Below, in pieces: positions 1-64,000 of a DNA stretch of 64,000 bases. Source of the DNA: Caulobacter mirabilis (GTDB lineage: Bacteria; Pseudomonadota; Alphaproteobacteria; Caulobacterales; Caulobacteraceae); NCBI RefSeq assembly GCF_002749615.1, contig NZ_CP024201.1, forward strand, positions 2,356,001 to 2,420,000, read 5' to 3'. The notes beneath the pieces are model-generated. The model was not told the origin of the DNA and ran no database searches. It saw only the letters and a list, made by a program, of their open reading frames with translations. Numbering within the stretch: position 1 is the stretch's first letter; each line of letters starts with the position of its first letter. The position numbers and the translations under genes were made by a program.

Positions 1-341
1 AGGCCGCGCGCCGTTCGCGTCTCGCCTACAGTGCTGTCACGCACCCTGACCACGACATAGGGCTGCAGGCTGGCCTGCAACTCGACCCGATCGGTCAGGC
101 CGTATTTCAACGCCGGCGTCAGGTTGGCCCATGTTCGGGCGCTTCCGCCGCCGCCCAGTTCGGCGACATGGTCGAAGAGGCCAAGCTCGAGCTGGAAACG
201 CCCGGCGTCGAGCGTGCAGGGCGAGGTCCCCAGCCCCGGACGGTCGGGGCAAAGCGGCTTGAGCTCCTCGCCGAATGCAGAGGTCGCCGCCAGAACGCCC
301 GCCAGCGCGGCGCTGATCGCGACCCATCCCGCTCCTCGCAT
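1..341 (-). CDS. Outer-membrane beta-barrel (transporter-like) protein, 3' part outside window
   Basis: Reading frame on the minus strand that runs off the left edge with no stop, so only the N-terminal ~113 residues are visible. It starts with a signal peptide (hydrophobic stretch ending SAFG), then short amphipathic strands including LTPALKYGLTDRVELQASLQ. That strand closely resembles the GLTDRLELQST strand of the barrel encoded at 1797-3080, so the two are probably the same porin/transporter class. A second ATG six bases upstream (347) is possible. The ATG at 341 was preferred because GGAGGG sits six bases before it. Function is inferred only from barrel-like sequence. Too short for the usual gene finders because it is truncated. 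Confidence 0.6.
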   Translation of the reverse strand, partial: MRGAGWVAISAALAGVLAATSAFGEELKPLCPDRPGLGTSPCTLDAGRFQLELGLFDHVAELGGGGSARTWANLTPALKYGLTDRVELQASLQPYVVVRVRDSTVGETRTARG

Positions 342-347
342 GCCCAT

Positions 348-868
348 CCCTCCGCCGCCCTCCGCGACGCGCGTCCGCTCGCGACTCGGGCTGACGGAAG
401 CGTATCGTCCTCGGCGCGGCTTCGGCAGCGAGACCTTCCATCGCAGCGGCCCGCAGCCGCGCCAGCAGGCCTGTCGAGGGATCGAGGCCCAGCCTCGAGA
501 CCTTGCGCCGGATTGTCGCAGTCAAGCGGCGGTATAGGCAGACAATTTCTGTCTACATTCAAGTAAAATCCAACATACTCATTTTGAGCCGATACGGCCA
601 TGCCAGGTGGCGCGAGACTCAGAAACACGCGCTGCATAAGGACATTTCAGGCGCGCGACGTTGAGATGGCTCTGCGACTGAAAGTCAATTGAGATCACGC
701 ATCGCGCTCAATTCAACATTTGTATTATTCAAAATTCTTCCACCGGAACAAGAACTACGGCTCGCCATCCGCGCGAGTTCTACTTTGCCGCAGGCGCATC
801 ATTGAACCGCGTTACGCGATGACACGTTCGAGGCGCTGGAACGGGCTGTAAACACCATTGGAATTCGA
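348..868. promoter_or_regulatory. Divergent intergenic region between OMP and Crp/Fnr regulator
   Basis: About 520 bases without a convincing gene. The half next to the regulator (about 540-780) is much more AT-rich than its surroundings, as expected of promoter DNA. It contains the spaced inverted repeat TTGAG (689-693) and CTCAA (707-711). The pentamers resemble Fnr/Crp half-sites but the 13-base spacer is not the canonical four, so operator status is a guess. Nothing else was recognised. Confidence 0.35.
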
Positions 869-1654
869 GTGATGATGAGGTCGTGGCTGGCGCCGTCATC
901 AAGGCCGCCCATAGAGACCGTCAAGCGGCGGCTGTCCGCTCTCGCCCCCCTCACCGAGGAGGCCGAGAACCTGTTGGGACAGCTGAACGGCCGGCGGTTG
1001 TTCCCAGGGGGCGCCGACATCCTCGGCGAGCCCGGCGAACCGCATAGGCTGTCCTTCATCACCTCGGGCTGGGCGGCGCGCGTCGGACTGCTGCCGGACG
1101 GGCGTCGCCAGGTGCTTGGCCTGCTGCTGCCGGGCGACCCCCTCTACATCGGCCCGCCGACGCCCGGCTTCTCGCCAGGGCCGGCCATGAGCCTGACGCC
1201 GGTGGAGGTGGTCGATGCGGAGTCGGTTCGCGCGGCGGCCATGTCCGGCGAGGCGCGCTGGCGTTGCCTCCAGGACGCGCTTCTGGTCTCCAGCCGCCTG
1301 CACGAGGCCTATCTGCTGGATCAGATCCTCCGGCTCGGCCGGATGAAGGCCTACGAGCGCATCTGCCATCTTCTGCTGGAGCTGCGCGCCCGCCTGATGC
1401 TGGCCGGCCTCAGCAACGGCGGCCGCTTTCACATGCCGCTCACCCAGGAAACCCTGGGAGACACCGCCGGCCTCAGCACCGTCCACGTCAATCGGACCCT
1501 GCAGGCCCTGCGGCGCGAGAACGTCCTGCACCTCCGCTCCGGCGAGGCGACGCTTCTGGACGCCGAGGCCATGGCCGCCGCCTGCGACTACCATGCCCCC
1601 GAGCCGGGCTGGTGGAGCGGGCTGATCACCGTTTCCAGAGCTGGAGCCGCCTAG
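869..1654 (+). CDS. Crp/Fnr family transcriptional regulator (copy 1)
   Basis: A 261-residue one-component regulator. Residues ~20-130 form a cyclic-nucleotide-binding-like beta-roll (LPDGRRQVLGLLLPGD at ~75-90), followed by a dimerisation helix. A winged helix-turn-helix at ~188-225 (PLTQETLGDTAGLSTVHVNR) is typical of the Crp C-terminal domain. There is no N-terminal cysteine cluster, so an oxygen-sensing Fe-S cluster is unlikely; the signal is unknown. The start is ambiguous: GTG at 869 is followed by two in-frame ATGs, with only weak Shine-Dalgarno sequence. It is a paralogue of the regulator at 6122-6907, and the pair brackets the amyloid-like genes. Regulation of those genes is an inference from position. 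Confidence 0.9.
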   Translation: MMMRSWLAPSSRPPIETVKRRLSALAPLTEEAENLLGQLNGRRLFPGGADILGEPGEPHRLSFITSGWAARVGLLPDGRRQVLGLLLPGDPLYIGPPTPGFSPGPAMSLTPVEVVDAESVRAAAMSGEARWRCLQDALLVSSRLHEAYLLDQILRLGRMKAYERICHLLLELRARLMLAGLSNGGRFHMPLTQETLGDTAGLSTVHVNRTLQALRRENVLHLRSGEATLLDAEAMAAACDYHAPEPGWWSGLITVSRAGAA

Positions 1655-1796
1655 CATGCGCGTGGTGCACACCCCCTGGATCGCGACCGGCGAGGGCCCC
1701 CTTGGGCAAGCTGTCGCGCCCCCGGCCAGAAATAACATAGGTTTAGGACGAGCCTCGCCGGCCTCGCCATCGTCCATCCGCCCCAGGAGAAGAACG

Positions 1797-3080
1797 ATGG
1801 TCACGTCGCGGTCGGCTCTCAGGATGACGCTTCTCGTCTGCACCGCGCTGACGGCGACGCCGGCGCTGGCCGCGGACCCCGCGGTCGAGGCCAGGCTGCA
1901 GCGGCTCGAAGCTCTGGCGGAGGCCCAGGCGCGCCAGATCGCCGATCAGCAGACACAGCTCCGCATCCAATCCGATCAGCTCGCCGCGCAGAACGCCGAG
2001 CTCGCCCGGCTGCGCGAGCCGCAGCTGGCCGACATGGCGGGCCGCGGCGCCCTGCTGGCGCCGGATCAAGCGATGTCGACCGCTCCCCGGGAATACGCTC
2101 AGGTGACGCCGCCGCCCTCCCCCGCGACGCCGCCGCAACCGGTCGGCGCCCCGCCCCCGCCCTCGCGGCCGGTCGAGGTCGCCGCCATTCCGGAACGCTC
2201 GGGCGTACTGACGCCGAAGGGGCAGCTGATCTTCGAGCCCAGCCTCGACTACACGCACGCCTCGACGAACCGGCTCGTGTTCCGCGGCATCGAGATCGTC
2301 ACCGGCATCCAGATCGGCGTCATCGAGGCCAGCGACGCGGACCGCAACGCCGTCGGCGCCTCGATCTCCGCGCGCTACGGCCTGACGGACCGGCTGGAAC
2401 TGCAGAGCACCATCCCCTGGGTGGTGCGCTCGGACCGGGTGACCACCCTGGCCCAACGCGACGAGACCATCACCCGCACGATCGACCTGGACGGCAAGGG
2501 CGTGGGCGACGTCGAGTTCGCCGCCCGCTACCAGATCAACCGCGCCAAGCCCGGCCAGCCGATCTGGATCGCGGGCCTGCGGGTCAAGAGCGACAGCGGC
2601 ACAAGCCCGTTCGAGATCGATCGCGATGAATTCGGGATCGCCAAGAAGCTGGCCACCGGCTCCGGCTTCTGGGCGGTCGAACCGAGCGTCAGCTTCCTCT
2701 TCCCGACCGATCCGATCGTGATCTTCGGCGGGCTGAGCTACCTCTATCACGCGCCCAAGGACATCGACCAGGTGATCGGCGATGTCCGGATCGGCGAGGT
2801 GGATCCAGGCGACTCCATCGGGGCCAACCTCGGCTTCGGCTTCGCCGTGAATCCCAGGTTCTCGTTCTCGCTCGGCTACAAGCACAACTACATCTTCCCG
2901 ACCAAGTCCGAGGTCGGCGACACCAAGCAGAAATCGGAAAGCCTGCAGGTCGGCTCATTCACCTTCGGCTGGTCGTATCGGCTCAACGATCGTCTGACCC
3001 TGACCAACAGCTTCGAGTTCGGCGCGACGGCCGATGCGCCCGACGTCAGGGTCGTGTTCCGGCTGCCCTATCGCTTCTAG
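1797..3080 (+). CDS. FapF-like outer-membrane channel: coiled coil plus beta-barrel
   Basis: A 427-residue protein. The signal peptide (1-26, ends ALAA) is followed by a heptad-like coiled coil (~30-75, many L/A/Q/E), a Pro-rich linker (~100-130) and a C-terminal beta-barrel of alternating amphipathic strands ending in Phe (PYRF). This order (trimeric coiled coil, linker, barrel) is that of FapF, the export pore of Pseudomonas Fap amyloid. The barrel also resembles the broad MetA-pathway phenol-degradation transporter family. The start at 1797 was chosen for AGGAGA seven bases upstream; an open frame continues to 1656 without good support. It converges on the amyloid-like operon ending at 3100. 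The FapF role is inferred from architecture and neighbours. Confidence 0.75.
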   Translation: MVTSRSALRMTLLVCTALTATPALAADPAVEARLQRLEALAEAQARQIADQQTQLRIQSDQLAAQNAELARLREPQLADMAGRGALLAPDQAMSTAPREYAQVTPPPSPATPPQPVGAPPPPSRPVEVAAIPERSGVLTPKGQLIFEPSLDYTHASTNRLVFRGIEIVTGIQIGVIEASDADRNAVGASISARYGLTDRLELQSTIPWVVRSDRVTTLAQRDETITRTIDLDGKGVGDVEFAARYQINRAKPGQPIWIAGLRVKSDSGTSPFEIDRDEFGIAKKLATGSGFWAVEPSVSFLFPTDPIVIFGGLSYLYHAPKDIDQVIGDVRIGEVDPGDSIGANLGFGFAVNPRFSFSLGYKHNYIFPTKSEVGDTKQKSESLQVGSFTFGWSYRLNDRLTLTNSFEFGATADAPDVRVVFRLPYRF

Positions 3081-3099
3081 GAGCCGTTCGTCCGGGGGC

Positions 3100-3684
3100 T
3101 CAGCGCGCAAGCGCCGCCGCCTGGACTTCGTCGGCGAGCGAACGCGCCATCAGGATCTGGTTCATCGCGGCCTGGGTCGCCTCGAAGCCGGGCAGGCCGA
3201 GCGTGATGCTGATATCCTGGCGGAAGTCCCGACCATCGCCCACGTTGACCAACAGGTTTGCAACCTGGCCTTCGGAGAAGCGATGCACGAAGGCCGCCTG
3301 GCCGTCGGGCGTCACATAGAAGCCGCCGTCGCCGAGCGCGCCGGGTCCCAGCTTGATGCCCGCCTGGGCGAGCGCGGCGAGGATCTCCGGCGAGACGTCC
3401 GCCGCCGCTGGCCCCGAATGACTGGTCACCGCCCCCTGCTGGGTCCAGGTCACCTGGCTCTGAAGCACAAGCTGGCCGTTGACGTAGCTGTCGACGACGG
3501 CGCTGAAATCCAGCGCCGTGCCGTCGATCAGGATGAAGCCGCCGCGGTGCTCGTCCAGCTCCAGGTCCGACAGCGCCTCGCCGGCCCAGGCGGGCGACGC
3601 ATCCTGCGGAACAACGGCATCGGCCGGCGCCGTCGCGGCGCTAGCGACCCAGACAAGAGCGGCGATGGAGGCGGACCGGAACAT
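3100..3684 (-). CDS. Secreted protein with double-glycine leader-like motif (operon gene 4)
   Basis: A 194-residue protein with a signal peptide (1-23, ends APADA). Residues 38-49 read LSDLELDEHRGG, an almost exact match to the double-glycine leader consensus (L -12, S -11, E -8, L -7, GG -2/-1) cut by C39 peptidases. The next stretch (FILIDGTALDF) resembles the same position of the protein at 4430-4795. The C-terminal segment NLLVNVGD...ITLGLPG (143-165) resembles the C-terminal module of both other secreted proteins in the operon. It starts eight bases after the C39 peptidase stop; its Shine-Dalgarno overlaps that stop, so translation is probably coupled. Likely a peptidase substrate or fibre accessory subunit; no family name was recognised. 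Confidence 0.75.
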   Translation of the reverse strand: MFRSASIAALVWVASAATAPADAVVPQDASPAWAGEALSDLELDEHRGGFILIDGTALDFSAVVDSYVNGQLVLQSQVTWTQQGAVTSHSGPAAADVSPEILAALAQAGIKLGPGALGDGGFYVTPDGQAAFVHRFSEGQVANLLVNVGDGRDFRQDISITLGLPGFEATQAAMNQILMARSLADEVQAAALAR

Positions 3685-3692
3685 CTTGGGCC

Positions 3693-4433
3693 TCACGGTT
3701 GGGGCACGCTCGAAACGATGAGCGGGGTGATCTGATAGAGCGGGGCCAGCTCGCGGGTCAGGGCGTCGATCGACACCACCTCGTATCCGGCGCCCAGCGG
3801 CGCCGTCGTCTTCGCCTCCCATTCGGCGGCGATGTTGAAGCGGGCGGGCTGCTCCCGGTCATGGATGGCGAAGGCGATGCCGTTCCACATGCTCATGAAC
3901 TCGGCCTCGGGAATCTGATGCAGGCCCAAGGCGGGGTCGCCCAGCAGCACCCAGCCGTCGCGCACGCCCTTCAGGACGACGAAGTGCTTGTAGCTGCCGA
4001 CCTGGATCAGGACGATCGCCGGCGTGTCCATCCGGGCCAACCCTTGCAGGTTCAGCCGATAGCCGTCGGACTGCAGCCCGATCGAGGTCAGGTATCGCTT
4101 CATGTCGAGCAGCGAGAAGCCGACCCGCTGGATCTTCTCCCGGTCGCCGACGGCGTACATCGCGGTGAAGACGTCCTGCTCGGTGGTCGCGCGGCCGTAG
4201 TGGTAGTGGAGAAGGGTCGCCAGAGCGGCCGAGCCGCAGCTGTAGTCGTACTGCTGCCGGACGATCGTCCGGAACGGCATGTCGACCCAGCTGGTCACCC
4301 CCACGACATAGGCCGCGCCGCCCTCCCCGCGAAGCAGGGCCTGGGCGTCGGCCGTCGGCGCGGCGATCAGCGCGCCGGCGGCTGCGAGGGTCGCCGCCAG
4401 GCCCGGCAGGGCGAGGCCGCGGCGCCGGGTCAT
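3693..4433 (-). CDS. Periplasmic C39-family cysteine peptidase (FapD-like)
   Basis: A 246-residue protein. The signal peptide (1-30) ends in ADA, with an arginine-rich start (MTRRRG). The C39 papain-like core follows: oxyanion Gln at ~60, catalytic Cys66 in YDYSCGSAALATLL, His150 in KHFVVL and Asp166 in LLGDPALG. There is no ABC-transporter or membrane part, unlike bacteriocin-processing C39 proteins; this matches FapD, the stand-alone peptidase of Fap amyloid operons. The start codon overlaps the stop of the upstream gene by four bases (ATGA). The two neighbours carrying a Gly-Gly motif are the obvious candidate substrates. Family assignment is secure from the triad; substrate is inference. 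Confidence 0.88.
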   Translation of the reverse strand: MTRRRGLALPGLAATLAAAGALIAAPTADAQALLRGEGGAAYVVGVTSWVDMPFRTIVRQQYDYSCGSAALATLLHYHYGRATTEQDVFTAMYAVGDREKIQRVGFSLLDMKRYLTSIGLQSDGYRLNLQGLARMDTPAIVLIQVGSYKHFVVLKGVRDGWVLLGDPALGLHQIPEAEFMSMWNGIAFAIHDREQPARFNIAAEWEAKTTAPLGAGYEVVSIDALTRELAPLYQITPLIVSSVPQP

Positions 4434-4795
4434 GGCTGCGACAGCGGCGCGCCGAGCACGATGCTGAGATTGATCGCGCTCTGGATGTTGTTCTGGTGGC
4501 CGGTGTTCAGGACGAAATTGCCGACGCCGTCGAAGTTGCTGAAGGCGCCGCCGTCCAGGAAGATCTGGCCGGAGCCGATGGTTCCCGCCTGCATCTGGCT
4601 GCCGTTCACGGCGCCCAGCGTCTGCTCGGTCAGGATGAACACCTCGCCCTGCCCCCCTCGGGAGGCGTCCAGCTGCTCGCCGTCCAAGGGGACCGCTTCA
4701 GCGGCGACCGGAACGGGCGCGGGCGGAGGCGAAGGAAGCTCGGCTGTCGGCGGCTGCTGCAGCACGGCGCCGAAGAGAAGCACGGGAAGGAGCAT
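4430..4795 (-). CDS. Small secreted protein with Gly-Gly motif; possible fibre nucleator (operon gene 2)
   Basis: A 121-residue protein with a short hydrophobic leader and a Pro-rich stretch (~14-30). Residues 37-48 read LDGEQLDASRGG, again a double-glycine leader-like motif. The remainder is Gly/Asn/Gln/Ser-rich and free of Cys: SNFDGVGNFVLNTGHQNN at 86-103, then alternating hydrophobic residues to LGAP. This C-terminal part aligns by eye with residues ~259-293 of the repeat protein upstream (NFAGIQNASFNTG) and with the end of the protein at 3100-3684. Good Shine-Dalgarno GGAGAAGG precedes the ATG. By analogy with FapB/FapE it could nucleate or cap a fibre. Not a named family I recognise. 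Confidence 0.72.
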   Translation of the reverse strand: MLLPVLLFGAVLQQPPTAELPSPPPAPVPVAAEAVPLDGEQLDASRGGQGEVFILTEQTLGAVNGSQMQAGTIGSGQIFLDGGAFSNFDGVGNFVLNTGHQNNIQSAINLSIVLGAPLSQP

Positions 4796-4865
4796 CGACC
4801 TTCTCCCGATCTGAAAAGAAAGTCCGGCCGGCGACGGGTGTCGCCGGCCGGTCTCAAGATGCGAT

Positions 4866-5750
4866 CTACGGTCCGCCGAACGTGACGTTGGCGTTCGCCG
4901 AGATCGAGGTCGCCGCTTGGTTCACCGAGCCGAGGCCGGTGTTGAAGCTCGCGTTCTGGATGCCCGCGAAGTTCATGTACGCGCCGGTCTCTGCGGAGAT
5001 CGAGCCGGTGGACATCTGACCACCCGCGCCGCCGGCACGGTTGAAGTCGTTGGCCCCAAAGGCCACCGCGCTCACCGAGGCGTCGAGGTCCTGGTAGGAG
5101 ACGGTCACCCGCATGTTCGAGAAGTCGATGCTGGTGTTGGTCGTGGTCGTGGTCGTCGAGTTGTCGTTGCCGCTGTCCGAAACGGTCAGATGCGTGGACG
5201 AGTCGCTGTGGATCGAGTTGTCGGTGTTGATCGAGTTGTCGGTCTGGGAATTGTCATTCCCACTGTCCGACACCGCGACGTTCAGGTTGGTGTTCGTCGA
5301 GTTGTCGGTCTGCGAATTGTCGTTCCCAGAGTCGGCGACGTTGACGTTGGTGTTGGTCGAGTTGTCGTTCTGCGAGTTGTCATTTCCGGAGTCGGAAACG
5401 TTGAGGTTGGTCGAATTGTCGGTCTGCGAGTTGTCATTGCCCGAGTCCGAAACCGCCAGCGAGTTGTAGCTGCCGTTCACCGACTTGTCGTTGGCGACAT
5501 CATTGATCCCCAGCGTGTTGTTGCTGTTGGTCTGGGAATTGTCGTTGCCGGAATCCGCAACCGACAGCGAGTTGTTGCTGTTGGTCTGCGACTTGTCGTT
5601 GGCGATGTCCGAGACCGCTACGCTGGTGGAATTGGCGCTCGAACCGTTGGTGGCGTTCGAGCCAGCGTTCGCATCCTGGGCCCAAGCGCCCGAAGAGATG
5701 CAAACACCGAGCGCCGCCGCGGAAACCGCGACCAGATACTTGATCTGCAT
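4866..5750 (-). CDS. Asn/Asp/Ser-rich repeat protein, candidate functional-amyloid fibre subunit
   Basis: A 294-residue protein. The signal peptide (1-24, ends GAWA) is followed by about eight imperfect 18-22-residue repeats at ~43-206, core V(S/A)DSGNDNSQT(D)NS, then a Thr run and a C-terminal module (~207-294) with NFAGIQNASFNTG. Mature protein has no cysteine, almost no lysine or arginine in the repeats, and is extremely polar and acidic. Low-complexity Asn/Gln/Ser repeats of fixed period with a C39 peptidase and a FapF-like pore nearby suggest an exported fibre. The start at 5750 was chosen because GGAGG lies eight bases upstream; an ATG five codons earlier lacks one. It lies first in a four-gene minus-strand operon. 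Amyloid nature is inference. Confidence 0.78.
   Translation of the reverse strand: MQIKYLVAVSAAALGVCISSGAWAQDANAGSNATNGSSANSTSVAVSDIANDKSQTNSNNSLSVADSGNDNSQTNSNNTLGINDVANDKSVNGSYNSLAVSDSGNDNSQTDNSTNLNVSDSGNDNSQNDNSTNTNVNVADSGNDNSQTDNSTNTNLNVAVSDSGNDNSQTDNSINTDNSIHSDSSTHLTVSDSGNDNSTTTTTTNTSIDFSNMRVTVSYQDLDASVSAVAFGANDFNRAGGAGGQMSTGSISAETGAYMNFAGIQNASFNTGLGSVNQAATSISANANVTFGGP
5133..5624 (-). repeat. Tandem coding repeats of the candidate amyloid subunit
   Basis: In-frame repeats of 54-66 bases encoding the SDSGNDNSQTDNS units. The first four are each 18 codons; later ones grow to 20 and 22 codons by insertion of NT or AV. Two units carry a variant core (D-I/V-A-N-D-K-S) alternating with the DSGNDNS core, suggesting an original two-unit period. 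The tract is less GC-rich than flanking genes because of Asn/Asp codons and is likely to be length-variable between strains. Confidence 0.8.
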
Positions 5751-6121
5751 TATGCAATCCTCCATGCCGACTATCGGCGGTGTGCCCCTTGCTTCGAGGC
5801 GACTTGGCGGCCCTGGAGCATTGCTCTTGAGCCGCGATGGAGGAAAGCACCGGGCAGAACACCGTTCTTAAACATCTATTAATTGCTCGCCAAAAACTTG
5901 GGTGCGACCAATTGACATCCATTTTGACGCAATTGTTGATGAGAACGACGCAACCTGAGCGATAAATTATGTCGCTCGATTGGGGAAACACAACAATCAG
6001 CAATTGTTCTGCTTAACTCATGATATATTCTGTGGATAATATTTATAAAAAAGTAACCCAGTTTAATGTTGCCCCCGAATCACACGCGCCTTGATGCCCG
6101 CGTTCGATATGGGAGGCTTGG
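5751..6121. promoter_or_regulatory. AT-rich divergent promoter region between repeat protein and Crp/Fnr copy 2
   Basis: About 370 bases with no gene. Bases ~5870-6065 are strikingly AT-rich for this genome. The nonamer GCAATTGTT occurs twice in the same orientation (5929-5937 and 6000-6008), and a related CCAATTGAC lies at 5909-5916. AATTG-centred repeats in a divergent region next to a Crp/Fnr gene are plausible binding sites for that regulator, but this is not shown. The 3' end carries TATAAA-like sequence at ~6042-6050, a possible -10 region for the plus-strand gene. Confidence 0.45.
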
Positions 6122-6907
6122 GTGGAACAACAACTCGCACGCCACACGCGTGATCGTATCGAGGTCTCTATGGATCCCGTCGTGCGGAAGCTGAACAAGC
6201 TTCACGCACTGTCCGGATCAGACATCGATGAGATTCATCGCTGCAGCCTACGGCGGCAGCACTATCATCATGACGCGCAGATCTGTCGCGAGGGCGAACG
6301 GTTCGTCTGCAGGGCCGTACTTTCAGGCTGGGTCGCCCAGGTCCGGGAGCTGCCCGACGGGCGCCGGCAGATCTTCTCGTTCCTTCTGCCCGGCGATCTG
6401 ATCGGCATGCGTCGATCGTCCCAGGCCCATTCCAGCCTGATCGCCATGACCGAGGTCGTGACCGCCGACATCACCCCGCTCTGCGAGCGGGTCGGCGACG
6501 GCCGCTCGAGCATGGCGCTGCAGAAGGCATGCGGTCGCGCCGAGGAGATGGAGGAGCGCATCCTCCTGAACCATATCGTCCGGTTGGGACGGCAGACGGC
6601 CAGCCAGCGGTTGGCGCACATCCTGCTCGAGATCGGCGAGCGCCTGGCCATGGCCGACCAGGCGGACCCCTGCGACTACACGCTGCCGATCACCCAGGAA
6701 AACCTCGCCGACGCGCTCGGACTGAGCCTGGTGCACATCAACCGCACGATCCAGACCCTGCGCCGCGAACAGCTGATGCATCTGCACGGCCGCCATGTCG
6801 TGCTGCTTCGCCCCGAACGTCTCGCCTCGCTTGCCGGCTTCACGCCGATCGAGGAGCAGGGCGCCCGCTCGTCGCCGCGCGCCGAACCGAGGAGTTGGGT
6901 CAACTGA
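6122..6907 (+). CDS. Crp/Fnr family transcriptional regulator (copy 2)
   Basis: A 261-residue regulator with the same layout as the protein at 869-1654: beta-roll with [19 protein letters not shown] (~78-95), dimerisation helix, and winged helix-turn-helix at ~188-220 ([20 protein letters not shown]). Unlike copy 1 it has several cysteines (41, 55, 63, 121, 137, 184), but their spacing does not match the Fe-S ligands of E. coli Fnr. It starts at GTG 6122, supported by GGGAGG five bases upstream; an ATG at 6170 is an alternative. Divergent from the amyloid-like operon and upstream of the glycan genes, it is a good candidate to control either or both. Confidence 0.9.
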
Positions 6908-7089
6908 CTCCGAAGCGCCCCCTTCATCTTTTGATGAAGAACGAAAATAAAAACAAGGCGCTAATCAAGTACAAATCAAAAAGATTACCAGTCCCCGCTT
7001 CGCATAGCTCCGCCAATACACAGTCGCGCCGGAAATCGGCAGGCGGAAATACAACCTTGCTGCCCGCATGGGCAAGTGATTGGGAGACT

Positions 7090-8148
7090 ATGGTGGGAAA
7101 CATCGACATCGGCCTCGCCCGCGCCGCGCCTGTTCGCGCTGGCCTGGCCGCCAGGACCGTGGCCGTGACCGGCGGAGCCGGATTCATCGGCTCGCACCTT
7201 TGCGACGCCATTCTCGAGAGCGGCGCGCGCGTCGTCTGCATCGACAACTTCCACACCGGGCGCTGGGAGAACATTCATCATCTGATCGATCGGCCGGGCT
7301 TCGACGTGCTGGAGCACGACATCGCCCATCCCCTGCCCGCCTCGCTCCCGCGGTTCGACCAGATCTACAACTTCGCCTGCCCCGCTTCGCCGGTGCACTA
7401 TCAGTCGGATCGGGTGCGGACGGCGCTGACCTGCGCCCAGGGGGCGATGAACGTCCTAGAGCGGGCTGCCCAGGACGCCGCCGCGGTGCTGCACGCCTCG
7501 ACCTCCGAGGTCTACGGCGATCCCGAGATCCATCCGCAGAGCGAGGACTATTTCGGCAACGTCAATCCGGTGGGTCCGCGCTCCTGCTACGACGAGGGCA
7601 AGCGGTTCGCCGAGACCCTGCTGACCGACTTCGCCGCCCAGGCCGACCTCGATGTCCGGATCATCCGGATCTTCAACACCTACGGACCGCGCATGCGCCC
7701 GGACGACGGCCGCGTGGTCTCCAACTTCGTGACCCAGGCGCTCGAGGGCGAAACGATCACGGTCTATGGCGACGGCGCTCAGACCCGCTCGTTCTGCTTC
7801 GTGGACGACCTGGTCCGCGGCTGCCTGAAGGCCATGAACACGCCGCGCGGCCTGCCCGGGCCGGTCAATCTGGGCAACCCGTGCGAGACCACCGTGGGCG
7901 AGCTGGCTGAGCTGATCGTGGCCATGACCGGCTCGCGCTCGGAAGTCAGCTATCGACCGCTGCCGGTCGACGACCCCCGCCGTCGCCGCCCGGACATCCG
8001 GCGGGCGCGCGAGCTTCTGGGCTGGTCGCCGGAAGTGCCGCTCCGGGAAGGGCTCGAACGCACCATCCACTACTTCATGGGCGAAAGCCGTCGCCTCTAC
8101 GCCCCAGTCGGTTCGGGCGCGGCCATGGCGGCGGCCTCGCCCATGTAG
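7090..8148 (+). CDS. UDP-glucuronate decarboxylase (UDP-xylose synthase)
   Basis: A 352-residue extended SDR enzyme. It has the NAD-binding TGGAGFIGS at 27-35, the family-typical [10 protein letters not shown] at ~95-104, the active-site STSEVYG at ~137-143 and YDEGK (Tyr167, Lys171) within RSCYDEGKR, a signature of UDP-glucuronate decarboxylases. The reaction is UDP-glucuronate to UDP-xylose plus CO2 in the cytoplasm. ATG at 7090 was chosen with GGGAG just upstream; the open frame extends far 5' across the regulator gene and is spurious there. It heads a run with a GT2 and a second epimerase, and its product is the natural donor for a xylose-containing polymer. The 182 bases before it are AT-rich and likely hold a promoter. 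Confidence 0.9.
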
Positions 8149-8181
8149 GCCGAACCACCCCTCAGTCCCTGTGAGGAAGAC

Positions 8182-9612
8182 ATGACGATCCTGGGCTGGA
8201 ACCTTGCCGACATCACCATGACGGGCTTCGTGGCGACGCAGGCGCTCTACACGCTGTCCTACGCCAGCGACCTCTATCTCTACACCCTCCCGGTCAACCG
8301 GGCGGACCTGGAGGAGGAGCCGCCGCCTGTCGGGGCGGATGCGCCGTACATCGTGCTGTTCATGCCGGTCTTGCGCGAGCTGGAAGAGACCATGCGGACC
8401 ACGCTGCTGGCCCTGTCCCGTCTCGACTACCCTGCGCACCGGTACGAGGTGGTCGCCGTGCCGAACGCCGACGACGGCGACATGATCGCCAGCCTGCGGC
8501 GACTGCAGGGCGAGTTCCCGTTCCTGAAGATGATCGAGACCCCGGACACCCGCGACCCGTCCTGGAACATTGTCTGGCAGGCTTGGAACCGCAACCCGAA
8601 GGCCTACTGGTGGCATGCCGGCAAGCGCGCCGGCGATCGCAATCTGCCCCCGAAGAAGACCCGGCAACTGATCTACGCCTTCTATACCCGGGCCCAGGCG
8701 ATCGAGGGCGATTTCCTGGTCAACTACATCGACGCCGACAGCGCCCCGCCGCCGGACCATTTCCGTCGCGGCGCAGCCGGCATGCGCCACTTCGACGTCC
8801 TGCAGGCCGAGAACATCGCCGGTAACCTGAACGACAGCCTGGCCGCCAGCCTGCACGCCTTCGACCATATGGCCTGGGACGGCCGCAAGTACGCCCACAT
8901 GTCCGCCGATGGCCGCCAGCCCTATTGGATGCTGGGCAAGGGGCTGTTCTTCCGCGCCTCCGACCTGATCAGCCTGGGCGGCTTCCATCCGTGGATCACC
9001 ATCGAGGATCCGGAAGTCGGCATGCGCTTCTGGAAGAACGGCAAGCGCCTGGGAATCCTGAAGAACCCGCTGATCGAGGAGGTGCCCCTGACCTTCGGAC
9101 GCGGCATCACCCAGCGGAAGCGATGGGTCTGCGGCTTCTTCCAGTCCCTGACCGCGCCGCTCGACGCGATGGAGTTCACCTTCACCGAGAAGCTGAAGGC
9201 CTGGATGAACTTCGTGCCCTGCCTGATGATGTGGGTGAACGCCCTGGGCATCCCGTTCGGCGCCTGGACGCTGTGGAAGGTGTCCCAGGGGACCGCGGGC
9301 ATGCCGACCTGGGTGGCCTGGCTGGCGGCGATCAACCTGGTCCTGTTCACCGTCTCGATGATCGGGATCTACGTCCACACCTGGAACCGGACCAAGCTGG
9401 TGCTGCCCAGGACCGGCGACCGCATCGCCTACATGCTGCGGGTCAATCCGCTGTTCGTGCTGGCCTGGTGGTTCGTCTGGCTCATCCCGCTGGCCATCGG
9501 TTTCTGGATGTACCTGCGCGACGCGGGCCTGGTCTGGGAACGGACCGAGAAGGTCAACGCCAACGGCGACCTGATCCGGGCCGACACCCAGCGCGCCTGG
9601 CGGTGGTCGTAG
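8182..9612 (+). CDS. Processive-type family 2 glycosyltransferase, membrane-bound
   Basis: A 476-residue protein with one N-terminal hydrophobic segment, a GT-A domain (~54-320) and about three C-terminal membrane helices (~343-368, 378-400, 421-445). It carries the motifs of processive synthases: Asp in NADDGD (~96-100), DAD at 184-186, ED at 275-276 (TIEDPEVG) and QRKRW at 311-315 (Q-x-x-R-W). These are shared with cellulose, chitin and hyaluronan synthases; no PilZ domain is present. Strong Shine-Dalgarno GAGGAA. Set between a UDP-xylose synthase and an epimerase, it probably polymerises a glycan at the inner membrane; the sugar is unknown. Confidence 0.88.
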   Translation: MTILGWNLADITMTGFVATQALYTLSYASDLYLYTLPVNRADLEEEPPPVGADAPYIVLFMPVLRELEETMRTTLLALSRLDYPAHRYEVVAVPNADDGDMIASLRRLQGEFPFLKMIETPDTRDPSWNIVWQAWNRNPKAYWWHAGKRAGDRNLPPKKTRQLIYAFYTRAQAIEGDFLVNYIDADSAPPPDHFRRGAAGMRHFDVLQAENIAGNLNDSLAASLHAFDHMAWDGRKYAHMSADGRQPYWMLGKGLFFRASDLISLGGFHPWITIEDPEVGMRFWKNGKRLGILKNPLIEEVPLTFGRGITQRKRWVCGFFQSLTAPLDAMEFTFTEKLKAWMNFVPCLMMWVNALGIPFGAWTLWKVSQGTAGMPTWVAWLAAINLVLFTVSMIGIYVHTWNRTKLVLPRTGDRIAYMLRVNPLFVLAWWFVWLIPLAIGFWMYLRDAGLVWERTEKVNANGDLIRADTQRAWRWS

Positions 9613-9614
9613 CC

Positions 9615-10772
<1,158 letters not shown>

Positions 10773-10781
10773 TCCGGGGGC

Positions 10782-11873
10782 TCAGCCGTCGTGGGCGCGA
10801 AGGAAGGAATCCCGCATGGCCCAGTACATGGGCTTGCGCGCCAGCCCGGCGTCGTAGGGCAGACCGCGGTTGATCGGGTCCGCGCCGGCCTCCGACAGCC
10901 AGGAATGGCGGTCGCTGAGGCCCCAGGTGACGACACCCCGAACGTTTGGCTGGGCCAGGGCGATGTCGAGATACTGCTGGACCTGGTCCGCCACGCGGCG
11001 GTCGCGCTCGGCGAGCGGCGCCGCCAGATCGTGCTCCTTGACGTCCAACTCGGAGATCACGGCGTAGAGGCCGAGGTCGGCGATCTTGGCGAAGAAGGGT
11101 TCGAGAATCTCGGGCTTGAGCGGCCCCTTGCTCAGATCCAGGTGCGCCTGGACGCCGACGCCGTCCAGCGGCGCTCCCTCGGCCTTCAGGTCGGCCAGGA
11201 GCTTCACGAACCGTCGCCGCCGGGCTTCCTCGACAGGATTGTCGTAGTCGAACCCGTAGTCGTTGACGAGCAGCCGCGCCGTCGGCGCCAGCGACCGGGC
11301 CTCCCGCAGCGCGCGGGCGACGTAGCCGGCGCCCAGCCCGCGATGGAAGCAGTTGCGCCGCAGGCCGCCCTTCCCGCCGACGGTGTCGATCGGCTCGTTG
11401 ACGACGTCCCACTCCTCGACGTCGCCATAGCGTCCGAGCATGGTCTCGAAGTGCCGGCGGATCGGCGACCAGTCGCCCGCGAGGATCTTCGACTTGGCCC
11501 AGGCCGGGGTGCTCTGATCCCAGAGCAGGGTGTGGCCCCTGACCTTCAGCCCGTGTTCACGGGCGAAGCGGACCAGCCCGTCGGCCTGCTCGAAACTGTG
11601 CTGACCGGCATGCCATTCGATGGCGTCCCACTTCATGTGGATCTCGGGGGTAAGCTGCGCGCACTCCCGGGCCAGGGCGGGACCGAGCCCCCGTTCGGCC
11701 TCGATCTGGTCGAAGCGGGCGGCGGCGCCGTAGTAGCGCCCGCCCCGCGCGGCGATGCGCGCCAGCGACGGCGTCGTCTGCGCATCGCTGTCGGCGCCGG
11801 CGCCGAACGGCTTGAGAAGAGCGGCGGCGGCGACGCCCGCGAGGACGCCGCGTCGCGGCAGGGTGAAGGTCAT
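10782..11873 (-). CDS. GH10 glycoside hydrolase (endo-xylanase family), Tat-like signal (copy A)
   Basis: A 363-residue protein with an N-terminal twin-arginine-like signal (LPRRGVLAGVAAAALL), then a GH10 TIM barrel: KWDAIE (~81-86), RGHTLLW (112-118), WDVVNEP with acid/base Glu160, and SELDVKE with nucleophile Glu275. WGLSDRHSW near the C-terminus is also typical. GH10 enzymes cut beta-1,4-xylan-type chains. The gene is divergent from a second GH10 (start to start ~90 bases) and convergent with the epimerase gene. The Shine-Dalgarno before the chosen ATG is weak. It may trim the glycan made by the neighbouring synthase, or degrade plant xylan; the two cannot be separated from sequence. Confidence 0.9.
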   Translation of the reverse strand: MTFTLPRRGVLAGVAAAALLKPFGAGADSDAQTTPSLARIAARGGRYYGAAARFDQIEAERGLGPALARECAQLTPEIHMKWDAIEWHAGQHSFEQADGLVRFAREHGLKVRGHTLLWDQSTPAWAKSKILAGDWSPIRRHFETMLGRYGDVEEWDVVNEPIDTVGGKGGLRRNCFHRGLGAGYVARALREARSLAPTARLLVNDYGFDYDNPVEEARRRRFVKLLADLKAEGAPLDGVGVQAHLDLSKGPLKPEILEPFFAKIADLGLYAVISELDVKEHDLAAPLAERDRRVADQVQQYLDIALAQPNVRGVVTWGLSDRHSWLSEAGADPINRGLPYDAGLARKPMYWAMRDSFLRAHDG

Positions 11874-11963
11874 GCGCTGGTCCCGGAAGCCTCGACCACG
11901 CCCCTGCATAGCCGAGTCGCGCTTAAGACCCGGTTCACGGGCGAGCTGACCCGGCGCGGCCTG

Positions 11964-13058
11964 ATGACCGCCGCCGCCGCGCTCGCGGCCAGCGCGCCGT
12001 CGTCGACGGCGGACAGTTCGATGCGGGCGTCCATACAGAAGGCTGCGGTCGCCGGCGGCCGCTTCTTCGGGGCGGCCGCACAAATCGGATACATCAACGC
12101 GGAACGGGACCTCTACGACGCCTTCATACGGGACTGCGGCTGTCTTACGCCGGAAATTGACCTCAAATGGGCGACGAACGAACCTTCGCCCGGAAGCTTC
12201 GATTTTCGCGCCATGGACGGGCTGGCGCGGTTCGCGTCCAGGACCGGCATCCGCCTGCGCGGCCATACCCCGGTCTGGCACCGCAGCATACCGCCCTGGG
12301 CGGAAGGGCCGCTGGCCGACGCCGACTGGCGTCCGGTGGGGCGATACATCGCCGCCACGCTGCGGCGGTTCCCGACGGTCGAGGAATGGGACGTCGTCAA
12401 CGAGCCGATCGATACCGGCAAGCGGATGGACGGGCTTCGCGAAAGCCCGTTCCTGCAGGCGTTCGGCCCAGGCTACATCCAGCGCGCATTGGAGGAGGCC
12501 CGCGAGCACGCCCCGCGGGCGCGGCTGATGATCAACGAGTTCGGGCTGGAGTACGACACGCCCGAGCACCGCGACCGGCGCTATCTGCTGCTCAAACTGG
12601 TCGAGCGCCTCAAGCGCGTCGAGGCCCCGCTCGACGGCGTCGGGCTGCAGAGTCACCTCAGGCTCGGCTACGGCCCGTTCTCGCAACCTCAGTTCGCCGC
12701 CTTCCTGCACGAGCTGGCGCAGTTCGGCGTCGCCATCACCCTCACCGAGCTGGACGTGAAGGAGGAAGCCTACGCCGCGCCGGCGGAGACGCGCGACCAG
12801 GCGGTGGCCGACGCGGTGCGCGCCTACCTCGACGTCGCCTTCGCCGAGCCCCGCGTCGGCGGCCTGCTCTGTTGGGGCCTGAGCGACCGCCACTCCTGGC
12901 TGGATCTCACCGAAGAGGACTGGAGCCGGCACGCCGGCGCCTGGAAGCCCGGCGAGGGACCGGGCTTCAATCGCGGGGCGCCGCTGGATGCGGCAATGCG
13001 CCCCAAGCCCATGTATCGCGCGATACTCCAAGCATTCGCCCAGGCCCCGCGGCGATAA
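11964..13058 (+). CDS. GH10 glycoside hydrolase (endo-xylanase family, copy B)
   Basis: About 364 residues from the first ATG. The GH10 barrel has KWATNEP (~69-75), RGHTPVWH (99-106), acid/base Glu147 in WDVVNEP, nucleophile Glu262 in TELDVKE and WGLSDRHSW near the end. A twin-arginine-like pair (LTRRGLM) lies immediately upstream of this ATG in frame, implying the true start is further 5'. No ATG, GTG or TTG is available in the ~60 bases back towards the divergent gene, only CTG codons, so either a CTG start is used or the leader is degenerate. Same fold and order as copy A at 10782-11873, with clear divergence. Confidence 0.88.
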   Translation: MTAAAALAASAPSSTADSSMRASIQKAAVAGGRFFGAAAQIGYINAERDLYDAFIRDCGCLTPEIDLKWATNEPSPGSFDFRAMDGLARFASRTGIRLRGHTPVWHRSIPPWAEGPLADADWRPVGRYIAATLRRFPTVEEWDVVNEPIDTGKRMDGLRESPFLQAFGPGYIQRALEEAREHAPRARLMINEFGLEYDTPEHRDRRYLLLKLVERLKRVEAPLDGVGLQSHLRLGYGPFSQPQFAAFLHELAQFGVAITLTELDVKEEAYAAPAETRDQAVADAVRAYLDVAFAEPRVGGLLCWGLSDRHSWLDLTEEDWSRHAGAWKPGEGPGFNRGAPLDAAMRPKPMYRAILQAFAQAPRR

Positions 13059-13175
13059 GTCCAAGATTTCGCGAGTTCCGGACGGGATGTCTCATTTGAC
13101 AAGGATCGAGACGCACTGCATGCCAAGGTTCGGGGAACGCGGAAATCTTCCCACCGCGACGTGGAAGGAATGCTC

Positions 13176-13883
13176 ATGGGTACTCGTTCTTCGTCGGGCG
13201 TCGCTCTGGGAGCGGTCGCCTTGCTTTCCAGTCTCATTCCTGTTGCGGCCCAGGCCCGTGAACAAGGCGTCGTCTACGCCAGCGGCCTGGTGAGCGACGA
13301 TCACTCGGCCAGCGTCGGCGCGACCATCGCCGCCCCGGGCAGCCGGTTGGGCGAGGGTTGGGCGTTCCGAGTCTCGGTCAACGGCGGCGACTACAGCTAC
13401 GACAGCGGCCCGCTGAACATCGACGCGGACTATCGCGGAGCCGACGTCGCGATCGTCTATCAGTGGTCCGGCGACTGGGGCTACGGCAACGTCGCCCTCG
13501 GCGGCCGCTACGCCGACACCGACCTGTCGCCGGCCGATCCGGGCAACCGCCGCGGAGGCTCCAACTGGGACGTGGCCCTGACCGTGGACGGGCAGCGGCG
13601 CTTCGGTCCCTGGGCCCTGACCGGCTACGCCTCCTACGGCTTCGACCTGGAGGAGTACTACGTCCGCGCCGACCTGACCCGGAAGGTGTCCCCGTCCGTC
13701 GCGCTTGGGGTCGAGATCGGCGCCGAAGGCGACAGCGGCGACTACAGCCGCCAGGTCCTGGGGGCCGTCGCCCGCTTCGAGTCCCCCGGCCGGCCTTGGG
13801 CGGTCAAGCTGGCGGCCGGCGTTCGCGACGGGGACGACGACAACAGCGCCTATGGCGCGATCACCGTGTCGAGGACCTTCTGA
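13176..13883 (+). CDS. BcsS-like outer-membrane beta-barrel protein
   Basis: A 235-residue protein: signal peptide (ends AQA), then repeated amphipathic strands ending in Phe. The opening YASGLVSDDHSASVGATIAA, followed by PGS and GWAFRVS, resembles the cellulose-biosynthesis accessory BcsS family of alphaproteobacteria. It begins at 13176, where AAGGA lies six bases upstream; two earlier in-frame start codons lack this. It follows the GH10 gene by ~118 bases. In context it could help a polysaccharide pass or attach at the outer membrane. Family call is by recollection of sequence style only. Confidence 0.65.
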   Translation: MGTRSSSGVALGAVALLSSLIPVAAQAREQGVVYASGLVSDDHSASVGATIAAPGSRLGEGWAFRVSVNGGDYSYDSGPLNIDADYRGADVAIVYQWSGDWGYGNVALGGRYADTDLSPADPGNRRGGSNWDVALTVDGQRRFGPWALTGYASYGFDLEEYYVRADLTRKVSPSVALGVEIGAEGDSGDYSRQVLGAVARFESPGRPWAVKLAAGVRDGDDDNSAYGAITVSRTF

Positions 13884-13889
13884 ATGCGA

Positions 13890-13920
13890 CACCCCGCCGC
13901 GGCCTTTTTCGCGCGGGGTT
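13890..13920 (+). terminator. GC-rich hairpin after BcsS-like gene
   Basis: ACCCCGC (13891-13897) pairs with GCGGGGT (13913-13919), extended by three more pairs past one bulged base, with a loop containing five Ts. It lies seven bases after the stop codon. No T-run follows, so it is a weak terminator by the usual rule. Confidence 0.4.
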
Positions 13921-14043
13921 AACATTGGACATACCGGCGTTCTTCGGGCTGTGGTCCTATGTCCTCGATGAAGGAATCGCCTCCTCGGCCGATCTTCTCA
14001 CCCCGATCGACCGGCTGCGCCCCCCCGAGCAGCATCATCCCGT

Positions 14044-14078
14044 AAGCCCCTCGCCTCCCGGCCGGGGGCTTATGTGTT
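14044..14078 (+). terminator. Hairpin terminator-like structure upstream of the 14162 gene
   Basis: AAGCCCC (14044-14050) pairs with GGGGCTT (14065-14071), followed by TATGTGTTT. It lies 160 bases beyond the previous terminator-like hairpin. The interval 13921-14043 between the two has no recognisable gene beyond a 28-codon frame without a ribosome site; it could hold a small transcript. Confidence 0.4.
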
Positions 14079-14161
14079 TCAGGCCGCCCCTTGGGCCGCG
14101 CGGCCGGAGCCGCTATCTTCCGCGGCGAGAGGGACTGACTGATTTCGCGGAGAGACGCGCA

Positions 14162-14671
14162 ATGCGCTTGCCTGCCCTTCTGGGCGCCACTCTGATCGCA
14201 GCCGCCGCTGCGCTGCCGGCCTGGGGCGCGCCCCTGGGCGGCATCTCCAGCATCAACGTCGTCGTGGGCCCCAAGCTGCAGCAGAAGGCCCGGGAGTACG
14301 GCGTTCGCGAGTTCGACACCCTGACCAGCGAACTGATCCAGGCGCTCGAAATCGCGCTGCGCGAGCATGGCGGCCTGGTCAAGGAAGGCGGCCGGCTTGA
14401 TCTGGTCATCGAGGATGCCCGCCCCAACCGCCCGACGCTGCAGCAGCTCGCCTCCAAACCAGGCCTGTCCATGGAAAGCCGCGGGATCGGCGGCGCGACC
14501 ATCTCCGGCGCCCTGACGACGGTGGAGGGCGAGCGGATTCCGCTGCGCTACCGCTGGTACGAGAGCGACTTCCGCAGCGCCGCCGGGACGGGGGTCTGGA
14601 CCGACGCGGAGACCAGCTTCGACAACTTCGCCAGGAAGTTGGTCAAGGGCGAGCTTCCCGCCAAACGCTAA
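14162..14671 (+). CDS. Hypothetical exported protein
   Basis: A 169-residue protein with a clear signal peptide (1-22, ends AWGA) and a Shine-Dalgarno GGAGAG eight bases before ATG. The mature part is a small alpha/beta domain: SSINVVVGPKLQQ, a helix with LIQALEIALREHGG, then DLVIEDARPNRPT. This resembles small periplasmic or lipoprotein-like domains that share a helix followed by a beta sheet, but no family was recognised. No Cys is present, so it is not a lipoprotein. It is transcribed alone, followed by a transporter gene after 118 bases. No function assigned. Confidence 0.8.
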   Translation: MRLPALLGATLIAAAAALPAWGAPLGGISSINVVVGPKLQQKAREYGVREFDTLTSELIQALEIALREHGGLVKEGGRLDLVIEDARPNRPTLQQLASKPGLSMESRGIGGATISGALTTVEGERIPLRYRWYESDFRSAAGTGVWTDAETSFDNFARKLVKGELPAKR

Positions 14672-14789
14672 GGCCCGGCGCCATTCGCGCAGAGCCGCAA
14701 CCTTTCGCTTGCCGGATCGCCGTTCACGGGCTCTCATTCCCTGAACGGCGGTAACCCACAAATCGCCGAGTGTGCATTAGCGAGGCGAT

Positions 14790-16196
14790 ATGGCCGCGGG
14801 CCGACGTTCCAGTATGACGCTTGCGGCGTTCGCCGCCCCCTGCCTGCCGCTGGCCGCCTTCGGCCTGCCGCTGGTGATCACCCTCCCCCACTACTACTCC
14901 GAGACGCTGGGCCTCAGCCTGTCGGCGGTGGCCGCGGCCTTCTTCTTCGTTCGCATCATCGACATCGGGTTCGACCCGCTGTTCGGCATGGTGCTGGACC
15001 GGACCCGCTGGTCGTTCGGCCGGTTCAAGGGCTGGATGGCGATCAGCGCCCCGATGCTGGTGGCGGCGATCTACATGCTGTTCTTCGCCAAACAGGGCGT
15101 GGGGCCGGTCTACCTGTGGTTCTGGCTGATCGTGGTCTACTTCGGCTACTCGATCGCCGTGCTGTCCCACACATCCTGGGCGGCCAAGCTGTCGACCGAC
15201 TACCACCAGCGATCGCGCATCTACGCCTGGTGGCAGAGCGGCAACGTCATCGGGATGATCATGATCCTGACCCTGCCGGTGGTGCTGAACCGCCTCGGCG
15301 TGGGCGGCAACGAGACCGAGATCCTGCACGGCCAGGGTTGGTTCATCGTCATCCTGCTGCCGATCATGATGGGCCTGGCGCTCTGGCGGGTGCCCGAGGA
15401 CAAGCCGACCGGCGCGGCGACCGACCACAACGCCTCGCTCGGAGACTACTTCGCGCTGTTGAAGCGCCCGTCGGTGATCCGCATCCTGGCCGCCGACCTG
15501 CTGTCGAACGTCGGCCCGGGCATCGCCGGCATTCTGTTCTTCTTCTACTTCACGCGGGTGAAGGACTTCACCTTCCTCGAGGCGTCGAGCCTGCTGCTGT
15601 TCTACTTCCTGGCGGCGATCTTCGGCGCGGCGATCTGGACCCGCCTGGCGCGCCGGATCGGCAAGTCGAAGACCCTGATCGCCGCCTGCGTCACCTACGC
15701 GATCGTACAGTTCGCCGTGGTCACCCTGCCGTCGGGCAACTTCTGGCTGGCCGTGCCCTTCCTGCTGCTGGCCGGCATTCCCTTCTCGGCCGGCCCGCTG
15801 CTGCTGCGCTCGATGATGGCCGACTACGCCGACGAGGAGCGGCTGGCCACCGGCAAGGACCGCACCGGCCTGCTCTACGCCATCCTCACCGGCACGGTGA
15901 AGGTCGGCACGGCCACGGCCTCGGTCAGTCTGTTCGTGCTCGACGCCCTGGGCTTCGACGCCAAGGTGGCGGCCAACAGCACCGAGATATCCATGCAAGG
16001 CCTGCAGGCGCTCTACGCCCTCGCGCCGGGGATCATCGGCCTGCTCGCCGCCGCCACGCTGATCGGCTATCCCCTGACCGAGGAGAAGCACGCCGAGATT
16101 CTCCGCAAGCTGGAAGAGCGGGACGGCACGCCGCAGCCGCCCGTTCCTGAGGATGTCGCCGTTGCCCAACCCGTCTCCACCCAGGTCATCCCGTAG
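14790..16196 (+). CDS. MFS sugar:cation symporter, GPH family
   Basis: A 468-residue, twelve-helix membrane protein. Early motif IIDIGFDPLFGMVLDRTRWSFGR matches the glycoside-pentoside-hexuronide (GPH/MelB-type) family, with R-F-G-R-F-K-G-W after helix 2. Members couple sugar uptake to Na+ or H+. It overlaps the 5' end of mazG by 44 bases if mazG starts at 16153. Given the nearby xylanase-family genes, pentoside or xylo-oligosaccharide uptake is possible but not demonstrated. Confidence 0.85.
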   Translation: MAAGRRSSMTLAAFAAPCLPLAAFGLPLVITLPHYYSETLGLSLSAVAAAFFFVRIIDIGFDPLFGMVLDRTRWSFGRFKGWMAISAPMLVAAIYMLFFAKQGVGPVYLWFWLIVVYFGYSIAVLSHTSWAAKLSTDYHQRSRIYAWWQSGNVIGMIMILTLPVVLNRLGVGGNETEILHGQGWFIVILLPIMMGLALWRVPEDKPTGAATDHNASLGDYFALLKRPSVIRILAADLLSNVGPGIAGILFFFYFTRVKDFTFLEASSLLLFYFLAAIFGAAIWTRLARRIGKSKTLIAACVTYAIVQFAVVTLPSGNFWLAVPFLLLAGIPFSAGPLLLRSMMADYADEERLATGKDRTGLLYAILTGTVKVGTATASVSLFVLDALGFDAKVAANSTEISMQGLQALYALAPGIIGLLAAATLIGYPLTEEKHAEILRKLEERDGTPQPPVPEDVAVAQPVSTQVIP

Positions 16197-16980
16197 CGAT
16201 CATCCGATCTTCCGCCTGGTCGAGATCATGGCCAGGCTGCGCGATCCGGACGGCGGCTGCGCCTGGGACCTGGAACAGACCTTCGCGACCATCGCGCCCT
16301 ATACGGTCGAGGAGGCCTACGAGGTCGCCGACGCCATCGAGCGCGGCGACCTCAAGGACCTGAAGGAGGAGCTCGGCGACCTGCTCCTGCAGGTGGTCTT
16401 CCATGCGCGGATGGCCGAGGAGCAAGGCGCGTTCGATTTCGGCGCGGTGGCCGACGCCATCTCCGACAAGATGATCCGGCGACATCCCCACGTCTTCGGC
16501 GACGAGAGCTATCGCACCAGCGGCGAACAGACCGTGGCCTGGGAGGTCATCAAACAGCGGGAGCGCGCCGACAAGGCCAAGCACGGCGTACTCGACGACG
16601 TCCCCGTCGGCCTGCCCGCCCTGACCCGCGCGGTGAAGCTGAACAAGCGCGCGGCCCGCGTCGGCTTCGTCTGGCCCAGCGTCAACGAGGTGCTGGACAA
16701 GCTGCACGAGGAGATCGACGAGCTGAAAGCCGAGATCGCCTCCGGCGACAAGGAGAAGCTCCGCGGCGAACTGGGCGACGTCCTGTTCGTCATCGCCAAC
16801 CTGGCCCGCGAGCTGGACGTCGAGCCCGAGGACGCCCTGCGCGCGACCAACGCCAAGTTCGTCCGCCGCTTCGGTTACATCGAGGACCGGCTGGCCGAGC
16901 GCGGCAAGACCCCGGACCAGTCGGATCTGGCCGAGATGGACGCGCTGTGGGACGAGGCGAAGGCGGCGGAGCGCGGCTAG
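16153..16980 (+). CDS. mazG: Nucleoside triphosphate pyrophosphohydrolase MazG
   Basis: A 275-residue protein with two MazG helical domains, as in full-length house-cleaning NTP pyrophosphatases. The first has CAWDLEQTF and EEAYEVADAIE...ELGDLLLQVVFHA, the second EEIDELKAEI...ELGDVLFVIANLARE; E-x-x-E...E-x-x-D Mg2+-binding sets are intact in both. It hydrolyses NTPs to NMP plus PPi in the cytoplasm. The chosen ATG overlaps the transporter gene and its GAGG is unusually close, so a start a few codons later is possible. Confidence 0.92.
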   Translation: MSPLPNPSPPRSSRSDHPIFRLVEIMARLRDPDGGCAWDLEQTFATIAPYTVEEAYEVADAIERGDLKDLKEELGDLLLQVVFHARMAEEQGAFDFGAVADAISDKMIRRHPHVFGDESYRTSGEQTVAWEVIKQRERADKAKHGVLDDVPVGLPALTRAVKLNKRAARVGFVWPSVNEVLDKLHEEIDELKAEIASGDKEKLRGELGDVLFVIANLARELDVEPEDALRATNAKFVRRFGYIEDRLAERGKTPDQSDLAEMDALWDEAKAAERG

Positions 16981-17045
16981 ATTACCGACCCGACGGCCGC
17001 CGGTCGTTGACTGGTCCGGCGTGGCCAGGCGCTAAGCCGAAGCCC

Positions 17046-17360
17046 CTACCCTTCAACGACTTCGCTGATCTGCACGATCGGGGCGATGTCCGTATAGTTG
17101 GCGACGTCCGCGGCGATCTCCGCGCGGTGGGGGGCCAAGGCTTCCTGGAACGTCGCCAGACTCGGCGAATAGACGTGGCACGCCGCGACGAACGCCGGCG
17201 CGCTTCCAGGTTCGCGCCCCTCAAGGCCCTTATCGATCTCGTAACGCAGGCAGGCGTCGCCGAGCCGTTCCTGGATCAGCGGCATATGGCGGGTGCGATA
17301 GTAGTCGTGATCGAACTTCGAACCGTCAGCGGCCGGATAGTAGACGCTCATCTTGATCAT
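17046..17360 (-). CDS. EthD-family small dimeric alpha/beta-barrel protein
   Basis: A 104-residue protein. MIKMSVYYP, then FDHDYYRTRHMPLIQERLGD and a C-terminal YTDIAPIVQISEV, match the EthD/ferredoxin-like dimeric barrel family, whose members are often labelled EthD family reductase. Start is supported by AGGAG seven bases upstream of the ATG. It sits downstream of hflX on the same strand with a 20-base gap and may share its transcript. Substrate unknown. Confidence 0.85.
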   Translation of the reverse strand: MIKMSVYYPAADGSKFDHDYYRTRHMPLIQERLGDACLRYEIDKGLEGREPGSAPAFVAACHVYSPSLATFQEALAPHRAEIAADVANYTDIAPIVQISEVVEG

Positions 17361-17379
17361 GCTCGGACTCCTGACGCCG

Positions 17380-18696
17380 CTATTCCGCCGCCTCGGCCAC
17401 GGTCGCTTCGGGGAACAGCCGCTCGAACCGGCCCAGGGCCTGGCCATCCAGGCGCACGCGCAGGTGCAGGCCGCCGTCGGGCTGGTCGTGACGGCCCATG
17501 ACCCGGCCGTGGCGGTAGAGCCAGGCCAGCGCCTCGCCATTGGCCGCGGCCAGGACCACGTCGATCTCGGGGGTCACGTCGACCAGGTTCGCCAGCCGCC
17601 GCAGCAGGGCCTCGCAGCCCTCGCTCGTCACGGCCGAGACCAGCGCCGCCTCGGCCCGGCGCGCGGCGCCGGCGACGTCGTCGTGTTCGTCCTGCGGCAG
17701 CAGGTCGGCCTTGTTCCAGACCTCGATGATCCGGCGGCCCTCCTCGACGGTCACGCCGAGCTCCTCGAGCACCGCCTCCACGTCGCGCTTCTGGGCCTCG
17801 GTGTCGGGGTTGGCGATGTCGCGGACATGCAGGACGACGTCGGCTTCCTGCACCTCCTCCAGGGTGGCGCGGAAGGCCTCGACCAGCTCGTGCGGCAGGT
17901 CCGAGATGAAGCCGACGGTGTCCGACAGGATCGCCGGCCGGCCGCCCGGCAGCTTCACCGTGCGCAGGGTCGGGTCGAGGGTGGCGAACAGCATGTCCTG
18001 CGCCATCACCTCCGCCTCGGTCAGGCGGTTGAACAGCGTCGACTTGCCGGCGTTGGTGTAGCCGACCAGAGCGATGGTCGGGTACGGGACCTTCTTGCGC
18101 GCCGTGCGGTGCAGGGTGCGGGTCCGGCGAACCTCGGTCAGCTCCCGCTTCATCTTGGCGATGCGGTCGGCGATCTGGCGGCGGTCGAGTTCGATCTGGG
18201 TTTCGCCGGGGCCGCCGGTGCTGCCGGTGCCGCCGCGCTGACGCTCCAGGTGGGTCCAGGTGCGGACCAGGCGCGAGCGCTCATAGTCCAGCCGGGCCAG
18301 CTCGACCTGCAACCGCCCCTCCCGCGTGCGGGCGCGGCGGCCGAAGATTTCCAGGATCACGCCGGTGCGGTCGACGACCTTCACCTTCCAGGCGCGTTCC
18401 AGGTTGCGCTGCTGAACCGGCGACAGCGCCTCGTCGACCATGACGACGTCGATCTGCTCGACCTCGCACAGCAGGCGCAGCTCCTCGACCTTGCCGGAGC
18501 CGAACAGGGTCGCCGGGGTGCGGGCGCGCAAGGGCGCGACCCGGGCCTCGACCACCTCGAGGTCGAGCGCCTGGGCCAAGCCGACGGCTTCATCCAGCCG
18601 CGCCTGCGGGTCACGGGCGTCCGCCTGGGACGCCCGCGTCGGATGCAGAACAAGCGCCCTTTGAACCGGGACGCCGTGATCAATCAGTTGGGTCAA
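17380..18696 (-). CDS. hflX: Ribosome-associated GTPase HflX
   Basis: A 438-residue GTPase: N-terminal HflX domain with FGSGKVEEL and [12 protein letters not shown], a middle coiled segment carrying [12 protein letters not shown], then the G domain with Walker [17 protein letters not shown] (G3) and NKADLL (G4). It splits or rescues stalled ribosomes. The start is taken as TTG 18696, which overlaps the hfq stop (TTGA), giving translational coupling; no ATG fits the conserved N-terminus. The hfq-hflX order is the usual one. Confidence 0.93.
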
Positions 18697-18938
18697 TCGT
18701 CTTGTTCGGGGCCGGGCTCGTACAGCTGAACCGGCTGGGCGGGCATGATCGTCGAGATGGCATGCTTGTAGACGAGCTGCGACTGGCCGTCCCGACGCAG
18801 CAGGACGCAGAAGTTGTCGAACCAGCTCACCACGCCCTGCAGCTTCACGCCGTTCACGAGGAAGATGGTCAGCGGCGTCTTCGACTTGCGCACGCTGTTG
18901 AGGAAGGTGTCCTGCAGGTTCTGTTTCTTGTCGCTCAC
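18693..18938 (-). CDS. hfq: RNA chaperone Hfq
   Basis: An 81-residue protein with both Sm motifs: Sm1 [20 protein letters not shown]...[13 protein letters not shown] and Sm2 [13 protein letters not shown] (YKHA is diagnostic). It forms a hexamer that pairs small RNAs with mRNAs. The start is GTG at 18938 (VSDKKQ...), with AGGGG upstream; no in-frame ATG is suitable. Short acidic tail GPEQDD, as in alphaproteobacteria. Hfq ends inside the hflX start. Confidence 0.97.
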
Positions 18939-19064
18939 GGGGATTCCCCTCTTTTCTTGGCCGGAGAGCAGGAGGCCCTCCACACACGCAAGGTCTTAAT
19001 GCTTGGCCCGGAACGGGCCGGTCCGCAACCGTCAAGGACGGTTAGCGGCGGTGACATCCACAGT

Positions 19065-19919
19065 TCAGGCGGACGCGGCCTCTATGTAGAGCGCCCGAAG
19101 CCGTGTCGCCACCGGTCCAGGCGTCCCGGAGCCGATCTTTTCGCCGTCGACGCTGACGACGGGCAGTACCAGCGACCCCGCGCCGGTGATGAAGGCCTCC
19201 CGCGCGCCCTTGGCCTCGTCGGGCGTGAAGGCGCGCTCTTCGAAGCGGATGTTCTGCTCGCCCAGGAGCGTGATCACGCTCTTGCGGGTCACGCCGCGCA
19301 GGATGTTGGCGCTGGTGTCCCGGGTGCGCAGCACGCCCTCGGCGTCGACGATCCAGGCGTTGGACGAGGCCCCTTCGGTCACCAGCCCCTCGGGGTCAAC
19401 GAACCAGGCCTCGGCGCAGCCCCGCTCCTTGGCCGCCTGTTTGGCCAGGGCGTTGGGCAGCAGACCCACGGTCTTGATGTCGCAGCGTCCCCAGCGGTTC
19501 TCCGGCAGGGTGATGACGCCCACGCCCTTGGCCGCCTTGGCCTCGGAGGCCTTGCGGTCGACCGACTTGGCGGTGATGACCACCGCCGGGACCGGTTGCG
19601 GATCGGGGAAGGCGTGGTCGCGGCGGGCGACGCCGCGGGTCACCTGCAGATAGACCAGCCCGTCGCGCACCCGGTTACGCCGGATCGCCTCGCGCAAAAC
19701 CAGCTCCAGCGCCTTGCGGCCCATCGGCTGGACGATGCGCAGCTCCGACAGACTCCGCTCCAGGCGCTCGAAATGCCCGTCGGCGTCGGCCAGTTTCCCG
19801 CCGAACACCGCCCAGACCTCATAGACCCCGTCAGCGAGCTGATAGCCGCGATCCTCGATATGCACCGCCGCATCGCCATGCCGCACGAAGCGGCCGTTGA
19901 CGTAAGCCCACCTGGACAT
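19065..19919 (-). CDS. dat: D-amino acid aminotransferase (fold-type IV PLP enzyme)
   Basis: A 284-residue class-IV aminotransferase. It has YVNGRFVRHGDAAVHIEDRGYQ at the N-terminus, the PLP lysine in CDIKTVGLLPN (~Lys146) and EGASSNAWIV in the C-terminal half. The size and N-terminus fit D-alanine aminotransferase rather than branched-chain IlvE. It makes D-glutamate/D-alanine type products for peptidoglycan. Its start codon overlaps the ntrX stop by one base, so it is in the ntr transcript. Confidence 0.85.
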   Translation of the reverse strand: MSRWAYVNGRFVRHGDAAVHIEDRGYQLADGVYEVWAVFGGKLADADGHFERLERSLSELRIVQPMGRKALELVLREAIRRNRVRDGLVYLQVTRGVARRDHAFPDPQPVPAVVITAKSVDRKASEAKAAKGVGVITLPENRWGRCDIKTVGLLPNALAKQAAKERGCAEAWFVDPEGLVTEGASSNAWIVDAEGVLRTRDTSANILRGVTRKSVITLLGEQNIRFEERAFTPDEAKGAREAFITGAGSLVLPVVSVDGEKIGSGTPGPVATRLRALYIEAASA

Positions 19920-21310
19920 CAGTCCTCCTCGTCATCCCCGTTGCGCGCGCCGGTCAGGCCGAGGGACTTGAGCTTCCGGTGCAGCGCCGAACGCTCCATA
20001 CCGATGAAGGCCGCCGTGCGGGAGATGTTTCCGCCGAACCGCAGTATCTGGGCGTTCAGGTACTCGCGCTCGAACAGCTCCCGGGCCTCGCGCAGCGGCA
20101 GGGCGATGATCTTCTCGGTGCCGATCGTCGCCCCGTCGGCGTCGTTGGACGCCTCCGACGGCAACATGGCGGCCGTCACCGGTTCGGCCGGGTCGCCCGA
20201 GGCCAGGATCATCATCCGCTCGATGTTGTTGCGCAGCTGGCGGACGTTGCCCGGCCAGTCGTGCACCTGCAGCGTGGCCAGGGCATCCTCGCCGAGCCGC
20301 CGGCGCGGCAGGCCGGTGGCCTCGGCGATGCGGTCGATGAAATAGGCGATCAGCTCCGGCACGTCGTCGCGCCGCTCGGACAGGCCGGGCACCCGCACGG
20401 GCACCACGTTCAGGCGATGGAACAGATCCTCGCGGAAACGGCCGGCGGCGATCTCCTCGCGCAGGTCGCGGCTGGAGGAGGAGATCACCCGCACGTCGAC
20501 CTGCACGTCGCTGTCGCCGCCGACGCGACGGAAGCGCTGCTCGACCAGGACCCGCAGGATGCGGCTCTGGGTCTCCCGCGGCATGTCGGCGACTTCGTCC
20601 AGGTACAGGGTGCCGGCGTGAGCGCGCTCGAACACGCCGATCTTGCGCGGCCGACCGCCCTCGCCTTCCTCGCCGAACAGCTCCAGGTCCATGCGCTCGG
20701 GCGCCATGCCGGCCGCGCTGAGAGCGACGAACTCGCCCTTCATCCGCGGGCTGCCGTCGTGGATCAGGCGCGCGACCAGCTCCTTGCCCGACCCGGCCGG
20801 GCCGGCGATCAGGACGCGGCTGTTGGCCGGGGCGACCTTGGCGATCAGCTGCCGCAGCTGCTGGGCCGCCGTCGACTTGCCGATCAGGCCGTCGGGCGTG
20901 AGGGACTGAGTCCGCAGGCGCCGGTTCTCGCGCTTGAGGCTGGCCGCCTCGATCGCGCGTTCGACCACCAGCAGCAGCCGATCCGACTTGAACGGCTTCT
21001 CCAGGAACTCGTAGGCCCCGCGCTTGATGGCGCTGACCGCCGTCTCGATGTTGCCGTGACCGCTGATCATGATGATCGGCAGATCGGCGTCCAGCCCCTT
21101 GACCATGTCGAGCAGCTCCAGCCCGTCCATGCCGCCGCCCTGCATCCAGATATCCAGGATGATCAGAGCCGGCTTGCGCGCGCGGATGGCCGCCAGCGCC
21201 TGCTCGGAGTCTGCCGCCGTCCGCACGGCGTAGCCTTCGTCGTCGAGAATTCCCGAGACCAGTTCGCGGATGTCTGCTTCGTCATCGACGACCAGAACGT
21301 CAGCCGCCAT
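19919..21310 (-). CDS. ntrX: Response regulator NtrX
   Basis: A 463-residue protein with receiver domain (phosphoacceptor Asp53 in ILDIWM, Lys105 in EKPFKSD), AAA+ domain (Walker A GPAGSGKE at 170-177, Walker B TLYLDEVADMP) and Fis-type helix-turn-helix at the end (ISRTAAFIGMERSALHRKLK). The loop that carries GAFTGA in sigma-54 activators is replaced by GEEGEGGRPRKIG, so contact with sigma-54 is doubtful; this is known for NtrX proteins of alphaproteobacteria. Overlaps ntrY by 11 bases. Partner of NtrY in nitrogen/redox and cell-envelope control. Confidence 0.95.
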   Translation of the reverse strand: MAADVLVVDDEADIRELVSGILDDEGYAVRTAADSEQALAAIRARKPALIILDIWMQGGGMDGLELLDMVKGLDADLPIIMISGHGNIETAVSAIKRGAYEFLEKPFKSDRLLLVVERAIEAASLKRENRRLRTQSLTPDGLIGKSTAAQQLRQLIAKVAPANSRVLIAGPAGSGKELVARLIHDGSPRMKGEFVALSAAGMAPERMDLELFGEEGEGGRPRKIGVFERAHAGTLYLDEVADMPRETQSRILRVLVEQRFRRVGGDSDVQVDVRVISSSSRDLREEIAAGRFREDLFHRLNVVPVRVPGLSERRDDVPELIAYFIDRIAEATGLPRRRLGEDALATLQVHDWPGNVRQLRNNIERMMILASGDPAEPVTAAMLPSEASNDADGATIGTEKIIALPLREARELFEREYLNAQILRFGGNISRTAAFIGMERSALHRKLKSLGLTGARNGDDEED

Positions 21311-23531
21311 GCGCCGCCTCCTTCAGTTCGGGCGCGGCCGTCCTACGCGCGAGTGGAAAACAGAGAGTGACCCGGGCTCCCGACAGCGTAACGGCGTCCC
21401 CCAGCGCCAGTTCGCCGCCATGATCCTCCAGGATGCGTTTGACGATCGCCAGACCCAGGCCCGTGCCCTTCTCCCGCGTCGTCACATAGGGTTCGGTGAG
21501 GCGGTCGCGATCGCGCGACGGCAGGCCCACCCCGTTGTCCTCGATTTCGAAGATCAGTTTCGAGCCGTCCAGTTTCAGGGCGGCGTGGATGCGCCCCGCG
21601 CCGGGCGCGGGATCGCTGGCCGACACCGCCTCCGCGGCGTTCTTCAGGATGTTGGCCAGGGCCTGGCCGACCATGCGTTCGTCGCAGCTCAGCACCACGC
21701 CCTCGGGCGGATCATCCATCGAGACCTCGATCTTGGGGCTGGCGACCCGCTGCGCGAACACCGCCTGGCGCAGCAGTTCGGCCGGATCGGCGTCGGCGAA
21801 CCGCGGCGCCGGCATGCGCGCGAAGGCCGAAAACTCGTCGACCATGCGGCCGATGTCGCCGACCTGACGGATGATGGTGTCGGTGCAGCGGTCGAAGATT
21901 TCCAGGTCGGTGGTGATGTCCTTGCGGTACTTGCGCCGGATCCGCTCGGCCGACAGCTGGATCGGGGTCAGCGGGTTCTTGATCTCGTGGGCGATGCGCC
22001 GGGCGACGTCGCGCCAGGCGGCGTTGCGCTGAGCGGTGATCAGGCGGGTGATGTCGTCGAAGGTCAGGACCACGCCGTCCGACGCCGCGCCGCTGGCCCG
22101 CACGCGCAGACGACGGGTCTCGGCCTCGCGCGCGACATCGACCTCTTCTTCCACCTCGGCCTGGATTTCCGCCGCCCGGCCGGCGACGGGGACCAGCTCG
22201 GGGGCCAGCGCCTCCAGGGGACGGCCGTTCATGGCGCCGGGCTCGACGCCGAGCAGGATCGCCGCCTGGCGGTTGGCCGCCGACACCCGGCCGTCGGCGT
22301 CCAGGCCGACGACGCCGGCGCTGACGCCCGACAGCACGGTCTCGATGAACTGCCGCCGCGACTCCGCCTCGAGCCCGGCGTCCTTCAGGGCCGCCTGCTG
22401 TGCCTGAAGATCGGAAGTCATGCTGTTGAAAGCTCGGGACAATCCAGCCATTTCCTGAGGCTGATCGCCGGTCTCGACCCGGACGCTCAGATCGCCGCCG
22501 GCGATCCGCCCGGCGGCCTGGACGAGCCTCGCCACGGGGGCGGCGATCGAGTTGCCGACCGGGATGGCCAGCCAGGCGGCGCCGACCAGCAGCAGCAGCA
22601 CGGTCTCGACATAGGTCAGGGCGAAGGCGCCCTGCAGGCGCAGCTTGTTGTCGTCGGCCTCGCGATAGCTGACCAGCTGGGCCTCGGCGTCGCGCAGCTG
22701 GCTGATGATGCCGGCGCTGGCCGGACGCACGACATAGAGATAGGCGTCCTCATAGCCCCGCAGGCGGTAGAGGCCGCGGAACACGTCGGTCGAGGGGAAG
22801 GTCTCGGCCGAGATCGAGTCGCCGTCGTCCGCCGCGTCGAAGCTCATCCGCGGCGGAGCCAGGAACGCCGGCGCATTGGGGGCTTCCGCGCGGGCCATGA
22901 CCCGGCCGTCGCGGTCGATCACGTAGACGCCGACGAAATCGCCCCGCGCTAGCTGACCGAGGTAGTGGCTGTAGGCGATCGGCGAGCTGGACAGGCCATC
23001 AGAGGCGCGGTTGAGCTCGCGCCCGACCTCGGTGGTGTCCTGCCACAGCGCCTTGGTCTGTTCGTCGACATAGGTCCTGGCCACGGTCGCCGAGTTCTCG
23101 ACGATGGTGCGAACCTTCTGGCTGAACCAGTAGTCGACGCCGGAAATGACCACCCCGCCGAAGAACAGCGCCACGACGATGGCCGGCGCGACGGTGGCGA
23201 GGCTGAACAGGGCCATGAAGCGCAGCTGCAGCCGGGCGCCGGCGTCGTTGTTGCGGTTCAGCAGCAGCCGCATCACCCGCAGCGCGACCAGCGAGGCCAG
23301 CGCCAGGATCAGGACCAGGTTGAAGACCAGCAGGCCCAGCATGACCTGAACGTCGGCGCTGATCGGTCCGACCTCCGGGGGCCTGGACGCCAGCAGCGCG
23401 CCGGTGATGGTCAGGATCACCGCCAGAACATAGCCGCCGCCGAGCAGATACGGGGACTCGACGACCCGTCGCCACGTCGGCGGCCGGGCGCCCGCCGACG
23501 GCTTGGCAGCCTCTGACGCGACCGAACTCAT
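21300..23531 (-). CDS. ntrY: Sensor histidine kinase NtrY
   Basis: A 743-residue membrane kinase. Three N-terminal membrane segments (~31-50, 64-88, 108-132), a periplasmic region (~135-305), another membrane helix (~306-325), HAMP (~328-380), PAS (~395-500), HisKA with phosphoacceptor His515 in [13 protein letters not shown], and an HATPase with DNGVGLP and GTGLGLAI. It phosphorylates NtrX. It begins 57 bases after the ntrC stop and overlaps ntrX. Confidence 0.95.
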   Translation of the reverse strand: MSSVASEAAKPSAGARPPTWRRVVESPYLLGGGYVLAVILTITGALLASRPPEVGPISADVQVMLGLLVFNLVLILALASLVALRVMRLLLNRNNDAGARLQLRFMALFSLATVAPAIVVALFFGGVVISGVDYWFSQKVRTIVENSATVARTYVDEQTKALWQDTTEVGRELNRASDGLSSSPIAYSHYLGQLARGDFVGVYVIDRDGRVMARAEAPNAPAFLAPPRMSFDAADDGDSISAETFPSTDVFRGLYRLRGYEDAYLYVVRPASAGIISQLRDAEAQLVSYREADDNKLRLQGAFALTYVETVLLLLVGAAWLAIPVGNSIAAPVARLVQAAGRIAGGDLSVRVETGDQPQEMAGLSRAFNSMTSDLQAQQAALKDAGLEAESRRQFIETVLSGVSAGVVGLDADGRVSAANRQAAILLGVEPGAMNGRPLEALAPELVPVAGRAAEIQAEVEEEVDVAREAETRRLRVRASGAASDGVVLTFDDITRLITAQRNAAWRDVARRIAHEIKNPLTPIQLSAERIRRKYRKDITTDLEIFDRCTDTIIRQVGDIGRMVDEFSAFARMPAPRFADADPAELLRQAVFAQRVASPKIEVSMDDPPEGVVLSCDERMVGQALANILKNAAEAVSASDPAPGAGRIHAALKLDGSKLIFEIEDNGVGLPSRDRDRLTEPYVTTREKGTGLGLAIVKRILEDHGGELALGDAVTLSGARVTLCFPLARRTAAPELKEAAHGG

Positions 23532-23588
23532 GGATGCAGCCTAGGTCGAACTGCGGCCCAACCGCAACACCCTTGTTGCGCGAGGACG

Positions 23589-25013
<1,425 letters not shown>

Positions 25014-25024
25014 GCAGGGCTCTC

Positions 25025-26125
25025 TCAGCTGGCGACGGGAAGCAGGACCCGGAAGACCGTCCGGCCGGGCTCGGACTCGAAATCGATCAGGCCGCCGTGA
25101 CCGGCGACCAGCTTGGCGCAGAGGGCCAGGCCCAGGCCCGCGCCGTTGGCCTTGGACGTGACGAAGGGCTGGAACAGATGGTCGCGCATGACCGTCGGCA
25201 CGCCGGGGCCGTTGTCCTGGATCTTCACCTCCAGCGGCGCGCCCTGCTGGACCTGGCCGTCGCCGCCGCGCACCCGCACGCCGGGCCGCCAGGCGGTGGA
25301 GATGGTGATCTCGCCCCGGCCGTCGCCGCGCCCATGGGCGGCCTCGGCGGCGTTCTTGACCAGGTTCAGGAAGATCTGGATCAGCTGGTCCTCGTCGCCC
25401 CAGGTCGGCGGCAGCGAGGGATCGTAGCGCTCCCGCAGCTCCAGACCGTCGGCGACGCCGTTGGCGACCAGGGCCCGGACGCGGTCCAGCACGCGGTGGA
25501 TGTTGACCGCCTCACGCTCGGGCGGCGCGTCGTCGCTGAAGGCCTCCATGCGGTCGACCAGGCGACGGATGCGCTCGGTCTCGTCGACGATCAGCTGGGC
25601 CAGCGGCTGGTCCTCGGCCGCCGCGCCGGTCTTCAGCAACTGGGCGGCGCCGCGAATGCCGGCCAGCGGGTTCTTGATCTCATGGGCCAGCATGCGACCC
25701 AGGCCGACAACCGAGCGCAGCCCGGCCGGATCGGTCCCGCGCTCGGCGCCGAGGCCGCCGCCGCGCAGATGCAGGGTCAGCAGGACCGCCTCGTCGCCCA
25801 GCGGCGTCGCCGCGCAGTCCGCCTCGAAGGTCGGATGGCCGAACAGGGCGATCTCCACCGCGTGCTCGCGGACGCGGACACCCTCCTCCAGCGCGCGACT
25901 GATCAGGGCCAGCAGCGGCGAGCCGGGCGGCAGCGCGCCCTGGACCCGCCCGCGGGCGAGCAGCCCCAGCCCCTGACCGAACAACGCCTCCGCCGCCTCG
26001 TTGGCCGCGGCCAGAGCGCCGTCCCCCGCGATCAGCAGGGCCGGCTCCGGGCTGGCGTCGAAAGCCAGCGCCTTCAGGTCCGGGGCGGCGGCCGAGGCGC
26101 CGAGGGGAAAGGAGCGCCCGGTCAC
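25025..26125 (-). CDS. ntrB: Nitrogen regulation histidine kinase NtrB (NR-II)
   Basis: A 366-residue soluble kinase/phosphatase: PAS domain (~15-120), HisKA with His148 in [16 protein letters not shown], HATPase with Asn-box [17 protein letters not shown] and GAGLGLAL. It controls NtrC phosphorylation in response to PII/glutamine. The start is a GTG at 26125 overlapping the dusB stop (GTGA), so it is translationally coupled to dusB, the classical nifR3-ntrB-ntrC order. Confidence 0.95.
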
Positions 26126-27129
26126 GCCGCCAGCCTTCCCGGAGACGGCGCCCAGAGCGCTGCCAGGGCGGCCTCGACCTCGGCCGGGTCGTCCAGGCTG
26201 CAGAGCCGGGCGCGGGCCTCGCGGCGCGCCTGGGCGTCGACCGGCTGCGGCGCGGCTTCGATGTAGGCGGCCAGATGCTTGCGGAACATGCGAAGGCCCA
26301 GCCTGGGCCCGTAGAAGGCGATGCTGTCGCGGAAGTGGCCGACGGCGATCGCCAGCCGTTCGGCCAGGTCGGGTTCGCCGTCGGTCCGGCCGTCCAGCTC
26401 AGCCTCGATGGCCCGGGCGATCCAGGGCTTGCCGACCACGCCGCGACCGACCATGACCCCGTCGGCGCCCGACTGGCGCAGGGCCTCGGCGGCTGTCGCG
26501 CCGTCGACGATGTCGCCGTTGACGATCACCGGGACCGACACCGCCTCCTTGACCGCCCGTACGGCGCTCCAGTCGGCGGCGCCCTTGTAGAACTGGCAGC
26601 GGGTGCGGCCGTGCACCGTCACGGCCCGGGCGCCGACCGCCTCGGCGCGGCAGGCGAACTCCGGCGCGTTGCGGGTCCGGTCGTCCCAGCCCAGGCGCAT
26701 CTTGACGGTGACGGGGATGTCGACCGCCTCGACCGCGGCGGCGACCAGGCTCTCGGCCAGGTCCAGGTCGCGCATCAGGGCCGAGCCGGACTGGACGCCG
26801 GTCACCTCGCGCGCGGGGCAACCGAAGTTGAGGTCGACGATGTGCGCCCCGGCCTGAGCGGCCAGCCGCGCGCCCTCGGCGATCCATTGCGGATCGCGGC
26901 CGACCAGCTGGACGACCATCAGCGGCAGGCCCTCGCCCACCGCGGCGCGGCGGACCACGTCGGGGCGCCCCTTGGCGAACTCGGCGCAGGCGACCATCTC
27001 GGTCGCCGCATAGGCCGCGCCCAGCCGCGAGGCGGCCGTCCGGAACGGCAGATCGGAAATGCCGGTCATCGGCGCGATCCACACGCGCCCCGGAACCTCG
27101 ACCTCGCCGACCTGAAGCTTGCTGCTCAT
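26122..27129 (-). CDS. dusB: tRNA-dihydrouridine synthase DusB (NifR3)
   Basis: A 335-residue FMN TIM-barrel enzyme: [12 protein letters not shown] at ~19-30, [20 protein letters not shown], catalytic Cys104 in [12 protein letters not shown], and phosphate-binding [15 protein letters not shown]. It reduces uridine to dihydrouridine in tRNA. First gene of the ntr operon, facing away from ispDF with 91 bases between the starts, which must hold both promoters. Confidence 0.95.
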
Positions 27130-27220
27130 TTCGTAGTCACCTTCATCGCCGTCTTTTTAGGCAGGATTGTGCGGCGCCGTAAAGGTTGGAGATGGACGCG
27201 GCGCGCCCTAAACAGCCGGC

Positions 27221-28363
27221 ATGAGCTTTTCGGTCGTCATCGTCGCCGCCGGCGGGGGAACCCGCGCCGGCCAGGGCTTGGCCAAGCAGTGGCGGCCGTT
27301 GCTGGGCCGCCCTGTCCTCCGCTGGTCCGTCGAGGCCCTGCTCGGCGCCGGCGCGCGCCAGGTGGTCGTGGTCGTGGCGGCGGACGGCGCCGCTCTCGCC
27401 GCCGAGGCCCTGGCCGGCCTCAAGGGCTGGACCACGGCGCACGGCGGGGCCACCCGCGCGGAGTCGGTCCAGGCCGGCCTGCGCGCCGTCGACGGCCCGG
27501 CCGACGAGCCGGTGCTGGTCCATGACGCGGCGCGCCCCTTCGTCTCCGCCGACCATGTCCAGACGCTGCTGGCGGCGCTGGAGACCGCCGACGGCGCCCT
27601 GCCCGCCCTGCCGGTCGCCGACACCCTGAAGCGGAAGGTCGGCGACGCCGTGACCACGACCGCCCGCGAAGGCCTGTGGCGCGCCCAGACGCCCCAGGCC
27701 TTCCGCCGCGACCGGCTGCTGGCGGCCTACGCCGCCTGGACCGGCGGCGAGCCCACCGACGACGCCCAGGTGGTCGAGGCCGACGGCGGCCACATCGCCC
27801 TGACGGCGGGCGATCCCCTGCTGATGAAACTGACCTATCCTGAGGACTTCGACATGGCTGAGCGCCTGGCGGGCGCCGCCCGCGTGATCCGGACCGGCCA
27901 GGGCTTCGACGCCCATCGCTGGGGCCCCGGCGAAGCCGTCTGGCTGTGCGGCGTGCAGATCGCGCATGACCAGACCTTGATCGGCCACAGCGACGCCGAC
28001 GCCGGCCTGCACGCCCTGACTGACGCCATCCTGGGCGCCATCGGCGAAGGCGACATCGGCGACCACTTCCCCCCAACCGACCCGAAGTGGAAGGGCGCGG
28101 CCAGCGACCTGTTCCTGGAACACGCCGCCGGGCTGGTGACGGCGAAGGGCGGCCGGATTCTCAATGTCGACGTGACGCTCATCTGCGAGCGGCCGAAGAT
28201 CAAACCGCACCGCCAGGCGATGCGCGAGCGGCTGGCGGCGATCCTGGGCCTGCCGCTGGACCGGGTGTCGGTGAAAGCGACCACCACCGAGGGCATGGGC
28301 TTCACCGGCCGCGGCGAAGGCCTGGCCGCCCAGGCCCTGGCTACGGTCGAGACGCCGGCCTAG
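27221..28363 (+). CDS. ispDF: Bifunctional IspD/IspF (MEP isoprenoid pathway)
   Basis: A 380-residue fusion. IspD (1-~220): AAGGGTRAGQGLAKQW, VLVHDAARPF, and LWRAQTPQAF. IspF (~224-380): TGQGFDAHRW, the zinc-site region IGHSDADAGLHALTDAILGA, and TTTEGMGFTGRGEG at the end. It performs MEP cytidylyltransfer and cyclisation to MEcPP; IspE is elsewhere. The fusion is characteristic of alphaproteobacteria. Its 3' end overlaps the convergent gene by 23 bases. Confidence 0.96.
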   Translation: MSFSVVIVAAGGGTRAGQGLAKQWRPLLGRPVLRWSVEALLGAGARQVVVVVAADGAALAAEALAGLKGWTTAHGGATRAESVQAGLRAVDGPADEPVLVHDAARPFVSADHVQTLLAALETADGALPALPVADTLKRKVGDAVTTTAREGLWRAQTPQAFRRDRLLAAYAAWTGGEPTDDAQVVEADGGHIALTAGDPLLMKLTYPEDFDMAERLAGAARVIRTGQGFDAHRWGPGEAVWLCGVQIAHDQTLIGHSDADAGLHALTDAILGAIGEGDIGDHFPPTDPKWKGAASDLFLEHAAGLVTAKGGRILNVDVTLICERPKIKPHRQAMRERLAAILGLPLDRVSVKATTTEGMGFTGRGEGLAAQALATVETPA

Positions 28364-28820
28364 CCGCCGCCTTTCGGTCCGCTTCCTGGGCCGAGGCACG
28401 CGCAAGCGCTTCGATTTCCTTATCTTTCGCCACCCGCAACTCGTCGCAGATCGCGCCGCGCACGTCGCAGAGCACATGGACCTCCACGACCAGGGCGCGC
28501 TTCAGCTTTACCATGCGCAGCTTGACCAACGCTGGGTAGGCCGGGTGGCTTTCCGGCGCGAACTGCCAGATCGTCGAGGCGGATTCGTCGGAATAGGTCG
28601 CCCATCCCCGCAGCTCGCCACGTTTGACGCCGGGCTTGGCGCGGACCGCAGCCAGGGCCGACGCGACATCCGAATACTCAAGTTCCGTTGGCGGGACTTC
28701 AAGCAGGTCCGGATGCGGCGGCGGCGGCGACAGCATCTGCTGGCCGTCGCCGGCCCAGGCGGAAGCAGCGCTCGCCAGTAGGACGGCGAGGGAAAGGCCC
28801 GTGACGACGCGCAGGTTCAT
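28341..28820 (-). CDS. Hypothetical exported protein
   Basis: A 159-residue protein with a signal peptide (1-23, ends AWAG), a Pro-rich stretch (PPPPHPD), then a globular part with VKLRMVKLKRALVVEVHVLCDV and a charged Ala/Arg-rich C-terminal helix. Two cysteines (C118, C125) may form a disulfide. Its ATG overlaps the stop of the spermidine-synthase-like gene by four bases, so the two are coupled. No family was recognised. Confidence 0.75.
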   Translation of the reverse strand: MNLRVVTGLSLAVLLASAASAWAGDGQQMLSPPPPHPDLLEVPPTELEYSDVASALAAVRAKPGVKRGELRGWATYSDESASTIWQFAPESHPAYPALVKLRMVKLKRALVVEVHVLCDVRGAICDELRVAKDKEIEALARASAQEADRKAAARPASRP

Positions 28821-31087
28821 TCCGCCTCCCAGCGCTCCTTCAGCCGGCCGTACAGAGCGCCGACCAGGTTGATGTAGTCGTCCGTCCAGGGCCGCGCCCC
28901 ACCGGAGTCCGCCAGGGTCCAGCGATCGTCCGCCTCGTAGGCCGCCAGGGCCGCCGGGGAGCGGGCCACGATCAGCACGTCCTCTCCGGATTCCCAGTAG
29001 TTCGGCGAGTTGGCGGCGCGCTGGTGACGCTGCAGCAGGGCGTAGCCGCCGGCGGCCCTGGCCACGGCCATGGCCGGCGTGCGCAGCTCCAGATGCCGGT
29101 TCGACAGGTGCATGATCAGCACGCCGTCCGGCTTCAGCTTGGACAGGTACTCGCGCACCGCCTCGACCGTCATCAGGTGGCCCGGGATGGCGTCGGACGA
29201 GAACGCGTCCAGCAGCAGGACGTCGAAGGTCCCGGCCGGCTGCCTGTCGAGCGTCAGCCGGGCGTCGCCCAGGACGAAGTCGACCCGCCCCCGGGCGCAT
29301 TGGGTCGTGTAGGTGAAGTCGCCGGACTCATGGGCGATGCGGACCACCAGCGGATCGATCTCGAAGAAGGTCAGATGGTCGCCGGCGCGGTTGTAGGCCG
29401 CGACCGAGCCGGTTCCGAGGCCGACGGCCCCGACCCGCAGCGCCGGCTTCATGGCGGCCTCGGTCTCGAAGACCTGGCCGATCGGCGTCTCCGGCGCGTA
29501 GTAGACCAGCGGCCGGCAGCGGTACTGGGGCGCCTTGGCCTGGGCGCCGTGCAAAGTGGTGCCGTGCGCCAGCAGCCGCACCTCCCCGTCGAGGCGCGGC
29601 TCATAGGCCCGGGTCTGGCGCAGGACGCCGAAGAAACTGCGCTCGGTGCTGATCACCTCGGCCCGATCGCCCAGGATGTGCGCGCTGACGGCCAGGAGCC
29701 CCAGCAGCAAGGTGAAGACCAGGCCGCGCCCACGCAGAAGAAAGGCCGAGACCAGGGTCGCGGCCAGCAGCGCCTTGAGCGTGGTCATGGCGTCGAAGGT
29801 CATGATGTCCTCGAGCCGCCCGGTCAGCAGGATCACCGCCACGGCCGCGACCGCGCCGGTGGCCAGCACGCCGACTTCCCAGATCGAGAGCTTTCCGCGA
29901 CCCCAGGGGCGGGCCAGCCCGACCAGCACCAGCGCCAGCGGGTACTCGAGCACCCAGTCGAACATCTGCGGCGCCAGGAAGGCGTTGAAGGCCCCGCCGA
30001 CCACGCCCCCGACCGACAGGCAGAGATAGAACTCGGTGAGATGCGACGGATCCGGGCGGCGGGCGACCAGGGCCTGATGGCAGACCAGGGCGCTGAGGAA
30101 GAAGGCGGCGAGATTGACCAGCAGCACCAGCGGGATCTCGTTGCCCTGCAGCGGCGCCAGGAAGATGCAGGCCGGCAGCGCCGCCGCCTGAAGCAGCAGG
30201 GCCACATGGGGCGAGACCAGGGGCCGGGTCTGGAAGGCGATGATGAAGGTCAGCAGATAAAGGGCCAGCGGCGCGACCCAAAGGAACGGCGCCGAGGCGA
30301 CGTCGGTGGCCAGGTGGGTGGTCACGCCGAGCATCAGGCTCGACGGCAGCGCCGCCAGGGCGATCCAGGTCAGCCGGTCACGCCACCGCGGCGCGGGCGT
30401 CGGCTCGGCCGGCGCGGAGATATCGGCGACGCCGGCCGTCGCGGCGCTGCGCCAGACGAGCACGGCCAGCGACGCCAGGATCAGCACGAAGGCCAGGTAG
30501 CCGCCGCTCCAGCTCCAGCGCTGCGCCTGGAGCGTCATCAGCGGCTCCATCAGCACCGGATAGGCCAGCAGGGCCAGCAGGCTGCCGAGGTTGCTGGCGG
30601 CGTAGAGGGCGTAGGGCTCGCCTCCGGCCTGCCCGCGCGTGCGGGCGTACCAGGCCTGGACCAGCGGAGCGGTGGCCGACAGGATCGCGAACGGCAGACC
30701 GATCGACAGGGCCAGCACCCCGAGCAGCCAGAGGTTCGGCGTGGTCGAGGAGGGGTCGCCCAGCAGGCCGGAGACGCGCAGCGGCAGGGTCAGGCCGGCG
30801 AGGGCCAGCGCCACGATATGGACGATGATCTGCCGCCGCACCGTCGGCAGCTTCTGCAGGACGTGCGCATAGCCGTAACCGACCAACAGCGCCGCCTGGA
30901 AGAAGGCCATGCTGGTGTTCCAGACCGCCGGCGAGCCGCCGAGCATCGGCAGCACCAGCTTGGCCACCATCGGCTGGACCATGAACACCAGCGCCGCGCT
31001 GGTGAAGACCGCGACGACGAACAACGGCGGCGTGCGGGCGGCCGGAGCGGACGGGACGGCGGCCGGATCGGCGGTCGTTTCGGTCAT
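28817..31087 (-). CDS. Fused membrane transporter-like / spermidine synthase-like protein
   Basis: A 756-residue protein. The N-terminal ~470 residues form about a dozen membrane helices (VFTSAALVFMVQPMVAKLVLP at the start). The C-terminal ~250 residues form a Rossmann methyltransferase-like fold of the spermidine synthase type: VGAVGLGTGSVAAYN, FFEIDPLVVRIA, LGDARLTL and DVLLLDAFSSDAIP. These fused MFS/SpeE proteins are widespread but their substrate is not established. Followed by a coupled exported protein. Confidence 0.85.
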   Translation of the reverse strand: MTETTADPAAVPSAPAARTPPLFVVAVFTSAALVFMVQPMVAKLVLPMLGGSPAVWNTSMAFFQAALLVGYGYAHVLQKLPTVRRQIIVHIVALALAGLTLPLRVSGLLGDPSSTTPNLWLLGVLALSIGLPFAILSATAPLVQAWYARTRGQAGGEPYALYAASNLGSLLALLAYPVLMEPLMTLQAQRWSWSGGYLAFVLILASLAVLVWRSAATAGVADISAPAEPTPAPRWRDRLTWIALAALPSSLMLGVTTHLATDVASAPFLWVAPLALYLLTFIIAFQTRPLVSPHVALLLQAAALPACIFLAPLQGNEIPLVLLVNLAAFFLSALVCHQALVARRPDPSHLTEFYLCLSVGGVVGGAFNAFLAPQMFDWVLEYPLALVLVGLARPWGRGKLSIWEVGVLATGAVAAVAVILLTGRLEDIMTFDAMTTLKALLAATLVSAFLLRGRGLVFTLLLGLLAVSAHILGDRAEVISTERSFFGVLRQTRAYEPRLDGEVRLLAHGTTLHGAQAKAPQYRCRPLVYYAPETPIGQVFETEAAMKPALRVGAVGLGTGSVAAYNRAGDHLTFFEIDPLVVRIAHESGDFTYTTQCARGRVDFVLGDARLTLDRQPAGTFDVLLLDAFSSDAIPGHLMTVEAVREYLSKLKPDGVLIMHLSNRHLELRTPAMAVARAAGGYALLQRHQRAANSPNYWESGEDVLIVARSPAALAAYEADDRWTLADSGGARPWTDDYINLVGALYGRLKERWEAE

Positions 31088-31172
31088 GGCGGCTCGAATC
31101 GGCTTGAAAGTCGGTCGGCGGCGATGTTGGGGTCATTCCTCGTCAGAACGCCAGCGTCCGGAGAACAGCGTC

Positions 31173-31661
31173 ATGTTTCCCCTCGAGATCGAGACCCAGG
31201 CCAGGCTGCTGATCGACGAGGTCCGCGAGCGGCATCTGCGCCTGGTCACGGCCGAGAGCTGCACCGGCGGACTGGTGGCGGCGGCGATCTGCGCCATCCC
31301 CGGCGCCTCGGACGTCTTCGAGCGCGGCTTCGTGACCTACACCAACCGGGCCAAGGAGGAGATGCTGGGCGTGCCGGGCGACCTGATCGCCGACTTCGGC
31401 GCGGTGTCCGAGCCGGTGGCCCGGATGATGGCCGAAGGCGCCCTGAACAACTCCCGCGCCCACATCGCCGTGGCCATCACCGGCGTGGCCGGCCCCGGCG
31501 GCGGTTCGCCGATGAAGCCGGTCGGCACGGTGCATCTGGCGACGGCGCGCAGCACCGGCGGCATCCGCCATGTCCACGAGGTCTTCGACGGCCCCGAACG
31601 CCAGGACATCCAGCTGGCCGCCGTCGCCGTGGCGCTGCAGATGCTGCGGGACGCGATCTAG
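31173..31661 (+). CDS. CinA C-terminal-domain protein (nicotinamide-nucleotide amidase type)
   Basis: A 162-residue single-domain protein: RLVTAESCTGGLVAAAI at ~27-43 (Ser nucleophile region), VTYTNRAKEEMLGV, and the loop ITGVAGPGGGSPMKPVGTV. These are hallmarks of the PncC/CinA-C amidase that converts NMN to nicotinate mononucleotide. The N-terminal CinA half is absent. The ATG at 31173 has GGAGAA eight bases upstream; the frame opens further 5' through the divergent gene without support. Ends four bases inside the convergent gene. Confidence 0.9.
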   Translation: MFPLEIETQARLLIDEVRERHLRLVTAESCTGGLVAAAICAIPGASDVFERGFVTYTNRAKEEMLGVPGDLIADFGAVSEPVARMMAEGALNNSRAHIAVAITGVAGPGGGSPMKPVGTVHLATARSTGGIRHVHEVFDGPERQDIQLAAVAVALQMLRDAI

Positions 31662-32107
31662 ACCGCCCCGTACAGCGTCCTCGCCCGGTCGTCGAAGCAG
31701 CGGATCAGCTTGTCGACGGCGTGGTTGAAGTTGGCGTTGAGCAGGCGGTCGAGGAAGCCGACCTTGAACTCGAAGTCGATCTCGAACTCGACGCAGCAGC
31801 CCTGCTCGTGCGGCAGGAAACGCCAGCGGTTCTGCAGCCGGCGGAACGGACCGCTGATCAGGGAGACGTCGATGGTCCGCGCGGCGGCGTCGCGGCGCAC
31901 GCGGGTCGAGAACCGCTCGCGCAGGAACGAGAAGCCGACCGCCGCCTCGGCGTCGACGCTGGTCACGCCGCCGCCTTCGTCCTGGGCGTTCCAGGTGCGC
32001 AGGGCCGTGATCCAGGGCACGAACTGCGGATAGCGGTCGACGTCGCCGACCAGCTCGAACAGCTGATCAGGCGTGTAGGGCAGGATGCGGGTCAGTCGGT
32101 GTCTCAA
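31658..32107 (-). CDS. START-like protein, COQ10/RatA family
   Basis: A 149-residue SRPBCC-fold protein: LPYTPDQLFELVGDVDRYPQFVPW at the N-terminus, then VGFSFLRERFSTRV and GPFRRLQNRWRF, with the long C-terminal helix FLDRLLNANFNHAVDKLIRCF. The family includes the ubiquinone-binding COQ10 and the RatA ribosome-associated factor; the sequence cannot separate these. The start appears to be TTG at 32107. It follows lipA on the same strand, with a palindromic repeat in between. Confidence 0.88.
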   Translation of the reverse strand: MRHRLTRILPYTPDQLFELVGDVDRYPQFVPWITALRTWNAQDEGGGVTSVDAEAAVGFSFLRERFSTRVRRDAAARTIDVSLISGPFRRLQNRWRFLPHEQGCCVEFEIDFEFKVGFLDRLLNANFNHAVDKLIRCFDDRARTLYGAV

Positions 32108-32122
32108 TACGCCCCCAAAATC

Positions 32123-32245
32123 CGCTCATCCCGGCGGAGGCCGGGACCCAGATCTCCCAGGTCAGATGCTGATTGGACTCGCGCTGAGTTCATAGTGCCC
32201 ACATCGGCGCCGCCCGCTGGGTCCCGGCCTTGGCCGGGATGAGCG
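32123..32245. repeat. Intergenic palindromic repeat (nested inverted repeat)
   Basis: Two 28-base arms, 32123-32150 and 32218-32245, are near-perfect reverse complements (CGCTCATCCCGGC...GGGACCCA). Each arm is itself palindromic around CCCGGC/GGCCGGG. They enclose a 67-base spacer. Such CATCCCGGCC-type elements occur dispersed in many alphaproteobacterial genomes. It lies between lipA and the RatA-like gene and could fold as RNA into an intercistronic structure. Confidence 0.85.
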
Positions 32246-32255
32246 GGCGACGGGG

Positions 32256-33212
32256 CTATGCCGCCGCTTCCTTGGCCTCGCGGGCGGCCTTCAGGCGGGC
32301 GAAGTCCTCGCCGGCATGGTGCGAGGAGCGGGTCAGCGGGCTGGCGGAGACCATCAGGAAGCCCTTGGCCCGGGCGATCTGCTCGTAGGCCTGGAACTCC
32401 TCCGGCGTCACGAACCGGTCGACCGGCGCGTGCTTCCGGGTCGGCTGCAGGTACTGGCCGATGGTGATGAAGTCGACGCCGGCGGACCGCATGTCGTCCA
32501 TCACCTGCATGACCTCTTCCTTGGTCTCGCCCAGGCCGACCATCAGGCCGGACTTGGTGAACCGGCGCGGGTCGCGCTCCTTCACCTTGTCCAGCAGGCG
32601 CAGCGAGTTGTAGTAGCGCGCGCCCGGCCGGATGCCCAGGTAGAGCCGCGGGACGGTCTCGAGGTTGTGGTTGAAGACGTCCGGCGCGGAGTCGATGACC
32701 ACCTCGGCGGCCCCGTCCTTGCGCAGGAAGTCGGGCGTCAGGATCTCGATGGTGGTCTGGGGCGCGGCCTCCCGGATGGCGTAGACCACCTCGGCGAAGT
32801 GGCGGGCGCCGCCGTCGAACAGGTCGTCCCGGTCGACCGAGGTGATGACGACGTGCTTGAGGCCCATCTTGGCGACGGCCTCGGCGACGCGGCGCGGCTC
32901 GTCGGGGTCGAGCTGGTTCGGCTTGCCGGTGGCGACATTGCAGAACGAGCAGGCCCGAGTGCAGATCTCGCCCATGATCATCATGGTCGCGTGCTTCTGG
33001 GTCCAGCACTCGCCGATGTTCGGGCAGGCCGCCTCCTCGCAGACGGTGACCAGCTTGTGCGAGCGCACGATCTCGCGCGTCTCGTTGTAACCGTTCGAGC
33101 CCGGAGCCCGCACGCGCAGCCATTCGGGCTTGCGCAGCAGCGGGGTGTCGGGACGGTTCTGCTTCTCGGGGTGGCGCGGGCGCGCCTTGAGGGTGTCGAT
33201 GACCACGGCCAT
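32256..33212 (-). CDS. lipA: Lipoyl synthase LipA
   Basis: A 318-residue radical-SAM enzyme. The auxiliary cluster motif is [12 protein letters not shown], the SAM cluster is CTRACSFC, and the C-terminal [10 protein letters not shown] carries the conserved Ser ligand. It inserts two sulfurs into protein-bound octanoyl groups, supplying lipoate to E2 and the lipoylated E1-beta encoded at 38750-41842. An in-frame extension upstream exists, but the conserved [17 protein letters not shown] start at 33212 fits the family. Confidence 0.97.
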
Positions 33213-33294
33213 GGCCCCTAAATCGGCCTTCTGACGCTCAGGATCAAGCGGCGTCCTCTTGCGGCGCACACAAACCGTGGGAAGACTGGCCCCG

Positions 33295-34395
33295 ATGCGT
33301 CTCGGACTCGCTCTCGCCGGCCTGCTGATCGTCCTGACCGGCTGCGGCGGGGCGGACCAGCGCGCGCCGTTCGCCGACAGCCGGATCCCGCCGTCGCTGG
33401 CGCCGCGGTTCTGGGCGCCGGAAGGCTGGGGCTGGGGCCTGATCGGGGTCGGCGACGCCCCGCCGCAGCGTTACGGCGTGGCGGCTCCCTCGACCGCGCC
33501 GCGGGGGGCCCTGCTTATCCTGACCGACGACGGCGAGCTGGCGGAAGCCTGGTTCGAGACGGTCCGCGACTTCAATGCCGCCGGCTACACGGTCTGGGTG
33601 CTGGAACGCGCCGGCCAGGGCGGCTCCGCGCGCTACGCCTCCCCTCGCGACCTGATCCATGTCCCGAACTTCGAGGGCGACGTCGCGGCGACGAAGGCGC
33701 TGGCGCGCAACATCGTCGAGAGCGACCGCGGCCTCCCCCTGACCATCATCGGACAGGGCGTCGGCGGCCTGGTGGCGTTGTCGGCCGTCGATGGCGGGGC
33801 CCCCGCCGCCGCGCTCGTGCTCTCGAGTCCGCGGCTGGCCCCGTCGGGCGGAAAGAACAAGCCCATGCCGGCCTGGCTGCTGCAAGTCGGCCTGGGCCGC
33901 TTCCCCGAAGGGGTCGGCCAGGGCTGGAAGCGCGACGGCGCGGACGCCTTCAAGACCGGGCGCACCCAGGATCGGCGGCGCGGCGGCGTGCAGATGGCCT
34001 GGCAAACGGCCAATCCCGACCTGCGGATGGGCGGGCGCAGCCTGGGCTGGACCTCGGCCTTCGAGGCCGAATCGAAGGCTGCCTTGGGACGGGCGAAGGA
34101 TATCCGGCTCCCCACCCATCTCCTCGCGACCCGGGCGAGACCCGAGGGCGCACTGGCCTACAGGGCCTGCGGGACGATGCCCCGATGCACCGCCACGGGA
34201 ATCGAGCCTCCGCCCGGCCGCCCGGCCGCCGCCCCCGGCGCCAGCTGGTTCCTGGGCGTCGACGCGGTTCGCCTATGGTGGCTGGATCAGGTCCTGTGCT
34301 TCGCCCCGCAGCGATCGTCGGCGCCCGAAATGCCGAACCGCCGCAACTGCCCCATGGACGGGGTGAGCCCTGCCCTCTCCGGTCACCGTTTGTGA
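33295..34395 (+). CDS. Alpha/beta-hydrolase-like lipoprotein with altered nucleophile elbow
   Basis: A 366-residue protein. A lipoprotein signal (LLIVLTGC at ~15-22) predicts lipid anchoring. The following domain resembles serine aminopeptidase S33/lysophospholipase proteins ([19 protein letters not shown]). The expected GxSxG nucleophile elbow reads GQGVGG (~162-167), so the catalytic serine is replaced by glycine. The C-terminal ~70 residues are Cys- and Pro-rich ([17 protein letters not shown]). It is divergent from lipA with 82 bases between starts. Either a non-catalytic hydrolase fold or one with a different mechanism. Confidence 0.75.
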
Positions 34396-34477
34396 CAAAT
34401 CTTTTCAAGCGTGATCCGGCCCGATAAGGTCGGGCCCCAACGATACTGGTGGGAAACATTCGGGGAGTTTCACCCAC

Positions 34478-36040
34478 ATGCCGCGTGCTTTTGACGCGCG
34501 GGCCGGCGAGCGGTCGCTGTTCGACGCTCTGCTCGACGCCCGAGATCGGTACGGCGCCAAGAAGCCGATCCTGGAAGATCAGGAACGCAATCCGCTCACC
34601 TACACCGACGTGGTCCGCGCCAGCTTCGCGCTGGGCCGCAAGATCGCCGGATTCACCGCCAAGGGCGAGCATGTCGGCGTGCTGCTGCCGTCCAGCGCCG
34701 GGGTTGTGGTCACCTTCTTCGGCCTGCATGCCTTCGGCCGGATCCCGACGATGCTCAACTTCACCGCCGGCCTGCGCAACCTGCGCGCCGCCGTGAAGCT
34801 GGGCCGGGTGCAGACCGTGCTGACCGCCCACCGCTTCATCGAGCAGGGCAAGCTGCACGACGTCATCGACGCGCTCGAGGAGACCGGCGCCAAGGTCGTG
34901 TACCTGGAGGACGTCCGCAAGACGATCGGCCTGCCAGACAAGCTCTACGCCGCCACCGCCGGGGCCTTCCCGCGCAAGTTCCGCGCGGCGTTGTCGCCGG
35001 ACGCGCCGGGCGTGATCCTGTTCACCTCCGGCAGCTTCGGCGCGCCCCGCGGCGTGGTGCTGAGCCACAAGAACCTGGTCAGCAACGTCCGCCAGATCGA
35101 GGCGCATATCGACCTCGATCCCAACTGGGTGATGTTCAACCCGCTGCCGACCTTCCACTGCTTCGGCCTCACCGGCGGCGTCCTGCTGCCGCTGCTGACC
35201 GGGATGAAGGCGTTCGAATACCCCTCGCCGCTGCACACCAAACAGATCCCGCCGCTGATCAAGGAGAGCGGCGCCTCGATCCTGCTGGCGACCGACACCT
35301 TCGTGAACCAGTACGCCCGGGCCGCCGAGACCGACGAGCTGTCGGGCCTGCAGTTCGTGGTCTGCGGCGCCGAGAAGGTCCGCGAGGAGACCCACAAGCT
35401 GGTCCACGAGCGGTTCGGCGGCGTGCCCCTGCTGGAAGGCTACGGCGCCACCGAGGCCTCCCCCGTGGTGGCCGTGAACAAGCCGACCGACAACCGCCAC
35501 GGCACCGTCGGCGGGCTGCTGCCGGGCATGACCGCGCGGCTGGACGTGGTCGACGGCATCAACGACGGCGGCCGGCTGTTCCTGCAGGGGCCGAACATCA
35601 TGTCCGGCTATCTGCGCGAGGACGGCGGCATCGACCCGCCCGAAGGCGGCTGGCACGACACCGGCGACGTGGTCACGGTTGATGCCGAACATGGCGACTG
35701 GATCACCATCAAGGGCCGGGTGAAGCGGTTCGCCAAGATCGGCGGCGAGATGGTCTCCCTGACCGCCGCCGAGGACCTGGCCGTCTCGGTCTGGCCGGAC
35801 AGCCGCCACGCGGTGGTGGCCATGCCCGACAAGAAGAAGGGCGAGCGGCTGGTGCTGTTCACCGACCGGGCCGACGCCGACGTCGGGCCGTTGGTCGCCC
35901 ACGCCCAGAGCATCGGCGCGCCCGAGCTGGCCGTCCCCCGGCGGATCGTCAAGATCACCGAGGTTCCCGTGCTCGGCACCGGCAAGACCGACTATGTCGC
36001 CATCCAGCGCCTGGCCGAGACCGAGGCCCAGGCCGCCTGA
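34478..36040 (+). CDS. Acyl-ACP/acyl-CoA synthetase, Aas-like AMP-forming ligase
   Basis: A 520-residue ANL-superfamily ligase. The P-loop is LFTSGSFGAPRGVVLSHKN, followed by FNPLPTFHCFGLTGGVLLPLL and YPSPLHTKQIPPLI. GYGATEASPV is motif A5, and KRFAKIGGEMVSL holds the hinge. These segments match the ligase half of Aas (2-acylglycerophosphoethanolamine acyltransferase/acyl-ACP synthetase) better than classic FadD. The acyltransferase half is missing. It probably reactivates fatty acids on ACP or CoA for membrane lipid repair. Independently transcribed. Confidence 0.86.
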   Translation: MPRAFDARAGERSLFDALLDARDRYGAKKPILEDQERNPLTYTDVVRASFALGRKIAGFTAKGEHVGVLLPSSAGVVVTFFGLHAFGRIPTMLNFTAGLRNLRAAVKLGRVQTVLTAHRFIEQGKLHDVIDALEETGAKVVYLEDVRKTIGLPDKLYAATAGAFPRKFRAALSPDAPGVILFTSGSFGAPRGVVLSHKNLVSNVRQIEAHIDLDPNWVMFNPLPTFHCFGLTGGVLLPLLTGMKAFEYPSPLHTKQIPPLIKESGASILLATDTFVNQYARAAETDELSGLQFVVCGAEKVREETHKLVHERFGGVPLLEGYGATEASPVVAVNKPTDNRHGTVGGLLPGMTARLDVVDGINDGGRLFLQGPNIMSGYLREDGGIDPPEGGWHDTGDVVTVDAEHGDWITIKGRVKRFAKIGGEMVSLTAAEDLAVSVWPDSRHAVVAMPDKKKGERLVLFTDRADADVGPLVAHAQSIGAPELAVPRRIVKITEVPVLGTGKTDYVAIQRLAETEAQAA

Positions 36041-36137
36041 TCACGAGCACGCGGAGCGAGAATCGCGTTCCATTTCCCCTCGGACCCGTTCGACTGCCCG
36101 GATCGCCCGGCCGGAACGGGTCCAGGGGAGGTTTGGA

Positions 36138-36539
36138 ATGAGCAATCTCAACGCCTGGACGCCGCGCGTCCTCAGCATCCTGCGCGTGCTCGTCGCGCTG
36201 AGCTTCATGTCGCACGGGCTGATGAAGCTCTGGGGGATTCCGGCCCCGCAGCCCGGCGTCCCCGATCCGCTGCCCTTCATCCTGACCATCGCGGCTTGGC
36301 TCGAAGTGGTTGGCGGCGCCCTGCTGGTCCTGGGCCTCTTCACCCGCCCGGTGGCTTTCATTCTGTGCGGCCAGATGGCCTGGGCCTTCCTGCTGGCTCA
36401 CGCCAAGTCGGCCGGGACGATCGTGCCGGCCCTGAACCAAGGCGAAGCCGCCTATCTGTTCTGCTTCATCTTTCTGTACTTCGTCTTCGCCGGCGGCGGC
36501 GAATGGAGCCTCGACCGCATCGTGCGGAAGAAGGACTGA
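36138..36539 (+). CDS. DoxX family membrane protein
   Basis: A 133-residue protein with four membrane helices: LRVLVALSFMSHGLMKLWG, AAWLEVVGGALLVLGLFTRP, a third helix with QMAWAFLLAHA, and a fourth with FCFIFLYFVFAGGG. The F-x-x-H-G-x-x-K and LE-x-x-GG-x-L-L-x-L-G-x-x-T-R motifs are typical of DoxX. GGGGAGG precedes the ATG. Function of the family is uncertain (redox or envelope stress). Only ~100 bases separate it from the ligase gene, so it may be co-transcribed. Confidence 0.9.
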   Translation: MSNLNAWTPRVLSILRVLVALSFMSHGLMKLWGIPAPQPGVPDPLPFILTIAAWLEVVGGALLVLGLFTRPVAFILCGQMAWAFLLAHAKSAGTIVPALNQGEAAYLFCFIFLYFVFAGGGEWSLDRIVRKKD

Positions 36540-36572
36540 CGCCGAGGCCAGCGGCGCCGGGCGCGCGGCGGC

Positions 36573-37205
36573 TTAACGCCGCGCCTCGGTCGCCATCTTG
36601 ATCGCCAGCCCGCCGAGGACCGTGGCCATCAGCCAGCGCTGGACGACCACGAAGGCCGGCCGTCCGGCCAGGAAGCCGGCGATGGTCCCGGCGGCCAGGG
36701 CGATCGAGGCGTTGACGCTGAGGCTGATGACGATCTGGCTTCCGCCCAGGATCAGGGACTGGCTCAGCACGTCGCCGCGCGCCGGATCGATGAACTGCGG
36801 CAGCAGCGACAGGTAGAGCATCGCCGCCTTGGGGTTCAGCAGGTTGGTCAGGAAGCCCATGGCCACCAGCTTGGTCGGGCTGTCCCTGGGCAGGTCGCGG
36901 ACCTGGAACGGCCCGGCGCCGCCCGGCCTGATCGCCTGCCAGGCCAGCCAGAGCAGGTAGATCGCCCCGCCGAAGCGCAGGACGTCATAGGCCAGCGGCG
37001 CGGCCATCAGCAGGGCGGTGATGCCCAGGGCGGCGCTGACCAGATAGACGACGAAGCCGGCCGCCACCCCGATCAGCGACACCAGCGCCGCCGCCCTGCC
37101 CTGGCTGATCGATCGCCCGATCAGGTAGAGCATGTTCGGCCCCGGGGTCAGGGCCATGGCCAGACAGACCAGGGCGAAGGCGATCAGGGTCTTGGCTTCG
37201 GGCAC
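36573..37205 (-). CDS. LysE/RhtB family amino-acid exporter
   Basis: A 210-residue protein with about six membrane helices. The start LALTPGPNMLYLIGRSISQGR is the diagnostic LysE/RhtB motif, followed by GVAAGF and LNPKAAMLYLSLLPQF. It exports amino acids or homoserine-lactone-like metabolites across the inner membrane. The start appears to be GTG at 37205. It follows lpdA on the same strand after 61 bases. Confidence 0.9.
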   Translation of the reverse strand: MPEAKTLIAFALVCLAMALTPGPNMLYLIGRSISQGRAAALVSLIGVAAGFVVYLVSAALGITALLMAAPLAYDVLRFGGAIYLLWLAWQAIRPGGAGPFQVRDLPRDSPTKLVAMGFLTNLLNPKAAMLYLSLLPQFIDPARGDVLSQSLILGGSQIVISLSVNASIALAAGTIAGFLAGRPAFVVVQRWLMATVLGGLAIKMATEARR

Positions 37206-37266
37206 GCGGACTCGGCTTCAGGCTGGAAGGCCGGACGCGGCGCGCCCGGCCGCATTCAAGTCGGTA

Positions 37267-38673
37267 TCAGAGGTGCAGGACCCGGCCGTAGGCGTCCAGC
37301 GAGGCCTCGTGCATCGCCTCCGACATGGTCGGGTGCGGATAGACGATGCCCTGCATGTCCTCCTCGGTGGCCTCCAGGGTGATGGCGGTGACGAAGCCCT
37401 GGATCATCTCCGTGACCTCGGCGCCGATCATGTGGGCCCCGATCAGGGCCCCGGTCTTGGCGTCGAAGATGGTCTTCACGAAGCCCTCGATCTCGCCGGC
37501 GGCCACCGCCTTGCCGTTCACGCGGAACGGGAAGCGGCCGACCTTGACCTCGCGCCCCTCGGCCTTGGCGGCCTGTTCGGTGACGCCGACCGAAGCAACC
37601 TGCGGCTGGGTGTAGGTGCAGCCGGCGATCGGAGAATGGACGTTGGGGGTCTTGAAGGCGGCGATGTGTTCGGCCGCGTGGATGCCCTCGTGGCTGGCCT
37701 TGTGGGCGAGCCAGGGCGCGCCGGCGCAGTCGCCGATGGCGTAGAGGCCCTTCACATTGGTCTGGCAGTGGCCGTCGGTCTTCACATGGCCGCGGTCCAG
37801 GACCACGCCCAGGGCCTCCAGGCCGACGCCGTCGGTGTTGGCGGTGATGCCGACGGCCGAGATGCAGACCTCGGCCTCCAGCGTCTCCGCCTTGCCGCCG
37901 ACCTCGATCGCCGCCGACACGCCCTTGGCGGTCTTGGAGACCTTGGTCACCTTGGCGCCGACGCGGAACTTGATCCCGCGCTTCTCGAAGGCCTTCTGGG
38001 CGGCCTTGGAGACCTCCTCGTCCTCGACCGGCATGATCCGATCGACGGCCTCGATCACGGTCACCTCCGCGCCCAGGGCGCGGTAGAAGCTGGCGAACTC
38101 CAGGCCGATGGCGCCCGACCCGATCACCACGAACGACTTCGGCAGGCGCTTGGGCGCCAGAGCCTCGCGATAGGCCCAGATCTTGTCGCCATCCGCCTCG
38201 AGGCCGATCTGCGGCAGAGCCCGCGCGCGGGCGCCGACGGCCAGGATGACGCCCTTGGACGCCTGCACGACGCGCTCGCCGCCGGCCTTCAGCTTGACCT
38301 TCACGGACGGCGCGGCCGCGCCCTTCGCAAGCACGGCGTCGCCTTCGATCACCTCGATCTTGTGCTTCTTCATCAGGAAGGTGACGCCCTTGTTCATCGT
38401 CGACGCCACCCCGCGCGAGCGCTGGATGATGGCGTCGAAGTCGAACGCGGCGCCGCTGGCGGACAGGCCGTATTCCTTCAGGTGCGACAGGCTCTCGAAC
38501 TTCTCGCCGCTCTTCAACAGCGCCTTGGTCGGGATGCAGCCCCAGTTCAGGCAGATGCCGCCCAGGGCCTCGCGCTCGACGATGGCGGTCTTCAGGCCCA
38601 GCTGGCTGGCGCGGATCGCGGCCACGTAGCCGCCGGGGCCGGAACCGATGACGATGACGTCGAAGTCGCTCAA
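37267..38673 (-). CDS. lpdA: Dihydrolipoyl dehydrogenase (E3 of pyruvate dehydrogenase)
   Basis: A 468-residue flavoprotein. It has FAD-binding GSGPGGYVAAI at the N-terminus, the redox-active GGICLNWGCIPTKALL, NAD-binding GSGAIGLEFA, and HPTMSEAMHEA with the catalytic His-Glu near the C-terminus. It reoxidises dihydrolipoamide on E2. The start is TTG at 38673, supported by GGGAG seven bases upstream. Last gene of the pdhA-pdhB-(small ORF)-pdhC-lpdA operon. Confidence 0.97.
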   Translation of the reverse strand: MSDFDVIVIGSGPGGYVAAIRASQLGLKTAIVEREALGGICLNWGCIPTKALLKSGEKFESLSHLKEYGLSASGAAFDFDAIIQRSRGVASTMNKGVTFLMKKHKIEVIEGDAVLAKGAAAPSVKVKLKAGGERVVQASKGVILAVGARARALPQIGLEADGDKIWAYREALAPKRLPKSFVVIGSGAIGLEFASFYRALGAEVTVIEAVDRIMPVEDEEVSKAAQKAFEKRGIKFRVGAKVTKVSKTAKGVSAAIEVGGKAETLEAEVCISAVGITANTDGVGLEALGVVLDRGHVKTDGHCQTNVKGLYAIGDCAGAPWLAHKASHEGIHAAEHIAAFKTPNVHSPIAGCTYTQPQVASVGVTEQAAKAEGREVKVGRFPFRVNGKAVAAGEIEGFVKTIFDAKTGALIGAHMIGAEVTEMIQGFVTAITLEATEEDMQGIVYPHPTMSEAMHEASLDAYGRVLHL

Positions 38674-38749
38674 CTCAGATCTCCCATTGTCTGGGGTAGA
38701 AACAGGCGGGCGGGCCCAGGGTCCGCCCCGTAGTTCGGAAGGTCGGCCG

Positions 38750-40054
38750 TCAGACGATCATCGTCAGAGGATCTTCCAGCAGTGGTTTGAAAGCCTGCAG
38801 GAATTTGGCCCCCGTTGCGCCGTCGACCACACGGTGGTCGCAGGTCAGGGTGACGGTCATCACCGTGGCGACGGTCAGCTCGCCGTTCCGGACCACCGGG
38901 CGCTGCTCGCCGGCGCCGACGCTCATGATGCAGCCCTGCGGCTCGTTGATGATCGACGAGAACGACTTGATGCCGAACATGCCCAGGTTGCTGACCGAGA
39001 AGGTGCCGCCCTGGAACTCCTCGGGCTTCAGCTTCTTGGTGCGGGCGCGTTCGGCCAGGTCCTTGGCCTCGACGGCGATCTGGGCCAGGCCCTTGGTCTC
39101 GGCGGCGCGGATGATCGGGGTGATCAGGCCGCCGTCGATGGCCACCGCCATGGCGATGTCGGCGTGGTGGTGCAGGGCCAGGCCTTCCGGCGAGTAGCTG
39201 GCGTTGGCTTCCGGCACGCGCTTGAGGGCGACGGCGGCGGCCTTCATGACCATGTCGTTCACCGACACCTTCACGCCCTGCTTCTCCAGCATGGCGTTGA
39301 TCTTGGCGCGGGCGGCGAGCAGGGCGTCGATCTCGATGTCGATGGTCAGCGGGAAGTGCGGCACGTCGCGCGCGCTTTCCGTCATCCGGCGCGCGATGGT
39401 CTTGCGCATGCCGTCCAGCGGGATCAGGTCGTAGCTGCCGGGCGCGATGCCCATCTGCTCGAGCGTCTTGTGCTCGCGCTGGGCCGGAGCGGCGGCGGCG
39501 GACGTCGCGCCGGGCTGGGCCGACGGGGTTGCCGCCGGAGCCTTGCCCCGCGCCGCTTCGACGTCAGCCTTCACCACCCGGCCGTGCGGGCCGGTGCCGG
39601 CGATGGTCTTCAGGTCCAGGCCGGCGGCGGCGGCCAGGCGGCGGGCCAGCGGCGAGGCGAACACGCGCTCGCCGTCGACCTTCGGGGTCGGGGCCGCAGC
39701 CGCGACAGGCGCGGGCGCAGCCGGAGCGGCCGCGGGAGCCGGCGCTTCAGCGGCCTTAGGGGCCTCGACCTTCGGCGCTTCGGGGGCCTTGGCGGCGGGC
39801 GCAGGCGCCTCGCCCTCCCCGGCCAGGCGCGCGATCGGGGCGTTGACCTTCACGCCTTCGGCGCCGGCGTCGACCAGCAGGGCCTCGACCACGCCCTCGT
39901 CGACGGCCTCGACCTCCATGGTCGCCTTGTCGGTCTCGATCTCGGCGATCACGTCGCCGGCCTTGACCTCGTCGCCGGGCTTCACGTGCCACTTGGCCAG
40001 GGTCCCCTCCTCCATGGTCGGAGACAGGGCGGGCATCAGGATTTCGATGGACAT
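38750..40054 (-). CDS. pdhC: Pyruvate dehydrogenase E2, dihydrolipoamide acetyltransferase
   Basis: A 434-residue protein with one N-terminal lipoyl domain (lipoyl-Lys in ETDKATME, ~43), Ala/Pro linker, peripheral-subunit-binding domain ([18 protein letters not shown]...[11 protein letters not shown]) and the catalytic acyltransferase domain with DHRVVDG near the end. It transfers acetyl from lipoamide to CoA and forms the core of the complex. Its lipoyl domain is nearly identical to the one fused to PdhB, so the two are recent duplicates or under conversion. Confidence 0.97.
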
Positions 40055-40115
40055 CAGGCTTCCCTGAAAAATTTAGCGAGGGAGGCCGAACGAGCCTCCG
40101 ATTTGTTGTGGCGGC

Positions 40116-40475
40116 TCAAAGTCCGCGCTCCAGCCACCAGTTTTCCGATAGGAACTCCTCCGGCAGATCGTCCTCCGCCGCATCGAGACCGAGGGCCTCG
40201 ATCTCGGCGAAGTAGCGATCCCTGAGATCGGCCGGCAGCGGCCTTCCGCTCCAGGGGTCGTGCCGGATCGCGATGAAGCTACCGCCGCCATCCAGCACGG
40301 GGATCCCGAACTGGCGGGTCTTCGGATGGTAGGTCACGGCAGTTTCGTCGTCGCGAGCCCGCTCGAAAAGCTCCGGAAACTCGGACTCGAGCGCCGACGG
40401 CGCGGACGCGGGGCCGAAATCCGTGAAGTCTTCCTTCACGTTCAGCAGCGCCACATTGTCCGCGTCGTCGGTCAC
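40116..40475 (-). CDS. Small conserved hypothetical protein within the pdh operon
   Basis: A 119-residue acidic protein starting at GTG 40475, two bases after the pdhB stop; AAGGG at the end of pdhB serves as ribosome site. A disordered acidic N-terminus (~1-50) is followed by FGIPVLDGGGSFIAIRHDPWSGRPLP and DLRDRYFAEIEALGL. The P-W-S-G-x-P-L-P segment resembles small domains of unknown function in which the tryptophan is often flanked by Cys (PWCG). It lies between E1-beta and E2, so a link to the complex is suggested only by position. Confidence 0.8.
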   Translation of the reverse strand: MTDDADNVALLNVKEDFTDFGPASAPSALESEFPELFERARDDETAVTYHPKTRQFGIPVLDGGGSFIAIRHDPWSGRPLPADLRDRYFAEIEALGLDAAEDDLPEEFLSENWWLERGL

Positions 40476-40477
40476 CG

Positions 40478-41842
40478 CTAGCCCTTGTAGCTCACCGCCT
40501 TGGCGGCCTTCACGATCTTCTCGACCGAGGGCAGCGACAGGGCTTCCAGGTTGGCGGCGTACGGCAGCGGCACGTCCTCCTGGTGCACGCGCAGCGGCGG
40601 GGCGTCCAGGTAGTCGAAGGCGTGCTCGACCACGCGGGCGACGATCTCGGCGCCGACGCCCATCGGACCCCAGCCTTCCTCGCAGCTGACCAGGCGGTTG
40701 GTCTTCTTGACGCTCTCCAGGATCGTCTCGTGGTCCAGCGGACGCAGGGTGCGCAGGTCGATGACCTCCGCCTCGATGCCTTCCGCGGCCAGTTCCTCCG
40801 CCGCCTTGAGCGCCAGGCCGACCATGCGGCTGTGGGCGGTCAGGGTGACGTCCTTGCCCTCGCGGCGGACCTTGGCCTTGCCGATCGGCACGATCCAGTC
40901 GTCGACTTCCGGGATGTCGAACTCGACGCCGTACATCATCTCGTGCTCGAGGAAGACGACGGGGTTCGGGTCGCGGATCGCGGCCTTCAACAGGCCCTTG
41001 GCGTCGGCCGCGTCATAGGGAGCGACGACCTTCAGGCCCGGGATCTGGGCGTACCAGGCGCTGTAGTCCTGGCTGTGCTGGGCGCCGACGCGGGCGGCCG
41101 CGCCGTTGGGGCCGCGGAACACGATCGACGACTTGATCTGGCCGCCCGACATGTAGAGCGTCTTGGCGGCGGAGTTGATGATCTGGTCGATCGCCTGCAT
41201 GGCGAAGTTCCAGGTCATGAACTCGACGATCGGCTTGAGGCCGGCCATCGCCGCGCCGACCGCCAGGCCGGCGAAGCCGTGCTCGGTGATCGGGGTGTCG
41301 ATGACTCGCTTTTCCCCAAACTCCTGAAGCAGTTCGCGCGAAACCTTGTAGGCGCCCTGGTACTGGGCGACTTCCTCGCCCATCAGGAAGACATCGCCGT
41401 TGCGGCGCATCTCCTCGGCCATGGCGTCGCGCAGGGCGTCGCGGACCGTGATCTTGACCAGCTTGGCGTCGGCCGGGATCTCGGGATCGCGCAGCTCGGC
41501 CTTGGGCGCGGCGACGGGGGCCGGGGCGGCGTCGGGCGCCTTGGCCTCGACCACGACCGGCGCGGCCTGCGGGGCCGGAGTCGGAGCGGGCGCGGCGGCG
41601 TCGCCCTCGCCCAGGCGGGCGATCGGGGTGTTGACCTTCACGCCCTCGGTCCCGGCCGGAACCAGGATGGCGCTGATCTTGCCCTCGTCGACGGCCTCGA
41701 CCTCCATGGTCGCCTTGTCGGTCTCGATCTCGGCGATCACGTCGCCGGCCCGGACCTCGTCGCCCTCCTTGACCAGCCACTTGGCCAGGGTGCCCTCCTC
41801 CATCGTCGGAGACAGGGCGGGCATCAGGATCTCGACGCTCAC
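40478..41842 (-). CDS. pdhB: Pyruvate dehydrogenase E1 beta subunit with N-terminal lipoyl domain
   Basis: A 454-residue protein with lipoyl domain (1-~80, ETDKATME), Ala/Pro-rich linker (~85-125), then E1-beta: [45 protein letters not shown] and a C-terminal transketolase domain. With PdhA it decarboxylates pyruvate using ThDP. A lipoyl domain on E1-beta is typical of alphaproteobacteria. The start is GTG 41842, overlapping the pdhA stop (GTGA), so it is translationally coupled. Confidence 0.97.
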
Positions 41843-42867
41843 TGCGCGGCCTCCAGATAGACGTCGGTATAGAGTTCGGAGGGGTCCGGCTCGGGGCTGG
41901 TGCGGGCGAACTCGGCGGCGGCGGCGACGATGGTCTTCACCTCGGCGTCGATGGCCTTCAGTTCGTCCTCGGTGACCTTGGCCTCGGCCAGCTTCTCGCG
42001 CAGGTGCTCGATGGGGTCACGGGTCTTCTTGACCTCGTCGACCTCTTCCTTGGTCCGGTACTTGGCCGGATCGCTCATCGAGTGGCCGCGGTAGCGGTAG
42101 GTCTTCATCTCGAGGATGTAGGGGCCCTTGCCGCTGCGGGCGTGGTCGGCGGCGCGCTTGCCGGCGGCGGCGACCGCCTCGACGTCCATGCCGTCGACTT
42201 CCTCGCCCGGGATGTTGAACGAGACGCCGCGCTTGTGCAGCCGGGTCTCGGACGAGGAGCGCTCGATCGAGGTGCCCATGGCGTACTGGTTGTTCTCGAT
42301 CACGTACACGACCGGCAGCGACCAGAGCTCGGCCATGTTGAAGCTCTCGTAGACCTGCCCCTGGTTGGCCGCGCCGTCGCCGAAGTAGGTGAAGCTGACC
42401 TTGCCGTTGTCGCGGTACCAGTCGGCCAGCGCCAGGCCGGTGCCCAGGCTGACCTGCGCGCCCACGATGCCGTGGCCGCCGTAGAAGCCCGCCTCGGTCG
42501 AGAACATGTGCATCGAGCCGCCCTTGCCCTTGGACGAGCCGCCGATGCGGCCGGTCAGCTCGGCCATGACCTCGTTGGGGTCCATGCCGGCGGCCAGCAT
42601 ATGGCCGTGGTCGCGGTAGCCGGTGATGATCTGGTCGCCCTTTTCGGCGATCGACTGCATGCCGACCGCGACGGCTTCCTGGCCGATGTACAGGTGGCAG
42701 AACCCGCCGATCAGGCCCATGCCGTACAGCTGGCCGGCCCGCTCCTCGAAGCGCCGGATCAGCAGCATGTCCCGATAGTATTTAAGCAGCTGGTCCTTCG
42801 AGGATACCTGACCGCTCCCGGCGTCAGCCTTCCCCGAGGTCCCCTTGGCTTTAGGCGACCGCGCCAT
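41839..42867 (-). CDS. pdhA: Pyruvate dehydrogenase E1 alpha subunit
   Basis: A 342-residue protein. ThDP-binding [17 protein letters not shown] (GDG...N motif), [19 protein letters not shown] and the phospho-loop region [11 protein letters not shown]. The first ~25 residues are Lys/Ser/Gly-rich and probably disordered. AGGGAG precedes the ATG. First gene of the pdh operon; the FtsB-like gene lies 77 bases upstream on the same strand. Confidence 0.97.
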
Positions 42868-42944
42868 AAAATTCTCCCTGGGCCCTACTCAATCCTGGCC
42901 TGTTCGTTCCCCGTCCCCGCCCCGGAACGAAAAATCGAACCGGC

Positions 42945-43241
42945 TCAGGGCTTGGTGCGGATCACATAATCCTTCGGGTCCGCGAAGCCCAGTAGAGAAC
43001 GCGCGCGTTCCTCAAGGAGGTCCGCCGACAGGCTGTTGTCGCGTAGTAGCCGCGCCCGCGCCTCCAGGTCCACCCTGCGCTTGCGAAGATCGCCCAGTTC
43101 TTCCGAACGGGCGTTCAAAATCATCTGACGCTGGGACGACAGCAGCAGCCCGCGCTCCCCGGTCAGCCCGTGGAACACGAAATAGACGATCAGCCCCAGA
43201 AGGGCGATGGTCGGAAGGATGGGCTGGACGCGCTGGAACAT
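42945..43241 (-). CDS. FtsB/DivIC-like septum formation initiator
   Basis: A 98-residue bitopic membrane protein: short cytoplasmic start, one helix (ILPTIALLGLIVYFVFHGL, ~8-26) and a periplasmic coiled coil (~35-75) ending in EERARSLLGFADPKDYVI. The E-x-x-AR-x-x-LG-x-x-x-x-x-E/D-x-V pattern is the FtsB/DivIC signature. It would join FtsL and FtsQ in the divisome. It sits upstream of pdhA, as in related genomes. Confidence 0.9.
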   Translation of the reverse strand: MFQRVQPILPTIALLGLIVYFVFHGLTGERGLLLSSQRQMILNARSEELGDLRKRRVDLEARARLLRDNSLSADLLEERARSLLGFADPKDYVIRTKP

Positions 43242-43361
43242 GCCGACTCGGTCGGGTGGAAACGCCGTCAGAATCGGCGGCCATGGTTAAGGCGGGGTTG
43301 AGGAATTCGCGCGTCGTCTACAGCCTGCTCCCGCTCAGGCTCCGTTGTTGAAAGCCCGCCG

Positions 43362-44435
43362 ATGACCGCCGCCCGCCCCCTGATCGGAGCCCTGGCGCTC
43401 CTGGTTCTCGCCGCCCCGCTTCCGGCGACCCCGGCGCTCGCCGACACGGCGCCCTGGAGCGCGCCGGCGACGACGCAGCGGGTCGAGGAAGCCAAGGTCT
43501 TCCGCAGCGGCGACGCGGACTTGAGCGGAACCCTTTACCTGCCCAAGGGCGGCAAGGCGCTGGCGGCGGTGGTCGTGACCCACGCCGCCGGCTCACCGTC
43601 GCGGGCCTCGCCGCTCTATCGCCACCTGATCGAAATGCTGCCGGCGATGGGCATGGCGGTGTTCGTCTACGACCGCCGCGGCTCGGGCGCCTCGGGCGGC
43701 GACCTGAAGACCAGCGACTACGCCCTGCTCGCCGACGACGCCGTCGCCGCCGTACGGATGTTGAAGACCGATCCCCGCATCGATCCCGGGCGGGTCGGCG
43801 TCTGGGGCCTGAGCCAGGGCGGCTGGCTGGCGCTGCTGGCGGCCACGCGCAGTCCGGAGGTCGCCTTCGTGGTCTCGATCTCGGCGCCGGTCGTGACGCC
43901 CGACGTGCAGATGATGTTCCGCTCGGCCAACGCCTTGAAGGTCCAGGGCTATTCCCAGGTCGACATCGACCAGATGCTGGCGACCCGCAAGGCGGTGGAC
44001 GACTACATGCGCGGGACGAGCGACAAGGCCGAGGCCCAGCGCCGCATCGACGCGGCCAAGGTCCAGCCCTGGTTCCCGCTGACCTACATGGGCGAGACGG
44101 TCCGCGACCGGGACGTGTCGCGCTGGCGGAAGGAGATCGAATTCGACCCGCTGCCGTCGCTCGAAACGGTCAAGGTTCCGGCCCTGGTCCTCTACGGCGC
44201 GGCCGACCCGGTCGTGCCGGTGGCGATCTCGGTCGAGCGGCTGGCGACGATCACGCCCCGGCGGCCGAACCTGAAGGTCGCCGTGATCGCCGGCGCCGAC
44301 CACGGCATGCAGACCACGGTCTCGCCCAAGGACCAGATGGACCCGGCGCGCGCCGACATGGCCGCGCCCGACGCCGCCGAGTACTTCGCCGTCCTGGCCT
44401 CCTGGCTGACGGCGAAGGGCCTGGCGGCGCGCTAG
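43362..44435 (+). CDS. Secreted alpha/beta hydrolase
   Basis: A 357-residue protein with signal peptide (1-27, ends ALA). Alpha/beta-hydrolase fold: VVVTHAAGSPSR, FVYDRRGSGASGG, nucleophile elbow GLSQGG (Ser ~149), and VLYGAADPVVPV with the acid Asp, then GADHGM with the His. Complete triad, unlike the lipoprotein at 33295. Periplasmic esterase or peptidase of unknown substrate. Divergent from the FtsB-like gene. Confidence 0.85.
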   Translation: MTAARPLIGALALLVLAAPLPATPALADTAPWSAPATTQRVEEAKVFRSGDADLSGTLYLPKGGKALAAVVVTHAAGSPSRASPLYRHLIEMLPAMGMAVFVYDRRGSGASGGDLKTSDYALLADDAVAAVRMLKTDPRIDPGRVGVWGLSQGGWLALLAATRSPEVAFVVSISAPVVTPDVQMMFRSANALKVQGYSQVDIDQMLATRKAVDDYMRGTSDKAEAQRRIDAAKVQPWFPLTYMGETVRDRDVSRWRKEIEFDPLPSLETVKVPALVLYGAADPVVPVAISVERLATITPRRPNLKVAVIAGADHGMQTTVSPKDQMDPARADMAAPDAAEYFAVLASWLTAKGLAAR

Positions 44436-44473
44436 CCCTTGCGCCGATCGGGTTCATCCCCAGGTTTGGCGTG

Positions 44474-44521
44474 ATGATGATGTCCATCCGCAGCCTCCGC
44501 TCGGTCGTCTTCGAGGCCTGA
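44474..44521 (+). other. Possible leader peptide and hairpins upstream of the dioxygenase gene
   Basis: A 15-codon frame (MMMSIRSLRSVVFEA) ends at 44521. It is followed by two near-perfect hairpins: CTCCCG/CGGGAG (44529-44543) and CGGCGCG/CGCGCCG (44550-44565). The next gene begins at 44611. A short frame plus tandem hairpins in a 175-base 5' region is the layout of attenuation leaders, but the codon content does not point to any amino acid and the ribosome site is weak. Confidence 0.3.
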
Positions 44522-44610
44522 GCCGTTCCTCCCGAGACGGGAGAGACGCCGGCGCGCCCGCGCCGAACGCCGATGCGCGCCCCCTGCGGCGCTTCTTGAC
44601 GAGACATCCC

Positions 44611-45399
44611 ATGCCGAACCCCGACGCCGTCGGCCCCGCCGACATCGACCGTTTCATCCGCGACGGTTTCCTGCGCCTGGACAACGCCTTCCCGCGCGAA
44701 CTTGCCGACAGGGCGCGCGCGATCCTGTGGCGCGACGTCGGCGGCGCTCCGGACGATCCCGCGACCTGGACCCGCCCCGTCGTGCGCCTCGGCCACTACG
44801 ATCAGCCGCCCTTCCGCGAAGCAGCCAACACCCCCGCCCTGCACGCCGCCTTCGACGCCCTGGTCGGCGAAGGGCGCTGGCTGCCGCGCGGCGGGCTGGG
44901 GACCTTCCCGGTACGGTTCCCCTCGCCCGACGATCCGGGGGACGCCGGCTGGCATATCGACGTGAGTTTCGGCACGGAAAGCCCCGACTTTATGCAGTGG
45001 CGCGCCAACATCTTCTCGCGCGGGCGGGCGCTGCTGATGCTGTTCCTGTTCTCGGATGTCGGCGGGGACGACGCCCCGACGCGGATCCGGGTCGGCTCGC
45101 ACCATGACATCGCCAGACGGCTGGCGCCCGCGGGCGAGGACGGGCTGACGCTGGGCGAGCTGGCGGCGGACGGGTTCGGGGGCTCGGCGCATCGGCCGGA
45201 GGCGCTGGCGACAGGCCCCGCCGGGACGGTCTATCTCTGCCATCCGTTCCTGGTGCACGCGGCCCAGCCGCATCGCGGGACGACGCCGCGGTTCATGGCC
45301 CAGCCGCCGCTCCTGCCGCGGGAGCCCTTGAGGCTGGAGCGCGAGGACGGCGGCTATTCCCCGGTGGAGCGGGCCGTCCGGCTAGCGCTCAGCGCGTGA
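44611..45399 (+). CDS. Phytanoyl-CoA dioxygenase family protein
   Basis: A 262-residue Fe(II)/2-oxoglutarate oxygenase. The iron motif is H-x-D in GWHIDVSF, with the distal His and the 2-OG-binding Arg in CHPFLVHAAQPHRG (H-x-x-x-H-A-x-x-x-x-R). FIRDGFLRLDNAFP at the N-terminus is typical of the PhyH family. The ATG at 44611 was preferred over a TTG at 44596; neither has a strong ribosome site. Ends 11 bases inside the convergent YciI-like gene. Substrate unknown. Confidence 0.85.
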   Translation: MPNPDAVGPADIDRFIRDGFLRLDNAFPRELADRARAILWRDVGGAPDDPATWTRPVVRLGHYDQPPFREAANTPALHAAFDALVGEGRWLPRGGLGTFPVRFPSPDDPGDAGWHIDVSFGTESPDFMQWRANIFSRGRALLMLFLFSDVGGDDAPTRIRVGSHHDIARRLAPAGEDGLTLGELAADGFGGSAHRPEALATGPAGTVYLCHPFLVHAAQPHRGTTPRFMAQPPLLPREPLRLEREDGGYSPVERAVRLALSA

Positions 45400-45679
45400 C
45401 CGGAAGCGTCCGGATTTCCACGGTTCCTCCGGCTTCGTAGGTCGGGTTGCCGGTCAGCAGCGTCCGTGCGGCCTCGAGGTCGGCGACCTCCACCCGGATG
45501 AAGCCGGCGATCGCCGCGCTCAGCGGTCCCGGCGCGCCGGCCTTGCGGAAGGTCTCGCCGGGGCCGATCGCGCTGCCGCCCCGCAGGACGCCCCGCGCCT
45601 GGAGATCGGCCAGATAGGCGTCCCAGGCGCCTTCGGGACCGGAGCCGTCGCCGTGCATCAGGAAGATGAACTCGGCCAT
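45389..45679 (-). CDS. YciI-like protein (YCII-related domain)
   Basis: A 96-residue protein. MAEFIFLMHGDGS at the start, then WDAYLADLQARGVLRGGSAIGPGE, and a C-terminal VEIRTLP strand match YCII-related ferredoxin-like domains. The His in LMHGD and the Asp region are the usual pocket residues. It follows eno on the same strand with 19 bases between and may ride on its transcript. No specific reaction known. Confidence 0.88.
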   Translation of the reverse strand: MAEFIFLMHGDGSGPEGAWDAYLADLQARGVLRGGSAIGPGETFRKAGAPGPLSAAIAGFIRVEVADLEAARTLLTGNPTYEAGGTVEIRTLPVTR

Positions 45680-45698
45680 GGCTCCGGTCCGTCCGTTG

Positions 45699-47087
<1,389 letters not shown>

Positions 47088-47117
47088 TTATCGACTGTCG
47101 ACCCAGGAGGCAGAACC

Positions 47118-47384
47118 ATGGGCCGCGCCCAGACCGACATCGCCGAAATCGTCCAGGCCAACGACAAGTTGCTCAAGGCCTTGATCACCCTGCTGGCCAT
47201 GCGCGACGAGCATCTGCTCGACGAACTGCGCACCGTCTTCGGACTGGCGGCGCTGGAAGGCAGCGAGCTGGGCCACGCCTCCGCGCCGGCCTGGCGTCAC
47301 ATCCGCCGCGAGCTGGCGATGATCGCCCGGCTGGTCGATGACGACGACGAGCCGACCGCTTCGCCGCCGCCGAGCTTCAGCTGA
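47118..47384 (+). CDS. Small conserved hypothetical protein
   Basis: An 88-residue, mostly helical cytoplasmic protein with a perfect AGGAGG eight bases before the ATG. Sequence includes DIAEIVQANDKLLKALITLL and a C-terminal acidic DDDDEP patch. It is divergent from eno (139 bases between starts) and convergent with the next gene (4 bases). No family was recognised. The strong ribosome site and good codon use support a real gene. Confidence 0.8.
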   Translation: MGRAQTDIAEIVQANDKLLKALITLLAMRDEHLLDELRTVFGLAALEGSELGHASAPAWRHIRRELAMIARLVDDDDEPTASPPPSFS

Positions 47385-47388
47385 CGGC

Positions 47389-47886
47389 CTAGAAACAGCC
47401 CTCGGCGTAGCGGATGGCCTCGCCGCCCGCATGGATGCGGCTGACGCGGCCCTGCCCGTCGATCTCGAAGCGCAGGCCGCTCTTGGGCGTCTTCCACCAG
47501 TAGAGGTCGTGGGCCGGCGGCAGGTCGTACGGCGCGCCCTCCTTGACCAGCCCCTTGTAGGTCGCGCGGACCTTGGCCACCGGGTCGCCGACCTTGACCC
47601 CCTCGGTCGTACGCCCGCCCTCGCTGGCCGAGGTGCGCACGACGCGGCCGTCCTCGATCATGAAGGAGAGGGCCCGGCTCTCGTCCAGCCCGTACTCCTC
47701 GCAGACCGCCGGATCGTCGCCGCCGCCGGAGATCGGCGCGGGCCGGATGGCCAGCGCTTCCTTGGCGGTCATGCCGACGCGCACCGGCCCCGCTCCCTCT
47801 GGCGACATCGGCGGCGGCGACTCCTGCGCCAGGACCGGCGCGGCGATGCAGAGGGCCAGGAGCGAAGCGGCGAACGGTCTGATCAT
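47389..47886 (-). CDS. Hypothetical exported protein
   Basis: A 165-residue protein with a signal peptide (1-20, ends VLAQ). The mature part contains a GMTAKEAL motif at ~38-45 and a repeat of the same kind at ~97-107 (VKVGDPVAKVRATY), reminiscent of small SmpA-like or lipoprotein-like alpha/beta domains in which a G-M-(T/S)-x-x-E helix recurs. Two cysteines (C62, C164) may pair. Divergent from the enoyl-CoA hydratase gene. Confidence 0.78.
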   Translation of the reverse strand: MIRPFAASLLALCIAAPVLAQESPPPMSPEGAGPVRVGMTAKEALAIRPAPISGGGDDPAVCEEYGLDESRALSFMIEDGRVVRTSASEGGRTTEGVKVGDPVAKVRATYKGLVKEGAPYDLPPAHDLYWWKTPKSGLRFEIDGQGRVSRIHAGGEAIRYAEGCF

Positions 47887-47983
47887 CGCGCCAGTCTGGC
47901 GGTCCCCGCCCGGCCCCGCAACCGCGCTTGACTCTCCCGGCGGCAGCGCGCCCAACCCTGGCTGGAACGAAGGAGACGCCGCC

Positions 47984-48754
47984 ATGCTGCTGGTCGACAA
48001 ACAGGACGGGATCGCCGTCGTCACCCTGAACCGCCCGGAGGCGATGAACGCCCTCAGCAAGGCGCTGCGGTCGGAGCTTTACCGGGCCATGGTCGCGCTG
48101 GACGCCGATCCGGAGGTCAGCGTCGTCATCCTGACCGGCGCGGGCGAGCGGGCCTTCACCGCCGGCCTGGATCTGAAGGAGCTGGGCTCCGACGCCGGCG
48201 CCATGAGCGCGGCCAACGCCGAGGGCGCCGAGGAGAACCCCGTGAAGGCCATCGAGCTGTGCAAGAAGCCGGTCATCGGCGCGATCAACGGCGTCGCCAT
48301 CACCGGCGGCTTCGAGGTGGCGCTGGCCTGCGACGTGCTGATCGCCTCGGAGAACGCCCGTTTCGCCGACACCCACGCACGCGTCGGGATCATGCCGGGC
48401 TGGGGCCTGTCGCAGAAGCTGTCGCGGCTGATCGGCCTCTACCGCGCCAAGGAGCTGAGCCTCACCGGCAACTTCCTGGACGCGCGAAAGGCCGAGGCCT
48501 GGGGCCTGGTCAGCCGGGTCGTCCCGGCCGAGGACCTGCTGCCGACCGCCCGCAAGCTGGCGGCCGACATGGCCACCATCCCGGTCGAGACCCTGGCCGC
48601 CTACAAGCGGATCATCGACGACGGCTTCGCCCTGAGCTTCGGCGAAGGCCTGGCGCTGGAGCATGCGCGGTCCAGCAAGCTGAACCGCCAGGTGACCCCG
48701 GAGGCCGTCGAGGCGCGTCGCGCCGGCATCCAGGCCCGCGCCCGGACGCAGTAG
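47984..48754 (+). CDS. Enoyl-CoA hydratase/isomerase family protein
   Basis: A 256-residue crotonase: VVTLNRPEAMNALS, oxyanion-hole region RAFTAGLDLKEL and VIGAINGVAITGGFEVALACD, then the loop with ENARFADTHARVGIMPGWG. The family's second catalytic acid position reads G-I-M-P, so whether it is hydratase or isomerase is uncertain. AAGGAG lies in front of the ATG. Stands alone; likely fatty-acid or branched-chain catabolism. Confidence 0.9.
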   Translation: MLLVDKQDGIAVVTLNRPEAMNALSKALRSELYRAMVALDADPEVSVVILTGAGERAFTAGLDLKELGSDAGAMSAANAEGAEENPVKAIELCKKPVIGAINGVAITGGFEVALACDVLIASENARFADTHARVGIMPGWGLSQKLSRLIGLYRAKELSLTGNFLDARKAEAWGLVSRVVPAEDLLPTARKLAADMATIPVETLAAYKRIIDDGFALSFGEGLALEHARSSKLNRQVTPEAVEARRAGIQARARTQ

Positions 48755-48762
48755 CCGGAGCG

Positions 48763-49692
48763 TCAAGCCATCAGCGGCGGCGGAGCCTGGCCTGCTCGGA
48801 ACAGCAGCCGCCGCCGGCCGTAGTCCAGCTCGACCTTGGCGAACATTCGCAGGACGTCGACGCCGAGCAGAATGGCCGGCCGGTCGTCGAGCCGCCATTG
48901 CCGGAACAGGTGCAGGTCGCAGACCACCACCGGCACATGGCTGAAGCTCATCGTCCCGAGGCGCAACTGCGGAATGATCCGCCCCTCCCCGGTGACGGCA
49001 TGATCGGTGACGCCGGCCAGCGTGACCTGCGGCGCGGAGCTTTGCCAGCGTCGCCGCGACCGCATCGCCTGGGCCAGGGCCGGATTGGCGATGGTCATGC
49101 TGGCCCCGGAATCGACGAAGGCCGTCGCGGCGATCGTCCCGACCCTGGCGCTGATGATGGTCAGATGACCATGGACCCCGTCTGTCGGCACGATCACCCA
49201 TCGCGGATCGAGGCGGGCCGGCGAGGCGCCGGAGGCGGCGCGGATATCCAGCCGCCGCTGGCGGAAATCCAGGGTCAGCCTGCGGTTCTGCAGCACGTCC
49301 ATGCCCAGCAGTCCGTCGGCGCCGAGCCGCGGCCGGTCTATCACCGGCAGTTCCTGGGGCGGCAGGGTCACCTCGCCGACCTTCAGCGCCGGACAACGCA
49401 CCGTCGCGGTCACCTCCTGGCCGGTGATGCCGTGGATCAGGACCTTCCGCCCCGCCGGCAGGCCCAGCGCAGCGGCCACGTCCGAGGCCAGCACGCTGCG
49501 ATCCGCGCCGGTGTCGACCACGAAATCGTAGCCCTCGACATTGCCGATCCGCACGGGGATCGTCATCCGCTCCTGGTCATCGCGTCCGGTCTTGAGGTTC
49601 ACGCCGGTCTCCGGCGCTGGCTCGGCCCAAGCGACCGCGCTCGGCGCCAGCGCCCCAAGGGCGGCGACGATGCTGCGGCGGTTCCAGTCCAT
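48763..49692 (-). CDS. Exported retropepsin-like aspartyl protease (tandem copy 1)
   Basis: A 309-residue protein with a twin-arginine-like signal (WNRRSIVAALGALAPSAVAWA). Two aspartyl-protease-like halves: VVDTGADRSVL (Asp60) and AFVDSGASMTIAN (Asp ~192), each followed by a hydrophobic-Gly motif (GLLGMDVL, ILLGVDVLRMF). This is a single-chain, internally duplicated retropepsin fold, with both catalytic Asp present. Immediately downstream of a paralogue; 45 bases separate them. Confidence 0.88.
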   Translation of the reverse strand: MDWNRRSIVAALGALAPSAVAWAEPAPETGVNLKTGRDDQERMTIPVRIGNVEGYDFVVDTGADRSVLASDVAAALGLPAGRKVLIHGITGQEVTATVRCPALKVGEVTLPPQELPVIDRPRLGADGLLGMDVLQNRRLTLDFRQRRLDIRAASGASPARLDPRWVIVPTDGVHGHLTIISARVGTIAATAFVDSGASMTIANPALAQAMRSRRRWQSSAPQVTLAGVTDHAVTGEGRIIPQLRLGTMSFSHVPVVVCDLHLFRQWRLDDRPAILLGVDVLRMFAKVELDYGRRRLLFRAGQAPPPLMA

Positions 49693-49737
49693 GCTCGTCT
49701 CCTCGATGACCGACCGCGTTCGCGGCGGCGGGGTCGT

Positions 49738-50664
49738 TCAGGCGGCCAGCGGCGTCGGCTCCCGCCCGGCTTGGAAGAGCATCTGCCGCCGGCCGTAGTC
49801 GAGCTCGATCCGGGAGAACAGACGCAGCACATTGGCCCCCAGCAGGATCGCCGCCTTGCCGGTCAGGCCCCATTGGTTGAACAGGTGCAGGTCGCTGACC
49901 ACGACCGGCACGTTGCGGAACTTCAGGTCCCCCAGCGCCAGCCGGTCGAGCAGCCGCACCTCGCCGTACAGGACGTGCTGGGTGACGCCGGTCAGCATCA
50001 CGCGCTGGGCGGGCTCTCGCCAGTAGCCGCGCTTTCGGACGGCCGCGGCCAGCGTCTCGTTGACGATGGTCATGCCGCCGCCCGAGTCGACGAACGCGGT
50101 CGCCAGGGCGCCGTAGGCCCGCGCGTCGATGACCGTCAGGCGGCCGAAGCTGTCGTGCGCCGGCACCAGGGCCGACCGCACGCCGCCGCCCCCGCCGTGA
50201 TGGGGGCTGGTCGCCTGGATCTCGAACCGGCGCGCCTTGAAGTCCATGATCAGCCGTCGCCGCTGCAGGACGTCGACGCCCAGCAGGCCGTCGGCGCCCA
50301 GGCGGTCCCGGGGCAGGATGGGGAACTCCCGGCGCTTCAGCGCCACCCCGCCCACGACCAGGGGCGGCGCCTTGACCGTGGGGGTCATCTGGGCCCCGGT
50401 GATCCCGTGCACCAGCACCGGCTTCCCGGGCGGCAGCGCGAGGCTTTCGGCGAGATCGATCGCCAGCACGCTGCAGTCCGCGCCGGTGTCGACGACGAAG
50501 TCATGGGGCGGGCCGTCGCCCAGCCGGACCGGGATGGTGAGGCGGTCGTAGCGGTCCTGGCGCGCGTCGATCTGGACGGGCGTGTCGGGGAATTCCTCGG
50601 CCAGGACCCGGGGCGCGACCGCCAGCCCCCCCAGGCCGGCGGCGAAGTCTCGACGGCTCAGCAT
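49738..50664 (-). CDS. Exported retropepsin-like aspartyl protease (tandem copy 2)
   Basis: A 308-residue paralogue of the protein at 48763-49692, similar over the whole length. Signal peptide at 1-22. The first half has VVDTGADCSVL; the second AFVDSGGGMTIVN, with Gly where the usual motif has Ala-Ser or Thr. GLLGVDVLQRRR and ILLGANVLRLF follow each Asp. A local duplication with drift. Substrate unknown; likely periplasmic. Confidence 0.87.
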   Translation of the reverse strand: MLSRRDFAAGLGGLAVAPRVLAEEFPDTPVQIDARQDRYDRLTIPVRLGDGPPHDFVVDTGADCSVLAIDLAESLALPPGKPVLVHGITGAQMTPTVKAPPLVVGGVALKRREFPILPRDRLGADGLLGVDVLQRRRLIMDFKARRFEIQATSPHHGGGGGVRSALVPAHDSFGRLTVIDARAYGALATAFVDSGGGMTIVNETLAAAVRKRGYWREPAQRVMLTGVTQHVLYGEVRLLDRLALGDLKFRNVPVVVSDLHLFNQWGLTGKAAILLGANVLRLFSRIELDYGRRQMLFQAGREPTPLAA

Positions 50665-50747
50665 GGCGAGCCCTCCTTCCGCCCGCGCAGGCTAGCACAT
50701 TGCAGAACGTCGGTCTTCGAATATGACGCGCCCGGAGGATCGCGGGG

Positions 50748-50783
50748 CAAAAGAAAACGCCCGAGGGCGGAACCCTCGGGCGT
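50748..50783 (-). terminator. Rho-independent terminator of rpmF
   Basis: On the minus strand a perfect 10-bp stem (CGCCCGAGGG with CCCTCGGGCG, 50759-50783) and five-base loop is followed by TTTTCTTTT. It lies 48 bases after the rpmF stop and is the clearest intrinsic terminator in the window. Confidence 0.88.
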
Positions 50784-50831
50784 CTCGGATAGGTCGTCTT
50801 GAGACCGTCGGCGACGATCGCTGGAGAGCGA

Positions 50832-51014
50832 TCAGTCTTCCTTCGGGGTCAGGACCTGGCGGCCGCGGTACATGCCGGTCTTCAGATCGACATGGTGCGG
50901 ACGGCGCAGCTCGCCGGTGTCCTTGTCTTCCACGAAGCTGTTGGCGCCGAGGGCGTGGTGCGAACGACGCATGTTGCGGCGAGACGGGGATACTTTTCGC
51001 TTAGGAACGGCCAT
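50832..51014 (-). CDS. rpmF: 50S ribosomal protein L32
   Basis: A 60-residue basic protein: [22 protein letters not shown], then [26 protein letters not shown], the complete L32 pattern. This form lacks the zinc-binding cysteines found in some lineages. It is followed by a strong terminator at 50748-50783 and preceded by a GNAT gene on the same strand. Confidence 0.97.
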
Positions 51015-51105
51015 GGTCTGACTCTGCTTTGTCGGCGCGCCCCTAAGGGGCGTGAAAAATAGAAGCGGCGGCCGGTGGGCCGCCACGTGAGCGCGGGTGT
51101 ATGCC

Positions 51106-51633
51106 TCAAACCCCCGCCGATTTCAAGGCCGGGTCGCGATCCCGCTTCAGGACGAAGTAGAGGCTGTCGAACCAGACCCCGTTGATCTCCAGCGTACGCG
51201 GGGCGAAGCCCGTACGCTCAAAGCCGTGCTTCTCCAGCAGCCGAACGGACGCAAGGTTGTTCGGATCGACTTCGGCGTGAATCTCTTCCAGGCCTCCGCC
51301 CGTGAACGCGGCGCGAATCACCGCGGCCAGGGCCTCGCTCGCCAGCCCCTGCCCCCAGTGGTCGCGACGCAGGATGTAGCCGAGCTCAGGCGGGCGCCAG
51401 AAGCCGACCTTGCCGATCGCCTCTCCGTCGCGCTCGATGATGAAGTCCAGGGTCGGGCCGGCCGCCTGGGCGTCCAGCATCAGGTTGATCCAGGCCTCGG
51501 TCTGGCCGCGATCCTCGTGGGGGGCCGTCGACCAGTGAGCCATGGCTTCCGGATCGCTGAAGATGGCGTGCATGCCGTCCACGTCCGAAGACCGGGCGGG
51601 ACGGAGCAGCAGCCGTTCGGTGCGGATTTCCAT
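51106..51633 (-). CDS. GNAT family N-acetyltransferase (RimJ/RimL-like)
   Basis: A 175-residue acetyltransferase: [19 protein letters not shown] at the start, [19 protein letters not shown] as acetyl-CoA-binding motif A, and [17 protein letters not shown] as motif B. This is the RimJ/RimL branch that modifies protein N-termini or small amines. Upstream (51634-51822) only repeats are seen. Substrate cannot be predicted. Confidence 0.9.
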
Positions 51634-51766
51634 CGGTTGGGCTCCTTGCGTCCTTCGAGACGCTCGCCCGAGGCTCGCGCCTCAGGATGACGAGTTCAGC
51701 AGGATGCGCCCGCCTTCGTCATGGTGAGGAGCGGACCCTCGGGTCCGCGTCTCGAACCACGCATGT

Positions 51767-54008
<2,242 letters not shown>

Positions 54009-54127
54009 GGAAGTGCGCGGGTCCGTAGAGCGCGACGACGTCGCGGGCCGGTCGAAACGAAGCGGCCCCTCTAGCACTCCAGGGACGCGCACGCCATAGC
54101 TGGGCGCAGTCGGAGGTTTCGCAAGTC

Positions 54128-54643
54128 ATGATTCTCGAAACCGAGCGTCTGGTGCTCGCCCCGGTCACCGCCGAGGACGCCGCCCTGCTCTTCCCTGTGA
54201 TGGCCGATCCCGAGGTGATGGCCCACGTCGACGCCGCCCTGATGGACGATCCGGACATCGCCCTGGCCTTCGTCGAGGGCCAGGTCGGCGAGATGGAGCG
54301 GGACGAGGCCCTCTACTGGTCGGTGCGCACCACGGCCGACCGGCGCTACCTCGGCGCCTGCGACCTGTCGGACATCGACTGGCGGCATCACCGGGCCGAG
54401 GTCGGCTTCATCCTGGCCCGGCCGGCCTGGGGCCAGGGCTACGGCTACGAGGCCATGCAGGCGGTTCTCGCCCATGCCGCCTCGCTGGGCCTGCGCCGCC
54501 TCTGGGCCCGCACCCAGGTCGGCGACAACGCCTCCGAGAAGCTGCTGGTCAAGCTCGGCTTCGAGATGGAGGGCTACCTCAAGGGCCATGTCGACCGTGA
54601 CGGCGACCGCCGCGACTGCCGGCTGTGGGGCCTGCTGCTGTAG
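54128..54643 (+). CDS. GNAT family N-acetyltransferase
   Basis: A 171-residue acetyltransferase of the RimJ/RimL type: LETERLVLAPVTAEDAALL, RAEVGFILARPAWGQGYGYEAMQ (motif A) and NASEKLLVKLGFEMEG (motif B). Distinct from the one at 51106 but of the same branch. Divergent from secG with ~119 bases between starts. Substrate unknown. Confidence 0.9.
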   Translation: MILETERLVLAPVTAEDAALLFPVMADPEVMAHVDAALMDDPDIALAFVEGQVGEMERDEALYWSVRTTADRRYLGACDLSDIDWRHHRAEVGFILARPAWGQGYGYEAMQAVLAHAASLGLRRLWARTQVGDNASEKLLVKLGFEMEGYLKGHVDRDGDRRDCRLWGLLL

Positions 54644-55226
54644 CGGACACGCGGCTTCGCCGCCTCGCGGTTTTCGCCCGAGGGTGTGGGGAGGGTTGCG
54701 GAGCGCGTCCCGGCTTCGGTCCGGGTGAGCAGGGGTGGTGTGGGGTAAGCGTGAAACCGGGTCGTGGGCTCCGCGATGTCCGTTTGTCGGAAAGCGCCGG
54801 TAGGCAGCCCTGTTGAGGCTTAGCCGACACGCTCCGGCGGGCGGGCGCCCCACTGATGGACGTCCCGATGACCTCCCGCTCGAACACCATCCCCTCGCCG
54901 CTGGAGCACCGGCCGAGCGCCCTCCCCGTGCGACGGGATGAGCAGAGTATGGGCGCAGTCAGAGAGGCCGGGGATAAGTCGCGGTCTATCCCCGCGCTTT
55001 CACCCCGAAAGCCCCACGAAATCAGCGAATGCCCGCGCGGCTATCCCCGGGGACATGCTCCCGCAGGGTGCGTGTCCCCGGCGCTTCCGTGCGGGGTTCG
55101 AGACGCGGACCCGAGGGTCCGCTCCTCACCATGACGAACGTGGGCGCTTCTGAGATCGTCATCCGGAGGAGCGAGCACGGCGAGCGTCTCGAAGGACGCA
55201 AGGCGCATCCGCCCCACCTCGTCATC
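54644..55226. other. Long intergenic region with repeats, no gene seen
   Basis: About 580 bases. The first ~400 bases contain short GC-rich inverted segments but no reading frame with a ribosome site and normal codon use. The last ~180 bases hold the right copy of a composite repeat (55049-55202). Confidence 0.6.
55049..55202. repeat. Composite intergenic repeat, right copy (inverted relative to 51644)
   Basis: GGGGACA/TGTCCCC hairpin (55049-55079), then GGTTCGAGACGCGGACC...CTCCTCACCATGACGAA (55095-55138), then GTCATCC...CGAGCGTCTCGAAGGACGCAAGG (55159-55202). It matches 51644-51817 in the opposite orientation, about 3.2 kb away. Confidence 0.8.
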
Positions 55227-55625
55227 CTAGGGGCAGTTCACCTGCCAGGAGACGCCGAAACGGTCGTTGACCCAGCCGAAGCGGCGGCTGAAGCCATAGT
55301 GGTCGACGGGCATCAGGGCTTCGCCGCCCTCGCCCAGCAGGCCGACCAGGCGATCGACCTCGGCCGGGTCGTCGACCTCGACGAACAGCGACAGCGCGGG
55401 CGTGAAGGTAAAGGCGTGCTTCACGGTGCTGTCGTTGCAGATCACCTCCTGGCCGGCGACGCGGAAGCGGGCGAACATCACCCAGCCTTCGTGCTCGCCC
55501 TGCTCGGGGCCGTAGAGGACGGTGTCGAGGATCTCGGCGTCGGGCAGCACCGACACATAGAAGGCCATGGCCTCGCGGGCCCGGCCCTCGAACATCAGGA
55601 ACGGTCGGACGGTCGTCCTCGTCAT
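55227..55625 (-). CDS. PhnB-like VOC superfamily protein
   Basis: A 132-residue protein: TVRPFLMFEGRAREAMAFYVSVL at the start, then WVMFARFRVAGQEVICND, and DHYGFSRRFGWVNDRFGVSW at the end. This is the 3-demethylubiquinone methyltransferase-like/PhnB subgroup of glyoxalase-fold proteins, mostly uncharacterised. The chosen ATG gives the family's usual N-terminus. Lies 66 bases downstream of another VOC gene on the same strand. Confidence 0.88.
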   Translation of the reverse strand: MTRTTVRPFLMFEGRAREAMAFYVSVLPDAEILDTVLYGPEQGEHEGWVMFARFRVAGQEVICNDSTVKHAFTFTPALSLFVEVDDPAEVDRLVGLLGEGGEALMPVDHYGFSRRFGWVNDRFGVSWQVNCP

Positions 55626-55691
55626 CGGCGTCTCCGGCGGTCGCGGCGAGGGCGCCAGCAAGCCCCTCGCCCCGCCGCCGGTCAAGACCGA

Positions 55692-56069
55692 TCAGGCGGG
55701 CCCGAACTTGAAGACGCAGAGCTTGTTGCCGTCCGGGTCGCGGAAATAGGCGCCGTAGAAGCCGTCAGGGTTGTCGCCGCGCACGCCCGGCGCGCCTTCG
55801 CATGGCGCGCCCATCTCGCGGGCCTTGGCGTAGACCGCGTCGACCATGGCCCGCGTCGGCGCCGCCAGGGCGGTCATCGAGCCGTTGCCGGCCGTCGCCG
55901 TCTGCTCGTCATAGGGCGTGGTGATCCCGATGCAGGGGCGGTCGGCGCCGTAGATCCAGCCGCGGCCCGTGTTCATCATCCGCTTGCCGCCGAGCGGTTC
56001 GAACACCGCGTCGTAGAAGGCCAGCGAACGCTCCATGTCGTTCGATCCGATGGTCACATAGCCAAGCAT
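55692..56069 (-). CDS. VOC family protein (glyoxalase/dioxygenase fold)
   Basis: A 125-residue protein: MLGYVTIGSNDMERSLAFYDAVFEPLG, then GWIYGADRPCIGITTPYDEQ, and FYGAYFRDPDGNKLCVFKF at the C-terminus (F-x-DPDGN-x-x, metal Glu position reads Cys-Val-Phe region). Small beta-alpha-beta-beta-beta repeat enzyme of unknown substrate. It precedes the PhnB-like gene and may share a transcript with it. Confidence 0.88.
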   Translation of the reverse strand: MLGYVTIGSNDMERSLAFYDAVFEPLGGKRMMNTGRGWIYGADRPCIGITTPYDEQTATAGNGSMTALAAPTRAMVDAVYAKAREMGAPCEGAPGVRGDNPDGFYGAYFRDPDGNKLCVFKFGPA

Positions 56070-56128
56070 GGCGTCCTCCCTGGGTTTTGTTGAGCAACCT
56101 TATGCCCGGGGATTCCCGCCCTGCGAAG

Positions 56129-57292
56129 TCAGGACGCCGCGCGCAGCAGCAGATTGGCCGCGGCCTCGGCCGGGCCGTCGCCCAGGAAGGCGACCGCGAC
56201 CCAAGCCCGGCGCCGGAGCGAATAGGCGACCACGGCCTTCAGGCCCGGCATGCCGCCGGAATGGCCCAGCCACAGCTCGCTCTCGCCCGCCGCCTGGCCG
56301 GGCAGGTCGTAGAGCATCACCCCGCGGCCGTAGAACAGGCCGGTCTGGCCGAACATCGGATACAGCCGCTCGAACTGCCCGCGCACGACCTCGATCGGGA
56401 TCAGCCGGCCGCCGAACAGGCCCTGCCAGAAGGCGATCATGTCCGGAGCCGAGGCCGCCACGGCGCCGGCGGCGAAGGGCGTGCGCAGATCGTCCGACGA
56501 ACCGTCCCCCGACGCGGGCCGGGGGATGTCCGCCGGAACGCCGTCGGGACCGATCGCCACGGTTCGCTTCAGCCCCAGCGGCTCGATGATCCGCGCCGTG
56601 ATCGACGCCGCGTAGGGCCGGCCGTCGACGGCCTCGATGATCCTGCCGAGCAGGACATAGCCGGTGTTGCTGTAGGCCCAGCTCCCGCCAGGGCAGAAGC
56701 CGGCCGGCCCGCGGCGGGCCACGTCCAGCGCCTGGGCCGGCGTCTTCCAGCCCGGCTTAGCGCGCAGGCCCGGATCCTCCTGAAAGCTGTACAGGCCGCT
56801 GGTGTGGCGCAGCAGGTCGTCGACCGTGATCAGGCCGCTGTTCGGAAAGTCGCGATCCCAGCGGTCCAGCCGGTCGGCCAGCGACAGCCGCCCCTCGGCG
56901 ACCAGCTGCAGCACGACCACCGCGGTGAAGGCCTTGCCCGCGCTGGCCCAGAAGAAGCGATCCGGCGCCGCCGCCTCGGCCGTTTTCACGCTGCTCCAGG
57001 CCCCGCCGCCGGGGCGGACCAGCGCCGCCGTCAGGGTGTCGGTCTTCAGCCGCGCGGCGACATCGGCGAAGGCGGCGTCCAGCGCCTGGACCGGCTCGGC
57101 CGGAAAGGCCCCGGTCGCCGGGGTCGCCGCCTGCGCGAAGACCTCGGGCGGCGGCGAGGCGTGCAGCGCGGCGCCGGCGTAGTCCGCCCGCCCGCGACAG
57201 CGCTCGGCGGCCGAGGCAGGGCCCGCCGCCCCCGCTGCAGCCAGGCCGGCGAGCGCGGCCCGGCGCGTGGTTCCGATGATCGCCTCGCGCAT
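56129..57292 (-). CDS. Exported serine hydrolase, beta-lactamase/class C family
   Basis: A 387-residue protein with a Tat-like signal (TTRRAALAGLAAAGAA). Class C/esterase fold: S-x-x-K in FFWASAGKAFTAVVVLQL, Y-x-N in SWAYSNTGYVLLG, and HSGGMPG as the third motif. Members include penicillin-binding esterases and D-aminopeptidases rather than true beta-lactamases. GGAGGG lies upstream of the ATG at 57292. It follows the KDPG aldolase gene on the same strand. Confidence 0.87.
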   Translation of the reverse strand: MREAIIGTTRRAALAGLAAAGAAGPASAAERCRGRADYAGAALHASPPPEVFAQAATPATGAFPAEPVQALDAAFADVAARLKTDTLTAALVRPGGGAWSSVKTAEAAAPDRFFWASAGKAFTAVVVLQLVAEGRLSLADRLDRWDRDFPNSGLITVDDLLRHTSGLYSFQEDPGLRAKPGWKTPAQALDVARRGPAGFCPGGSWAYSNTGYVLLGRIIEAVDGRPYAASITARIIEPLGLKRTVAIGPDGVPADIPRPASGDGSSDDLRTPFAAGAVAASAPDMIAFWQGLFGGRLIPIEVVRGQFERLYPMFGQTGLFYGRGVMLYDLPGQAAGESELWLGHSGGMPGLKAVVAYSLRRRAWVAVAFLGDGPAEAAANLLLRAAS

Positions 57293-57366
57293 CACGCCGC
57301 CCTCCCCCTGGCCCCGCCTTGGGGCGAGCGCCACCCTTCGAGCGGCTTGCGGCGTTTTCGCGGCGA

Positions 57367-58038
57367 TCAGGCGGCGCGCAGCCGGCGGATCGTCTCGACC
57401 GTGGCGCGGACGCGATCCTCGATGCCTCGCCAGTCTCCGGCCGCGACCTGCGGGTTGGTGATCAGCTTGCTGCCCATGCCGCAGGCGACGATGCCGGCGC
57501 CGAACCATTCGCGCAGGCTGGCCTCCTCGGGCTCGACCCCGCCGGTCGGCATCAGCCGGGTCCAGGGCATCGGCCCCAGCACGTTCTTCACGAAGGCCGG
57601 CCCGCCGACGCTCTCGCCGGGGAACAGCTTGACGATCTCGCAGCCCAGCTCCTGGGCCTGGCTGATCTCCGACGCCGAGCCGCAGCCCGGGCTGTAGGGG
57701 ATCATGCGCCGGTTGCAGACCTTGGCGACATCCGCGTTCAGGACCGGACCGACGATGAACTTCGCGCCATTGGCGATGTAGATCCCCGCGGTCGGCGCGT
57801 CGACGATGCTGCCCACCCCCATGATCACGCTCGGATCGGCCTTGGCGAAGTGACGCGCCACCTCCAGGAAGGTGTGGCTGGCGAAGTCGCTGCGGTTGGT
57901 GAACTCGATGCATTTGGCGCCGGCGTTCGAGCAGGCCTGAATCACCTGGATGCAGACCTCGGCGTCAGGGTGGAAAAAGACCGGGATCACCCCTTGATCC
58001 ATCATTGCAGTCAGCACCGTCATGCGGTCGTGCGGCAT
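57367..58038 (-). CDS. eda: KDPG/KHG aldolase family protein (Entner-Doudoroff)
   Basis: A 223-residue TIM-barrel class I aldolase: GVIPVFFHPDAE, CIEFTNRSDF (catalytic Glu), GVGSIVDAPTA, PYSPGCGSASEI and the Schiff-base Lys in EIVKLFPGESVGG. It splits 2-keto-3-deoxy-6-phosphogluconate to pyruvate and glyceraldehyde-3-phosphate. The GESVGG after the Lys differs from the common KLFPAE, so a different keto-acid is possible. Divergent from a mannonate-dehydrogenase-like gene, which fits a hexuronate pathway. Confidence 0.86.
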   Translation of the reverse strand: MPHDRMTVLTAMMDQGVIPVFFHPDAEVCIQVIQACSNAGAKCIEFTNRSDFASHTFLEVARHFAKADPSVIMGVGSIVDAPTAGIYIANGAKFIVGPVLNADVAKVCNRRMIPYSPGCGSASEISQAQELGCEIVKLFPGESVGGPAFVKNVLGPMPWTRLMPTGGVEPEEASLREWFGAGIVACGMGSKLITNPQVAAGDWRGIEDRVRATVETIRRLRAA

Positions 58039-58280
58039 TCGTCGCGCTCCAGTCTCCACCCGGCCCCTGCCTGTCATCATCCCGCGCAAAAGAGAAGGCC
58101 GCGCGGGCGAACGCCGATCGATTTTCCCACGCCGACATCCCTCATTTTAGGTATGGATCGACTCGAACCGGGAATCGTGATGACCCAGACCGCCATTCTA
58201 TTCCACCAGCGCGCGATCTTCGCGAGCGCTCGCCTCGATGGAATCCATAGGCGTCAAGCAACGGCGGGGGGAGACGCGTT

Positions 58281-59741
58281 GTGGAAGCGTGGGGGTATCG
58301 GCTGAAGCGACTCAGCGCGGCGTCCTTGAACGAGGCCGCCCTGCAGACCCGCCGGCCGCTGTACGATCGTTCCAAGACCACCATCGGCGTGGTCCATTTC
58401 GGCCCCGGCGCGTTCCACCGGGCGCACCAGGCCGTCTATTTCGACCGCCTGCTCGCCGCCGACCCGCGCTGGGCGATCTGCGGCGTCTCGCTCCGCTCGT
58501 CCGAGGTGCAGGACGCCCTCGCGCCCCAGGACGGGCTGTACACCCTGCTGGAGCTGGGCGAGCGGACGCGGCCCAGGATCATCGGCGCCCTGACCCAGAT
58601 CCTGGTGGCGCCGCGGGAGCCCGAGGCGGTCGCCGCCCGGCTGGCCGCCCCGACCACCCATCTGGTCACCCTGACCGTGACCCAGAGCGGTTACTGCCTG
58701 ACGCCGGAGGGCGTGCTGGACCTGGCGCATCCCGACATCATCCACGATCTGTCCGGCGCGATGTGGCCGCGCAGCGTCGAGGGTTGGCTGGTCGAGGGGC
58801 TGCGCCGTCGGCGGGCGGCCCGCCTCCCCGCCTTCACGGTGCTCAGCTGCGACGACCTGCCGTCGAACGGCCGGCGGCTGCGCGAGGCGGTCATCGCCTT
58901 CGCCGCCCTGCGAGACCCGGAGCTGGCCCGCTGGATCGCCCGCGAGACGCGTTTTCCGCGCACCCTGTCCGACAGCATCACCCCCGCCACCGACGACGCC
59001 CTGCGGCTGCGGGCCGGCTGCGCCACGGGACTGATGGACGCCTGGCCGGTCCAGCGGGAGCCGTTCAGCCAATGGGTCATCGAGGACGACCTCGGCCCGG
59101 ACCGGGACGCCCTGGCGGTCATCGCCACCCTGACCGACGAGGTCGAGGCTTGGGAGCAGGCTCAGCGCCACCTCCTGGGCGGCGTCCGCACCAGCCTGGC
59201 CTACCTGGGCCTGCTGCGCGGCCGGCGGACAGTTCGCGACGCCGTCGCCGACGAACCCTTGATCGGCTTTCTCAGGGCGATGCTGCTGGACGAGATCGTG
59301 CCGGTCCTGCAGGCGCCGCGCGATTTCAACGCCTCGGCCTATGTCGAGGCCTTGTTCGAACGGTTCCGCAACCCGGCCATCGAACACAAGCTGTCCCAAC
59401 TGGCCTGGGACGGCTCCGACAAGCTGCCGGCGCGCATCCTGCCGATCATCGCCGACGCCCTGGCCGCCGACCGCAGCATCCGCCGCCTGGCCTATCCGGT
59501 CGCGGCCTGGATGCGGTTCGTGGTCCGGCAGGCCGCCGCCGCCGCCCCGTTGACTGATCCGCTCGCCGGGACGCTGGCGACGCTGGGCCGCCAGTGCGGC
59601 GGCGACGCCGCGCGCGACATCGAACGCTTTCTCACGCTCGACTGCGTCTTCCCCGCGCGGCTGACGCAGGATGCCAGGTTCCGCGAAGCCCTGGCCTGGG
59701 CCTACGCCCGGCTGCCCTCCGAGCTGGACAGCGGAACCTGA
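58281..59741 (+). CDS. uxuB: Mannitol dehydrogenase family; D-mannonate oxidoreductase-like (UxuB)
   Basis: A 486-residue long-chain dehydrogenase. GVVHFGPGAFHRAHQAVYFDRLL at the N-terminus, TLTVTQSGYCL, CDDLPSNGRRLREAV, and D-x-x-x-K-x-x-x-R-x-L (KLPARIL) with the catalytic Lys. It interconverts fructuronate and mannonate, or a related polyol. Start GTG at 58281 with GGGAG eight bases upstream. The 242-base region shared with the divergent aldolase gene should contain both promoters. Confidence 0.87.
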   Translation: MEAWGYRLKRLSAASLNEAALQTRRPLYDRSKTTIGVVHFGPGAFHRAHQAVYFDRLLAADPRWAICGVSLRSSEVQDALAPQDGLYTLLELGERTRPRIIGALTQILVAPREPEAVAARLAAPTTHLVTLTVTQSGYCLTPEGVLDLAHPDIIHDLSGAMWPRSVEGWLVEGLRRRRAARLPAFTVLSCDDLPSNGRRLREAVIAFAALRDPELARWIARETRFPRTLSDSITPATDDALRLRAGCATGLMDAWPVQREPFSQWVIEDDLGPDRDALAVIATLTDEVEAWEQAQRHLLGGVRTSLAYLGLLRGRRTVRDAVADEPLIGFLRAMLLDEIVPVLQAPRDFNASAYVEALFERFRNPAIEHKLSQLAWDGSDKLPARILPIIADALAADRSIRRLAYPVAAWMRFVVRQAAAAAPLTDPLAGTLATLGRQCGGDAARDIERFLTLDCVFPARLTQDARFREALAWAYARLPSELDSGT

Positions 59742-59754
59742 TGCTGAGAGAGGG

Positions 59755-60201
59755 TCAGCGCCGGTTCCGCCCCTTGGCGCCGGTCGCGCCTTCCAGCGCC
59801 CCGTCGAGGCTGAATCGCCCCGCTCCATGAGCGGCGAAGTAGAGGCCGATCAACACCAGCGCGCCCGCGGGCCACATGCCGCGGATGCCGCCGAAGCGGT
59901 CGACCATGGCGATGGCGACCAGCATGTTGAGCGCCGCCAGGATGCCGGCCCAGCGCGTGAACAGGCCCAGGATCATGCCTACGCCGGCGGCCAGCTGGGT
60001 GTAGACCGACAGCGGCGCCAGCAGCTCCGGCGCCGGAAACTTGTGGCTGGTCAGAAAGGCGACGAACTTGGCCATGTCCGCCGGACTGGTCACGTTGTCC
60101 CAGACGCCCCAGATGAGGAAGCCGCCCGTCACCAGGCGAAGGGCCAGGATCGACGCGTCCTGATGGCGCGCCAGGCTCGGAAGAAACAGAAAGTCTCGCA
60201 T
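59755..60201 (-). CDS. DoxX family membrane protein
   Basis: A 148-residue protein with four helices: LVTGGFLIWGVWDNV, LLAPLSVYTQLAAGVGMILGLFTRWAG, AALNMLVAIAMVDRFGG and ALVLIGLYFAAHGAGRFS. L-G-L-F-T-R-W-A-G and H-G-A-G-R-F-S-L-D are typical of the DoxX/TQO family. Not closely similar to the DoxX protein at 36138. Function uncertain. Confidence 0.88.
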   Translation of the reverse strand: MRDFLFLPSLARHQDASILALRLVTGGFLIWGVWDNVTSPADMAKFVAFLTSHKFPAPELLAPLSVYTQLAAGVGMILGLFTRWAGILAALNMLVAIAMVDRFGGIRGMWPAGALVLIGLYFAAHGAGRFSLDGALEGATGAKGRNRR

Positions 60202-60314
60202 GCTCGCCCCCAGATGATCCGCCGGCCGACGCTAGATCACTCCAGGGGAATCGTCATCAGGCGTCGCGACGGTGTAGAGAGCCGGCGGCGGTCCCGCCGT
60301 CCATGGAGCAGCCT

Positions 60315-60542
60315 GTGAGCGAAATCCTCGTCGACGCGCGCGGCCATCGATGCCCGGTCCCGACCCTGCGCCTGCGCAGGGCCATGGAGGCGGCGCCCGC
60401 CGGCGCGGTCGTGCGGCTGCTGGCCGACGACCCGATGGCGCGGGTCGACGTCCCTCATTTCGCGCGGGAGAAGGCCTACGTCGTCACCGACGCTGGCGAG
60501 ACCGACGGGTCGCTGTTTTTCGTGGTTTCGAAGCCGGCCTGA
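60315..60542 (+). CDS. TusA-like sulfur-carrier protein
   Basis: A 75-residue protein with the TusA fold: ILVDARGHRCPVPTLRLRRAM (active Cys in C-P-x-P) and VDVPHFAREKAYVVT. TusA proteins carry persulfide for tRNA thiolation or other sulfur transfer. The GTG at 60315 has GGAG six bases upstream; an ATG at 60303 (four codons earlier) has no ribosome site. The 3' end overlaps the convergent YihY-like gene by 59 bases. Confidence 0.88.
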   Translation: MSEILVDARGHRCPVPTLRLRRAMEAAPAGAVVRLLADDPMARVDVPHFAREKAYVVTDAGETDGSLFFVVSKPA

Positions 60543-61431
60543 GCTTCCGGGTGTGGAGGGCGATCTCCATCTCGGTGGCCAGGGCGCCGCCGAAGAACAG
60601 CGTGTTCACGTTCCAGCTCAGCCAGATCAGGAACACCACGATGGTGGCGACCGAGCCGTAGGTCGCGCCCAGATGCGCGATCTGCTCGACGTAGAAGGCG
60701 CAGAGCCAGGAGGCGAGCACCCCGACCACCGTGGCCGCGATCCCGCCGGCCACCGAAGCGCGCCAGGCCACGGGCTCGCGCGACATGGCGTAGCGGTAGA
60801 TCAGCGTCAGGGCCAGGGCCATGCCGACGCTGGTCCAGGTCCATTCGCTGTACAGCCAGCCGACGCCGGCCAGCGGCTTGATGTTCCAGGCGATCGCCAG
60901 CACGCGGAAGGTCAGGAACAGAAACGATAGCAGGCCCATCGCGGCGATGGCGGCGATCAGCACCACCAGCGCCAGGATGTTGAACCCGAGGAAGCCGCGC
61001 TGGTTCTCCTCCTCATGGATGAACGACAGCCCGGCCAGCAGGGCCTTGAACCCTCGGTGCGCGGCGTAGCCGCCGATGACCAGGGCGACCATGCTCTGGG
61101 CGCTCAGGGACTGGGCCGGCGCATGGGCCAGACGCTTGAGCTCGCTGTCGAACAGACCCCGGGCGTCGGCGGGCAGCATCCGAGCCAGGGTGTCGGCCTG
61201 GGAGGCGACCTGGTCCGGCGTCGACAGCATGCCGTACAGGCCGATGCCGATCACCAGCAGCGGGAACACCGCCAGCATGATCCAGAAGGAGACCCCGCCG
61301 ACGTACAGCATCACGTCCCGGCCCCACAGGCGTTGCAGCGACTTGCCCAGCACCACGAGGGTCGACCGCGTCCAGAGGAGCGGGTCGATGTCGAGGTGGG
61401 GGAATCGTCCGGGGCTCTTGGCGTCCGACAT
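60484..61431 (-). CDS. YihY/virulence factor BrkB family membrane protein
   Basis: A 315-residue protein with about six membrane helices: VSFWIMLAVFPLLVIGIGLYG, a gap with LMA...ARGLFDSEL, FLGFNILALVVLIAAIAAMG, and LGATYGSVATIVVFLIWL with the family's A-x-Y-G-S-x-A motif. Once called RNase BN; now an inner-membrane family of unknown activity. The long 3' overlap with the TusA-like gene means antisense transcription over both ends. Confidence 0.9.
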   Translation of the reverse strand: MSDAKSPGRFPHLDIDPLLWTRSTLVVLGKSLQRLWGRDVMLYVGGVSFWIMLAVFPLLVIGIGLYGMLSTPDQVASQADTLARMLPADARGLFDSELKRLAHAPAQSLSAQSMVALVIGGYAAHRGFKALLAGLSFIHEEENQRGFLGFNILALVVLIAAIAAMGLLSFLFLTFRVLAIAWNIKPLAGVGWLYSEWTWTSVGMALALTLIYRYAMSREPVAWRASVAGGIAATVVGVLASWLCAFYVEQIAHLGATYGSVATIVVFLIWLSWNVNTLFFGGALATEMEIALHTRKLRPASKPRKTATRRSRQRR

Positions 61432-61646
61432 GGCGCGGAAACTGCCTTCGCGACGTCGTCAGCGCAATGTCAAAGGCGCGCCCGGGGGGACCGTGGCGCG
61501 CCTGACAGGATGACCTTGCCTTCTTCCTGTGTAGTCGGCCCCACAACGAGGGACGGGATGCGTGGAAGCCGTCTACGAGAATGAGGATTGAATCGCGTGC
61601 CTGAACGGCGGCTGAACGGCGATGTCAGGCTTCGTTATCCTGACGC

Positions 61647-61949
61647 TCAGATCGCCCCGGTGTACTCGGCGAACACCCTGTCGACGGTGCTGATGTTGCC
61701 CTGGGCTCGCAGCAGCGCGATCACGCCCATCGGAACCATCGCGATCGTCGCCGGCAGGCCGATGATGGTGAGGCCGAAGACCACCCCGCAGCCGATGAGC
61801 CCCCAACCGGCCAGCCGCGCCGACTTCGACGAGGCCAGCAGCCGCGACCGCGTGGCCTGCAGGATGTCCGGATCCTTCGATCCGGCCGACTTCAGTTCGC
61901 CCATGACCACCGACCGGTCCAGCTTGCGGACGAAGAGAGGGTTTTCCAT
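61647..61949 (-). CDS. Small hypothetical membrane protein
   Basis: A 100-residue protein with one or two membrane segments (GWGLIGCGVVFGLTIIGLP and IAMVPMGVIALL at ~45-80), preceded by a soluble charged N-terminus (LKSAGSKDPDILQATRSR). GGAGACG precedes the ATG. No family was recognised. The gene is divergent from the kinase gene at 62045 by 95 bases. Confidence 0.75.
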   Translation of the reverse strand: MENPLFVRKLDRSVVMGELKSAGSKDPDILQATRSRLLASSKSARLAGWGLIGCGVVFGLTIIGLPATIAMVPMGVIALLRAQGNISTVDRVFAEYTGAI

Positions 61950-62044
61950 GGCTCGCGTCTCCTCCAATGCGAAACAGGCCTTGGAGCTAGCGATGCGGAC
62001 GCCGTTCTGTCTTGATGGCGTTCTGAAGGAATTCTCAAGCGGAC

Positions 62045-64000
62045 ATGGGGGTGTTCGTCGTGGTCGGCAGCAGTGGATCCCGTCGGCGTCGCAGGCTCTG
62101 GCGGTTCGCCGGGGCGGAGTTCGACGAGGCGAGCTGGACGCTGCGGGTCGACGGTCAGGCGGTGGCGCTGGAAGGCAAGCCGCTGGAGGTGCTGCACGAG
62201 TTGCTGCTGCGGGCCGGCGAGGTGGTCGCCAAGGAGGAGATCCTCGACAGCGTCTGGGCCGGGGTGACGGTCGTCGAGGGCTCGCTGCCCACCGCGGTCT
62301 CCAAACTGCGCAAGGCCCTGGGCGCGGGCCAGGACGACGTGATCGAGACCGTGCCCCGGATCGGCTACCGCCTGACCAGTCCGGTCAAGGTCGAGAGCAT
62401 TGTCTCGCCCCTGACCCCGAGATTCTCCTTCGCGCCAGGCGACACGGTTCCCGGGCGCGGCCAATGGAGGCTCGATCGGCCCCTGGGCGACACCGGCGCC
62501 GAGGACGTCTGGCTGGCCCGCCATATCAAGACCGGCGACCAGCGGGTGTTCAAGTTCGCCGACGCGCCCGACCGCCTGCGGGACCTGAAGCGCGAGGCCG
62601 CGCTCTCGCGCCTGCTGTTCGCCGGACTGGGCCAGGCGGCGCCCTTGCCCGCCCTGCTGGAATGGAACTTCGACGCCTCGCCCTATTTCGTCGAATACGC
62701 CCACGGCGGCCGCGATCTGCTGTCCTGGGCGGCCGAGGCCGGCGGGCTGGCCGCCATCCCCCTGCCCCAGCGCCTGGCGGTCGCCGCCCGCATCGCCCGC
62801 GCGGTCGAGGCGGTCCACGGCATGGGGGTGCTGCACAAGGACCTGAAGCCGGCCAACATCCTGGTCCTGGGCGACGGCGATGAGGCGGCCGTGCGGCTGG
62901 TCGACTTCGGCAGCGGCCGGCTGCTCGACGACACCGTGCTGGACAGTTTCGCCATCACCCATCCCGGCGCCCTGGAGGTCGAGCCGGGCCAGGCGGACGG
63001 TCGCTCCGGCACCGCCGCCTATCGCGCGCCGGAGCTGGTCGGCGACGCCCTGCCGACCCTCCGCAGCGACGTCTACGCCGTGGGATTGATCCTGTATCAG
63101 CTCGTCGTCGGCGACTTCGCCGCCAGCTTGGCGCCGGGCTGGGAGGCGGGCGTGGCCGATCCGCTGCTCCGCGAGGACGTCGCCGCGGCCTGCGCGGGGG
63201 CTCCGGAGAAGCGTCTCGGCGGCGCCGGGGAACTGGCCCAGCGCCTGGAGACCCTCGACGAACGCCGGCGGCGAGCGGCCGAGGACGACGAGCAGAAACG
63301 TTTCCTGGAGACCCAGCGGGCGCTCGAGGATCGTCGCCGGGCCCGCCGCCCGTGGGTCCGCGCCGCCGCCGCCAGCCTGGTCGCCGGGGTGTTGGCCGCC
63401 TCCGGCTTCGCCGCCTACGCCGTTCATCAGCGCGACCAGGCCCGATCCGCCCAGGCGCTGTCCGAAGCCAGCTATCGCTTCCTGGCCGAGGACGTGCTGG
63501 CGAGCGTCGACCCGGCGCGGGCCTCGTCGGCGGAAGAGACCTTGGTCCAGGCCATCTCCCGGACCGGCGGCGCCATCGAGCAGCGGTTCAGGGACCGGCC
63601 CGAGGTCGCGGCCTATCTCTATGGTTCGCTGGCCCGCGCCTTCGACCTCCGATCGGATTACGCCAACGCGACCCGCTACTACGAGGCCGCCGACCGCGCC
63701 TATGCCCGGGCCGGCGCCGCGGACAGCGCCGAGGCGCTCACCGTTCGCCTCCAGCACGCCGCGGCCTTGGCCCTCTCGACCCGGCCAGGCACTCTGAACC
63801 AGGCCAGGGCCGCAATCGCTTCGGCGGAAAAGACGCTTCAGGCGCGCCGGATCGACGAACCGGAAACCACGGTCTGGCTGGAATCGGCCAAGGGCGCGGC
63901 CGCGCTCGCCTCGGATGACGTCCCCGGTTCGAGGGCGCATTTCGAGCGGGCCTACAGGCTCGTCGAGACCCTTCCCCAGACCTTCACCGAGCGGCAGCGG
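62045..64000 (+). CDS. Winged-helix / Ser-Thr kinase / TPR signalling protein, 3' truncated
   Basis: At least 652 residues, open to the right edge. Winged-helix DNA-binding domain of OmpR type (~22-113; GEVVAKEEILDSVWAGVTVVEG and ETVPRIGYRL), a protein kinase domain (~140-400; Lys in QRVFKFA, catalytic HKDLKPANIL, VDFGSG and a YRAPELVGDA activation-loop end), a membrane helix (AAAASLVAGVLAASGFAAYAV, ~440-460), then TPR-like helical repeats (~490 on). So DNA binding and kinase lie in the cytoplasm and TPRs probably in the periplasm. Membrane-bound transcription factor kinases of this type occur in Caulobacterales and Xanthomonads. Confidence 0.85.
   Translation, partial: MGVFVVVGSSGSRRRRRLWRFAGAEFDEASWTLRVDGQAVALEGKPLEVLHELLLRAGEVVAKEEILDSVWAGVTVVEGSLPTAVSKLRKALGAGQDDVIETVPRIGYRLTSPVKVESIVSPLTPRFSFAPGDTVPGRGQWRLDRPLGDTGAEDVWLARHIKTGDQRVFKFADAPDRLRDLKREAALSRLLFAGLGQAAPLPALLEWNFDASPYFVEYAHGGRDLLSWAAEAGGLAAIPLPQRLAVAARIARAVEAVHGMGVLHKDLKPANILVLGDGDEAAVRLVDFGSGRLLDDTVLDSFAITHPGALEVEPGQADGRSGTAAYRAPELVGDALPTLRSDVYAVGLILYQLVVGDFAASLAPGWEAGVADPLLREDVAAACAGAPEKRLGGAGELAQRLETLDERRRRAAEDDEQKRFLETQRALEDRRRARRPWVRAAAASLVAGVLAASGFAAYAVHQRDQARSAQALSEASYRFLAEDVLASVDPARASSAEETLVQAISRTGGAIEQRFRDRPEVAAYLYGSLARAFDLRSDYANATRYYEAADRAYARAGAADSAEALTVRLQHAAALALSTRPGTLNQARAAIASAEKTLQARRIDEPETTVWLESAKGAAALASDDVPGSRAHFERAYRLVETLPQTFTERQR

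Follow-up and report, generated by a model that had tools for sequence, protein, structure and literature searches.

Organization of the locus

A locus of five genes was found in the window (the whole stretch of 64,000 nucleotides of Caulobacter mirabilis DNA that was analysed). Four genes lie on the minus strand and are transcribed in the order P0005, P0004, P0003, P0002, with an overlap of 4 nt between P0003 and P0004; the fifth, P0001, lies on the plus strand, tail to tail with P0002, the gene ends being 19 nt apart. The sequence-only reading had placed five genes here, with a pore gene convergent to a four-gene operon on the opposite strand, and both the coordinates and the arrangement were confirmed.

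P0005 (4866-5750, minus strand), presumed from its sequence to be the major fibre subunit, has a signal peptide, an acidic, repetitive and hypervariable body, and a conserved C-terminal module formed by its last 45 residues (4869-5003, minus strand). The body consists of DSGNDNSQT-type repeats of about 18 residues (N 18%, S 18%), and the repeats described earlier are genuine: between 5223 and 5618 lie tandem arrays whose units measure 60 and 54 nt. P0004 (4430-4795, minus strand) encodes a small secreted protein, a FapB-like nucleator candidate with a double-glycine leader and one fibre-type module; P0003 (3693-4433, minus strand), a stand-alone FapD-like C39 peptidase of 246 residues with a predicted signal peptide; and P0002 (3100-3684, minus strand), a FapE-like secreted protein with a double-glycine leader. 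P0001 (1797-3080, plus strand) encodes a FapF-like outer-membrane barrel with a long N-terminal helix, predicted to be a coiled coil (residues 28-86 in the AlphaFold model; 1878-2054, plus strand). Between P0005 and P0004 lies a GC-rich hairpin of 12 bp with a T-rich tail (4824-4851, minus strand). The double-glycine leaders of P0002 and P0004, this hairpin and the common C-terminal module were absent from the sequence-only reading.

Genes of Crp-type regulators are present on both sides of the locus: one adjoins the barrel gene (869-1654, plus strand; PF13545, 1.7e-14), and the other is divergent from P0005 (6122-6907, plus strand; PF13545, 4.3e-15; PF00027, 6.8e-8). Either may have a role in the locus. 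A search for FNR/CRP boxes with up to two mismatches gave 24 matches over the whole window, from which no inference was drawn. Polysaccharide genes are neighbours of the locus, and the GC profile across it has no sharp, usable edge.

Homology to Fap proteins and conservation of the gene set

P0001 matches the NCBIfam FapF model NF058560 at 1.8e-36 with 125.8 bits, far below the equivalog cut-off of 700 bits, and P0003 matches the FapD model NF058616 at 1.7e-45 with 155 bits, also far below the cut-off of 330 bits. Residues 133-427 of P0001 match FapF crystal structures in the PDB (6e-25). The AlphaFold model of P0001 is weak (pLDDT 49.1), with block means of 71-86 for helix residues 31 to 70 and lower values at the helix ends; a Foldseek search with this low-confidence model, taken as supporting evidence only, returned FapF in all of the top 18 matches. 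Comparison of the barrel with FapF and of the peptidase with FapD, proposed earlier as a check, thus revealed strong homology in both cases. The models of FapA, FapB, FapC and FapE gave no match at E up to 1 with any of the five proteins; at locus L113 the FapA, FapB and FapE models passed, and FapC reached 164 of 195 bits. The catalytic triad of P0003 is C66-H150-D166, and the triad is present in all 40 C39 proteins aligned. The Pfam scan of P0003 gave C39 models only, with no fused ABC transporter domain, and its signal peptide suggests a periplasmic location.

In the barrel tree, from which L081 and the second L096 fragment were left out, true Fap proteins (10 rows) form one clade with support of 99/97, and the barrel of the window belongs to a separate Fap-like clade (27 rows, 95/89). 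Fap-type and Fap-like loci occur together in three sampled genomes (G183, G515 and G467); accordingly, Fap and Fap-like loci are separate systems.

As in Pseudomonas Fap (fapABCDEF), the locus combines a FapF-type barrel that has an N-terminal helix, a C39 peptidase that carries a signal peptide, secreted subunits whose modules are related, and a FapE-type protein with a leader-like site. Unlike Pseudomonas Fap, it lies in a separate clade and has no FapA match, its major subunit is not recognised as FapC, and the pore gene of Fap-like loci is often convergent: this was so in 16 of 25 loci of the first set and in 13 of 20 of the held-out family set.

Around FapF-type matches, 30 non-Fap regions were fetched (L080-L109), and the C39 gene was found in 27 of them. 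Three of these were classed as Fil-type and set aside before the subunit genes were counted; a P0002-like gene was present in 23 and a P0004-like gene in 22 of the 24 that remained. The profiles used for these two counts contain most of the members counted, and leave-one-out profiles confirm them, recovering 25/25 P0002-like and 24/24 P0004-like proteins, numbers that include P0002, P0004 and two identical L099 copies. Before counting, the downstream set lost L109 (36 to 35), and the P0004-like set lost L080|4 and L089|6, neither of which has the leader (26 to 24). In the window's own family, C39, P0002-like and P0004-like genes were found in all 20 fetched loci, which are absent from the profiles and were picked among the stronger barrel matches. 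The co-occurrence of the locus genes expected by the sequence-only reading is therefore borne out. Its view of the locus as a FapD/FapF-type exporter whose pore gene is convergent is likewise supported by the strong homology of both proteins, the co-occurrence and the frequent convergence.

Leaders and modules of the secreted proteins

Both P0002 and P0004 carry the LxxxxLxxxxGG leader of substrates of C39 secretion, in each case behind a predicted Sec signal. The leader of P0002 is LSDLELDEHRGG (3538-3573, minus strand), followed by F, and is of the type cut by C39 peptidases. In 25 P0002-like proteins, R at -3, L or M at -7 and F at +1 are present in 25/25, and G at -1 in 24/25. The first leader score required G at -2 and was fitted to its own test set; in held-out loci, with one rule for both groups, the leader was found in 20/20 P0002-type proteins versus 10/186 control genes (strict form, 18/20 versus 7/186). 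Applied over whole control proteins, the rule gave 36/186 (strict, 11), and over those of 150-320 residues, 9/89 (strict, 5). The 20 held-out genes were also picked by a profile without the leader, and the mature part of P0002 matches an E-like profile built without P0002 at 6.4e-18.

P0002 has the place of FapE and its N-terminal module. At the matching site, [LM]xxx[RHT]G[RK][YF] was found in all 21 FapE proteins (22 before the partial match L141 was left out), the -1 residue being R or K in all of them, in contrast to the true GG of the window system. Because the FapE pattern was itself limited to [LMIV] at -7, [RHTNQ] at -3, G at -2, [GRKT] at -1 and F or Y at +1, the finding is confined to the distribution of residues inside those classes. 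Comparison of the P0002-like and FapE families by hhalign over the leader and N-terminus gave 93% (P 2.7e-7), and comparison of the mature P0002-like proteins with FapE families without the leader gave no match (2.6%). The FapE profile scores P0002 at just 0.013 in a two-sequence search. The AlphaFold model of P0002, made from two rows (pLDDT 31.7), was useless and was set aside.

Fap secretion requires FapD. According to the cited parts of PMC5557850, FapD acts in the periplasm and FapC secretion depends on its catalytic Cys; MS gave N-terminal peptides for every Fap protein except FapE. The FapF linker is also proposed there as a FapD target. The substrate of FapD is stated there, and in the cited part of PMC6173800, to be undetermined; the corresponding part of a 2025 review (PMC12822426) goes no further than supposing that FapD processes the N-terminus of FapE and a portion of FapF. 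Fap-like relatives keep the leader at the place matching the FapE site, which suggests what FapD cuts. The sequences predict that the periplasmic C39 peptidase P0003 cuts P0002 at its leader and that FapD cuts FapE next to the conserved RG[RK] site. A textbook leader in Fap-like relatives makes the FapD substrate experimentally addressable.

The leader of P0004 is LDGEQLDASRGG (4652-4687, minus strand). This leader type is weaker, since 10 of the 20 held-out loci have a degenerate form of it, and the signal peptide of P0004 has no positive charge. P0004 matches the family profile built without it at 1.4e-14; the same profile finds 6 of 10 FapB proteins at 2.4e-7 to 5.6e-4, and the reverse search with a FapB-made profile reaches P0004 at E 0.047 only. 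With its leader and one module, P0004 is likely a nucleator.

The C-terminus of P0005 matches the C-terminal family profile built without P0005 at 5.7e-10, and its last 45 residues share 53-69% identity with 16 family relatives with differing repeat bodies (L161, with 66 residues, was left out of these figures). This module is common to P0004-type proteins, and the family profile links it also to FapB. Subunits linked in this way, P0004 and the P0005 C-terminus to FapB and P0002 to the FapE N-terminal module, are recognisable, contrary to the sequence-only reading.

Alternative readings and the proposed export mechanism

The locus is quite probably, judging from its sequences, an exporter of surface fibres that resembles Fap without belonging to it, and the analysis defines a widespread sister system of Fap with hypervariable presumed fibres. 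A genuine fap operon that has merely diverged, a reading close to the one proposed earlier, would explain the FapD and FapF homology and the FapE-like and FapB-like gene set, but the scores of 125.8 of 700 bits (FapF) and 155 of 330 bits (FapD), the lack of FapA, FapB, FapC and FapE matches and the position of the barrel outside the Fap clade make it very unlikely. This reading is largely refuted by the cut-offs, the barrel tree and the coexistence of both locus types in one genome; the link to Fap is real, yet the locus is not a Fap operon. Attribution to the Fil-type putative pilus system, which shares a C39 peptidase and a related barrel, is more improbable still: P0003 matches FilB at 1.3e-42 and P0001 matches FilC at 4.3e-22, and FilA-like proteins show L[AS]x[VI]TGQ at the corresponding register in 5/5 readable loci (of 8 Fil loci, in one bacterial family), but both cut-offs are missed by far (FilB, 146.1 of 475 bits; FilC, 79 of 630 bits), two of the Fil-type barrels, L107 and L108, fall outside the Fap-like clade and at a great distance in the tree, and no P0002- or P0004-type gene was found in the three Fil-type regions tested.

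Double-glycine leaders processed by C39 are a hallmark of class II microcins, according to the cited part of PMC10233263, and the leader type and catalytic triad would suit an exporter of microcins or bacteriocins, peptides secreted as antibacterials. However, in contrast to C39-ABC export, the peptidase of the window (246 residues) is free, predicted to be periplasmic and to act after Sec, and has no ABC transporter domain; predicted Sec signals precede the leaders, the P0004 module is common to the repeat protein and FapB, and a general domain scan of ten flanking proteins detected no immunity-like protein, so that little credence is due to this reading. A FapF/FapD-type system that secretes a surface or matrix protein which is soluble and forms no fibres has a modest chance of being the correct reading: the body of P0005 is acidic, hypervariable and built of repeats, it lacks a proven amyloid core, and polysaccharide genes adjoin the locus, but FapB, which the cargo modules match, is a fibre subunit.

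For the Fap-like fibre export system, the following mechanism may be proposed. P0005, P0004, P0003 and P0002, to judge by their signal peptides, would cross the inner membrane by Sec; soluble periplasmic P0003 would then cut off the second leader, which is of the double-glycine type, from P0002 and, probably, from P0004 as well, as the leader register, gene context and intact triad suggest. Cleavage of the leader may license export via the FapF-like barrel P0001, with P0004 as the likely nucleator and P0002 as the likely FapE-type initiator or anchor. The repeat body of P0005 appears free to vary, and its C-terminal module is conserved, probably because export or assembly requires it. By the same logic, FapD would cut FapE next to RG[RK].

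The chances are about even that Fap-like, Fap and perhaps Fil systems form one class, in which a Sec signal is followed by a GG-type leader (GG, GR/GK or GQ) cut by a free periplasmic C39 peptidase before a FapF-type pore, FapE at RG[RK] being the FapD substrate and the Fap-like fibre body being near-free behind a fixed C-terminal export module. If this is true, such a body behind a fixed module would be a natural display scaffold.

The hairpin after P0005 (4824-4851) is possibly an attenuator or mRNA stabiliser and may keep the major subunit in excess over the others. Across the entire region, terminator-like sites are not more numerous than chance predicts (3 found, 2.8 expected). Stems of at least 10 bp after the major gene were found in 12/22 and 12/17 loci, versus 22/260 and 24/218 controls.

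Locus organization and homology of the barrel and the peptidase

The five genes of the window locus sit at positions 1797–5750, where the sequence-only reading had placed them. Genes of the repeat protein P0005 (presumed major fibre subunit), the small secreted protein P0004, the stand-alone C39 peptidase P0003 and the FapE-like secreted protein P0002 form a minus-strand operon; this operon and the plus-strand gene of the barrel protein P0001 end 19 nt apart. Gene calls and signal peptides were made by our own scripts or by eye. The adjoining region, 7090–13883, contains genes for two epimerases, a group 2 glycosyltransferase, two GH10 proteins and BcsS, which suggests a polysaccharide or matrix region.

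The proposed likeness of the barrel to FapF and of the peptidase to FapD was confirmed. P0001 matches the NCBIfam models FapF (1.8e-36, 125.8 bits with a cut-off of 700) and FilC (4.3e-22), and its residues 133–427 match FapF 5o67 at 6e-25 (phmmer, PDB sequences). Its AlphaFold model, a weak one (2-row alignment, mean pLDDT 49.1), comprises a long helix (28–86) and a strand-rich C-terminal part, and the top 18 Foldseek matches of this model are FapF crystal chains. P0003 matches the NCBIfam models FapD (1.7e-45, 155 bits with a cut-off of 330) and FilB (1.3e-42); its Cys, His and Asp at positions 66, 150 and 166 are kept in 40/40 aligned C39 proteins, drawn from 38 of 42 loci.

The reading of the locus as a Fap-type export system holds for this homology, but the locus is not Fap: models of FapA, FapB, FapC and FapE gave no match in any of the five proteins, and the barrel lies outside the Fap clade. 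The same model library recognised region L113 as a fap operon, with FapA, B, D, E and F above cut-offs and FapC at 164 of 195 bits. In the 41-row barrel tree, 10 Fap rows form one clade (support 99/97) and 27 Fap-like rows, including the window, another (95/89); the barrel of L091 is placed on a long branch outside these clades, beside L109. Closest to the window barrel are the rows L084 (51% identical), L105 and L088. Genomes G183 and G515 each contain one Fap and one Fap-like region, both in the tree; G467 contains the Fap-like region L098, present in the tree, and elsewhere Fap-strength matches to FapF (5.8e-112) and FapE (4.1e-24).

Conserved gene set and its distribution

FapF-type matches were found in 1/61 genomes of the relatives sample (the window's own), in 27/385 genomes of the class and in 42/398 of the phylum. 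With P0001 as the query, 36/299 family genomes were matched, 29 of them at E < 1e-50 (own genome included), spanning 10 of 22 genera. The class and phylum searches gave 81 places (31 and 50, some genomes being in both), of which 40 regions were fetched; for the family set, 20 loci were picked among the stronger matches in the 35 matching genomes other than the window's own.

Among the 30 non-Fap regions (L080–L109), C39 is absent from L081 (whose barrel gene contains stops), L091 and L106; with these and L107–L109, classed here as Fil-type, set aside, 24 regions remain. The genes co-occur as anticipated: P0002-like genes are present in 23/24 (absent from L089) and P0004-like genes in 22/24 (absent from L080 and L089), and all 20 family loci contain C39 together with both, the major gene being found in 17. 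Together with L002, a Pseudomonadota MAG contig with C39 (at the contig end), P0002-like and convergent barrel genes, these regions give 25 loci, in which the pore gene is convergent with C39 in 16, on the same strand in 7 and divergent in 2; in the family loci it is convergent in 13 and on the same strand in 7.

Leave-one-out profiles of mature parts, with near-identical partner loci also removed, recovered 25/25 P0002-like proteins (E <= 1.7e-3, 24 at <= 7.9e-5) and 24/24 P0004-like proteins (E <= 1.5e-7), where each set counts the protein of the window itself and two L099 copies that are identical to each other. These copies belong to a duplicated block (L099:4554-8970) with genes for a small protein, C39 and a P0002-like protein. 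Neither Pfam nor NCBIfam gave a name to the scanned P0002-like, P0004-like and repeat proteins.

Three genomes of the window's class, taken to be Alphaproteobacteria, carry Fap-clade loci (G205, G303, G183); L110, L111 and L112 are loci of this kind in that class and contain genes of the FapB, C, D, E and F types. The 2013 survey PMC3792158 does not name this class, limiting Fap to Beta-, Gamma- and Deltaproteobacteria; a literature search, covering mostly open-access journal articles, listed no paper on Fap with Alphaproteobacteria. The fapD/fapF pairing itself is not new, since PMC6173800 already describes neighbouring homologues of the two genes in five additional phyla.

Double-glycine leaders

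The classical C39 leader consensus has L at -12, E at -8, L at -7 and G at -2 and -1. Cleavage after GG or GA is described in passages of PMC10233263 and PMC5557850. Directly behind their predicted signal peptides, P0002 carries LSDLELDEHRGG and P0004 carries LDGEQLDASRGG. The 25 P0002-like proteins have L/M at -7 (25/25), R at -3 (25/25), G at -1 (24/25) and F at +1 (25/25); the search required G at -2, and its score rewarded L/M, R and G while leaving +1 out of account. In the 20 family loci, which played no part in motif discovery, [LM]x4GG occurs within the first 120 residues of 20/20 P0002-like proteins versus 10/186 other genes of these loci, and a stricter form in 18/20 versus 7/186; a leader-free profile selects the same 20 genes (E <= 0.0071, 19 at <= 3.4e-13). 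The 24 P0004-like leaders have mostly G (13) or R (8) at -1, and the 20 held-out ones, judged by eye, comprise 6 GG, 4 GR or GK and 10 degenerate sites. Since the leader is found in 20/20 held-out P0002-like proteins and is degenerate in 10/20 P0004-like ones, P0002 is, judging from sequence, a firm candidate substrate of the C39 peptidase and P0004 a probable one.

At the matching place, FapE has [LIV]x[DE]x[EV][LM]xxx[RHT]G[RK][YF] in 21/21 full matches, which come from 20/398 phylum genomes, with E at -8 and R at -3 in 19 each, and R (15) or K (6) at -1. Leader and N-terminus of the P0002-like family can be aligned with those of the FapE family over 34 columns (hhalign 93%, P 2.7e-7), and the mature part alone gives no alignment (2.6%). 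A FilA-like gene precedes C39 in 5/8 Fil loci, with TGQ at the leader place in 5/5, all from one bacterial family; two other Fil loci have no such gene there, and in one only its end is visible. Nothing decisive on the FapD–FapE cleavage site was found in the titles, abstracts and passages searched, mostly of open-access journal articles, the passages being from PMC5557850, PMC3792158, PMC6173800, PMC12822426, PMC6173795 and PMC10233263. A further type of small secreted protein occurs near some Fap and Fap-like loci; it has the motif V[IT]LWD[ED] and an RG or GR site that resembles a leader (genes 15 and 10 of L118, 16 of L119, 1 of L080 and 12 of L096).

Subunits, shared module and proposed mechanism

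The P0004-like profile, built from mature parts with the window excluded, finds P0004 (1.4e-14), P0005 (1.6e-4), long repeat proteins of L085 (gene 12, 28 stretches) and L082 (gene 6, 11), and 6/10 FapB proteins, these being from C39-bearing Fap loci (2.4e-7 to 5.6e-4). The subunits, which the sequence-only reading took to have diverged beyond recognition, are missed by the FapA, FapB, FapC and FapE models, but a link to FapB is found by this profile. Its best decoy E was 0.54 with reversed proteins and 0.014 with a three-fold shuffled set; shuffling the P0004 mature part and the P0005 tail 500 times each gave at best 0.019, and 0.058 with the C-terminal profile. The reverse search, with a FapB profile, picks up some of the P0004-like proteins, the best at 3.9e-5, and P0004 itself only at 0.047. 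P0005 is recovered at 5.7e-10 by the C-terminal profile, which was made from 25 other repeat proteins. In 17 family repeat proteins, including the window's, median pairwise identity of the last 45 residues is 59%, and the repeat bodies are diverse, with DSGNDNSQT and DNSDNST runs at one end of the range and TDDSYNT repeats at the other. The L085 repeat protein (L085:12604-18999) has at least 2131 residues and about 28 fibre-type module matches, and is truncated by the region edge.

Beside the observed homologies, gene sets, leaders and shared modules, a mechanism may be proposed. The locus proteins would be exported by Sec; P0002, and probably P0004, would be cleaved in the periplasm; export would pass through P0001, P0004 would nucleate and P0005 would form the fibre. 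A hairpin after the major gene may act as a brake or stabiliser favouring the major subunit. Terminator-like sites across the window's locus region are no more frequent than by chance. A perfect stem of at least 10 bp follows the major gene in 12/22 loci, versus 22/260 same-strand gaps and 56/605 other genes, and in 12/17 family loci versus 24/218 other genes; in the window, the hairpin has 12 bp and a T-rich tail.
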